Source: an uncultured Lachnospiraceae bacterium (lineage in GTDB: Bacteria > Bacillota > Clostridia > Lachnospirales > Lachnospiraceae). Taken from it: DNA of 43,329 nucleotides. The stretch spans positions 1-43,329 of the forward strand of contig CANREE010000015.1 of assembly GCA_947629545.1 (NCBI GenBank), in the 5' to 3' direction. A program made the position numbers and the translations under genes. The notes under the pieces are model-generated. The model was given only the letters and a program-made list of their open reading frames with translations, did not search any database and was not told the DNA's origin. This document shows positions 1-43,329 of this stretch, piece after piece; the stretch's first letter is position 1, and each line of letters begins with the position of its first letter.

Positions 1-425
1 TCCTTATTAAATACCGCCGCCAGATGCTTCTCGGCCATCGCCATGCCGACCGCCATCGCCATGCCCTGTCCCAGCGGTCCGGTCGTCGCCTCGACGCCCA
101 CCGTGTGCTTATACTCCGGATGTCCCGGCGTCAGGGAACCGAACTGACGGAAATTCATCAGATCCTCCTTCGACAGATTCCCGTAGCCGTACAGATGCAG
201 AAGCGAATACAAAAGCATGGAACCGTGTCCGCCGGACAAGACGAACCGGTCGCGGTTGGGCCAGTCCGGATCCGCCGGATTGTGGTTCATATGGTTGGCC
301 CACAGCTCATAAGCCACGGCCGCAGAACCCAGCGGCAGCCCGGGATGCCCCGACTTGGCTTTCTGGATCGCGTCCGCCGACAACACGCGGATCGCATTAA
401 CAGCCTGTTCCTGTACTGTTTTCAT
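1..425 (-). CDS. Transketolase, N-terminal part (truncated by window edge)
   Basis: Minus-strand translation from the ATG at 425 begins [42 protein letters not shown] and contains the transketolase TPP-domain motif [16 protein letters not shown]; continues past position 1. Confidence 0.9.
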
Positions 426-618
426 AGTCAGTGTTCTCCTCTTCTCATGATAAAAATAGCATACCAATACCCGATGGACAGCCATGCATTCCAGCCGCCA
501 TCTCTGCCTCCAAGTATATATCAATCTCCGGGTTTTGTCATCCTTTTTTATTACATTCGGAACTGCAAAGATAAAAGGCATTTTTGCAGTCTGTTTTCCC
601 CGATGTTCCGCGGACGAC

Positions 619-1317
619 CTACTTCCCCTGCCCGTAATACGCGTTGGCCCCGTGCTTCCGGTAATAATGCTTATCCTGCAGCTCCTGCGGCGCAGGCTTC
701 ACCTCCGGGTTCAGCCACTCACACCGCGCCGCCATCTTCGCCACTTCCTCCAGCACCACCGCGTTGTGCACCGCCTCATGGGCGTCCTTCCCCCACGTAA
801 ACGGCCCGTGGTTCTTGCACAGCACCGCCGGCATCGCCTCATAATCCAGACCATTTCCCTCGAAATGATCCGCGATCAGGATCCCGGTATTCAGCTCGTA
901 AGCCTCCTCGATCTCCTCTTTCGTCAGGTTCCGCACGCACGGCACCGTCCCATACAGATAATCCGCATGGGTCGTCCCATAACACGGGATCCCCCGCCCC
1001 GCCTGCGCCCAGCTGGTCGCCCACGGCGAATGCGTATGCACCACGCCCCCGATTTTCGGGAAGCGGTTATACAGCACCACATGCGTCGCCGTATCCGAAG
1101 AAGGATTCAGCTTTCCCTCCACCTTCTTCCCGTCCAGATCCACGACCACCATATCCTCCGGCGTCAGCTTGTCATAATCCACCCCGCTGGGCTTGATCAC
1201 GAACAGTCCGCTCTCCCGGTCGATCCCACTCACATTCCCCCACGTAAACGTCACCAGCCCGTACTTCGGCAGCAGCATATTCGCCTCGTAAACTTCTCTC
1301 TTCAACTGTTCAAGCAT
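619..1317 (-). CDS. araD: L-ribulose-5-phosphate 4-epimerase
   Basis: 232 aa [38 protein letters not shown]...[27 protein letters not shown]; class II aldolase/AraD signature. Confidence 0.93.
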
Positions 1318-1347
1318 CTCTCATCATCTCCTTCTAATCTCATCCAT

Positions 1348-1500
1348 TCTCCCAACGACAACGCAGCGCCTCGTCCCTCTTCCCGACGACAACGCAGCGC
1401 CTCGTCCTTCTTCCCAACGAACACCCCAGCGCTTCGTCCCTTCTCCCAACGACAGCGAAGCGCCTCGTCCCTCTTCCCGACGACAGCGAAGCGCCTCGTC
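1348..1500. repeat. Tandem repeat, about five imperfect ~31 bp units
   Basis: Units such as TTCTCCCAACGACAACGCAGCGCCTCGTCCC, CTTCCCGACGACAACGCAGCGCCTCGTCC and CTCCCAACGACAGCGAAGCGCCTCGTCCC read consecutively. Confidence 0.85.
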
Positions 1501-1522
1501 GTCTCAGCCTGCCGACAGCCCA

Positions 1523-1726
1523 GCGGATGAGAACTTGTCTGTATGGGGCTGACTTTGCAGGATGGTTAGAATTTCTTAGTGAACAGCAATTTGTGTTATC
1601 ACGAAAAATGGACTTGTTTGAGCGAAGCGAGTTGTCCATTTTTCGTGATGCTTTTAACAAATTGCTGTGAACTTAGAAATTCTTCCATCCGAAACCGGAA
1701 GCCCAGACAGACAAGTTCTCATCCGC
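1523..1726. repeat. Long imperfect inverted repeat (~90 bp arms, ~20 bp loop)
   Basis: GCGGATGAGAACTTGTCTGT / ACAGACAAGTTCTCATCCGC at the ends; GAATTTCTTAGTGAACAGCAATTTGT / ACAAATTGCTGTGAACTTAGAAATTC in the middle; perfect ATCACGAAAAATGGAC (1598-1613) / GTCCATTTTTCGTGAT (1634-1649) next to the loop. Confidence 0.9.
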
Positions 1727-1782
1727 GGACCTCCCGCCATCTCAGTAAGCCCGCATCCGTCCCTCATCCGCGGACCTCCCGC
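1718..1782. repeat. Direct repeat CTCATCCGCGGACCTCCCGC, two copies, 45 bp apart
   Basis: Identical 20-mers at 1718-1737 and 1763-1782; the first overlaps the right end of the inverted repeat. Confidence 0.85.
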
Positions 1783-1790
1783 GCTCAATC

Positions 1791-3380
1791 TCAGATCAGA
1801 AATTCCAGCGCCGCCTTCTCAATCCCGATCCCCTTCTTATACCGCTCGATAAACTTCTCAAATCCTTCCGCCGCCCGCGGATCCGGCTGCATCTCCTCGC
1901 CCTTGTTCCCCGCGAACACCTTCTCCGCCAGGAAATCCCCCAGGCTCTCATCCTTATCCTTATGAATCATATACGACGCCAGCAGCGCCATCCCCCATGG
2001 ACCGCCCTCGCCCGCCGTCTCCATCACCGACACCGGCGTATCGATAGCCGCCGCCAGGAATCCCTGCCCAACGCCCTTCGTCTTAAACAGACCGCCGTGC
2101 CCCAGGATCGAGTCGATCTTCACATGCTCTTCCTTCAGCAGGATATCCATGCCCACCTTCAGCGCCCCCAGCGCCGTGAACAGATTCGCCCGCATGAAAT
2201 TCGCCAGATTGAACTTACTCTCCGGCGACCGCACGAACAGCGGCCGTCCCTCGCTGACGCCCGTAATATTCTCCCCGGACAGATACCCATAGGACAGCAG
2301 TCCGCCGCAGTCCGGATCCCCCTCCAGCGCCTTGTTATACAGCGTCCCAAACAGCGTATTCATATCCAGCTTCACCCCAATGCTGTCCGCGAACTCCTTA
2401 AACAGCCCAACCCACGCGTTCAGATCCGACGTGCAGTTATTGGCGTGGACCATTCCCACCAGGCTGCCGTCCGGCGTGGTCACCAGATCGATCTCCGGAT
2501 ACACCTTCGAAAGCTCCTTCTCCAGCACCACCATCGCGAACACAGAGGTTCCCGCGGACACATTGCCGGTCCGCTTCGCCACGCTGTTGGTCGCCGCCAT
2601 GCCGGTTCCCGCGTCGCCCTCCGGCGGGCAGATGGGAATCCCCGCCTCCAGGGTCCCGCTCTCATCCAGCAGTCTGGCCCCCGCCGCCGTCAGCACGCCG
2701 GCCGGCTCTCCGGCCATCAGCGCCTTCGGCAGGATATCCCGAAGCTTCCACGGATAGCCCTTGTCCGCCACCAGATCGTCGAACTTCGCGATCATTTTCT
2801 CATCGTAATCCTTCGTCTCCGGATCGATGGGGAACATACCCGAAGCGTCGCCCACGCCCAGCACCTTCTCGCCGGTCAGCTGCCAGTGGATGTAGCCCGC
2901 CAGCGTCGTAAAGAACGCCACGTCCTTCACATGCTCCTCGCCGTTTAGGATGGACTGATACAGATGGGCAATGCTCCATCTCTGGGGAATATTGTAGTGA
3001 AACAGCTCCGTCAGCGCCTCCGCCGCCGGACCGGTGATCCCGTTGCGCCAGGTGCGGAACGGCGCCAGCAGATTTCCCTCGCTGTCAAATGCCATGTAGC
3101 CGTGCATCATGGCGGAAAAGCCGATAGCCCCCACTTTGGTCAGCTTCACGCCGTATTTGTCCTTCACATCCGCCGCCAGCTTGCTGTAGCAGTCACGCAG
3201 GCCCGTCCAGATATCGTCCAGGCTGTAGGTCCAGACACCGTTCTCCAGCCGGTTCTCCCACTCGTGGTCGCCGGAAGCGATAGGTGTGTGGGACTCGTCG
3301 ATTAAGACTGCCTTGATGCGGGTGGAGCCCAGCTCCAGACCCAGAACGCTGCTCTCGATTGCTTCTTTGATGCTTGCCAT
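1791..3380 (-). CDS. FGGY-family carbohydrate kinase, probable L-ribulokinase
   Basis: 529 aa; [18 protein letters not shown] at the N-terminus, [14 protein letters not shown] and [24 protein letters not shown] motifs; next to araD. Confidence 0.87.
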
Positions 3381-3469
3381 TTCATTTCCTCCTTCTCTTT
3401 CCTGAATTGATTTTGAAACAATGTCCCGCCAAACAGCGGCGGAAGCCCTGTTTATGGTACTATTCCGTT

Positions 3470-4420
3470 CTATACAGCGCCCGGGGCACCCTCGCCGCCC
3501 CCGATCGGGCTGTAATTGATCCGCACCTTGATCGCCTGATTATAATTGCCGAACTTCTTGCCGAAGATCGTGAAACCGCCCACATTCGCCGCGTCCGCCG
3601 CCACCTCGAAGCGGAACTTCACGGTGCTCTTATAATCCAGCCGAAACCGGTCGATGGTCACATCAGAAATCTTCAGGCCATCCAGATACGTTCCGGTGCT
3701 GTCAATGACGATCAGCTTCAGCTGACCGTACTGGTTCCAGTTCGGAAACCACCAGTCCGGCGTAAAAATTCCCTGCACATCGCCGAAATCGCCGGGACTG
3801 GTCCACATGCCGATATAAACGTCGTTCAGATAGAAGCTGATATCGGACGGCCAGTCATTGTTCACCCCCGGCGCCTCGGAACTGATCTCCATGGACAGGG
3901 AAATCTGGTCAATCCGGGTCGCAGGCGGCAGAAGCGTCGGCACCAGATATTCGACATAGCCTTTCCCGAACCACAGGATCTCCGCGTACATTCGGTCAGC
4001 GTGGGCAAAATACCGCGGGTCGTCCACTTCGCCGATCAGATAGTTGCCGGTGGCGATGCCGCAGGTGGGATAAATCTCATAGCCCACATAATGTCCCACC
4101 GGAATCTCCGTATAATAGACATTTCCAAGATCTTCCTTCAGCTCCGAGACCACATCCACCAGAATCTTCTCCTGGCGCACGCGGCACAGCTTCTGGTTCC
4201 CGTGACCGCCACTCTCCGTGACGACGCTCAGCAGACCGCTCTCTTCCAGCATACGGACATGACTGGTAAGCGCGCCGTTCGTCACGCCCAGGGCAGCGGC
4301 CAGTTCATTCATATTCATCTCCCCGTTATCCAGAAGCAGCTTCACGATACGCACCCGGATCTCCGAGGCCAGCGCCTTGAACACCGGAAGCCCCTCATCC
4401 AGGTTCTTGATATGAAGCAT
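3470..4420 (-). CDS. ArsR-type winged-helix regulator with a ~220 aa C-terminal domain
   Basis: [54 protein letters not shown] is an ArsR-like wHTH; start placed at [10 protein letters not shown] rather than the longer ORF start at 4567. Confidence 0.75.
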
Positions 4421-4520
4421 CTCTTTCACCTCTCTCCCGTCAAATCCTTCTGTCATTTCCGACCGCCGCGCATTCCCTGCGGCGGCGCAATCCGCGTACG
4501 ACTGCGGTACATCCGGCGTA

Positions 4521-5572
4521 TTAACACGCCTTCCCCCAATATGCATATCCGTCCCGGTCGAAACCACTGACTGTCACGACCGGACGGCTGTTCTCAAAAT
4601 CCCAGCTGCGGTGGAACACGCCGCCCCGTATCAGCTCCACGGCCTCCTGCGCCTTCATCTGCGTCGAAACCACAATCCGGTTCCCGTTCTCGACAAAGCG
4701 GACAATCTCCCACTCCGCCGTATCCGGGAATTCCGCGGCAGGCATTCCTGCCGCCAGAGAAACCGCCGACAGCTCTTCACCGTCCATTCCCGCCATTCGG
4801 CCCGCCGCCGGGAAACTTACTACCGGCTCCCCCGCATACGGTTCCGGCCCCAGCACCGGCCAGCCGTCCGTAAAGAACATCGGCCGTATCATCAGGTAGT
4901 GCATCCGGTAGCTGTCCCGCTGCATATGCGGGTCATATTTCCGGTAAATCTCCGCGCCGTCGCGAATATGGTGGACGAAGAAATAAGCGTTCCTCTGCGG
5001 GTCATAAAACGGCACGCCGTGCCCCGGCCCGCGGAACCCATTAAAATGCCAGTCTTTCTGCGCATCGCCCGCATTCGGCGCTTCCGCCCGGAAGCGGTAG
5101 CTGCCCGCGATACGCACGCCCATCGAAGCTTCAACGAGAGACCGCCCCTGCATATCCAGATACGGCCCCTCCACCTGCCGGCTGCGACCCACGCGGATGT
5201 CGTAGTTGTCGCCCAGCCAGCCGTAGGACTGGAACAGATAGAAATACCCGGTCTCCGGCACATAGATCACTGCCGCCCCTTCCGGCCCGTCAATGACCGG
5301 CCGCGGATTCTTCTTCGAGATACAGATACCGAATGACCGCGGATCGCAGCTTCCGACAGCACCGTCCCCTCATACCGAAAATGGACCAGATCCTCCGAGG
5401 AGCGCACCGGAATGCCGGTCTTCGGCTCCATCCCGCAGTAAGGCATATAACTGTCCGTCGCATACGAATAATACATCCGCGTCACCGGATCCCACATCAT
5501 CGACGGATCATGGGAACCGATGGCCGCATTGCTGTTGATATCGTAATCATTCAGCCGCAGGATTCCGTCCAT
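4521..5572 (-). pseudogene. GH43-family arabinanase/arabinosidase, disrupted
   Basis: N-terminal ORF 5267-5572 (MDGILRLNDYDINSNAAIGSHDPSMMWDPVTRMYYSYATDSYMPYC...SEAAIRG) and C-terminal ORF 4521-5270 (VIYVPETGYFYLFQSYGWLGDNYDIRVGRSRQVEGPYLD...RGPGHGVPFYDP) are in different frames, joined near 5300-5345 with the central catalytic segment missing. Confidence 0.8.
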
Positions 5573-5784
5573 CCGGGCTTCCCTTCCTTTCCATCGTCCA
5601 TCATTTTCCCGGCCTGCTGTTTGCCCCGTCCATCATTTCCTTTACATTCTTCTAAAATTATAGCACGGTATTTCACAATTCTCAATATAATTCCATGATT
5701 CCGTATATCCTGTGGCGTCCGCCGGACGCCGCCCCGCATAGACGCCATCTCCGTACAGCCGCCGGACGCGCGGCAGACGCAGCC

Positions 5785-6660
5785 TTACTCTCCCGTCTCG
5801 AACACCGGCCGCCCCTCCGCGTCCCAGCTGACGTGCATCAGGAACACATGGCGGTTGGGATTATAAAGCGGATTGCCTTCGATCTCACTCTCGGTACGCG
5901 CATGGTAAACCATAACCAGTTTCCCGTCGCCGTCAGTCGTGAAGGAGTTATGGCCGGGACCGTAGATACCGTGCTCCACATTGGAAGCCAGCACCGGGTG
6001 CCGTTCCTTCGCCCACGAGCGCGGATCCAGAAGGTCCGCGTCTTCATCCGCGGTCAGCATCCCCATGCAGTAGGCAGCGCCGGTCTCGCTGGCGGAGTAT
6101 GTCACATAGATCTTCCCGTCGTGTTTGATCACCGCGGGACCCTCGTTGACCCAGAAGCCGACCCGCTCCCAGTCGTAATCTGGCGTGCTCAGCAGCACCT
6201 GTACGGTCTTAAGCTGGCAGGGCGATTCCATCTCCGCGATATAGAGATTGGAAATCTGCTTGCCGACGCCTACCTTCTCCGCCCAGATATAATAGTGTTT
6301 TCCGTGATTTTCAAATACCGTGGCGTCCAGGGAAAATGCGCGGAAGGAGAACTTATCGTCGGGCGCCGCTTTCATCTTGCCCTTCTCCATCCATTTGTCC
6401 TTCGTTAGATCCTGTCCCATACACTCCAGCACATATGGCCGGATCTTCCAGGGACTGTCCGCCTCGCCGCCGGCAAAATACACATACCATTTGCCGTCGA
6501 GATAATGAATCTCCGGGGCCCAGATATGCCTGCTCATGGGGCCGAAGCGGTGCTTGTGCCAGATTTCTGTCTCCTCCGCGTCGTAAAGCCCGCCCAGCGT
6601 ATCGGCGTGACGCAGGACAATCCGGTCATACTCCGGCACCGAGGACGTAAAATAATACAT
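5785..6660 (-). pseudogene. GH43-family alpha-L-arabinofuranosidase-like, 5'-truncated
   Basis: MYYFTSSVPEYDRIVLRHADTL...HIWAPEIHYLDGKWYVYFAGG...AFSLDATVFENHGKHYYIWA...WVNEGPAVIKHDGKIYVTYSAS; the usual ADP general-base segment upstream of YYFT is absent and the reading frame runs into a terminator hairpin. Confidence 0.7.
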
Positions 6661-6696
6661 GCCATTACAAGGATGCTCCGTCAGGCATACCTTCAC

Positions 6697-6731
6697 AAAA
6701 ACCGCCTCCCAAATATCGGGAGGCAGTTTCT
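6697..6731 (-). terminator. Rho-independent terminator after the DUF6171-like gene
   Basis: Minus strand AAACTGCCTCCCGATATTTGGGAGGCGGTTTTTGT immediately after the stop codon at 6732. Confidence 0.8.
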
Positions 6732-7013
6732 TTACCAATGTTTCACCGGGCACCGGGCCGTACGTTTTAACGCGCGCACCTCGGCGTAGCAGCCGCACTG
6801 CATACAGGTGGCGTTATCCAGATACGGACATTCCCGGCAGACCGACAGACGCCGGTCATATTCCGCGTCATCCGCCTTCTCCGCGGCCGGCATAGCCTGC
6901 CGCAGACGGACTACACTCTGATAAGAGGTTTCCTGACCGTCCATTTCATAGAGAAAACAGCGGCGGCAGTGGCGAAGTTCCGCCGCGTCAGTCTTTACTT
7001 CACTTGTATCCAC
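6732..7013 (-). CDS. Small Cys-rich protein, DUF6171-like
   Basis: 93 aa; HCRRCFLYE, CRECPYLDNATCMQCGCYAEVRALKRTARCPVKHW. Confidence 0.65.
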   Translation of the reverse strand: MDTSEVKTDAAELRHCRRCFLYEMDGQETSYQSVVRLRQAMPAAEKADDAEYDRRLSVCRECPYLDNATCMQCGCYAEVRALKRTARCPVKHW

Positions 7014-7045
7014 CGCATATTCCCCCTTCGCTTTTCCGTCGGCTT

Positions 7046-8527
7046 TTACTCCGTGATCGTAAAGGCCGCCACGCTGCAGGCAGGCATCACGGCAGTAAAG
7101 CCGTTTTCCGTCACCTGAATGTTATCCATCGCAGCCGGCTTCACGTTCTCAGGCGCCTCAAATGTATTATAAGCGTCCGCGGCTCCGGCCAGAACTGTAC
7201 CCTTCACGGTTCCACGGCGGCCGATCCCGGACCACAGCACCTCCACCGGCGCAGCTTCCGTATCACTCAGATTCGCCACAGTCAGAAGGACGCTTCCGTC
7301 CGCCGCCTGGCTGGCCGACACATGCAGATTCGGTACCTGATCATCGCCGGTTCCAACGGACTTCGTCTCCGCATAAGTCTCCAGCTGTTTCGCATTCTGA
7401 TGTCCCTTATACATATGGAACACATGATAACTGGGCGTCAGGACCATCTTTCCGCCTTCGGTCAGCACCATGGCCTGAAGCACATTGACAGTCTGGGCGA
7501 TATTTGCCATGACCACCACATCGCAGTGGTCGTTGAAAATGTTCAGGTTGATAGCGGCCACCAGAGCGTCGCGCATGGTATTCTGCTGATAGAGGAAGCC
7601 CGGATTCGTATCCGGCTCCACATCAAACCAGGTACCCCACTCATCGACCACCAGCCCAAGCTTATGCTTCGGATTCGTCATACGCATGATGTTGGTATGG
7701 TTCTCCACCAGCGTCTTCATATGCAGGGTCTTCCGAAGCGTCGTATAATACTCTTCCGCCGTAAAACCGGTAGCGGCTCCCTTGTGATGCCAGTCTTCAC
7801 TGGGTACCGTATAATAATGCAGGGACAGGGCGTCAATGACGCGGCCGGCGATCCTGGTCACCGCCTCGGTCCAACGATAGTCGTCCACATTGGCGCCGGA
7901 AGCGATCTTATAGATCTTATGTTCCTTGTCATAGTTGCGCAGATAAGTAGAATACTGACGGCACAGGTCGCCATAGTACTCCGGCCGCATATTGCCGCCG
8001 CAGCCCCAGGCCTCGTTGCCGATGCCCCAGTACTTCACATGCCACGGCTCCTCATGGCCGTTGGCGCGGCGCAGGTTCGACATCGGGGAAATGCCTCCCA
8101 TATTGCAATATTCGACCCAATCAGAAAATTCCTGAACCGTGCCGGAGCCCACGTTGCCGGAGATATAAGGCTCGCAGCCCAGCTGGCGGCACAACTCCAG
8201 AAATTCATGGGTGCCAAAAGAATTGTCCTCGGTGACACCGCCCCAGTTGGTATTAACGATGGTCTTGCGATTCTCTTTCGGACCGATGCCATCCTGCCAG
8301 TGATAGGTATCAGCAAAGCACCCGCCGGGCCAGCGCAGCACCGGAATATTCAGATCCTTAAGCGCCTCCACCACGTCAGTGCGCATACCGTTTACATTCG
8401 GGATGTCGGAATTATCGCCCACATACAGACCGCCGTAGATGCAGCGGCCAAGATGCTCGGAGAAATGTCCGTAAATGTTCTTGTTAATGGTTCCCCTGGA
8501 ACGGTTTCCATTGATAATGATACGCAT
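7046..8527 (-). CDS. GH51 alpha-L-arabinofuranosidase
   Basis: 493 aa intact ORF; IYGHFSEHLGRCIYGGLY, WPGGCFADTYHWQDGIGP, WGIGNEAWGCGG (acid/base Glu), LVVDEWGTWFDVEP (nucleophile Glu). Confidence 0.93.
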   Translation of the reverse strand: MRIIINGNRSRGTINKNIYGHFSEHLGRCIYGGLYVGDNSDIPNVNGMRTDVVEALKDLNIPVLRWPGGCFADTYHWQDGIGPKENRKTIVNTNWGGVTEDNSFGTHEFLELCRQLGCEPYISGNVGSGTVQEFSDWVEYCNMGGISPMSNLRRANGHEEPWHVKYWGIGNEAWGCGGNMRPEYYGDLCRQYSTYLRNYDKEHKIYKIASGANVDDYRWTEAVTRIAGRVIDALSLHYYTVPSEDWHHKGAATGFTAEEYYTTLRKTLHMKTLVENHTNIMRMTNPKHKLGLVVDEWGTWFDVEPDTNPGFLYQQNTMRDALVAAINLNIFNDHCDVVVMANIAQTVNVLQAMVLTEGGKMVLTPSYHVFHMYKGHQNAKQLETYAETKSVGTGDDQVPNLHVSASQAADGSVLLTVANLSDTEAAPVEVLWSGIGRRGTVKGTVLAGAADAYNTFEAPENVKPAAMDNIQVTENGFTAVMPACSVAAFTITE

Positions 8528-8771
8528 GATAATTGCCCTCCTTGCCAGAATACCAGTGTGATGCCGGTATTGGTCATCTGCTTTTCACTTTTTATCATAC
8601 AACATGCGCAGACATTTTTCCAGCGGTTTTTATTATATTTTTAATTATTTTACCCTTTTGTCAAATACATGCCGTTTTGGGCGTCTGCGGTCTGTTTCGG
8701 GCGTCCTGATTCCGCTTGCCATTTTCTTCGAGAACCATCACAATAAAGAGAGAAGGAAGCAGCCGCCCAAC

Positions 8772-9092
8772 TAGCTTGAGGTCTGGCTGTATTTCATCGG
8801 CTCGGACCGTCCGGAGGATATTCTGGGCGTGACTCAGGCGTGGCCGGATTTCGCGGAACTGCATCGGGATGTATTCCGGTTCCGCGACCACAGAAAGGAG
8901 CTGATCAGCATGTATTCAGAGATACTGAGCGAGTACGACCGCAATACGGTGTTTGAGATGATCGAGGACTACAAGACTGAGATCCGGGAAGCTAAGGCGG
9001 CCATCGCGGAGAAGGACTCGGCTCTCGCGGAAAAAGATGCCCGCATCCGCGAATTAGAAGCACAGCTTTTGGCTGCAGATAAGGGCAGGTAA
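8772..9092 (+). pseudogene. C-terminal remnant of a Rpn/PD-(D/E)XK-type recombination-promoting nuclease
   Basis: In-frame reading N*LEVWLYFIGSDRPEDILGVTQAWPDFAELHRDVFRFRDHRKELISMYSEILSEYDRNTVFEMIEDYKTEIREAKAAIAEKDSALAEKDARIRELEAQL; stop codon before LEVWLYF and no N-terminal nuclease domain. Confidence 0.6.
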
Positions 9093-9138
9093 ACGATCCT
9101 GCCCTCTCTGCTTCTAACTAAAACCGCAGGCCGGACTC

Positions 9139-10458
9139 TCACTGAAAAAGTTCCATCATGTCCGCCTTCAAATTTCCCTCCCCGTCAAAGCGGAGTTCAA
9201 ACATATCCTTCTCCACCTTCAGGCGTTCATTTCTTTCGGCTTCCTTCACCAACGCCTCTGAAATCAGGAACGTATCCATACCCAGCGTATTCTTCATCCA
9301 CACGATCCGCCAGCCGCCTTCCGGAACCGCACCCGGTATCGTCTGCAGCCCGATCCGCACTGCGTTTAGGTCGTTCGGCATTGCCACCGGCAGTTTCATT
9401 CCGGCCAGATCCCGGCTCGTAATACAGTTTGGGTAGGTCTCCAGGAAATCGACTTTCTTCATGAAACGCTGCGTGATCACATCCGCCGCTCCGATCCCGG
9501 CGAAATTATGATGCGACGCCTCCGTCAAATCCAGGACCACGATCCGGTCTGCATACGGCGCCTCAATCCCAGACGGCCCCAGACGCCCCGTCACGTTCGG
9601 ATCCATTCCCGCTCCGCTGATATCCTTACCGAACTCATTCAATACCAGCATATCGATCTTGGCAAACGGGATCCGCGGAACCAGCGCCTTTGCCTCTGCA
9701 AGAAGCCTGGTATCCTCCTCAGGGTAATCCTCTCCCCGCACCGCTTCCAGCTTATAGGTCCCGCGGAATGCGTCCTCGATTACCGCCATTCCGAACAGGA
9801 CGCGGCATTTCCCCAGCACCTCCGCGGCGATCTCCGCGACATTTTGTCCCATCCGCCCATAACCACCGGAATGACATACCGCGGCTCCGATCTGTTTACC
9901 GCAGCCCACGGCCAGCATCTTAAACAGACCGCTCTCATGGGGACCATGAAAATCCGTATGAGGCTTCACGCGGCCTATGGTCACAATCCAGTCCGCACTG
10001 GCGGCGTATCTGTCCATATGCACCGGCAGACCGTGGGGCGTTCTGCCGACCACCACTGCCTCCATGGACGAATATACCGGCACCCCCATAGTTTCTTCCG
10101 AGATTCCCCGATCCTTAAGAAGTCCTCTCTGTCCCTCAGCTGTCGAACCGGCATGGCTCCCCATAGCCGGAAAGATAAACGGCTCGGCCCCGGCCTCCTT
10201 AAGCACATCAAGCACAGCCTTCACAATGCAGTCATAATTGTTGATATCCCTGCTTCCGACGCCCACTGCCACGCTGTCCCCGGGCTTTAAACGGTCCAGC
10301 ACATGCCTCTCCGTCATGGTCTTCCGCACAAGGGCGGGGATATCCTCCCGCCGGATCGTCCCGCGCACCGCCTGATAATGTGCCCGGACAAACCGCGGGA
10401 GAACCACGCCGTCCAACAATTTGTCATAGATATCCATATCCTCGCCGTATCCTTTCAT
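9139..10458 (-). CDS. LarA-like / DUF2088 (lactate racemase superfamily) protein
   Basis: 439 aa; MVPVYSSMEAVVVG-like core, TIGRVKPHTDFHGPHESGLFKMLAVGCGKQIGA; start may be the inner MDIYDKLL at 10437. Confidence 0.7.
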   Translation of the reverse strand: MKGYGEDMDIYDKLLDGVVLPRFVRAHYQAVRGTIRREDIPALVRKTMTERHVLDRLKPGDSVAVGVGSRDINNYDCIVKAVLDVLKEAGAEPFIFPAMGSHAGSTAEGQRGLLKDRGISEETMGVPVYSSMEAVVVGRTPHGLPVHMDRYAASADWIVTIGRVKPHTDFHGPHESGLFKMLAVGCGKQIGAAVCHSGGYGRMGQNVAEIAAEVLGKCRVLFGMAVIEDAFRGTYKLEAVRGEDYPEEDTRLLAEAKALVPRIPFAKIDMLVLNEFGKDISGAGMDPNVTGRLGPSGIEAPYADRIVVLDLTEASHHNFAGIGAADVITQRFMKKVDFLETYPNCITSRDLAGMKLPVAMPNDLNAVRIGLQTIPGAVPEGGWRIVWMKNTLGMDTFLISEALVKEAERNERLKVEKDMFELRFDGEGNLKADMMELFQ

Positions 10459-10541
10459 TCCTTCTATTCGTCCTGCGCTGATATTCCATTTCGCAGATGC
10501 CGGAATCCGGGGCGCAGAAAATCCTAATGCCTATGTCTTAC

Positions 10542-10571
10542 GGCTGGCCTACAGACTAACGCAGGCCAGCC
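10542..10571. terminator. Hairpin, possible terminator
   Basis: GGCTGGCCT-12 nt-AGGCCAGCC followed by ATTTTAT on the plus strand. Confidence 0.45.
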
Positions 10572-10579
10572 ATTTTATC

Positions 10580-10662
10580 CATGAGCAGAGGCATTCCCTG
10601 TCAGATCAATATCCATTCTCAGCGTATTCCTCAGCCACACGATCCGCCAGCAGCCATTACCT
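10580..10662 (-). pseudogene. Remnant of a second LarA-like/DUF2088 C-terminus
   Basis: Minus reading CWRIVWLRNTLRMDIDLTGN matches GWRIVWMKNTLGMDTFLISE of the gene at 9139-10458. Confidence 0.6.
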
Positions 10663-10688
10663 GGATGGGTATTTCTGTTGATGCAAGT

Positions 10689-11411
10689 TCAGCTTCTCTC
10701 CGCCATTGCTTTCATACAAGCCGCCGCTACCAGCCTGTTGCAGTTCCCGAATCTGGGGACTCCATGGCCACTTAATATTCCATCCGGATATCGGTTCAGC
10801 AGCTTCTGCATGCTTGCAATAAAATCCTTCGCGCAATAGTCCACAGACGCTGATGTTCCCAACAGCGGCGTATTTCCCCGGCTCCCGTTCACACCAAACG
10901 TATCCCCCGAAAACATGATCTTCTTCCCATTGATATGTATTAAGTAGACTACGCCTCCCTGCGTATGTCCGGGCGTAAGAATTGCTTCAACTTCAAGCTC
11001 TCCTATTTTCAGCTTGCAGTCTCTTTCAATCAGGATATCCGCTTCGCAGGGTTCGAACAGGCAGTCCTCCTCAAAATCATGCAAAACACATGGGAACAGC
11101 GCCGGATCGTAATCCCCCAGGCGAAGGACCTGTTTCGCATCCTTTTCTCCAGCCACAACCTTCGCACCTCTTTTCTGAAAATACCTGGCATTTCCGCAAT
11201 GATCCGGATGGGCATGAGTGATCAGTAAATGTGTGATCGGCATCTTGTCCAGACCCCATTGGCACATCGTCGCTTCAATTACTGGTACTGCCTCCTGCGG
11301 CCTGCCACAGTCTACTACCAACAGTCCATCCTGATGCACGATTCCGTATACATTTCCCAAAGTACCATAATTCATCCCTGCCAGCATATAAATATTCGGT
11401 GCCAGAATCAT
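10689..11411 (-). CDS. MBL-fold metallo-hydrolase
   Basis: 240 aa; LLITHAHPDHCGNARYF, TPGHTQGGVVYLI, FSGDTFGVNG, SGHGVPRFG. Confidence 0.9.
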   Translation of the reverse strand: MILAPNIYMLAGMNYGTLGNVYGIVHQDGLLVVDCGRPQEAVPVIEATMCQWGLDKMPITHLLITHAHPDHCGNARYFQKRGAKVVAGEKDAKQVLRLGDYDPALFPCVLHDFEEDCLFEPCEADILIERDCKLKIGELEVEAILTPGHTQGGVVYLIHINGKKIMFSGDTFGVNGSRGNTPLLGTSASVDYCAKDFIASMQKLLNRYPDGILSGHGVPRFGNCNRLVAAACMKAMAERS

Positions 11412-11444
11412 TTATATATCTCTCCTTTTAAAATTCTCTTGCCA

Positions 11445-12164
11445 TTATTTGAATACTGCGCTTAGAATATAGTTGACATATTTCATTTTCGCCTCATACG
11501 TCAGCTTGCAGTGTCCCCTTCCGTGAACCACATCATACGTAACGTCAAATCCCTGTTTCCGCATCTCCGAAACAAGCACATCCGAATTATGCGCAATATT
11601 GACCGCTTGATCGTTATCACAGTGGAATATATGGTAGGGGATCCGGGGCATCTCTTTAAGCAAGTGAAGCGGAGATACTGTCTTCAGTGCCGTTTCCAGA
11701 TCTCCCTCTTCATGCCACAAAGCGCTATAAAACAGTCTCGGAATATCTTGCCTCGAGCTAAAATGAAATACCGCGTCGCACACAGGACAATTCGCCACGC
11801 ATACTACAGGCGTCCGTTTCGCAAATACAGGATATATAAGAGCCGACAGGCCACCCATACTGTTGCCTGTGGATGCGATCGGTATCCGTTCATCCAGAAG
11901 ATACTTCTCAAACAGTACCTCCAGAATTTCATCGGTATACGCAACCGCCTGCCGGTTCATCCATGCCCATGGATTGTTGTACGGAACAACATACAACAGG
12001 TTCTTCTCTCCGTAGAACTCGCCTTCAACCGTATCGGCATCGAACATAGAAATATTATTCGCCCCCAGAAAGTACAATACAATCCCTTTTACCGGCATCC
12101 GACAGACTGCGTCATTTACATACGCAAATCTTCTGATATTCTCATAGGTAATGATTTTTTCCAT
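11445..12164 (-). CDS. Alpha/beta hydrolase (prolyl-oligopeptidase/esterase-like)
   Basis: 239 aa; IASTGNSMGGLSALIYPVFAKR (GxSxGG nucleophile elbow), FHCDNDQAVN, VHGRGHCKLTYEAKMKYVNYI. Confidence 0.75.
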   Translation of the reverse strand: MEKIITYENIRRFAYVNDAVCRMPVKGIVLYFLGANNISMFDADTVEGEFYGEKNLLYVVPYNNPWAWMNRQAVAYTDEILEVLFEKYLLDERIPIASTGNSMGGLSALIYPVFAKRTPVVCVANCPVCDAVFHFSSRQDIPRLFYSALWHEEGDLETALKTVSPLHLLKEMPRIPYHIFHCDNDQAVNIAHNSDVLVSEMRKQGFDVTYDVVHGRGHCKLTYEAKMKYVNYILSAVFK

Positions 12165-12179
12165 AGGGCGTTATTCCTC

Positions 12180-13550
12180 CTACTGTAAGCCCTGCATCTC
12201 ACCAGAAAGCTTCACGCGATGGAACGTAGTGTAGTTGCTGTCATGAAAACTGTGCGCGCGGTTCCAGGCTGTTCTGCTTAAGATCAGCAGCTCGTCTCCC
12301 TCGATCAAAAAGACAGGATACTGGAATCCGACCTCTTTGATCCCGTATTCCTGATGGTTGATAATATCACAGACCTTATCCCATTTGTCCAGATCTTTCG
12401 ATTGATAAAGAGACAGCACCGTACGGCCAGGCAGAGGATTTCCCACAGCCAGATAGACCCCTTCCTCTGTTCTCTGAATCTCAAACTTTGTATGAGCCAT
12501 AGGAAATTCAGCGAAGCATACGAATTCCATCCTTTTCTCCGGATCATCCGGATCGGCTTTTAAGATCAGTGCCTTGTTCTCACCATATCTGAGAAAGTCC
12601 ACGACACTCCCATCCGGCGCTTCCAGCGCATTTCCTTCGATCGCTCCCGCAGCGTCGGCATTCGCATGTACCCATCCCCGATCTGCCCTGATATAATCTG
12701 TCAAAGTCCAGTTCTCCGCTATCATCGGATCGGCGTTTTCGTCAATGGACAGCAGGGAATCATAAAAGCTCTTTTTTCTCCAGGTTCCATACTCAACGCC
12801 TGTCCATAAGCGCCCATGGCTGCGAAGTATCGGTACCGGGGCCTTATGGTTTCCCATTTCTTCCGTATTGCAGGATCCTCGTCGTATCACCGCCGGTGTT
12901 CCCCACGTCTTCCCTTCGTTCTCAGAGCATCCAATCAGAATATCCCCATACTCATTCGAACTGGCAAGCATATACAGCTTCCCCTGATGCCAGAACAGCT
13001 TCCCCCAGAAGCAGGGAAAAAGATCCGTTACATATCTCCAGGTCTCTCCATTGTCATCCGACCGAAACAGCAATGTCAGATTCTGCGGCATCCTTGCGCC
13101 ATACACGTCCATAGACGCAAGCAGTACCCCGGAAGGGAGCCGCACCAGAGACGGACTGCACAGATACCTTCCGGAAAAATCATACTGCGCGTCCTCCGGG
13201 TGCAGATAATTGACGATGCGCCCTTCCACCAGAGAAGTACGGAACAGACGTACTCTGCTCTCGCAGTGTCTGCTGTCGCATACTCTTATCTCGTACTCTG
13301 TTTCCGAATCCAGACCTTCTAAGACCGTTTCTTTTGCTTTGACGATTTTCTCTTTCCAGTCAAATGACCCGCGCTCGCGGTAATAAACAGAAAATGTGTC
13401 TCCCTGTCCCAGCCACTCCACCTCGCAGGTACGCTCGTAGGGAGCCAGCCGGCAGATATACGGCACTTCACTCCGATCCGCTTCTGCCGCGGGCCGATAG
13501 GGGGTATAACTCCATCCGTTGTAACCTCTCATCCGCGTGTTCTCCTTCAT
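12180..13550 (-). CDS. Sialidase-superfamily (BNR) exo-hydrolase-like protein with an FN3-like N-terminus
   Basis: 456 aa; LFRSDDNGETWRYVTDLFPCFWGKLFWHQGKLYML, IGCSENEGKTWGTPAVI (Asp-box-like repeats). Confidence 0.7.
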   Translation of the reverse strand: MKENTRMRGYNGWSYTPYRPAAEADRSEVPYICRLAPYERTCEVEWLGQGDTFSVYYRERGSFDWKEKIVKAKETVLEGLDSETEYEIRVCDSRHCESRVRLFRTSLVEGRIVNYLHPEDAQYDFSGRYLCSPSLVRLPSGVLLASMDVYGARMPQNLTLLFRSDDNGETWRYVTDLFPCFWGKLFWHQGKLYMLASSNEYGDILIGCSENEGKTWGTPAVIRRGSCNTEEMGNHKAPVPILRSHGRLWTGVEYGTWRKKSFYDSLLSIDENADPMIAENWTLTDYIRADRGWVHANADAAGAIEGNALEAPDGSVVDFLRYGENKALILKADPDDPEKRMEFVCFAEFPMAHTKFEIQRTEEGVYLAVGNPLPGRTVLSLYQSKDLDKWDKVCDIINHQEYGIKEVGFQYPVFLIEGDELLILSRTAWNRAHSFHDSNYTTFHRVKLSGEMQGLQ

Positions 13551-13567
13551 TATGACAATATTGCAAT

Positions 13568-13642
13568 AGACTGCCGTAAAGCTATTTTCATTTCGTCCAT
13601 ATCTGCACAGCTAATCGAACGAGAAATTCTTTACGGCAGTCT
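13568..13642. repeat. 14 bp perfect inverted repeat downstream of the solute-binding protein gene
   Basis: AGACTGCCGTAAAG (13568-13581) and CTTTACGGCAGTCT (13629-13642), ending 13 bp from the SBP stop. Confidence 0.85.
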
Positions 13643-13655
13643 GTTCACTCACAAA

Positions 13656-15308
13656 TTATTTGGAATTAAAACTATCATAAGCCTCCTGCAGAATAGAAAG
13701 GTACTCTTCAAGCCCCAGATTCTGCATCTGCTTGACATAATCATCCCAGCCCTCTTCGATGCCTCCATTCAGCATCCAGTTAGCAAACGTCGTATTTCTG
13801 CAGTCATTCAGATCCTTGGACAGTTCGCTAGATCGCAGGGTTTGATCCTCTGTCATAAGAATACTCTGGTATCGATTCTCCATCGGTATTACATAATCTT
13901 TGTAAACATTTTCCCACATGGATAACCTTTCCGCATGAGAATGATCCTCAGCTAAGGTAATCCTATTAAAAACAGATTCTGTCAATAAGAACAAACATCT
14001 TACATCTGGCGTATCCCAATAATCTGTGCCAGGATTGGCAATATAGAACGTATCGTCTTCATTTCGTGTAACCCACCCACTCTCTGTCGTGCCATATCGA
14101 CACTGTATCGTCCAGACAGGATCGGCGATCAGATCTGCCAGTCTCATCGCCACTTCCGGATACTGACATGTGGAGAAAATCGTAAACTTGTTCCTGCTTA
14201 ACCAGTTCACCTGTCCACGGGTTAATGGTTGTTTTCCATTGCCAGAATCCACAGGCGCCATCGCGATATATGTATCCACATCTGGATTTGCATAACTGAA
14301 AAAACTGCCTACTTTGCCTGATCTTGTCATCATCATATAATCATCTTGTGAGCACGTTAAACAGTCATACGGAATCAATTCTTCTTCGTATAATCTTCTC
14401 AAATACAACAATGGCTCTATCATATCATCCGTGGCATAATTGTATTCAATTTTACCCTCATCACTTAATGTTACAGTTCCATTACCCTGCGTCCTCACAC
14501 CAAATGTACCAAAAATATCCAACGCTCCGCCAGCAGTCTGGAATATATTTCTTGTATAAAGCGGAATCACATCCTCGGGAATACTCCCCTTACCGGCATT
14601 CTCCTTAAATGCCTTCAGCACGTTATAGTATTCATCCGTTGTTTTCGGAATTTCCAACCCCAGTTCGTCCAACCAGACCTTATTTATCAGCCACATGTCA
14701 CGTAAATTCAGATCATACGGTATCTCTGCAATCTGCGGAAGACTGTAAATATTTCCATCCTCAAAAGTAACCAAACGTCGAGCCAGATCGTTCTCCGCAA
14801 AATAACTGCTCCAATTTGGCGACCACTCAGCCATCAAATCATTAAGCGGAACGATATCTCCTCCTAGAGCTGCTTCCTGAATCTGTTTATCCGAACCTAT
14901 ACCAATCGCTATATCCGGATAATCTCTGGACGTATACATCAATGCGATGCTGTCGTTCGATTCATAATATCGAAACTCTAGTTTTACACCGGACGCCTCC
15001 TGCAGCATCTTTATCCAGTTTGTATCCTCCCAGGGAAGCTGATAAGAACTTGTAGGGGAATTTACTCCAACTATCAATGTGATCTCCTCATCCGTAATCG
15101 GCAGTCCTTCTCTTTTGGCATGATTTACAATCTCCTCTGCATTCTGCGTTTCGCCAGAGCTTTCCTCTGATCCGGCTACTGTCGTCTCATTCTGGGCCGC
15201 TGTTGTTGATTGACCATTTTTTCCTCCGGAAGAGCAGCCTGGAAGCATCGCCAACACCGCGACTGCGAGCAGTAATGAAACTGATTTATTCCATCGTGTT
15301 TTTTTCAT
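13656..15308 (-). CDS. Extracellular solute-binding lipoprotein (family 1, LplA-like)
   Basis: 550 aa; lipobox VLAMLPGCSSGG; downstream of two Lpl-type permeases. Confidence 0.9.
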   Translation of the reverse strand: MKKTRWNKSVSLLLAVAVLAMLPGCSSGGKNGQSTTAAQNETTVAGSEESSGETQNAEEIVNHAKREGLPITDEEITLIVGVNSPTSSYQLPWEDTNWIKMLQEASGVKLEFRYYESNDSIALMYTSRDYPDIAIGIGSDKQIQEAALGGDIVPLNDLMAEWSPNWSSYFAENDLARRLVTFEDGNIYSLPQIAEIPYDLNLRDMWLINKVWLDELGLEIPKTTDEYYNVLKAFKENAGKGSIPEDVIPLYTRNIFQTAGGALDIFGTFGVRTQGNGTVTLSDEGKIEYNYATDDMIEPLLYLRRLYEEELIPYDCLTCSQDDYMMMTRSGKVGSFFSYANPDVDTYIAMAPVDSGNGKQPLTRGQVNWLSRNKFTIFSTCQYPEVAMRLADLIADPVWTIQCRYGTTESGWVTRNEDDTFYIANPGTDYWDTPDVRCLFLLTESVFNRITLAEDHSHAERLSMWENVYKDYVIPMENRYQSILMTEDQTLRSSELSKDLNDCRNTTFANWMLNGGIEEGWDDYVKQMQNLGLEEYLSILQEAYDSFNSK

Positions 15309-15368
15309 CTACTTTTTCTCCTTTTCATTTTTTATAGATAATGTACAGGCCTGTCATAATTTAATATT

Positions 15369-16268
15369 TCATCCCTTTACTGATCCAACCATAACACCTT
15401 TCACAAAGTATTTCTGAATAAAAGGATACATTACAAGCACCGGCAGACTGGATACAATGATCACACCATACTTCAAACTCTGCATATCCATCATTCTTTT
15501 CATGTTATATGCGTCTTCATAGTCATTTGTCACCGAAGTATTCAACAGCAGATTGCGCAATACCAGCTGCATCGGATGCTTTTCTTGATCCCTCAGGTAC
15601 AGCAGCGCCGGGCGGAAACTGTTCCAATGTCCTACGGCAAAAAACAGAAGCATTACCGCCAGTATCGCCTTCGACAAAGGCAAAGCGACCTGAAAGAAAA
15701 ATCTCAACTCACTTCCCCCATCGATCCGTGTCGCATCCTTCAATTCGACAGGGATATTCGTAGAAAAGAAATTCCTGCAAAGAATCAAGTTCCACGCTCC
15801 TACTCCGCCAGGGATTACCATTACCGCAAAGGTATTCACCAAATGCAGCTTGTTGATCAGCAGATACGTAGGGATCATCCCTCCTCCGACAAACAAGGTA
15901 ATCAGGAAAAAGAGATTGAATCCTCGACGGAACGGAAGTTCCCGGACTGACAGCGCATAAGCCGCAGGAATGGTCAGACACAGATTATATGCGGTTCCCA
16001 CGACGGTGTAAAGGATGGTATTCTTATATCCGACCCAAATATTATGCTCTTCTAATATTGCTTTATAGCCTTCAATGGTAAATCCTTTCGGCCATATAAA
16101 TACTTTTCCGCTTGTCACCAACGTAGGGTCGCTGAAGGATGCGATCAGTACAAACCACAGTGGATACAGGCATGCGATCAGAAAAAATATAGCAATCAAA
16201 TGATTTACGATCATAAATACCTGTTCAGAAGCAGATAATTTCACTCGTTTTCCTTTTGTACCTGACAT
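15369..16268 (-). CDS. Carbohydrate ABC transporter permease (LplC/YtcP-like)
   Basis: 299 aa; LIACLYPLWFVLIASFSDP, C-terminal QKYFVKGVMVGSVKG. Confidence 0.92.
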   Translation of the reverse strand: MSGTKGKRVKLSASEQVFMIVNHLIAIFFLIACLYPLWFVLIASFSDPTLVTSGKVFIWPKGFTIEGYKAILEEHNIWVGYKNTILYTVVGTAYNLCLTIPAAYALSVRELPFRRGFNLFFLITLFVGGGMIPTYLLINKLHLVNTFAVMVIPGGVGAWNLILCRNFFSTNIPVELKDATRIDGGSELRFFFQVALPLSKAILAVMLLFFAVGHWNSFRPALLYLRDQEKHPMQLVLRNLLLNTSVTNDYEDAYNMKRMMDMQSLKYGVIIVSSLPVLVMYPFIQKYFVKGVMVGSVKG

Positions 16269-16282
16269 GATCTCCTCCTCTA

Positions 16283-17245
16283 CTACCAGATACTGGTCTC
16301 GCCAAGCTTTTTAGAAATATGATTTACCGTAAGCACCATGACCAGATTCACCACTGATTCAAAAAGGCCGACCGCAATCGAATACCCATATTGCTGGTTT
16401 CCGATACCCATAGAATATACATATGTGGAAATCGTCTCGCTTGCCGAAAGGTTCAGATCATTCTGCAGCAAAAACACTTTATCGAATCCAACACTCAGCA
16501 AATCCCCTACTCTTAAAATCAGCAACGTCAGGATCGTCGGCTTCAGCATTGGCAGATCAATATAACGGATCCTTTGCAGAATACCTGCCCCATCCACTTT
16601 CGCGGCATCATGCATCGTCTCGTCGATCGCGCTCAGGCTGGAAAAATAAATAATGCTGCTCCATCCTACTCCGCTCCATACTCCGCTCCATACATACATG
16701 TGACGAAATGCCGCAGCGCTTCCCATATACAATTCCCTGCTTAGCCCCAGACTCTCCCTGATGTTATTCACAAGGCCATAGCTTTGGGCAAAGAATACAT
16801 TCAATATACTGACTACGACTACCGTCGAAACAAAATGAGGGGCATACGTAATATTCTGAACCAGTTTTTTCAGCCTGACAGACGGGATATAGTTCAGGCA
16901 TAGCGCAAGAACAATCGGCAGTGGGAAACTGGCAATCATTGAGTATGCGGAAAGAAACATCGTATTATACATAACCGGCCAGAATTTGTTAGAACGGAAA
17001 AACCGTAAAAAATGTTTAAATCCTACCCATGGACTTCCCAAATACCCAAGATACGGTCTGTAATCTTTAAATGCAAGCATAATCCCATACATTGGCCCGT
17101 AATGAAAGACCGCCATACTAACCACTGCCGGAAGCAACAGGATATATAACTGCCAGTATCTTCGCATCCGCTTCGCAAGAGGTTGCTTTCCATAAGGCTT
17201 TATCTCATTCTGAGAAAATACCTGATTCTTTTTCCCTTTTAAAAT
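16283..17245 (-). CDS. Carbohydrate ABC transporter permease (LplB-like), possible ATT start
   Basis: MRRYWQLYILLLPAVVSMAVFHYGPMYGIMLAFKDY; frame stays open upstream of the ATG at 17167 to an ATT at 17245 preceded by GGGAGGTGACGTCGC. Confidence 0.82.
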   Translation of the reverse strand: MLKGKKNQVFSQNEIKPYGKQPLAKRMRRYWQLYILLLPAVVSMAVFHYGPMYGIMLAFKDYRPYLGYLGSPWVGFKHFLRFFRSNKFWPVMYNTMFLSAYSMIASFPLPIVLALCLNYIPSVRLKKLVQNITYAPHFVSTVVVVSILNVFFAQSYGLVNNIRESLGLSRELYMGSAAAFRHMYVWSGVWSGVGWSSIIYFSSLSAIDETMHDAAKVDGAGILQRIRYIDLPMLKPTILTLLILRVGDLLSVGFDKVFLLQNDLNLSASETISTYVYSMGIGNQQYGYSIAVGLFESVVNLVMVLTVNHISKKLGETSIW

Positions 17246-17288
17246 GCGACGTCACCTCCCAGAGTATCACAAGTACTGATTTTTTCTG

Positions 17289-18194
17289 CTACACCAATAC
17301 TTTCCTATAATTCATCCGTTCCATCCGCTCAATCAGTTTCTTTTCCTGCTGCGCCGTGAGATTCTCCATCGGACGACGCACGGCTGATGTCCGGATCACG
17401 CCTTCCTCCCTCAACATCACCTTAAATGCAGCGATGGCGTTCACTTCGCATAAAATATCATTCAGCACATTGGTACGACGCTGATATGCCATTGCCTGTT
17501 CGAAGTTTTTCTTTCTGATCTCCTCCCAGATTGCGGCATAATGCGCCCCGATCACATTGGCATTGCCGGAGACAACGCCGTCTCCTCCGATTGCGCAAAC
17601 CGCTGTAAACAGATGATCCGGTCCTGTTAATACGCTGAAATTCCCTCCATTGACCAGCATAAGCTTCTGCATTCTGCTGATATCAGGATAACTGTACTTC
17701 ACGCCGACCACATTCGGACATCTCTTCGCAATCTCCTCACAGACAGACGGGGTCAGGTCATTCACTGCGTTCTGGGGAATCGCGTATAAGTATACAGGGA
17801 AATCCTCCGATACACTGTGCGCAACAGTTACATAAAAGTCGAGCAATGCGGCATCGCTCAGTTTATAGAAAGCAGGAGTCACGACTCCGATGCCGTCCGC
17901 TCCGATCTCTTCTGCATGGCGGGACAGAGCTATGGTATCTTTTAAATTCCATGCGCCGGTCTGAATAAATACCGGAATCCTTCCATGCGCGGCCTGCACC
18001 GTTATTTCAGCGATACGTTTTCTTTCCTCGACGCTCAGATACATCATTTCTCCGGTCGTTCCGCACGGAAAAATTCCCTGTACCCCGCTGCGAATCACAT
18101 GCTCCAACAGTCTCGCAAGGGATTCCTCATCGATTGCTCCCACTCCTGTCAGCGGCGTTATCACAGGAACCACCGTTCCGCACAATCGTTTCAC
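17289..18194 (-). CDS. DapA/NanA-superfamily aldolase (dihydrodipicolinate synthase family)
   Basis: 301 aa; GIFPCGTTGEMMYLSVEER, YLYAIPQNAVN, VVGVKYSYPD (Schiff-base Lys). Confidence 0.88.
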   Translation of the reverse strand: MKRLCGTVVPVITPLTGVGAIDEESLARLLEHVIRSGVQGIFPCGTTGEMMYLSVEERKRIAEITVQAAHGRIPVFIQTGAWNLKDTIALSRHAEEIGADGIGVVTPAFYKLSDAALLDFYVTVAHSVSEDFPVYLYAIPQNAVNDLTPSVCEEIAKRCPNVVGVKYSYPDISRMQKLMLVNGGNFSVLTGPDHLFTAVCAIGGDGVVSGNANVIGAHYAAIWEEIRKKNFEQAMAYQRRTNVLNDILCEVNAIAAFKVMLREEGVIRTSAVRRPMENLTAQQEKKLIERMERMNYRKVLV

Positions 18195-18243
18195 TCAAAT
18201 TCAGCCTCCATTCCTTCCATATCCAACTGCCCGTGCGCTGATA

Positions 18244-20046
18244 TTACTTCTTATACATCGCCCCGTACGCCCTACACGCCCGATAATCCGCGCCTTCCTT
18301 ATCCATCCCGAACGCGTTCCACGCCGCAGGCCTAAAGATCTTCTCTGCCGGTACGTTGTGCATGCACACCGGGATACGAAGGATGGAGCACATCGTAATC
18401 AGGTCCGCTCCGATATGTCCGTAGCTGATCGCTCCGTGGTTCGCTCCCCAGTGGTTCATCACGTCGTAGGCCGTCTTAAACGGGCTGCCTTCCTTGCCGT
18501 CGCACCGCGGTGTGAACCAGGTGCACGGCCAGGTGTAGTCGGTCCGCTTCCACAGGATGTCCGAAACCTCGTCCGGCAGCGCCACGGTCCAGCCTTCCGC
18601 CAGCTGCAGCACCGGCCCCAATCCCTTTACGAGATTTAAACGGATCATCGTCACCGGCATCTGGGCTCTTGTAAGGAATCGGGAGGAATAACCGCCTCCG
18701 CGGAAGTAGCCGTTGTCCGCCGGGTTCCAGGTGGTCGCGTTAAGGATCGCCTTCTGGTCCTCCTCCGTTACCTCCCACCACTGCTTCATGACGCCGTTGC
18801 CGTCCGCGTCCTTCGCCTCTCCGCTCGCATCCAGGCAGGCCGCGCCCGAATTGATCAGGTGGATGAAACCGCCGTTCTCCTTCGCCGCGCCTTCCAGCTC
18901 ATACCCGGTGGCCCGCTTCACCGCCTCGGGGCTCCAGTAGGTACGCACATCCGCGAAGATCTGAGGCCGGTTGGTCAGAAGCTTCATGAAAAGCATTCCC
19001 AGGCCGTTCAGAACATCGTTTTCTGTAGCCAGAATGTAAGGCTCCCTCGCGCCGTCCCAGTCAAAGGAGGTATTCAGAAGCGCCTCCGCGAAGTCGGCGT
19101 TGGGGTAGAAATCGGTCCACTGCCTCTGTCCCTGGAAACCGGCCGCAATGGCGTTGTGGCCGATGGCCTCCTCGGAGAACTTCGGATCCAGCTTGTCGCA
19201 GCCGCTCATCAGCTCCTTGATGATGACCATCATCTTCACCACGAACTCCCAGTCCCTGTCCTTCTGCTCGCGGCTCTTGCGGATGAACTCCGGATTCTTG
19301 TCGAAGCCTTCTTTACAGTACTGCTTCGTCCAGGCCAGAGCCCGTTCGTACTCGTCGTGGTCGTAAATGCCTTCGCTCATGCGGCGGAGGATCTCAACCT
19401 CGTCCACCGACTCCACGCGCATTCCCAGATAGGACTCAATGAAATCCGTATCGATGATGGATCCGCCGATTCCCATACAGGCGGAACCGATCTGCAGATA
19501 GGACTTTCCTCTCATGGATGCCGCCGCCACCGCCGCGCGCCCGAACCGCAGGAGTTTCTCCTTCACATCCTCCGGGATCGAGGTGTCGTCTGCCTCGCAG
19601 ACCTCGTGGCCGTAGATGCCGAAGGCCGGAAGGCCCTTCTGCGCATGGGTCGCCAGCACTGACGCCAGATACACCGCGCCGGGACGCTCTGTGCCGTTGA
19701 AGCCCCACACGGCCTTGATGGTAGTGCGGTCCATATCCATGGTCTCCGCGCCGTAGCACCAGCAGGGCGTCACGGTCAGGGTAATCGCTACACCCTCCCG
19801 CTCAAACTTTGCCTGGCAGGCGGCCGTCTCTCCCGCGCGTCCGATTGTCGTGTCCGCGATGACCACCCGCACCGGCCTGCCGTCCGCATATCGGAGATTC
19901 TCCTCATACAGCCTGGCGGCAGCTTTTGCCATACTCATAGTCTGGCCTTCCAGCGATCCCCTCACGTCCAGAGCGCCCTTGCGAGCGTCGATGACGGGCC
20001 GGATACCGATCGCCGGGTATTCGCCGACCAGTCGGCTTTTTGCCAT
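18244..20046 (-). CDS. fucI: L-fucose isomerase
   Basis: 600 aa; [71 protein letters not shown]. Confidence 0.93.
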
Positions 20047-20141
20047 TTCCTCACCTTCCCCTCTTTTTCATTGCTGTTTTTCAGCTGCAGGATCCTGGAC
20101 GGCGCAGGCTATACGCGCAGGCCGTACTGCGGTCCTTATCT

Positions 20142-20174
20142 ATTTTATCCTTCCGCAGGCGGAAGAGATAAAAT
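20142..20174. other. Intergenic hairpin between fucI and araC-family genes
   Basis: ATTTTATC-CTTCCG-CAGG-CGGAAG-AGATAAAAT with one bulge. Confidence 0.6.
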
Positions 20175-20422
20175 CTGTCCATGAAAAATTAACTTGCAGT
20201 ATTCGAAATACGCTTTTTATAATTTCATATTTTCCATTTATATCCAGTAATAATGTGTTAATTCATCTTTGATTCACATCTTGTTCATATTTTATCGTGT
20301 TTTTCGTCACATTTCTCGCTATTATTTGATTATGACTGGACATTTCTTGACATTTTTGCTATAATCAAAAAGGGGGTACCGGACCGTATCGTTAAAATGC
20401 CACATAGCAATGCTTTTTCGGA

Positions 20423-21382
20423 ATGGAAAGGGAGATGGATTTTATGAAAGGGCTTCATGAAGTGCGGAATTATCCGTCCGGATTCATGGTATGGCAGGAC
20501 TGCTACGACAACATGGGCTGTCTGGCCCACTGGCATCAGGAGATCGAACTGATCTACATCCGCAGGGGAAAAGCAGATATCTGCATCGAGGACTCGGAAA
20601 TTTCCGCAAAGAAAGGCGATCTGGTCATCATCGACACGGGTGCGCTGCACTATATACCCAGCCATCGGTATCGAAACCGGATCGATTTTATCCTGTTTGA
20701 TATGAATATTATCTGGCCCAATTACCAGGCCTGTTTCTTCAAACCGCTGGTCACGGCGGAAGACCTTGACCGGTACGGCATGACGGACGCCGTCCGGGAA
20801 CTGTTTGATACGATTCACACAGAGCTGGAAGAACGGGACGATTATTATAAAGAGATCGTATCCGCGAAGCTGAAGAACGTCATGTACTCGCTCCGCCGCT
20901 ACCATTTGAACAATATCATCCCCATGCCGGACGCCAAGCCCCGTCTGGGACGTCTCCACGATATCCGGCAGCTTCTGGCGTATATCGACGAGCATTACGC
21001 CGAGACCATCACGCTGGAGGACGCCGCGCGTCAGATGAACTTAAGCTCCGAACATTTCTCGAGGACGTTCAGCAAGGTCGTGGGGATCAATTACATTTCC
21101 TATCTGAACATGGTGCGGGTGGAGCATGCGGCGAAAATGATCTGCAGTACGGACGCCAAGATGATCGACGTGGCGTTATCCTGCGGATTTACCAACATCC
21201 GCGTGTTCAACCGCTGTTTCAAACAGTATACGGGGTATCCCCCCACACAGTTCATGGCACTGCCTGATTCCGTAAAGGAATCGTTTCCCTTCTACAGAAG
21301 AAAGCTGGACAAGCGCGAATATGTGCAGGGGACCTCGCCGGTGGTCATCCTCACGTCCGGGGATGAGGCCGACAAGGCGTGA
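20423..21382 (+). CDS. AraC-family transcriptional regulator (cupin sensor plus two HTHs)
   Basis: 319 aa; HWHQEIELIYIRRGKADI, ITLEDAARQMNLSSEHFSRTFSKVVGINYISYLNMVRVEHA, CGFTNIRVFNRCFKQYTGYPPTQF. Confidence 0.93.
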   Translation: MEREMDFMKGLHEVRNYPSGFMVWQDCYDNMGCLAHWHQEIELIYIRRGKADICIEDSEISAKKGDLVIIDTGALHYIPSHRYRNRIDFILFDMNIIWPNYQACFFKPLVTAEDLDRYGMTDAVRELFDTIHTELEERDDYYKEIVSAKLKNVMYSLRRYHLNNIIPMPDAKPRLGRLHDIRQLLAYIDEHYAETITLEDAARQMNLSSEHFSRTFSKVVGINYISYLNMVRVEHAAKMICSTDAKMIDVALSCGFTNIRVFNRCFKQYTGYPPTQFMALPDSVKESFPFYRRKLDKREYVQGTSPVVILTSGDEADKA

Positions 21383-21425
21383 CGCGTTTTTCTGGATGAC
21401 GGTACCCCCCTCGCCGGCGCGCTTC

Positions 21426-21478
21426 TTGCATCGAAATACAAGCAAGGCGTCACTGGCGCCTTGCTCGCATGGAAATAC
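21426..21478 (+). repeat. Copy A of the GCATGGAAATAC-box / TCACTGG-loop hairpin element
   Basis: TTGCATCGAAATACAAGCAAGGCGTCACTGGCGCCTTGCTCGCATGGAAATAC; 8 bp stem GCAAGGCG/CGCCTTGC. Confidence 0.9.
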
Positions 21479-21480
21479 TT

Positions 21481-21515
21481 CGGCGCCGCGGCTGACTGCC
21501 GCGGCGCCGGTTTTT
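21481..21515 (+). terminator. Strong Rho-independent terminator
   Basis: CGGCGCCGCGGC TGACT GCCGCGGCGCCG GTTTTT. Confidence 0.85.
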
Positions 21516-21572
21516 CTGCGAAAGAATGAATATCTTCCGCGTCCTGTTATTTTGTCTTTCCCGCTTTCTCTG

Positions 21573-22856
21573 TCACCTCGCCGCCGCGAACCCCTTCTCC
21601 AGATCCGCAATGATATCGTCGATGTGCTCGGTTCCGATGGACAGGCGGATCGTGTTGGGTTTGATTCCCTGATCAGCCAGTTCCTCCGCCGACAGCTGGG
21701 AGTGGGTCGTGGTGGCCGGATGGATCACCAGGCTCTTCACGTCAGCCACATTAGCCAGAAGCGAGAATATCTCCAGGCTGTCGATGAAACGGTACGCCTC
21801 CTCCTGGCCGCCTTTGATCTCGAACGTGAAGATGCTGGCGCCGCCGTTGGGGAAGTATTTCTCATAGAGGGCGTGGTCCGGATGATCCGGCAGAGACGGA
21901 TGGTTCACCTTCTCTACCTGCGGATGCTTCGCCAGGTACTCCACCACCTTCTTTGTGTTCTCCGCGTGGCGGTCCAGACGCAGGGACAGTGTCTCCACGC
22001 CCTGCAGCAGCAGGAAAGCGTTAAACGGGGAAATCGTCGCGCCGGTGTCCCGCAGAAGGATCGCGCGGATATAGGTCACGAAGGCCGCCGGCCCCGCAGC
22101 GTCCACGAAGGATACGCCATGGTAGCTGGGATTGGGTTCCGCGATGGGCGCGTACTTTCCGCTGGCTTTCCAGTCAAATTTGCCGGAATCCACGATGATG
22201 CCGCCCAGGGTAGTGCCGTGGCCGCCGATAAACTTGGTGGCGGAATGGACCACGATATCCGCGCCGTGCTCGATGGGACGGATCAGATACGGAGTGCCGA
22301 AGGTATTGTCGATCACAAGCGGCAGGCCGTGCTTATGGGCAATGGCCGCGATGGCGTCGATGTCAGGAATGTCGCTGTTGGGATTGCCAAGGGTCTCCAG
22401 ATAAATAGCCTTGGTATTCTCCCTGATCGCGCCTTCCACCTCCGCCAGGTCGTGGGCGTCCACAAAGGTAGTCGTGACGCCGTACTGGCTCAGCGTATGG
22501 GCGAGCAGGTTATAGCTGCCGCCGTAAATCGTCTTCTGGGACACGATATGGTCGCCCTTCTGGGCCAGGGCCATGATCGTATAGGTGATGGCCGCCGCGC
22601 CGGAGGCCAGGGCCAGAGCCGCCACGCCGCCCTCCAGGGCTGCCAGGCGCTTCTCCAGCACATCCTGGGTGGAGTTGGTCAGACGGCCGTAGATATTGCC
22701 GGCGTCGGCCAGGCCGAAGCGGGCCGCCGCGTGGGCCGAATTATGGAATACGTAGGAGGTGGTCTGGTAGATCGGCACGGCGCGGGAATCCGTCGCCGGG
22801 TCGGCCTGCTCCTGTCCTACATGAAGCTGCAGTGTTTCAAAATGATAGCTGCTCAT
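21573..22856 (-). CDS. metY: O-acetylhomoserine aminocarboxypropyltransferase/cysteine synthase (PLP, Cys/Met metabolism)
   Basis: MSSYHFETLQLHVGQEQADPATDSRAVPIYQTTSYVF, HSATKFIGGHGTTLGGIIVDSG; start moved inward from the ORF start. Confidence 0.88.
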   Translation of the reverse strand: MSSYHFETLQLHVGQEQADPATDSRAVPIYQTTSYVFHNSAHAAARFGLADAGNIYGRLTNSTQDVLEKRLAALEGGVAALALASGAAAITYTIMALAQKGDHIVSQKTIYGGSYNLLAHTLSQYGVTTTFVDAHDLAEVEGAIRENTKAIYLETLGNPNSDIPDIDAIAAIAHKHGLPLVIDNTFGTPYLIRPIEHGADIVVHSATKFIGGHGTTLGGIIVDSGKFDWKASGKYAPIAEPNPSYHGVSFVDAAGPAAFVTYIRAILLRDTGATISPFNAFLLLQGVETLSLRLDRHAENTKKVVEYLAKHPQVEKVNHPSLPDHPDHALYEKYFPNGGASIFTFEIKGGQEEAYRFIDSLEIFSLLANVADVKSLVIHPATTTHSQLSAEELADQGIKPNTIRLSIGTEHIDDIIADLEKGFAAAR

Positions 22857-22876
22857 TTGCGGATCCTCCTTTCTAA

Positions 22877-23806
22877 CTACTCGAACAGCGGCGTCGACAG
22901 ATACCGGTCGCCCGTATCCGGTAAAAGCACCACGATGGTCTTGCCTTCGTTCTCCGGCCGCTTCGCAAGCTCGAGCGCCGCCCAAGCCGCCGCTCCGGAG
23001 GAGATGCCCACCAGCACGCCTTCCTTCCTGCCGATCAGCCGTCCCACCGCGAACGCGTCCTCATTGGCCACCGGAATGATCTCGTCATAGATCCCGGTAT
23101 TCAGCACTTCCGGCACAAAGCCGGCGCCGATGCCCTGGATCTTATGGGGTCCGCTGACGCCCTTGGAGAGGACCGGGGACGCGGCCGGCTCCACGGCCAC
23201 TACCTTCACCTCCGGCTTCTGCGCCTTCAGGTACTCGCCCACGCCGGTGATCGTGCCGCCGGTGCCGACGCCTGCCACGAAAATGTCCACCTGGCCGTCT
23301 GTGTCGCTCCAGATCTCCGGCCCCGTGGTTTCCCGGTGGATCTTCGGATTGGCCGGGTTCACGAACTGTCCCGCGATAAAACTGTTCGGGATCTCCTTCG
23401 CCAGCTCATCCGCCTTCGCGATGGCCCCGGGCATGCCCTTGGCTCCCTCGCTTAAGACCAGCTCCGCGCCGTAGGCCTTCATCAGCTGCCTGCGTTCCAC
23501 GCTCATGGTCTCCGGCATGACGATGATGATACGGTATCCCCTGGCCGCCGCTACGGCGGCCAGGCCGATCCCCGTATTGCCGGACGTGGGTTCTATGATG
23601 ACGGAGCCGGGCTTTAAGACGCCCCGCTCCTCCGCGTCGTCGATCATGGCCATGGCCACCCGGTCCTTGACGGAACCGGCCGGGTTAAAGTACTCCAGCT
23701 TCGCCAGTACCCGGGCCTTCAGCCCCTCTTCCTTCTCAATATGCGTAAGCTCCAGAAGCGGAGTGCCGCCGATCAGCTGATCGGCCGATGTGTAGATACG
23801 ACTCAT
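22877..23806 (-). CDS. cysK: Cysteine synthase A
   Basis: 309 aa; [62 protein letters not shown]. Confidence 0.94.
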
Positions 23807-23822
23807 ATGATTACCTCCTGTG

Positions 23823-23876
23823 AATGATTTGTCTAAGTAATTACCCGATAAATGATTTGTTCAAGCAATTACCTAC
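23823..23876. repeat. Tandem direct repeat, 28 bp period, upstream of cysK
   Basis: AATGATTTGTCTAAGTAATTACCCGATA / AATGATTTGTTCAAGCAATTACCTACTT. Confidence 0.8.
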
Positions 23877-23958
23877 TTAACTGATATGTTTATGGGGATT
23901 ATACGCTCGCCGCTTTGCTTTGTCAATAGGATTTCGGAAAATATTTCCGGTTTGTCTA

Positions 23959-23987
23959 TTGATTACCCATTTACCATGTACTATAAT
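23959..23987 (+). promoter_or_regulatory. Predicted sigma-A promoter of the Rrf2/IscR-family gene
   Basis: TTGATT-17 nt-TATAAT, overlapping ATTACC-type motifs and followed by ATAGGTTTATAGGTAAT. Confidence 0.65.
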
Positions 23988-24082
23988 AGGTTTATAGGTA
24001 ATATTGCACGAAGACCGTGCCCATAAACGCCGGGCAGCGGCAGCGAACAGAATTTAAGAAACACCGTCAAGGAGAACGAAGC

Positions 24083-24514
24083 ATGCTGATATCGACAAAA
24101 GGGCGCTATGCGCTGCGGGTAATGATCGATCTGGCAGAGAATCAGAAAGACGGCTACGTGCCGCTCAAGGAAACGGCGGACCGTCAGGAAATATCTGAAA
24201 AATATCTGGAAGGAATCCTAAAGACTCTGGTTCAGCGAAACATGCTGACCGGCGTCCGCGGCAAAGGCGGCGGGTACCGCCTGACGCGTCCGCCGGAGAA
24301 CTATACGGTCGGAGAGATCCTGCGGCTGACGGAAGGCTCTCTCGCGCCGGTAGCCTGTCTGGAGCCAGGCGCAAAACCATGTCCGCGGATGGCGCAGTGC
24401 CGGACGCTTCCGATGTGGGAAGGGCTGGACAGGCTCATTTCACAGTATCTGGACGGTATCACAATCGCAGACCTGATGCGGCGCGACACCGGCTCCTTCG
24501 ATTACGTGATATAA
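24083..24514 (+). CDS. Rrf2/IscR-family transcriptional regulator (CymR-like context)
   Basis: MLISTKGRYALRVMIDLAENQ...QEISEKYLEGILKTLVQRNMLTGVRGKGGGYRL; Cys residues CLEPGAKPCPRMAQC. Confidence 0.9.
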   Translation: MLISTKGRYALRVMIDLAENQKDGYVPLKETADRQEISEKYLEGILKTLVQRNMLTGVRGKGGGYRLTRPPENYTVGEILRLTEGSLAPVACLEPGAKPCPRMAQCRTLPMWEGLDRLISQYLDGITIADLMRRDTGSFDYVI

Positions 24515-24537
24515 TCAGGATCGACACTGTGTCCATG

Positions 24538-25275
24538 TTAATCACACCGCTCGCCTTCATTCCCATAGCACTCGCAGAACCGGGCCGCGAAAGCCGGCTC
24601 CATTCCATGGGCGTACAGATGAGAAATGTCTCCGATCGCGTTCGCCCTGAAAAGCGCGATTCCCGGACGTCTCTCTTCGGAGATCACCGTTGTCACCGAA
24701 GTAGGCGCCGCGCAGATCCCATGCCAGAGTACCATCGGCGAAACGCCCAGCAAATGGGACAGCAGCACGCATTCTACGCCGAAATGACAGAACAGCACGA
24801 TCGTATCATTATTCGGCCGGACCGCACGGTAAATACGTCCGTCCCGCTCATACCCGTGGCGGGCCAGCAGGCGATCGAAATTCTCCACGACCCGGTCATA
24901 TTCCTGCTTCACGCCCGCATCTTCAAACACGTCGCGCTCAAACCAGCGGGCTTCCTCATAGAAGCGCTCATCCGCGGTCCAGTCCTGAGGCAGCCAGTCC
25001 CAGGCTACCGGGCAAAGTCCCGGCCCTTTCCAGCCGGGCCTCGCCACCGGCGGTCCGAATTCCCGAAGCCACGGACATTCCTCCGCCGTCCGGTTCATTT
25101 TCTTAAGCGTCAGCGACGCCGTATCCTTCGCCCGGCCAAGAGGCGATACGTAGAAGGCCGCCACATCCAGCTTCGACAGCCGTTCCGACAGATATTCAGC
25201 CTCCACCCAGCCCCGCTCCGTCAGGGAATCGATGGAGTAATCCGGGTCGCCGTGACGCACGATCAGTAATTTCAT
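24538..25275 (-). CDS. Histidine phosphatase (phosphoglycerate mutase-like)
   Basis: 245 aa; MKLLIVRHGDPDYSIDSLTERGWVEAEYLSERL. Confidence 0.85.
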   Translation of the reverse strand: MKLLIVRHGDPDYSIDSLTERGWVEAEYLSERLSKLDVAAFYVSPLGRAKDTASLTLKKMNRTAEECPWLREFGPPVARPGWKGPGLCPVAWDWLPQDWTADERFYEEARWFERDVFEDAGVKQEYDRVVENFDRLLARHGYERDGRIYRAVRPNNDTIVLFCHFGVECVLLSHLLGVSPMVLWHGICAAPTSVTTVISEERRPGIALFRANAIGDISHLYAHGMEPAFAARFCECYGNEGERCD

Positions 25276-25279
25276 AATC

Positions 25280-26575
25280 CTAGTACCCCGCCTTCTCCTT
25301 CATCTGCATCGCACCAAAGAACGCGTATTTGGGCTTTAAGGAGGCGTTGAACAGCAGCGGACTGTATTCTTTTCTCCATGACATGCCGTCGGAGAAGCCC
25401 CAGAAGGTCAGCGCGTCCATCTTGATCAGACCGGCGTCTGCACGCTCGAACAGGCCGTTGATCAGATCATAATAGAAACGGCCCTGGCTCTGCGTATTCT
25501 CATCGACTGGCAGCAGCGGAGACTGGTATCTGCCCAGACATACGTCCAGTTCCGTCAGTTCGAGCTTCAGTCCGGTCGAACCTAACTTTTCCACGGTCCA
25601 TAAATACTTCGACAGATCATCCGAGGTATACAGGTGGGCCTGAAGTCCGATGCCGTCAATCAGATACCTGCCGTCCTCATCCACGAGGGTATTGACAAAA
25701 TTGTAAAGGGCCAGCGTCTTGTACTGCTCGTTATAGTCATTGTAATAGAGATCAATGCTCTCGGGCGCATATTTGTCCGCGTAGAAGAACGCATACCAGA
25801 GATAATCGTCGCCGATGATCTCGGACCAGTGGTTCTGACGCAGCTTTCCGTCTTCCATCCACGCCTCGTTGACCACATCATAAGCATAGAAAATGTCCAG
25901 ATACCCCAGTTCTTCCAGCTGCCCGAAGACCTGACTGATCATGTCTTCCATGCGGGACAGCATCTCGTCCCGGTCCACATACTCGCTTTCATTGTCAAAA
26001 TCCTTATGGAAGATCCATTCCGGCGTCTGGCTGTACCAGACCAATGTATGGCCGCGCATGGCAAGACCGTTCTCCTTTGCCCACTCCATCATCTTGACGG
26101 CATCCTGATTAAACTCCACGACCAGACGTCCTTCCGACTGGCTGGCGGTCTGATTCAGAATATAATCGGGCTTCATGGAATTCTCCATGGTGACACTGTT
26201 AAACTGGTCAAGGATCAGCCGGCTGGCGTCGGGATCGTCGATCATCTGCGAAGACAGACAGGTGCCGGCCTTCATGCCGTGTTCCGCGAAGAGTTCCTTT
26301 AAGGAGAGACCCTCGATAGAAGTTTCTTCCGGTTTGACGGCCTCGGCTTCCCCGGCCGCAGATGTTTCCGCCGCCGTCGTCTCCTCCGCGGCCGTTTCGC
26401 TCCCGGCGGGCGCCGCCGTCTCCGCGGCCTGACCCAAATTATCAGCCTGCGCAGTCTGGCCCCCTTCGCCGGAACCGGAACCTGCCGCGGTCTGCCCATT
26501 ATTTCCCGCGCTGCCGCAGCCCGCCAGGGTGACGGCCATCAGGACAGTTAATGCTTTCAGGAAAATCTTTTTCAT
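25280..26575 (-). CDS. GH10 endo-1,4-beta-xylanase-like lipoprotein
   Basis: 431 aa; lipobox VTLAGCGSAG, Ala/Thr/Glu-rich linker, MRGHTLVWYSQTPEWIF, YDVVNEAWMEDG (acid/base), LELTELDVCLG (nucleophile). Confidence 0.9.
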   Translation of the reverse strand: MKKIFLKALTVLMAVTLAGCGSAGNNGQTAAGSGSGEGGQTAQADNLGQAAETAAPAGSETAAEETTAAETSAAGEAEAVKPEETSIEGLSLKELFAEHGMKAGTCLSSQMIDDPDASRLILDQFNSVTMENSMKPDYILNQTASQSEGRLVVEFNQDAVKMMEWAKENGLAMRGHTLVWYSQTPEWIFHKDFDNESEYVDRDEMLSRMEDMISQVFGQLEELGYLDIFYAYDVVNEAWMEDGKLRQNHWSEIIGDDYLWYAFFYADKYAPESIDLYYNDYNEQYKTLALYNFVNTLVDEDGRYLIDGIGLQAHLYTSDDLSKYLWTVEKLGSTGLKLELTELDVCLGRYQSPLLPVDENTQSQGRFYYDLINGLFERADAGLIKMDALTFWGFSDGMSWRKEYSPLLFNASLKPKYAFFGAMQMKEKAGY

Positions 26576-26826
26576 GTGCGCTTCCTCCGCTGTTGGAATA
26601 AATATTGGTGATCCCCCTGCAAAACCGATAAGGACTTTCCCGCCTGCGCGGCGGTACCATATTCATAATAATATAGAATCCGGAAAAAATAAACAGCAAA
26701 ATGAGAAAAATAACGACGCAGCCAGAGGGCTCCCCCGCCCGAAGGCGAAGGAGCCCCAAATAGTCTTTCCGGTTTCAGCAGTCAGCATCCGAACTGTCCT
26801 GCCAGTCCCTGCTTTGATTTCGGAGG

Positions 26827-28572
26827 TCATCTCCCGCTCTTATCCCGGCCAAAGCCCAGCACCGTCGTCAGCGCCTTCCTCTGTCCCTGCGTCGGCAGCT
26901 TCAGCTTCCCGTTCCGCAGAAGCGCCGCGACGCAGTGAAGCAGAAACCACCCGTCCGAACAGAAGATAAACTGCATCTCATAGGCGCCGACCTTCTTTAG
27001 ATGCGCCGGAACCATGTCCAGCCAGGCTTTGACGTAAGGCGCTTTCAGCGCCTCAAACTCCGCCTGATATTTTCTCTTGATCCGGTCCCCGATCTCGATC
27101 AGACGCGCCTGAATATCCCTGTTTTCCAGTATCACGATCTGCCACACGGCCTGAAACAGGCTGTCATAGTCGCCGCAGGTCTTTACATAGCCCTGCTCCG
27201 CCAGCCACGCGTATTCATCCCGGGAGAGACGCTCCTTCTTTTCCCGCTCATACAGGGCGATCACGCGCAGCGCGTCCTCGCTGACATGCATCAGCCGGCC
27301 TTCCTCCTTCCGGTCGGACCACTCGCTGTCCACCTGCCAGAGCATCCGCCCGCCGGGACCGTCCGCGCTCCACATAGGGCCGCACCAGCCTTTCATATAG
27401 ACATAATCCTCCGGCAGCCTCAGATCGTCGGGAACCACCGTCGCGAGGACGATATTCTGTCCGCCGTCAGCCCGGATCGTCGCCGCCTCCTCAAAGGAGA
27501 TCTTCCTGTCCGTCAATTCCTCCCCGGACCAGGCCGCGATGAACGGGATCAGCGTCCACAGAAGGAAATTGTGATCCGCCCGGGCGTTATCCGCAGGCGT
27601 AACCGGCCCGTCCGTCTGCCGGCAGAGGATCCCCGGATCGTCCAGAATCCCGCTGCCGGTCAGCTCGTCATACAGTTCGTTGGCGAACAGCTCCGCCGCC
27701 GCCTTATACATCCGGTCCTGCATAGTCAGAAGCTCCGCCGTGGGCTCGCTGATCAGGAAATTCACGATATATCGTCCGTTCTTCTCCAAAAGGAAGCCGT
27801 ATTTCTCCAGAAACTCGACCTCGGTCTCCACATAGACCGGAGAAACGCCCAGATCGTCGGCGATCCCGCTTACGGTCTTCGCCGTCTCCCGGACGCAGTA
27901 GCAGATATTCTGCGACAACGCGGAGCGGAAGAACTCGTCCAAAGACTTCGTACCGCCTTTCCCGTTCATTCCGATCGAATGAAAATGGATCGGATTAAAT
28001 TTCAGATCACTTGGTTGTCTCATTTTGTCCATTCCTCTTTTCAATTCCTTTTTTGCTTCGAACAAATGCCATTTGACCGTGCCGAGAGGAAGACCCAGTT
28101 CGCGGGCGATATCCGCCTGCTTTCGGTTCTCGAAATAATACGCGATGACGATCCGCCGCTGCATCCCGGACAGATACGCGATCTCTCCCTGCAGCCGCCG
28201 GATGGTTTCTCTCTCCTCCTCCGCTTCCAGCGCTCCTTCCGGCCCCGCTCCCGGATCGGAAACCGCCTCGGCCGCTTCCTCCAGCGGAACGCCCACGATC
28301 CCCCGGGACGTCTCCCGGTAATAGCTGTTCAGCGTGTTGTGGGCGATGGTCCAGATAAATTTGCGCGCGTCCTCGATGTCGTCCCGAAGAAGAAGCGCCC
28401 GAAACGCCCGGGCCGCGATCTCCTGCGACAGATCCTCCGCGTCGTGGACGTTGCCGCAGCGCTTTAAGGCAAAGCCGAAGATCGGGCTTAAATATTCCGT
28501 GATGATCCTCTCCGCTTCCTGTCTGAGCACCTGTTCATACCTCCTTGCAGCCGTTTGAAAGCTTTCACTCAT
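26827..28572 (-). CDS. ECF-type sigma-70 factor with a ~400 aa C-terminal extension
   Basis: MSESFQTAARRYEQVLRQEAERIITEYLSPIFGFALKRCGNVHDAEDLSQEIAARAF (sigma2) and MQRRIVIAYYFENRKQADIARELGLPLGTVKWHLFEAKKEL (sigma4), then a second wHTH-like segment SGIADDLGVSPVYVETEVEFLEKYGFL; start moved inward from the ORF start at 28758. Confidence 0.85.
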   Translation of the reverse strand: MSESFQTAARRYEQVLRQEAERIITEYLSPIFGFALKRCGNVHDAEDLSQEIAARAFRALLLRDDIEDARKFIWTIAHNTLNSYYRETSRGIVGVPLEEAAEAVSDPGAGPEGALEAEEERETIRRLQGEIAYLSGMQRRIVIAYYFENRKQADIARELGLPLGTVKWHLFEAKKELKRGMDKMRQPSDLKFNPIHFHSIGMNGKGGTKSLDEFFRSALSQNICYCVRETAKTVSGIADDLGVSPVYVETEVEFLEKYGFLLEKNGRYIVNFLISEPTAELLTMQDRMYKAAAELFANELYDELTGSGILDDPGILCRQTDGPVTPADNARADHNFLLWTLIPFIAAWSGEELTDRKISFEEAATIRADGGQNIVLATVVPDDLRLPEDYVYMKGWCGPMWSADGPGGRMLWQVDSEWSDRKEEGRLMHVSEDALRVIALYEREKKERLSRDEYAWLAEQGYVKTCGDYDSLFQAVWQIVILENRDIQARLIEIGDRIKRKYQAEFEALKAPYVKAWLDMVPAHLKKVGAYEMQFIFCSDGWFLLHCVAALLRNGKLKLPTQGQRKALTTVLGFGRDKSGR

Positions 28573-28610
28573 ATAGACGCCGGGGATGGAAAAAGGTTGG
28601 CGAAAATCGC

Positions 28611-28639
28611 TTGTCTTTGCTGTTATTATACCATATAAT
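28611..28639 (+). promoter_or_regulatory. Predicted sigma-A promoter for the LytTR gene
   Basis: TTGTCT-17 nt-TATAAT. Confidence 0.6.
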
Positions 28640-28685
28640 ACAAACAAGGCGTCACTGGCGCCTTTCTTGCATGGAAATACAAAAA
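28629..28685 (+). repeat. Copy B of the hairpin element
   Basis: ACCATATAATACAAACAAGGCGTCACTGGCGCCTTTCTTGCATGGAAATACAAAAAA; stem AAGGCG/CGCCTT. Confidence 0.88.
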
Positions 28686-28717
28686 ATGTCCGGGATATCC
28701 CGGCCCGGAGGGATTGC

Positions 28718-29530
28718 ATGAAGACAGACGATCTGATCCGCCGCTCCATTTTCATCATAACGGAATATTACAAGAACAATCTGGAGCCGTTCTTTGAGTA
28801 TATCAGCGACGACGTCCTGTGGCTCGGCCCCGCCGAACGGCAGCAGATCCAGGGAAAGGATACCCTGATACAGACCTGGAGCAGGGAAAAGCATACCCTG
28901 ACCTTCACCATGGGCAATATCACGGCCCTGTGCGTCTCTCCCCACACCCATGTGAAGGAGATCATCCTGCATTACGACGTTCTCACCCATTATCCCAGCG
29001 GCAATATCGTTCCGCACGACCAGCTGCTGCACTATACATGGCGGGAAAGGCGGGTGAAGACCGTTTCCGGCTGGGAATACCGGCCCGAGATCGTCATGCT
29101 GCACATCAGCAATCTGTGGAAATACGACAACCGGGACACGATCTATCCCGTTCACTATGAAGACATGACGCTGCCGCCGCAGCCTCCCGCAAAGCCGGAC
29201 CGCTTCGTGATCGTAAAGGCGTCCGACTTAAGCGTACACCGCGTCGCGGCGGACCAGATCTTATATATCGAGACCGTCAAGCGCGCCGCAAAGCTGCGGA
29301 TCCATATGACAGATGATACGCTGACGATCAACGAAACGCTGCACGAATTCGAACGGAAATACCCTGGACTTTTTCTGCGCGCCCACGCCGGGTACCTGCT
29401 CAATCCGGCCCATGTGCGCAAGATCCGCCGGTTCTTCGTGACCTTATCCGACGGGACGCAGCTCCCGGTTCCGGAAAAGAAATATACGCAGGTCAAAAAA
29501 ATACTCCTGCAGGAGAGCGCGAAAGAATAG
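28718..29530 (+). CDS. LytTR DNA-binding regulator with an N-terminal SnoaL/NTF2-like domain
   Basis: N-terminus IRRSIFIITEYYKNNLEPFFEYISDDVLWLGPAERQQIQGKDTLIQTW resembles SnoaL-like folds; C-terminus ILYIETVKRAAKLRIHMTDDTLTINETLHEFERKYPGLFLRAHAGYLLNPAHVRKI is LytTR. Confidence 0.82.
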   Translation: MKTDDLIRRSIFIITEYYKNNLEPFFEYISDDVLWLGPAERQQIQGKDTLIQTWSREKHTLTFTMGNITALCVSPHTHVKEIILHYDVLTHYPSGNIVPHDQLLHYTWRERRVKTVSGWEYRPEIVMLHISNLWKYDNRDTIYPVHYEDMTLPPQPPAKPDRFVIVKASDLSVHRVAADQILYIETVKRAAKLRIHMTDDTLTINETLHEFERKYPGLFLRAHAGYLLNPAHVRKIRRFFVTLSDGTQLPVPEKKYTQVKKILLQESAKE

Positions 29531-29591
29531 ATACGCTCCTGCAGGAGTCCGCAGTCAGACCGCCTCAGACAACAGATATTCTGCCCCTTCC

Positions 29592-30707
29592 CTACCGCTC
29601 GCCGCGGGCTGTCATATCAAGCCGCCTTTCGATCTCCGCCTTCCATGCGGCCTTATCCCGGGAACCGATGATCATGTCGCCTACCTGGTTCCCGGCGCTG
29701 TCCACGAATAAAGACGTGGGATAGGCCTGCACATGGTCGCGGATGAACCCGGTCAGCAGACCGCCTGCGGGATTCAGGTTCAGATAGGCGTCCGCGTGCG
29801 TTTCCTTAACGATCTTCAAAGCGTCCTCATATTCGCTCTGCCGCAGCTGCCCGGTGGACGCGTCCGCGATATCCCCGCAGATTCCCACCACCTGGAAGCC
29901 CCGGTCCCGGTACTCCTCATGCAGCTCCGCCAGATCCGGCATTTCCGCCCTGCACGGCCCGCAGAAGGTGGCCCAGACATTGACAAGCGTCAGATCGTGA
30001 TCCGCGAAGATCGTCTGGTCCGCCGGATTGCCGTCCAGATCCGCCGCCTGAAAATCGGTAAACGCATCGACATGGATCCCGACGCTGGAGTGCTGCCCCG
30101 AGAAGATAAACGTCACGCTGAGCACCAGAAATACGGCCCATTTGGCGTGCCCCTTCAGGGACAGGAAAAACTCTCTCATGGAACCTGTCTTCTGGCCTGT
30201 CTCTACCCGGGAGGAGCAGAAGATAAACAAAAACATGGTTATCCCGACAGCCGGAAACATCACCAGAACGGCTTCCAGGAAAATGTAAAGCATCGTCAGG
30301 GAGATCTCCGACGCCAGCCCCTCTTTCAGCAGGGACGCCACGAAAAAATTCCCTATGTTAAGGATAAAACTTACCAGCAGCACAAGAAACACCAGAAGCG
30401 ACTCGCGGAAATACGTCACCGCTCTGTCTCCCTTCAGGCCGTTCCGAAAGCCGCTGACGGAAAACGTAAGCAGAAGCAGCGCCGCGAACACGACCGGTAT
30501 CTGGAGCAGCGCCCCGCCCCAGGCCCCCGGCTGGCTTCCCCCGATATCCAGAAGAAACGGCAGATAGCTGCAGACAGCATGAATGATGACAGCAAGACAG
30601 GCGGCGGCCGTCACGCCGCCGATGACGCAGGCGATCCTGTCCGCCAGTCCGACAGACGGCCGCTTCTCTTTTTCAACCGCTGATCCCATGACCGACCCTC
30701 CTCTCAC
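29592..30707 (-). CDS. Membrane-anchored TlpA/ResA-like thioredoxin-fold protein
   Basis: 371 aa; several TM helices then LTLVNVWATFCGPCRAEMPDLAELHEEY. Confidence 0.88.
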   Translation of the reverse strand: MRGGSVMGSAVEKEKRPSVGLADRIACVIGGVTAAACLAVIIHAVCSYLPFLLDIGGSQPGAWGGALLQIPVVFAALLLLTFSVSGFRNGLKGDRAVTYFRESLLVFLVLLVSFILNIGNFFVASLLKEGLASEISLTMLYIFLEAVLVMFPAVGITMFLFIFCSSRVETGQKTGSMREFFLSLKGHAKWAVFLVLSVTFIFSGQHSSVGIHVDAFTDFQAADLDGNPADQTIFADHDLTLVNVWATFCGPCRAEMPDLAELHEEYRDRGFQVVGICGDIADASTGQLRQSEYEDALKIVKETHADAYLNLNPAGGLLTGFIRDHVQAYPTSLFVDSAGNQVGDMIIGSRDKAAWKAEIERRLDMTARGER

Positions 30708-30716
30708 CGCGGTCCA

Positions 30717-30875
30717 TTATCCGATCCCGATACATTCCAGACAGATGTTGGCCGCCTTGTTAAATACGGCAGCCGGCTCTCCCTGCATGACTCCCAATAC
30801 GATCAGCACAGCGGACAGCGCGATCAGTCCTAAACGGATCATGACTTTTTGTTTCTCACTCAGATTCCGGCTCAT
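30717..30875 (-). CDS. CD1871A-type CXXC-containing small membrane protein
   Basis: 52 aa not in the supplied ORF list: [52 protein letters not shown]; lies between tlpA-like and the ferredoxin gene and overlaps the latter's stop. Confidence 0.85.
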
Positions 30876-31750
30876 TTCGCTTCCTCCAGTCTGCTCTTCT
30901 TCCCGAAAAGCTCCCCCGCCGATGTGGTGATGGCACCCTTAGGGCACGCGTCCACGCACCTGCCGCAGCGGATGCACTCCATGCTGTTGGGCGTCTCCCA
31001 TGTCTTCACGTCCATGGGGCAGACCTTCCGGCACCCGCCGCATTTTACGCAGGCCGTTTCGTCCACCTTCAGCCTGTAGAAGGAAACGGGATTGAAAATG
31101 CCGTAAAGCGCCCCCAGGGGACACAGATATTTGCAGAATGGCCTGCTGTACCTGACGGACAGCCAGAGGATCACGATCAGGACCCACAGCTTCCATCGGA
31201 ACAGAATGCCGGCGGCGCTTCGGATCCCCTCGTTGCCGAGCGCCAGAGGGATCCCTCCCAGAAGCGTTCCGCTGGGACAGATCCATTTGCAGAACCAGGG
31301 AGTCCCGGCCAGATCTCCCTTCACGAAATACGGAAGGATGATGACGAACAGCGCCAGAACCACGTATTTCAGGTACCGGAGGTACTTATCGCCCGGCATG
31401 TTCTTCGCCTTCTTCTTAAGGGGGATCTTGTTCAGCATATCCTGCACAAACCCGAACGGGCACAGCCAGCCGCAGATAAACCGTCCCAGAAACGTGCCGA
31501 ACGCCATCAGCATGCCGAACACGTAGCAGGACAGCTTAAAGGAACCGCTGTCCAGCACGGCCTGCAGAGAACCGATGGGGCAGGCGTACAGGGCGCCGGG
31601 ACAGGAATAGCAGTTGAGCCCGGGCACGCAGACCGTCTTGGTCTTTCCAGTGAAGATCTTCCCCTGAAGATAACCGGCCGCGTAGCCGTTGGTCAGGGCG
31701 AACCACGCCGCCTGGACCCAGTGGCGGAAAGCGCCGCTTTTCTTTTGCAT
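30872..31750 (-). CDS. NapH/YccM-like membrane 4Fe-4S binding protein
   Basis: [70 protein letters not shown]; start at [11 protein letters not shown]. Confidence 0.88.
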
Positions 31751-31778
31751 AGGTATCTTATTTCCTCCTTTTCCGCCG

Positions 31779-33836
31779 TTACCAGACTTTGATCCGGTCC
31801 TCCGGCGCGAGATACATCCCATCGCCTTCCTGGATACCGTAGGTCTCCAGAAATTCGTCAAACTGCTGAAGCGTTACATTGACCCGCAGGTATTCCGGCG
31901 GGTGAGGATCATAGATATACCGGTATTCCGTCGCGTAAGGCGTCTGTTTGCCGCACCAGAGCGCCGCGTAGGAACGGAACATGGTATCGTAATCAAAACT
32001 ATCTTCCTTTTCCGCCAGCCGCAGCATACACTGGAGACCGGCAATGTCCGCCGTCGCCTCGCCGTCCAGCTTGGCCCCGACCAGATATTTATCTCCGTAG
32101 ACGGCGATCCGGTCATAGAAAGTCCGTACCTTTTCGACCCTTTCCTCGAAAGCCCCGCTGTCCGCTTCCGGCCACCAGTCGATCATATTGCCGTCCTTGT
32201 CAAACTGACGGCCCGTGCTGTCAAACGCGTGGGAGATCTCATGGCCGATGACGGCGCCGATCCTTCCGTAAATCTCTTCCCTGCTCATATCCGTGGTATA
32301 GGTCTCCTCGCCCAGGATCCCCAACAGGATCGTGATGGAATTATTGAGCGGATTGTAGAAAGCATTGGCCTCAAGAGGGTCTTCCAGCCAGATCTCCGGA
32401 TCCACCTTATGATTCAGCATGGAGCAGGCCTTCCGGAGCTCAAACTTACTGATCTCCTGCAAAGCTTCATAATAATTCATCCCGGTCACGTCCAGCCCGC
32501 TGTAATCCTCCCATTTATCCGGATATACGGCGTTGATGGTGACGGCGTCCAGCTTCTCCACCGCCTTATCCTTCATTTCCTGGCTGAGCCAGTCTTCCTC
32601 CTGAAGCATCAGGCGGTATTCGGCGATAACGTCCTTACAGAGTTCCGTGATCTGCTCCTTCATCTCCGGCGAAGCGTACCGCTCCACGTACGCCTGCTGC
32701 ATAAATGTGCCCAGATCCTGATCAACCTGAGAAAGCAGCATTCTATCATATTCTCTGATGTCCTCGGTGCCCATGATCTCCTGCGCGATCTCTTTTACAT
32801 GGATCATGGCCTCCCTGCTCAGGTCGCCGGTGCTGTCGATCAGGCAACGGACCTTCATCCAGTTCTTGATATCCTCCAGATTCGACTCATCGCCCAGCAG
32901 TTCCGCGATGAATTCGATCTGATCCGGCATGTAATTCATAAGCCGCTCCGGAAAATAGCCGTTGTCCTCCAGCTCTGCTTTCAGATCATAGCTTTCACCC
33001 AGCATCTGAACCAGCTCGTCAACAGTGATATAGTTGTTCAGCTTCGCGACGGCATCCGCCCCCATCATCTCCTCCTGCGTCAGGGTATGCTCCGCAATCT
33101 TCGCCTCGAAAGTGATCATCCGGTCAAACTCCTGATCCGCCTCTTCTCTGTCAAAACCCATAATCTCACAGCCGTACTCATAAATCTGCTTGTTTACCTC
33201 ATAAGCGATCTCGCCGGACTCTGTGCGCTCCTCATACTCGGCGGCATCCTCCAATATGAGGGAAGGACCGTTTATCCCTCCGATGTAGGTGGTGGGATCA
33301 TCCAGAGCGACATCCACGCCAAACGTCAGCAGCCCCCACGCAGCCAGGGAATGCGTACTCCACCATACATGAACCGCGTCATAATAATCCTTCATGGTCG
33401 TCATATTGCCGATCATGTCAAGATTCTCCCGCAGCAGTTCCTTCGCCAGAGGCTCCCTCGTCTCCCAGTCGTCCAGCGCGTGATAGTAGGCACGCAGCTG
33501 CTCCGCCTCCCGGCTGGTAAAGCTCTCGTCGGTGATCAGGGCCATCATGTTGTCTTCTACGAGCTTCTCGGTCTCGTCCATGGCTGTTCCGATCATGCTG
33601 CCCGGCTCATAGGTAAGCGCCATGATCTCTTCCTTATTGACAGCCAGATAAAAGTCGTCCTTCAGGTTTACCTCTGTATCCGGCGTCACGTTGCCGTCGA
33701 TATTGGAATCAAGCCAGGGCGTTCCCGAAGTATAATCCGGCGCTCTGCTTCCGCAGCCAGGGAGCATTACCACAGTCATGGCTGCCGCCAGCAAAAGCGC
33801 GGTCAGCCGCCTGTTCCATAACTTATTCGTCTTCAT
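31779..33836 (-). CDS. M13-family (neprilysin/PepO-like) metallopeptidase lipoprotein
   Basis: 685 aa; lipobox TVVMLPGCGSR; IGAVIGHEISHAFDSTGRQFDKDG (HExxH). Confidence 0.92.
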   Translation of the reverse strand: MKTNKLWNRRLTALLLAAAMTVVMLPGCGSRAPDYTSGTPWLDSNIDGNVTPDTEVNLKDDFYLAVNKEEIMALTYEPGSMIGTAMDETEKLVEDNMMALITDESFTSREAEQLRAYYHALDDWETREPLAKELLRENLDMIGNMTTMKDYYDAVHVWWSTHSLAAWGLLTFGVDVALDDPTTYIGGINGPSLILEDAAEYEERTESGEIAYEVNKQIYEYGCEIMGFDREEADQEFDRMITFEAKIAEHTLTQEEMMGADAVAKLNNYITVDELVQMLGESYDLKAELEDNGYFPERLMNYMPDQIEFIAELLGDESNLEDIKNWMKVRCLIDSTGDLSREAMIHVKEIAQEIMGTEDIREYDRMLLSQVDQDLGTFMQQAYVERYASPEMKEQITELCKDVIAEYRLMLQEEDWLSQEMKDKAVEKLDAVTINAVYPDKWEDYSGLDVTGMNYYEALQEISKFELRKACSMLNHKVDPEIWLEDPLEANAFYNPLNNSITILLGILGEETYTTDMSREEIYGRIGAVIGHEISHAFDSTGRQFDKDGNMIDWWPEADSGAFEERVEKVRTFYDRIAVYGDKYLVGAKLDGEATADIAGLQCMLRLAEKEDSFDYDTMFRSYAALWCGKQTPYATEYRYIYDPHPPEYLRVNVTLQQFDEFLETYGIQEGDGMYLAPEDRIKVW

Positions 33837-33881
33837 CTGTTTACTTATTTATCCCTTCAAAAGCGATTTGTACCAGCGAAT

Positions 33882-35975
33882 CTATTTCAGAGTCTCCGGA
33901 TCCACCGTAAAGTAAAAATGATAATATCCGTCGGCAGTCGTGACAGTGCCGGAGCCGGAATAGTTGTTCGTATAAACCGGCACAGCGTCTGAGGATTCCG
34001 TAAGATAGAAGGTATGGGCGCCCTTCGAAACGGTCAGATGCAGTCCGTCCGCCCCGCAGGTCACTTTCTCCGGAGCCTCGTTGTCGATCACGATCTCAAA
34101 CTCCGTCCCCGCGAAATCGTACTCGCTGCCGTCCGGAGTCCGGACAGGGATCACCACATCATACGTCTCCGGGGACTTATCCCCGGCCACTATGATCCTT
34201 CCCGCCGGCCTGTCAATGGTCAGGGTATCCGCTCCGTCGTTGGTCAGATGGAGGATATAATCCATGACAATGGCGTCCTCGCCGCCCAGCTCACCGAATT
34301 TCATCGTGGAGTTAAAGCCGTCAAAGGTCGTCACATAATTGTTGGTGACCACGAAAAGATCCGTCTCCTCGTCGTCTCTGGAAAGCTCGGTACCGTCGTC
34401 AAGGACGACGGAGACCACCTTGTTCCCCGCTTCGCCCGCCGGATCATATGTGTAGGTAATCCCGGACACCTGCAGGAAGCTGCCGGATGGCCGTTCGCGG
34501 ACCAGAAGCCCCGTCTCGTCCTGTCCGGTCATCGAAAGGCCGAGCTCCAGCGCCGTATAGAGCTGGGAAGGATATACCCGGATCACATCCACCGTGTTGC
34601 CATGGTTGAAGGCGTTTAAGATATCTCCCCGCGTCACATTTCCGTAAGGAAGGGTCGCGCTGATCCCGCCGCCGTTCTCCACGCCGATCACCGGAGCGGT
34701 TATCTTGTTATTGTCGGCAAATATCTGACCGTAATACCGGAAGGCGTCCGTCACCAGATCGCCCATGGTGGTTTCCACGATCCTCGGCTCCGCGTAATCA
34801 TAGTAAATGTATCCGCCCCAGATGGGAGCGCCGGTAAGGGCCACCTCCTCGGCCAGGATCGGATCGATCTCGATAATGCTTTCGTCATAGGCAGCCGTAA
34901 CCGCGGCTTTCGCGGCCTCGCCGTCCTCATTCAGCGCATAGGAGGAAGCCCTCTCATAGTCCCAGACTTCACCCTCTGCCGTAAAACTGCCTTTGCCGTC
35001 GAAGGAAACAGCGACGACGCCCAGTCCTGTATTCCGGGTTCCGGTCTGAACGATGGGGACGGAACCGACTGTCGTCTGCTCGATCGTATGGCTGTGGCCG
35101 TCTACGACGGCGGCTACCTTCGCAAGTTCTTCCGAGGAGAGCCCCTTAAGAAGCTGCTCAGAAGTAACATCCGCGGCAAGGGCGTTATCGCCGAGATGGG
35201 TCACCAAAACGATCGCGTCCACGCTGTCCGCGATCTCCCCGATCTCGCCTTTGGCGGTCTCGATCTCATTTTTAAAGGCAATGCCCTGAAGCTTTTCCGG
35301 ATTGGTTGATGTCGCCGTCGACACGGTGGTGAGACCTATGATGCCGATCCTGTATCCCGCCGTCTCAACAATAACGTGACTGTCCAGCAAAGGTTCTCCG
35401 TCCTTTAAGGTGTTGGCGGAAAGAATGGGAAACTGCGCTTTCCGCGCGTTGGCCAGAAGCGCGTCCGCCCCGTAGTCAAACTCGTGGTTGCCCGCCGCCA
35501 TAGCCGCGTAGCCGGCGGCATTCATGACGTCGATCACATAGGCGCCGCTGCCGACGGTGGCGAAGCTGGCTCCCTGCGTAGCGTCTCCGGCGTCCAGAAG
35601 AATAGAGTTCTCCGTGGATGCCGCTATGCCCGCCACCTGCGGCAGCCCGATCATTCCATCGTCAGGGCTTTCCGCCACGTTGCCGTGGATATCGTTGGTG
35701 GAATAGATCGTTACCACCGCCGGGGCGCGGTCCGCAGCCGCTTCCCCGGAGACGGTTTCCGCCGCGCTTTCTGCGCCGTTCTCCACAGCATCGCTTTCTG
35801 CGCCGGTTTCCGCCGCGCCGCTTTCAGAGCCGGCTCCCGCGGCCCCCGCTGATTCCGTCTGAGAAGCCCCGCCTGCGGTCTCCTGGGTATTTCCCCTTCT
35901 CCCGCAGGCGCTTGATCCAAACACCAGAATCAGACATAATACAACTGCTGTTGCTTTATAATATAGTTTTTTCAT
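33882..35975 (-). CDS. 5'-nucleotidase / UDP-sugar hydrolase-like lipoprotein
   Basis: 697 aa; LVFGSSACGRRG lipobox, TIYSTNDIHGNV, AAGNHEFDYGADALL, VDGHSHTIEQ. Confidence 0.92.
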   Translation of the reverse strand: MKKLYYKATAVVLCLILVFGSSACGRRGNTQETAGGASQTESAGAAGAGSESGAAETGAESDAVENGAESAAETVSGEAAADRAPAVVTIYSTNDIHGNVAESPDDGMIGLPQVAGIAASTENSILLDAGDATQGASFATVGSGAYVIDVMNAAGYAAMAAGNHEFDYGADALLANARKAQFPILSANTLKDGEPLLDSHVIVETAGYRIGIIGLTTVSTATSTNPEKLQGIAFKNEIETAKGEIGEIADSVDAIVLVTHLGDNALAADVTSEQLLKGLSSEELAKVAAVVDGHSHTIEQTTVGSVPIVQTGTRNTGLGVVAVSFDGKGSFTAEGEVWDYERASSYALNEDGEAAKAAVTAAYDESIIEIDPILAEEVALTGAPIWGGYIYYDYAEPRIVETTMGDLVTDAFRYYGQIFADNNKITAPVIGVENGGGISATLPYGNVTRGDILNAFNHGNTVDVIRVYPSQLYTALELGLSMTGQDETGLLVRERPSGSFLQVSGITYTYDPAGEAGNKVVSVVLDDGTELSRDDEETDLFVVTNNYVTTFDGFNSTMKFGELGGEDAIVMDYILHLTNDGADTLTIDRPAGRIIVAGDKSPETYDVVIPVRTPDGSEYDFAGTEFEIVIDNEAPEKVTCGADGLHLTVSKGAHTFYLTESSDAVPVYTNNYSGSGTVTTADGYYHFYFTVDPETLK

Positions 35976-36012
35976 GACAGACGTTTTCGTTAACTCCTTT
36001 TGCTTCTTAATT

Positions 36013-36411
36013 TTACTGCGCCTGATCGATCTTATTCTGCTGGAACACAGAGTAACAGAACAGAGCCGGTATCATCGCGCCGGCAATGATCGAAAAATAT
36101 TCGCTGACGCCGCCTGCAGTAACGGCGCTGAATACAACCGGGGCGATAAGCGTGAAAATGGATACCTTATACACAAGATCGATCTCTTTATGCTGCAGGG
36201 CCATGATCGCAAGAGCAAAATTGATGATCTCGCAGACGATCGCTACCGCCAGGGATATCCACGTTAAGGGAGTGATGGCCATGCCTCCGGCCGTTTCCAC
36301 GACCGGCGCCAGAAAGGCGGCAAATCCATTGAGCAGCACCCCAAGGACGCTCTGGATCAGAATGATGATCGACATAACCTTCAGGAATGTAGTGATGGGC
36401 TTCTTTTCCAT
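36013..36411 (-). CDS. Small integral membrane protein of unknown function
   Basis: 132 aa with about four hydrophobic segments; MEKKPITTFLKVMSIIILIQSVLGVLLNGFAAFL. Confidence 0.7.
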   Translation of the reverse strand: MEKKPITTFLKVMSIIILIQSVLGVLLNGFAAFLAPVVETAGGMAITPLTWISLAVAIVCEIINFALAIMALQHKEIDLVYKVSIFTLIAPVVFSAVTAGGVSEYFSIIAGAMIPALFCYSVFQQNKIDQAQ

Positions 36412-36526
36412 AATGAAAATCCTCCTCCGTCAATGTTCTAACAGTTTCCATTATAGTCATTGCACGATTTACTGCAATATATTCTTGTTGTTCGCTTGTA
36501 TATCATGTCATATCGCTTGTTTGTAC

Positions 36527-36624
36527 TTTTTGCATGGAAATACAAAGAACGCGTCACTGGCGCGTTTTTGCATGGAAATACAAAAAATGCGTCACTGGCG
36601 CATTTTTTGCATGGAAATACAAAA
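36527..36624 (+). repeat. Copies C and D of the hairpin element (three GCATGGAAATAC boxes, two hairpins, 38-39 bp period)
   Basis: TTTTTGCATGGAAATACAAAGAACGCGTCACTGGCGCGTTTTTGCATGGAAATACAAAAAATGCGTCACTGGCGCATTTTTTGCATGGAAATACAAAA. Confidence 0.93.
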
Positions 36625-36656
36625 GAGCGCAGCCGGAAACAGCAGTGAAGCAGGTA

Positions 36657-38057
36657 TCAGTCATACATTTCATTCAATGGAACCAGCCTCACCCCGGTTT
36701 CTCCGGCCCGTTTCTTAAGCAGCTCCGTGAAGCCGCTTTTTGAAAACAGATAATAATAGTTTTTCGTGAATGCTCCCATGGCTTTCGCGTAATCCTCAAG
36801 CAGATTCAGCTCCTCCTCGGAAACAAGCCTGTTTTTGAACTTGCAGGAACCAACGATCCCGCAGCCCCCGTCCGCTGCCGTCACTACTACATCGATCTGG
36901 GCCTGCCTATGCGTCTGCGGATGCCCGCCCCACCATTGCCCCACCGCGCCGACCGCGAACGGCAGCCGCTCGTCGTAATACAGAATATAATCCCGGCACA
37001 TCCGTTCAAAAGTAAGTCCCATGTAATCCGAAAGATATTCTCCAACTGCCGCATCATAGGTCGTCCGGATCCGTCCTGAAACGATCGCGGACATATTACG
37101 CGGAATAAATGTATACCAGAATCGGAAGAACTGGTCATCCAGCTGATAGATGGGCCTCTTCGTCTGAAGATTCGTCACCGGAGTCTCTCTTCGGACGATC
37201 CCCAGAGTGATCAGATTGGCAATATATTTTGTGCAGAGACCGGTCTCCATGTTTGTCTCTGCCGCGATCTCCGACAATTTTGATTTACCGTCCGCAATGG
37301 CCGTAATCACGGAATTGTAGACTGACGGTTCCCGCAGCTCCTGCTTCAGCAGGTTGGACGGCTCCTCAAAAAGCATCGCGCTCCGATCGAACATCTGCTC
37401 CAAAATGTTCTCCCGCACAGTTCGGGTCTGCGAAAACTGCTCCAGATACAGGGGCACACCACCGGTCACTCCATACATAATCGCCTTTTCCTCATAAGAA
37501 TATTCTGGAAACCATTCCCCCGTCTCCCGATAGTCAAACGGCAGTATCTTAAACTGAGCAGTCCGGCGCCCATAAAGCGGGCTCTGATATCCCAACACCT
37601 GATTCTCCATAAAACTCATGGAAGAACCGCACAGGATCAGAAAAAGCTGCGTCGCCTTAAACTGGTGATCCAGAAAATTCTGCAGAAGCGATGAGATCCC
37701 CCGCTCTGCCTGAGCCAGATACGGATACTCATCGATCACCAGGACAAGCCGCTCCGACCGCGCCATCTGCGCGACCCGCAAAAACGCGTCGCGAAAGCTC
37801 TGAAATGAAAACCGGCCGCCGTCCTCCGAGAGTTCGCCCGCGTCAGCCGCCCTGACCGCCTCTGACAGTCCTTCCAGATTCTGTCTTGCACTGTTCTCCT
37901 GCGCGGCAAAAAAAATGGTTCGCTTATCCTTACAGAACTCGCTGATCAGCGTCGTCTTGCCTACCCTCCGGCGGCCATAGATAACTGCGGCCTCCAGCCG
38001 GCCGCTCTGATACATCTGATTCAATCTCTTTAGTTCGCGCTGTCTGCCGATGAACAT
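36657..38057 (-). CDS. AAA+ ATPase with DUF234-like C-terminus
   Basis: 466 aa; MFIGRQRELKRLNQMY, VIYGRRRVGKTTLISEF (Walker A), LVLVIDEYPYLA (Walker B), C-terminal KNRLVSEEELNLLEDYAKAMG. Confidence 0.87.
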   Translation of the reverse strand: MFIGRQRELKRLNQMYQSGRLEAAVIYGRRRVGKTTLISEFCKDKRTIFFAAQENSARQNLEGLSEAVRAADAGELSEDGGRFSFQSFRDAFLRVAQMARSERLVLVIDEYPYLAQAERGISSLLQNFLDHQFKATQLFLILCGSSMSFMENQVLGYQSPLYGRRTAQFKILPFDYRETGEWFPEYSYEEKAIMYGVTGGVPLYLEQFSQTRTVRENILEQMFDRSAMLFEEPSNLLKQELREPSVYNSVITAIADGKSKLSEIAAETNMETGLCTKYIANLITLGIVRRETPVTNLQTKRPIYQLDDQFFRFWYTFIPRNMSAIVSGRIRTTYDAAVGEYLSDYMGLTFERMCRDYILYYDERLPFAVGAVGQWWGGHPQTHRQAQIDVVVTAADGGCGIVGSCKFKNRLVSEEELNLLEDYAKAMGAFTKNYYYLFSKSGFTELLKKRAGETGVRLVPLNEMYD

Positions 38058-38283
38058 AGAATTCCTCCGATTATTGTCTTTGCCTGATCTGTATAATAGT
38101 AAATCACGATATAGTATATTATAATTCAGTATATTAAGTCTGTCAATACTCCAACAAAATAGTGATGATCCAGTTTGACCAAATCAAAGCTCTATCAAAT
38201 AGAAATCACCTTGCCTGCTCGAATATTTTGGAGTACAATAGAATACAGAGATCCGAAACCGATTCCGCAGAAAGGAGCACAGC

Positions 38284-39036
38284 ATGACCGGCAGTCATTC
38301 TCAGAAGAACACGTCCCCAGCCTCACTGCTGGACATTCTGCAGGAACAAAAAGCTGACAGATGTCCGGGCGGTATCTACCATAAGACGCAGATTGATCTG
38401 ACTTACAATTCCAATCACATCGAAGGCAGCCGTCTGACTCATGAGCAGACCAGATATATTTTTGAAACCAATACCATCGGCATGACGGAGGAGGCGCTGA
38501 ACGTAGACGATGTGATCGAGACGGTAAATCATTTCCGCTGCATCGACATGATCATCGACCATGCCAACGCTCCCCTGACCGAAAAACTGATCAAGGAGCT
38601 CCATCTGACTTTAAAAAGCGGTACCAGCGATTCCGGAAAGGACTGGTTTGCCGTCGGCGATTATAAAAAACTGCCTAACGAGGTCGGCGGTATGGATACT
38701 GCGCTTCCGGAAGAAACAGCCGGCCGGATGAAAGCACTTTTGAAAGAATACAACTCCGGACAGGAAAAGACCCTGGAGGATCTTCTGGACTTCCATGTGA
38801 AATTTGAACGGATCCACCCGTTTCAAGACGGCAACGGCCGCGTGGGCAGACTGATCCTGTTCAAAGAGTGCCTGAAATACCATATCGTTCCGTTTATCAT
38901 TGACGACAGCCTGAAGCTGTTCTATTACCGCGGTCTGCGGGAATGGGACCGGGAAAAAGGTTACCTGACGGACACTTGCCTGACAGCTCAGGACAGATAT
39001 AAGGCGTATATGGATTATTTCCGGATCGCTTATTAG
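38284..39036 (+). CDS. Fic-domain AMPylase-family protein
   Basis: 250 aa; IHPFQDGNGRVGRLILFKECLK (Fic motif), N-terminal SNHIEGS resembling the (S/T)xxxE(G/N) inhibitory motif; RBS AAAGGAG. Confidence 0.92.
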   Translation: MTGSHSQKNTSPASLLDILQEQKADRCPGGIYHKTQIDLTYNSNHIEGSRLTHEQTRYIFETNTIGMTEEALNVDDVIETVNHFRCIDMIIDHANAPLTEKLIKELHLTLKSGTSDSGKDWFAVGDYKKLPNEVGGMDTALPEETAGRMKALLKEYNSGQEKTLEDLLDFHVKFERIHPFQDGNGRVGRLILFKECLKYHIVPFIIDDSLKLFYYRGLREWDREKGYLTDTCLTAQDRYKAYMDYFRIAY

Positions 39037-39141
39037 AGCACGAACTCTTATTGGGACGGTATTCGTGTTAATTCCTAATGCTTATCATGTTAGGTAATTC
39101 GAAAGCTATACTATTTACAAAAAACAAGGGCAGGCATAATT

Positions 39142-40182
39142 ATGAGTGAACAACAACTACTGTCAGAAAAACTTGCAACTGAACTGGAAAAAGTAAAACA
39201 AGATTGTCCTGAGTTCTCTTATGCTTTGATTGGGCAAACTGTCAAAAGCTCCAAAAAGAATGCATATAAGTTAATGCTCAACGGGAAACGAATCGGAGAG
39301 GTATGGCCGCGCGGAAATTATGGGCATCTATATACAAATATTCTCACAGAAGAAGAAAAAAGCAAAGTAATCAAAGTCTCAAGCGCAAGTGAATACATAC
39401 CTGGTCCGGGAAACGATACAGATTATTACAATTTTCATGAAAAGTTTATTCTAAAATGGAACCGTGAATTTAAATCTCTTAGTTCGGTAAGTAACGAAGT
39501 GAAGGATTTAATAAGGAAGAGCAGAGGGCATTCTTCTCTTCCTATTGGCAGCCCTATATCAAATCCCACATCAAAAAACACACCTTTATCCCCCAAAAAA
39601 GTACGGCTCCTGCAGAATGTGATTTTGAAAAGCAGAGAGAATACTTTGGCTTATTTAATTGCAATATGTGACAGGATGGACTTAGATAAAGCTCTGGCTA
39701 TTCCATATGAAAAGCACATGGATAGATATTCCCAGTTGAAAAACATGGGACGTATTGCTTCCATCACATTCTATCCTGAATATCAATATGATGACTTTAT
39801 AGAAAAGGTCATACACATCACAAACAGTAACGATGGGATCGAAAAAGATTCATTGAAAGATGGTGATTTTAAGAGATTTTGTGCAAATGCCGCAAATTTG
39901 GCAGACCACATACACAATAACGCTGATATATTACCCCCTTGTGTATTCTTAATTAATGATATGGACAACGGTAATATCTGTGAGATATTTGGAGAAGTAA
40001 TGAATTTACTCCCAGATATAGAAAAACAAAGTAAAGAAGATGACAAGGATGTAATATTACCCTACTCTGGCGAACTATTCGAAATACCTAAAAATGTGCA
40101 TATTGTAGGAATCATGAATTCTACAAACAAGCTGGATTATTGGACACTTGAAACGATAAAGCAAAAGTTTCAGTTTGTCTAA
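39142..40182 (+). CDS. McrB-like AAA+ domain protein with degenerate Walker motifs
   Basis: 346 aa; GRIASITFYPEYQYDDFIEKVI, GDFKRFCANAANLA, CVFLINDMDNGNICEIFGEVMNLLPDIEK, VILPYSGELFEIPKNVHIVGIMNST align with McrB-type blocks, but no GxxGxGK[ST] is present. Confidence 0.72.
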   Translation: MSEQQLLSEKLATELEKVKQDCPEFSYALIGQTVKSSKKNAYKLMLNGKRIGEVWPRGNYGHLYTNILTEEEKSKVIKVSSASEYIPGPGNDTDYYNFHEKFILKWNREFKSLSSVSNEVKDLIRKSRGHSSLPIGSPISNPTSKNTPLSPKKVRLLQNVILKSRENTLAYLIAICDRMDLDKALAIPYEKHMDRYSQLKNMGRIASITFYPEYQYDDFIEKVIHITNSNDGIEKDSLKDGDFKRFCANAANLADHIHNNADILPPCVFLINDMDNGNICEIFGEVMNLLPDIEKQSKEDDKDVILPYSGELFEIPKNVHIVGIMNSTNKLDYWTLETIKQKFQFV

Positions 40183-40242
40183 ATAACCTGCCGCTACATT
40201 TTTGTAGTCACAGATAAAACTATTGTTAGAGGGGTGCCGAAA

Positions 40243-42753
40243 ATGACAGAACAAGATAAACTATATTTTGAGAAATTGGCTCAGGATAGAAAAGAAAGTG
40301 CTGCAATGCTGGATAAACCTTCTATGAGGGGAGTGAAAAAAAGTGTCGTAGAAAAGTATTCAGATCAGGCACATTTTATCTATGAACTGATTCAGAATGC
40401 CGACGATGCAGGCGCAACCGAAGCCCATTTTGAGTTATATAAAAAGGAATTAATATTTAGACATAATGGCACAAGACATTTTTTTGTATCAAATCCTGAA
40501 ACCGAAGAGCAAGACACCAAACGAGGATGTCTTGGAGATATCAATGCCATTACTTCTATTGCCAATTCCAATAAGACAGACACCGCTGCGACTATTGGCA
40601 AATTCGGTGTGGGGTTTAAAGCGGTATTTCAATATACTATGACGCCGCATATATATGATTCTAATGCTGCTTTCAAAATAGAACATTTTATCGTTCCTGT
40701 TTTGCTGGAGAAAGACTATAAATCACGTAAAGAGGAAGAAACTATTTTTGTGTTTCCCTTTGACCATCCGGAAAATGATGCGGAAAAGGCATATCAGGAC
40801 ATTCAGGAGAAACTGCAGAATCTCGTGTTTCCTATTCTATTTCTAAAGAATCTGCATCTCATTACATATTGGACAATTTCCAAAAGCGGAAAATATACAA
40901 AAGAGTTTTTGCAGAATGAAGTATTTGACAATACCACAGAAGCTGATCTGATTAAAGTAAAAAATGGTATTGGTGAGGAAGCTAATCGATTGTGGGTTTT
41001 CTCGCGGACCATTGCACACAATTTAAAGTATTCTGTAGGATTCTTTTTGGACAAAAAGGGAGAACTCACACCGGTTGATTACAGTGCATTCTGTTTCTTC
41101 CCTACAAAAACAGCAACCGGATTGAAATTCATTATTGATGCTCCATTTCTGTTGACAGACAGCCGGGAAGGGATTAAAGCAGCAGAACCGCACAATATCA
41201 AAATGGTGGAAATGCTAGCAGAATTAGCCGCAGACAGTCTTTCTTATTTGAAAGACCTAGGAGAAAAAAACGGAATACGATTACTTAATGATAATATAAG
41301 TGGGATTATACCTACCAATCCTAACATATTCAGTTCCGAAAATAACCGGGATACTATCTCTTTTTTGCCTATCTATAACAAGATACGCGACAAAATGAAA
41401 AGTGGTTTATTGCCGACAAGAGCGGACTATACGAAAGGTGATTTCGCATATTGGTCTGATACGTTGGAAATCAACTCCTTGTTTTCTGATGCCCAGTTAA
41501 CGAACCTTTTAGGGAAAGCCTTGGACTATAGATACCATTTCAGGGTTTTCCTGGATTATTATATCGAATGTGAAGAATCTGGAAAAACGCAGAATACAGT
41601 ACCTCATGATTATCCAGTGAAATTATTGACTACGCAATACAGGAGTATTCCTGAGATTGGAGAGATATTCAGTAAACTAACCTACGACGGAATACTTGAA
41701 CACTATCGCCAAAAGGCTGAGCGAAGAGAGCTTCACATTGAAGAGTATCTGAAATATGACAGCCTGAACATTATTAAGTTTCCTGTCAGCAAATACGAAA
41801 GTATATACCGGGCTAAGCGATTAAAAACAAGCAGTAATTATCAAGCTTATTCCGCTTTATTTGTATTTGAATTTGTACAATTCTTAGCAGAGAAACTTGC
41901 ACAGAAAAATCCAGACGAGAAATTCCGCATAGGAATTATCGCGCCTTATAACGCCCAGGCTGGATTGATTGAGCGTTTGCTTGATGATGCAAAAAAAATG
42001 GGGATTTTTTCCCACTTAATTGAAATCGGCTGCAGTACAATCCATGGGTTCCAAGGTGATGAATGTGACATTATCATCACAGTATTTAATCCTCCGCCAT
42101 ACATTTCCGATAATCCGGAAATGTTCCTGAATCATCAAAATATTATTAATGTGGCTATTAGCAGGGCAAGAGATTATCTGTTCGTCCTGATGCCAGATGA
42201 TAAAACAGACCGTGTTAATAGACTATTTTTGATAAAATCACTGGAACACCTAATCAAACGAAGCGGAGCATATGTTGAAACTGATTCACATACATTGGAG
42301 CAAGCCATGATGGGTACACCTAATTTTTTAGAGGATAATTCTTTTTCAACAGGACATCAATTAGTAAATGTATATGGACAACCAGAAAAACGATATGAGA
42401 TACGAAGTGAAGACAGCGCCGTGGATATACAGGTTCATCGTGAAAATATAGCTTTAGCAAAACCCGAAACGGAAACGATCAAACCTGTTAAAAATGAGTC
42501 TCCATCTGAAAATAAGGAAGAACCGGCAAAGATTAATACTAATGAAATCCATCCAAATAAGGGACAAAATATGATCCCACCATCAGGAGGATTTCAGAGG
42601 ATCAAGCCTGGAGCGTATGTTAGGCATCGTCTATTCGGTGTCGGGAGAATTGAAAGTATTGAAGGACGGCGTATAGTTGTATCATTTCCCGGTGGGAAAA
42701 AAGTATTTGAATTTCCTACTGCATTTAAGATGGGATTCTTGAAATTGTGTTAA
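40243..42753 (+). CDS. Sacsin/HSP90-type GHKL ATPase fused to a C-terminal SF1 (Upf1/Dna2-like) helicase half
   Basis: N-terminal FIYELIQNADDAGATEAHF, LIFRHNGTRHF, TIGKFGVGFKAVFQYT; C-terminal LLTTQYRSIPEIGEIFS, IGIIAPYNAQAGLIERLL, STIHGFQGDECDIIITVFN, INVAISRARDYLFVLMPDD; no helicase Walker A/B. Confidence 0.85.
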   Translation: MTEQDKLYFEKLAQDRKESAAMLDKPSMRGVKKSVVEKYSDQAHFIYELIQNADDAGATEAHFELYKKELIFRHNGTRHFFVSNPETEEQDTKRGCLGDINAITSIANSNKTDTAATIGKFGVGFKAVFQYTMTPHIYDSNAAFKIEHFIVPVLLEKDYKSRKEEETIFVFPFDHPENDAEKAYQDIQEKLQNLVFPILFLKNLHLITYWTISKSGKYTKEFLQNEVFDNTTEADLIKVKNGIGEEANRLWVFSRTIAHNLKYSVGFFLDKKGELTPVDYSAFCFFPTKTATGLKFIIDAPFLLTDSREGIKAAEPHNIKMVEMLAELAADSLSYLKDLGEKNGIRLLNDNISGIIPTNPNIFSSENNRDTISFLPIYNKIRDKMKSGLLPTRADYTKGDFAYWSDTLEINSLFSDAQLTNLLGKALDYRYHFRVFLDYYIECEESGKTQNTVPHDYPVKLLTTQYRSIPEIGEIFSKLTYDGILEHYRQKAERRELHIEEYLKYDSLNIIKFPVSKYESIYRAKRLKTSSNYQAYSALFVFEFVQFLAEKLAQKNPDEKFRIGIIAPYNAQAGLIERLLDDAKKMGIFSHLIEIGCSTIHGFQGDECDIIITVFNPPPYISDNPEMFLNHQNIINVAISRARDYLFVLMPDDKTDRVNRLFLIKSLEHLIKRSGAYVETDSHTLEQAMMGTPNFLEDNSFSTGHQLVNVYGQPEKRYEIRSEDSAVDIQVHRENIALAKPETETIKPVKNESPSENKEEPAKINTNEIHPNKGQNMIPPSGGFQRIKPGAYVRHRLFGVGRIESIEGRRIVVSFPGGKKVFEFPTAFKMGFLKLC

Positions 42754-42799
42754 ACAAAAGTTATAGCACGGGTTAGACTTCTTAATGATTTATACCGCA

Positions 42800-42836
42800 A
42801 TGCAGGTCAGTCCGCTTTACGGGAACTGACCTGCAT
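42800..42836 (+). terminator. Hairpin terminator after the GHKL-helicase gene
   Basis: ATGCAGGTCAGT...ACTGACCTGCAT followed by CATTTTCTGT. Confidence 0.6.
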
Positions 42837-42849
42837 CATTTTCTGTACG

Positions 42850-42880
42850 CTCTTGACTTCAACATCTACGAAGTCAAGAG
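42850..42880. other. Perfect 11 bp inverted repeat near the trpA 3' end
   Basis: CTCTTGACTTC-aacatctac-GAAGTCAAGAG. Confidence 0.75.
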
Positions 42881-42906
42881 TCCTGTCAAATCGGCCCGGC
42901 CATTTC

Positions 42907-43329
42907 CTACCCGCGCACCGCGTCCTTCATGCTTTTCACATATTCGCCCACGTAAGGCGCCGCGTCCGCGCCGTATTTCTCCAGGATCTTGATGATCGCC
43001 GAGCCCACGATGGCGCCGTCGGCGACAGAAGCCATTTTCCGGGCCTGCTCCGGCGTGGAGATGCCGAAGCCGATGGCGCAGGGCACGTCGGTACTGTCGC
43101 GGATCACCTCCACGATAGAGGCCAGATCCGTCTTGATCTCGCTGCGGGTGCCGGTGACGCCGAGGCTGGACACCACGTAGATGAAGCCCTCCGCTTCCTT
43201 CGCGATCATCGCGATCCGGTTCCGGGACGTGGGTGCGATCAGGGAGATCAGATCCACGCCGTACTGCCGGCACAGCGGCAGGAACTCGTCCTTCTCCTCA
43301 TAGGGCAGATCCGGCAGGATCAGGCCGTC
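42907..43329 (-). CDS. trpA: Tryptophan synthase alpha subunit, C-terminal part (truncated by window edge)
   Basis: Minus reading DLPYEEKDEFLPLCRQYGVDLISLIAPTSRNRIAMIAKEAEGFIYVVSSLGVTGTRSEI...VPCAIGFGISTPEQARKMASVADGAIVGSAI. Confidence 0.92.
   Translation of the reverse strand, partial: DGLILPDLPYEEKDEFLPLCRQYGVDLISLIAPTSRNRIAMIAKEAEGFIYVVSSLGVTGTRSEIKTDLASIVEVIRDSTDVPCAIGFGISTPEQARKMASVADGAIVGSAIIKILEKYGADAAPYVGEYVKSMKDAVRG

Follow-up and report, generated by a model that had tools for sequence, protein, structure and literature searches.

A previously undescribed family of 39-nt hairpins, with well above 100 dispersed copies per genome, was found in a genus of Lachnospiraceae. The element is probably a REP-like, nonautonomous mobile DNA hairpin that inserts next to an existing hairpin, always in the same polarity. 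Direct observations of its dispersal, its base pairing, its 39-nt step, empty sites in relatives, a hairpin neighbor on one side, and in-frame copies within genes led us to this reading. The polar placement beside hairpins, with the 3' side of the element facing a usually terminator-like hairpin, is the new finding.

Abundance and distribution of the element

Four hairpins with a TCACTGG loop and adjoining GCATGGAAATAC boxes had been predicted in the window (the whole 43,329-nt stretch analyzed), and each was found at, or a few bases from, its predicted place (Table 1). Their common orientation, also predicted, holds for the window, where all copies are on the + strand, but not genome-wide, where copies occur on both strands. 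TCACTGG alone was present nine times in the window versus 3.7 times expected, which makes the loop motif unremarkable by itself, unlike the full core. The core, CGTCACTGGCG, had 37 exact matches in the 2.95-Mb window genome and its reversed form, used as a control, had none, confirming the expectation of further genomic copies and the dispersal of the element. A covariance model derived from 30 copies matched at least 98 places in the window genome at E < 0.05. For the relative G015 (1.87 Mb), a scanner combining a position weight matrix (PWM) with pairing returned 138 copies, or 118 once opposite-strand duplicates of the near-palindrome were dropped, and none in the same sequence reversed.

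The element was identified in 15 of the 26 genomes of the genus and in 0 of 35 other genera, and ten of the 15 carrier genomes had at least 64 to 107 scored matches each. A consensus scan of 85,462 species genomes recovered only eight metagenome-assembled genomes (MAGs) of uncultured Lachnospiraceae, named "Lapin" (rabbit); all eight named carriers are rabbit-gut Lachnospiraceae. A strict pattern found no match in viral contigs, and a search of the literature for an existing description of the element returned none.

Table 1. Copies of the element in the window, adjoining features, and IS200 copies at the same target
Feature	Position	Strand	Basis
Two-unit head-to-tail array	36538..36619	+	sequence; covariance-model match at 36576; direct repeats spaced 38-39
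Units of the 36538 array	~36538-36580, stem AACGCG/CGCGTT; ~36576-36619, stem AATGCG/CGCATT	+	sequence
Remnant (3' part) of an additional truncated unit, TTTTTGCATGG, at the array's 5' end	36527..36537	+	sequence; direct repeat
Single intact unit 3' of ORF 20423-21382	21434..21477	+	covariance model, 70.8 bits; sequence
Degenerate preceding unit ending TTGCATCG	21412..21433	+	sequence; seen also in the G012 ortholog of this site
Terminator-like hairpin CGGCGCCGCGGC/GCCGCGGCGCCG plus T-run, 3 nt past the element	21481..21509	+	inverted repeat
Single unit inserted at TATAATAC	28636..28679	+	sequence; covariance-model match; orthologous sites of relatives
CCGGGATATCCCGG hairpin just 3' of the element	28690..28703	+	also in the empty site of G015
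IS200 copies at the GTATT end of the element	G008 L127:1429-2107; G012 L130:1253-1923

The relative G002 (L138, C91) is 99% identical to window positions 26843-38160, and other shared regions are 86-96% identical. This unevenness suggests that these MAGs are related in a mosaic fashion or have recently exchanged DNA.

Unit structure and stem covariation

From 5' to 3', the 39-nt unit consists of AATAC, one strand of an 11-bp covarying stem, the TCACTGG loop, the returning stem strand, and GCATGGA, with AAATACAAGCAAGGCG-TCACTGG-CGCCTTGCTTGCATGGAAATA as its consensus. The stem runs from C6-G34 to G16-C24. It can be extended inward by T.G and C-G pairs, which makes an ACT triloop possible, and outward by two A-T pairs past a usual A.C mismatch. 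The paired stem is thus 11 bp or more, longer than the 6 bp originally proposed, and the boxes taken for a separate frame are the junction of tandem 39-nt units: TTGCATGGAAATACAA joins the GCATGGA that ends one unit to the AATAC that starts the next. Longer units, spaced 43-45 nt, have the tail GCATACTGACGTAA in place of GCATGGAAA, and the 44-nt subfamily has the tail GCATACTGACGT. Sequence logos showed AATAC and GCATGGA or GCATACTGACG as the conserved hairpin feet. The loop, described as invariant, is strongly conserved only; covariance-model and PWM searches found the variants TCACCGG, TCGCC, and GCCACTGGC, and it is seeding with CGTCACTGGCG alone that makes the core look invariant. A third type of hairpin (AAAAAGAGCGCCATCAGCGCCCTTTTTGCATACT) follows a 44-nt-type unit at L010 ~1501-1580 and is possibly another subfamily with a different loop.

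Compensatory change in the stem, as predicted, was found in two genomes. Two-sided changes affected eight of 15 stem pairs among 30 copies of the window genome (56 cells versus 23 in shuffles) and ten of 15 among 70 model-found copies of G015 (113 versus 45). A phylogenetic null, for which the substitutions of the tree were replayed at random positions, was applied to 277 distinct units and 903 pairs in all. Covariation beyond phylogenetic expectation was thereby obtained alignment-wide for one pair only, 10-30 (E = 0.01; pair 13-27 had E = 0.34), and for three pairs (10-30, 13-27, and 8-32, all <0.05) when only the 15 proposed pairs were counted. All six variable stem pairs ranked within the top eight of the 903. 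These values are to be read with the facts that a tree from 44 nt is poor and that the PWM scanner rewards pairing, so the alignment leans toward pairs. The stem covariation is supported as real but is not overwhelming. A hairpin needed for transposition would itself show covariation, which is therefore compatible with spread as a repeat.

Gain and loss of units

Multi-unit arrays in G015 are head-to-tail, with a spacing of 39 nt in 31 of 41 cases and of 43-45 nt in seven. The site orthologous to window position 28636 has no unit in G015 (CATATAATACAGAAAAACGG), one in G000 and G002, three in G012 and G004, four in G009, and a variant array in G001. Other clean empty sites compared 44 nt with 5, 121 with 5, and 83 with 2, a net change of n x 39 nt. 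Given these empty sites and the differences in copy number between relatives, the element has plainly spread as a repeat. The original prediction had set selection on a fold against simple repeat spread; the folded, covarying stem stands, and the exclusion of repeat spread does not.

Each empty site holds one AATAC-like pentamer (AATAC, AATAT, GAATC, or GATT). Within arrays, the junction pentamer matches AATAC at 95-100% per position internally and at 85-95% where an array starts on its 5' side, and only 42 of 143 arrays (29%) have an exact AATAC as their last, 3'-terminal pentamer. This pattern fits the insertion of a 39-nt unit whose own pentamer copy is the 5' one, the last copy being derived from the target. 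Every unit adds exactly 39 nt net, and the terminal pentamers differ. No score gradient that would give a polarity of array growth was seen along arrays (46 versus 41).

Templated correction of palindromes is known to yield compensatory changes without selection. Old, immobile repeats altered by tandem slippage, homologous exchange, and such correction of quasi-palindromes could thus also have acquired covarying stems, and tandem changes in copy number are indeed common. An insertion process is nevertheless needed to explain how the element came to many unrelated sites that have clean empty counterparts, and to explain the polar target rule described below; we regard immobility as very improbable.

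At window positions 28630-28645, the insertion is located at a -10 box resembling TATAAT (CATATAATACA), which precedes a start codon near 28717. Copy number at the 28636 site could, judging from this placement, alter that promoter or 5' leader.

Placement with the 3' side against a hairpin

After element-like hairpins were removed, the 3' end lay 0-12 nt from a hairpin in 74 of 205 arrays, compared with three for the 5' side; 56 of the 74 adjoining hairpins have an A- or T-tract, as terminators do. Three genome sets gave the same asymmetry, with a strong hairpin within 70 nt on the 3' side only in 36 of 79, 20 of 50, and 24 of 76 arrays and on the 5' side only in 0, 2, and 1, respectively. Permissive criteria, allowing longer loops and two mismatches, gave 136 (3') versus 20 (5') of the 205. 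A recognizable 3' hairpin accompanies only about one third of arrays by the strict criteria and two thirds by the permissive ones. The window copies at 21434 and 28636 obey the rule, and the 36538 array does not visibly do so. Because the adjoining hairpin is already present in several empty sites of relatives, the hairpins came before the element. The terminator-like hairpin at 21481..21509, which G015 has without the element, is presumed to be the target of the insertion at 21434.

Most G015 arrays (71 of 77) are outside predicted genes, in a genome with a predicted coding fraction of 85%, and 24 of 77 lie between convergent genes, an arrangement found in ~10% of gaps as background. This enrichment would suit cis-acting RNA, that is, 3' UTR hairpins that protect mRNA or aid termination and whose stems covary through RNA function. 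So would the many copies located between a stop codon and a terminator, and A/T-rich copies such as that at 36586, which resemble terminators. The 3'-hairpin rule is, however, independent of the direction of transcription in G015: a 3' hairpin accompanies eight of 19 elements in the same direction as the gene and nine of 22 in the opposite direction (16 of 24 for convergent genes). Presence and number at one site also differ between close relatives, and several copies lie in frame within coding genes. A role as an RNA or terminator element is, on balance, unlikely. The bias of copies toward the lagging strand is weak (39:23 and 82:44) and confounded with gene context.

The consensus unit, read from its sequence, is open in all three sense frames, and 39 nt equals 13 codons. 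The [FeFe]-hydrogenase maturase HydF of G015 (L273:4546-5901) contains three in-frame units at residues 134 to 178, between its GTPase and dimerization domains, and its score of 554.6 bits remains above the cut-off of 325.6. A DUF4860 gene of G009 (L211 ~4147-4237) has two in-frame units near the N terminus of a 198-aa product; its orthologs in G015 and G002 are without units and 171 aa long. Such in-frame copies show that a protein can gain 13 residues, or a multiple of 13, from the element.

We favor the insertion of a mobile DNA hairpin, which would proceed as follows. A unit would enter an AT-rich pentamer (AATAC, AATAT, GAATC, or GATT) 0-12 nt from an existing hairpin, usually an intrinsic terminator, and the 3' side of the incoming unit would always face that hairpin. 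Once inserted, it would form a new hairpin next to AATAC, beside which further units could insert. Each unit being a hairpin with AATAC in front of it, head-to-tail arrays are expected from this one rule. The mobilizing enzyme may recognize the folded single strand, which would keep the stem paired.

Candidate mobilizing enzymes

Transposition probably uses single-stranded DNA, and a Y1 (HUH) transposase of the IS200 type could act in trans, in which case the cut site would be the bottom-strand GTATT, proposed because IS200 copies themselves sit there. Of the three intact IS200 copies in carriers, those of G008 and G012 (Table 1) begin directly behind GTATT, which is the bottom-strand end of the element. 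The G008 copy appears to split an array junction, and in G015 an element immediately precedes a hairpin that is upstream of IS200. The placement at GTATT shows a shared target and not mobilization. The ends of IS200 have no resemblance to the element.

A linked RAYT or IS200-like transposase had been anticipated. No RAYT was found in the carriers, which are incomplete MAGs, half of them missing even classical IS200, and the only Y1 transposases present are of the classical IS200 type (NF033573, 159 bits; REP_Tyr_transpos, 36.6 versus a cut-off of 80). Searches for Y1 (PF01797) had no match in the window genome (83% complete) or in the high-copy carriers G002, G004, G009, G013, and G023, which is weak evidence of absence because MAGs lose multicopy insertion sequences. 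An IS200-type transposase is the likeliest helper, as a candidate only, and naming it is a guess.

Larger mobile units were also considered. Y1 genes near elements in G008, G012, and G015 might have indicated a composite transposon, and proved to be insertion-site associations only. A larger parent transposon was rejected, as the genes flanking different copies in one genome do not recur, a single paralogous pair excepted.

Group IIC introns insert beside terminator stem-loops in one orientation. Because the element shares this hallmark, we considered retro-insertion, in which an RNA hairpin would be copied by a group IIC-like reverse transcriptase. The element lacks intron-like ends, and the distribution of reverse transcriptases does not track it: RVT_1 was absent from G008 (98% complete, with over 100 copies), G004, G019, G020, and G025, had one weak match in G015, and was commonest in element-free genomes such as G003. 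We consequently rejected co-occurrence with reverse transcriptase and consider retro-insertion improbable.

Integron-like recombination was weighed as well. Each unit would then be only its own folded recombination site, and a tyrosine recombinase would carry it from one hairpin site to another. Single-site units, head-to-tail arrays, and polarity toward a hairpin all fit it. An attC core (GTTRRRY) was not seen, there are no cassette genes between units, and recurrent flanking genes are absent; we regard integron-like recombination as quite improbable. A bolder form of hairpin-adjacent insertion is a micro-cassette system, which we offer tentatively. The unit would be nothing but its folded recombination site, docked hairpin beside hairpin with fixed polarity by a putative single-strand enzyme for which any hairpin with TATT after it is a target, and host terminators and earlier copies would be equally good docking sites.

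Comparison with known systems

The prediction that the element belongs to no nameable family was borne out in that Rfam gave no match at the gathering threshold in the window, yet REP and BIME sequences are its closest kind. The element works like a REP. It is not filed as a REP family member because tests for GTAG or CGTC tags, a RAYT, and inverted dimers came out negative. Like REPs and BIMEs of the GTAG superfamily, it is an imperfect palindrome in the 20-40 bp class, high in copy number and mostly intergenic, found close to 3' ends, both in convergent gaps and in unidirectional ones, with a short loop, a mismatch near the stem base, and some in-frame gene copies (PMC3733652, PMC8266576). 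G015 illustrates this, with 138 copies in 1.87 Mb and 71 of 77 arrays extragenic. Unlike them, it has no RAYT and no GTAG tag, sequence logos showing no GTAG that could stand unpaired at the hairpin foot; TnpAREP depends both on the folded strand and on GTAG at its foot (PMC8266576). Its arrays are exclusively head-to-tail, with 39- or 44-nt units, whereas REPs favor head-to-head pairs and head-to-tail dimers are rare or absent. It also differs in lying beside unrelated hairpins with fixed polarity and in occurring in Lachnospiraceae; neither "Firmicutes" nor "Clostridi-" appears in the text of the 2013 survey of tagged REPs (PMC3733652).

CGTC-tagged REPs, including Rickettsia RPE-4/6, are likewise palindromes without a dedicated transposase and with intragenic in-frame copies, and the 44-nt subfamily has CGTC on its bottom strand (CGTCAGTATGC). 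This CGTC is several nucleotides off the foot, and in the main 39-nt subfamily CGTC is in the loop region and absent from the tail. The stem is also longer (11 bp or more versus 8-9), and the arrays are head-to-tail. REPs inserted within pre-existing palindromes are known, namely GTAG-23 of T. roseum and CGTC-1 of H. neapolitanus (PMC3733652). Those lie inside one specific palindrome, whereas the present element lies beside many unrelated terminator hairpins, on the same side. Association with hairpins therefore has precedent in the 2013 survey; placement beside diverse terminators with one polarity has none there.

With IS200/IS605 the element appears to share single-strand hairpin logic and a short A/T-rich target, the local IS200 using the same GTATT. 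It differs in having no gene, one hairpin, and ends unrelated to those of IS200. Group IIC introns also target terminator stem-loops in one orientation, but the element is 39 nt long and has neither a ribozyme nor a reverse transcriptase. An abundant hairpin, REP-like and probably mobile, occurs in gut Firmicutes, where the text of the 2013 survey names no tagged REP, and one measurable insertion rule accounts for both its association with terminators and its tandem arrays. If confirmed, terminator hairpins would be docking sites for tiny mobile DNAs, and the element would offer a comparative system for studying the movement of REP-like repeats that have neither tags nor a RAYT.

What the first reader, a model, noticed from the sequence alone, without database searches (positions are those of the whole stretch)
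39142..42753. Two-gene candidate defence-like module: degenerate McrB plus GHKL-ATPase/half-helicase
Two adjacent same-strand intact genes (60 bp gap) combine a McrB-family protein lacking ATPase motifs with a sacsin/HSP90-type ATPase joined to the second half of an SF1 helicase. McrB-type NTPases, GHKL ATPases and Upf1-like helicases all recur in anti-phage systems, but I do not recognise this pairing as a described system. The segment also looks visibly more AT-rich than its flanks and sits beside a Fic gene, an AAA ATPase and the trp operon, as expected for an insertion. The defence role is inference.
Basis: partly seen in the sequence, partly recalled or inferred. Interest (0 to 1): 0.78.

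Follow-up and report, generated by a model that had tools for sequence, protein, structure and literature searches.

The report
Pseudo-McrB plus sacsin-helicase mobile gene pair
Two foreign-looking genes that travel together between related gut bacteria pair a permanently 'switched-off' relative of a virus-restriction motor with a chaperone-helicase fusion often found in anti-virus gene neighbourhoods, but in this particular genome the second gene has lost its middle half and is probably broken.

Summary
In detail: two intact same-strand ORFs (346 aa; 839 aa; 51-bp gap) form an AT-rich block (36-38% GC; GC3 0.34 against 0.62-0.89 in neighbours).

Gene 1 is a genuine pseudo-McrB. It lines up with McrB GTPases but has lost the P-loop, Walker B, NTAD and arginine motifs and the C-terminal lid. 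Two congeners share these losses, and it is under purifying selection (dN/dS 0.18), so it is not simply decaying.

Gene 2's 'half-helicase' is not a real architecture. A congener carries a 95-96% identical full-length 1720-aa protein (sacsin-type GHKL ATPase, middle region, complete UPF1-like SF1 helicase). The window copy has two in-frame internal deletions (152 and 729 codons; junction microhomology 2-3 bp) that remove the helicase Walker A and B motifs. It is probably a recent loss-of-function allele.

Both genes occur in exactly the same 3 of 26 congeners, with three unrelated flanks, and an empty site exists: a mobile two-gene cassette. The sacsin-helicase family is widespread and often beside defence genes (PDC-S68-like neighbour in 18 of 69 loci), but the pseudo-McrB partner was found only in this genus. 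A defence role remains inference.

The parts
39142..40182 (+). pseudo-McrB: orphan N-terminal domain (about 1-130), fast-evolving linker (131-160), McrB-type AAA+ domain without Walker A, Walker B, NTAD or RRRF motifs and without the C-terminal lid (161-346)
39637..39663 (+). approximate position of the lost P-loop (NVILKSRE..NT in place of NxILYGPPGTGKTYNT)
   Evidence: alignment; coordinates approximate
39940..39960 (+). approximate position of the lost Walker B (LINDMDN in place of IIDEINR)
   Evidence: alignment; coordinates approximate
40234..42753 (+). sacsin-type GHKL ATPase fused to the second RecA half of a UPF1-like SF1 helicase: internally deleted derivative of a ~1720-aa gene
40339..40659 (+). 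sacsin/GHKL nucleotide-binding domain with N-box (ELIQNADDA) and GKFGVGFK motif intact (SACS match, residues 36-142)
41516..41518 (+). junction of deletion 1 (456 bp, 152 codons; 3-bp microhomology AAG)
   Evidence: L046 7406 joined to 7860
41516..41599 (+). 84-bp remnant (ALDYRYHFRVFLDYYIECEESGKTQN) left between the two deletions, 98.8% identical to L046 7860-7943
41595..41599 (+). junction of deletion 2 (2187 bp, 729 codons, removes helicase Walker A and B; about 2-bp strict microhomology)
   Evidence: L046 7943 joined to 10126
41608..42189 (+). helicase C-terminal RecA2 half (AAA_12, residues 459-652)
39096..42751 (+). segment shared with the congener cassette; its left end is about 23-46 bp before gene 1 and its right end is the gene 2 stop codon
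38165..42900 (.). stretch absent at the corresponding trpA-flanking site of congener G309 (Fic gene plus cassette); replaced there by about 128 bp

Best explanation
The segment is a horizontally acquired two-gene cassette inserted at a variable site beside trpA. In its intact form (congener G311, locus L046) it encodes a pseudo-McrB and a full-length sacsin-type GHKL ATPase / UPF1-like SF1 helicase. Shown: co-inheritance, mobility, purifying selection on the pseudo-McrB, full-length ancestry of gene 2, and two deletions removing the helicase's nucleotide-binding half in the window copy. Inferred: in the intact cassette the GHKL head dimerises on ATP and gates a helicase acting on foreign nucleic acid; the pseudo-McrB cannot hydrolyse GTP and serves as an assembly-competent adaptor or sensor whose N-terminal domain recognises a ligand. 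The window's own cassette most likely no longer works as a helicase-driven system.
For: Congener L046 has a pseudo-McrB of the same 346 aa plus a 1720-aa gene 2; window DNA maps to it in three collinear blocks at 90.6, 98.8 and 96.5%. Deletions are exact multiples of three with 2-3 bp junction homology, too short for a k-mer assembly collapse. 64 of 85 homologous ORFs in the window and 80 loci are at least 1450 aa, 63 of those 64 with Walker A; the shorter ones are mostly contig-edge or broken ORFs, and none shows the window's structure. Pseudo-McrB dN/dS is 0.18 against L046: N-domain 0.07, AAA region 0.17, linker 0.84; Fisher p 9e-21. Both genes occur in G000, G311 and G315 only of 26 congeners. 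Shared homology starts just before gene 1 and stops at the gene 2 stop codon, with unrelated flanks. Empty site in G309. Sacsin-helicase neighbours include PDC-S68-like (18 of 69 loci), DISARM DrmD, MmeI-type IIG and TOTE primase genes. AF2 of gene 2 folds the GHKL part and RecA2 confidently with a low-confidence junction.
Against: No functional data. The genome is an 83%-complete draft assembly and reads were not available, so the deletions cannot be checked directly. Both deletions being in frame, with only 4 window-specific departures from family consensus in the rest of gene 2, leaves room for a functional short form or simply a very recent event. Three genomes are few; dS varies from 0.08 to 1.16 along the cassette, so recombination distorts dN/dS. 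PDC-S68 is itself only a candidate defence family. In L047 the pseudo-McrB has a frameshift.
Confidence: 0.62

Rival explanations
1. A functional minimal variant: the window's 839-aa protein is a selected short form in which the GHKL head regulates a nucleic-acid-binding RecA2 domain without helicase activity, mirroring the catalytically dead McrB partner.
For: Both deletions are in frame (1 in 9 by chance), the ORF is open for 839 codons, GHKL motifs are intact, dN/dS over the remaining regions is 0.04-0.27, and both halves are predicted to fold.
Against: None of the other homologues fetched shows this structure; low dN/dS is equally expected if the deletion is recent; the junction is predicted with low confidence.
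Confidence: 0.15
2. Assembly artefact: the strain carries the full-length gene and the draft assembly joined three pieces wrongly.
For: The source is a fragmented assembly (162 contigs, 83% complete) and reads cannot be inspected.
Against: Junction homology of only 2-3 bp and preserved reading frame at both joins are not how k-mer graph errors look; no second copy of the gene was found in the assembly.
Confidence: 0.08
3. Two independently decaying genes: a dead McrB and a dead helicase left over from unrelated systems.
For: Gene 2 is deleted here, and gene 1 is frameshifted in L047.
Against: Gene 1 shows the same motif losses in three genomes with strong purifying selection and an intact ORF in two; the pair moves as a unit.
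Confidence: 0.08
4. Not defence: the pseudo-McrB is a co-opted cellular factor like PcdA, and the pair does housekeeping or stress work.
For: PcdA of S. aureus shows the same kinds of loss (degraded Walker A, lost Walker B glutamate, lost C-terminal helical bundle) and acts in cell division (PMC10602043).
Against: PcdA is described from coccoid Firmicutes with EVE domains; this gene is sporadic (3 of 26 genomes), mobile, AT-rich, with no EVE hit, and its partner family is found beside defence genes.
Confidence: 0.07

Closest known systems
PcdA (Staphylococcus aureus degenerate McrB-family protein; PMC10602043)
   Same: McrB-family AAA+ core with degraded Walker A, altered Walker B, lost arginine finger and lost C-terminal helical bundle; no McrC partner next to it
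   Different: Here the P-loop is deleted outright, both Walker B acidic residues and the NTAD motif are gone, the N-terminal domain has no EVE hit, and it sits in a mobile pair with a sacsin-helicase
McrB of type IV McrBC restriction systems
   Same: AAA+ core collinear with McrB; best structural matches are T. gammatolerans and E. coli McrB
   Different: All catalytic motifs lost, no McrC partner; the same genome separately has a canonical McrBC
Tiamat (TmtA)
   Same: TmtA profiles match the GHKL/sacsin N-terminal part of gene 2 (up to 3e-38)
   Different: The match does not run through the TmtA profiles; the helicase half is outside it
Mokosh (MkoA/MkoC)
   Same: Profiles match the SF1 helicase part (3.5e-39 for the full-length L046 protein)
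   Different: The matches lie in the helicase part only; the N-terminus is a GHKL ATPase and no PLD-type partner was seen next to it
CoCoNuT types II/III (PMC11090510)
   Same: They too combine an McrB-type protein with a UPF1-like SF1 helicase
   Different: CoCoNuTs have McrB GTPases with a recognisable signature motif, coiled coils and a CnuC/McrC homologue; here McrB is dead, the helicase is fused to a GHKL ATPase, and no McrC/CnuC is adjacent
VcSduA (Shedu with a GHKL N-terminal domain; PMC12137116)
   Same: A GHKL ATPase head proposed to gate a C-terminal nucleic-acid enzyme in phage defence
   Different: The gated enzyme there is a PD-(D/E)xK nuclease, not a helicase
PDC-S68-like RecD helicase/nuclease plus sacsin-helicase pairs
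   Same: Same sacsin-helicase family; the partner occupies the same upstream position
   Different: The partner is an active-looking RecD-type protein, not a pseudo-McrB

Membership tests
McrB GTPase (McrBC) | McrB-type AAA+ fold | tested here: met
   (AAA core pLDDT moderate; Foldseek 1.8e-08 to McrB)
McrB GTPase (McrBC) | Walker A, Walker B, MNxxD signature and arginine motif | tested here: not met
   all four lost in the window protein; same losses in L046 and L047
McrB GTPase (McrBC) | McrC partner | tested here: not met
   no McrC next to the cassette
PcdA | degenerate AAA+ without the C-terminal helical bundle | tested here: met
   against the description
PcdA | two N-terminal EVE domains | tested here: inconclusive
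   no Pfam hit, but the N-domain model is low confidence
Tiamat | end-to-end TmtA profile match | tested here: not met
   full-length L046 protein matches only N-terminal portions of the TmtA profiles
Mokosh | MkoA/MkoC match outside the helicase, PLD-type partner | tested here: not met
CoCoNuT | McrB GTPase with UPF1-like CnuH, CnuC and coiled-coil components | tested here: not met
sacsin-type GHKL/UPF1-like helicase fusion family | ~1600-1750-aa protein with GHKL N-terminus and a complete SF1 helicase | tested here: not met
   met by L046; not met by the window copy, which is a deleted derivative
anti-phage defence system | protection against phage | not testable with these tools
   only neighbourhood and family evidence

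The most novel reading that the evidence does not exclude
An undescribed two-gene immune cassette in which a catalytically dead McrB acts as the ligand-sensing or inhibitory subunit of a GHKL-gated UPF1-like helicase, replacing the PDC-S68-like helicase/nuclease that occupies the same upstream slot in related systems.
Probability: 0.25. Interest if true: 0.68.

Novelty: new variant of a known kind. Interest (0 to 1): 0.48.

Why it matters
A McrB-family protein that has lost every catalytic motif yet stays under purifying selection and travels with one partner would be a second example, alongside PcdA, of restriction-derived AAA+ proteins working without normal catalysis. The survey also shows that a widespread GHKL-UPF1 helicase fusion family recurrently neighbours a PDC-S68-like gene, a testable candidate defence pair. 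For the window itself the practical message is a caution: the eye-catching half-helicase is a deletion scar.

Tried and rejected
Half-helicase as a conserved architecture: rejected. Pseudo-McrB as simple decay: rejected. Assembly artefact: unlikely from the junctions but not excluded. Relatives of the N-terminal domain: the only hits outside the genus were weak (E 2e-4 or worse); the four loci read were PheS, treated as spurious; no viral contigs relative of the pseudo-McrB, no listed plasmid match covering the N-domain. Pseudo-McrB outside the genus: none in samples of 295 order and 391 class genomes; six of the seven best class-level hits were read and have intact motifs. Canonical McrB beside sacsin-helicases in the 80 loci: none adjacent. 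Literature for 'TOTE conflict system', Tiamat/TmtA with HATPase, PDC-S68 and McrB pseudo-ATPase: nothing on this pair in the held library. An earlier count gave 13 upstream same-strand PDC-S68-like neighbours; the recount is 12.

Full report
Observation. Both ORFs exist as described: 39142-40182 (346 aa) and 40234-42753 (839 aa, GTG start), separated by 51 bp. GC drops to 36-38% over the pair; GC3 is 0.34 for both genes but 0.62 for the neighbouring Fic gene and 0.64 for the ATPase gene, so the foreign-looking block is the pair itself.

Gene 1. No Pfam family matches; NCBIfam gives McrB at 5e-10 and the only PDB sequence hits are McrB. Aligned with McrB homologues from other genomes of the order, it is collinear but lacks the P-loop (NVILKSRE--NT), Walker B (NDMDN for DEINR), the MNTAD signature (MNSTN) and the RRRF arginine motif (KQKF), and ends before the C-terminal lid. 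The same losses are seen in congeners L046 and L047, apart from single substitutions, so they predate this genome. dN/dS against L046 is 0.18 overall, 0.07 in the N-terminal domain and 0.17 in the AAA part, with a near-neutral linker (Fisher p 9e-21). dS varies strongly along the gene, so recombination is likely and the ratios are approximate. The L047 copy has a 10-bp deletion that shifts the frame. AF2 supports the AAA core moderately (mean pLDDT 55.7 overall; best Foldseek hits McrB), while the N-terminal domain stays unresolved.

Gene 2. It begins with a sacsin/GHKL ATPase and ends with the second RecA half of a UPF1-like helicase. Homologues in other genomes are mostly single ORFs of about 1555-1924 aa with a complete helicase. 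The congener G311 (L046) has a 1720-aa version; window DNA matches it in three collinear blocks separated by gaps corresponding to deletions of 456 and 2187 bp, both in frame, with about 3 and 2 bp of junction homology. The missing part contains the helicase Walker A and B motifs. So the 'half-helicase' is a derived deletion allele. In-frame joins and few other changes are compatible with either a very recent event or a functional short form; I favour the former.

The pair as a unit. In 26 genomes of the genus, gene 1 and gene 2 both occur in the same three (G000, G311, G315) and nowhere else. Shared homology begins just before gene 1 and ends at the gene 2 stop codon; the flanks differ: Fic and trpA in the window, a serine recombinase in L046, other ORFs in L047. 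Congener G309 has the same left flank (98%) joined within about 128 bp to trpA, an empty site for Fic plus cassette. This supports mobility of the pair, but rests on three genomes.

Wider family. 347 relatives of gene 2 were detected and 80 loci read. The pseudo-McrB was found only in the three congeners. A PDC-S68-like RecD helicase gene lies adjacent in 18 of 69 evaluable loci, 12 of them upstream on the same strand. A handful of other large neighbours chosen for closeness were also defence-type genes; that choice was not random, so it is indicative only.

Mechanism. Most likely, in intact cassettes, ATP-driven closure of the GHKL head controls a UPF1-like helicase, with the pseudo-McrB as non-catalytic sensor or adaptor. 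The fold assignments and selection are shown; the interaction, substrate and phage defence are inferred. A GHKL head gating a C-terminal nuclease has been proposed for the defence protein VcSduA (PMC12137116). PcdA is the published precedent for a degenerate McrB with a retained function (PMC10602043), though there weak NTPase activity was measured.

Noticed in passing
L049, L050, L055, L056, L060, L063, L067, L068, L070, L077, L100, L105 (upstream, same strand); L053, L064, L086, L120, L061, L095 (other arrangements): A PDC-S68-like RecD helicase with a nuclease-like C-terminus is adjacent to sacsin-helicase genes in 18 of 69 evaluable loci: a candidate two-gene defence association.
   Followed up: partly
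L049:15078-18071: A TOTE-type primase/SF2 helicase/PLD protein lies directly downstream of the sacsin-helicase (Pfam AEP-TOTE 5e-75).
   Followed up: no
G000:C70 (L174:1287-4386): The window's genome also carries a canonical McrBC pair with intact motifs.
   Followed up: partly
window 36657-42900 and congener trpA loci L134-L136, L144: The site downstream of trpA differs between congeners (various genes present or absent), suggesting an insertion hotspot.
   Followed up: partly
window 38284-39036: Fic gene strongly matching PADLOC candidate PDC-S04 (1.8e-112); absent from the G309 empty site together with the cassette.
   Followed up: no
window 36657-38057: ATPase_2/DUF234 protein matching PADLOC candidate PDC-S27 (3.8e-62).
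   Followed up: no
L035/L050 (G112): Sacsin-helicase gene broken into three ORFs, so decay of this gene happens elsewhere too.
   Followed up: no
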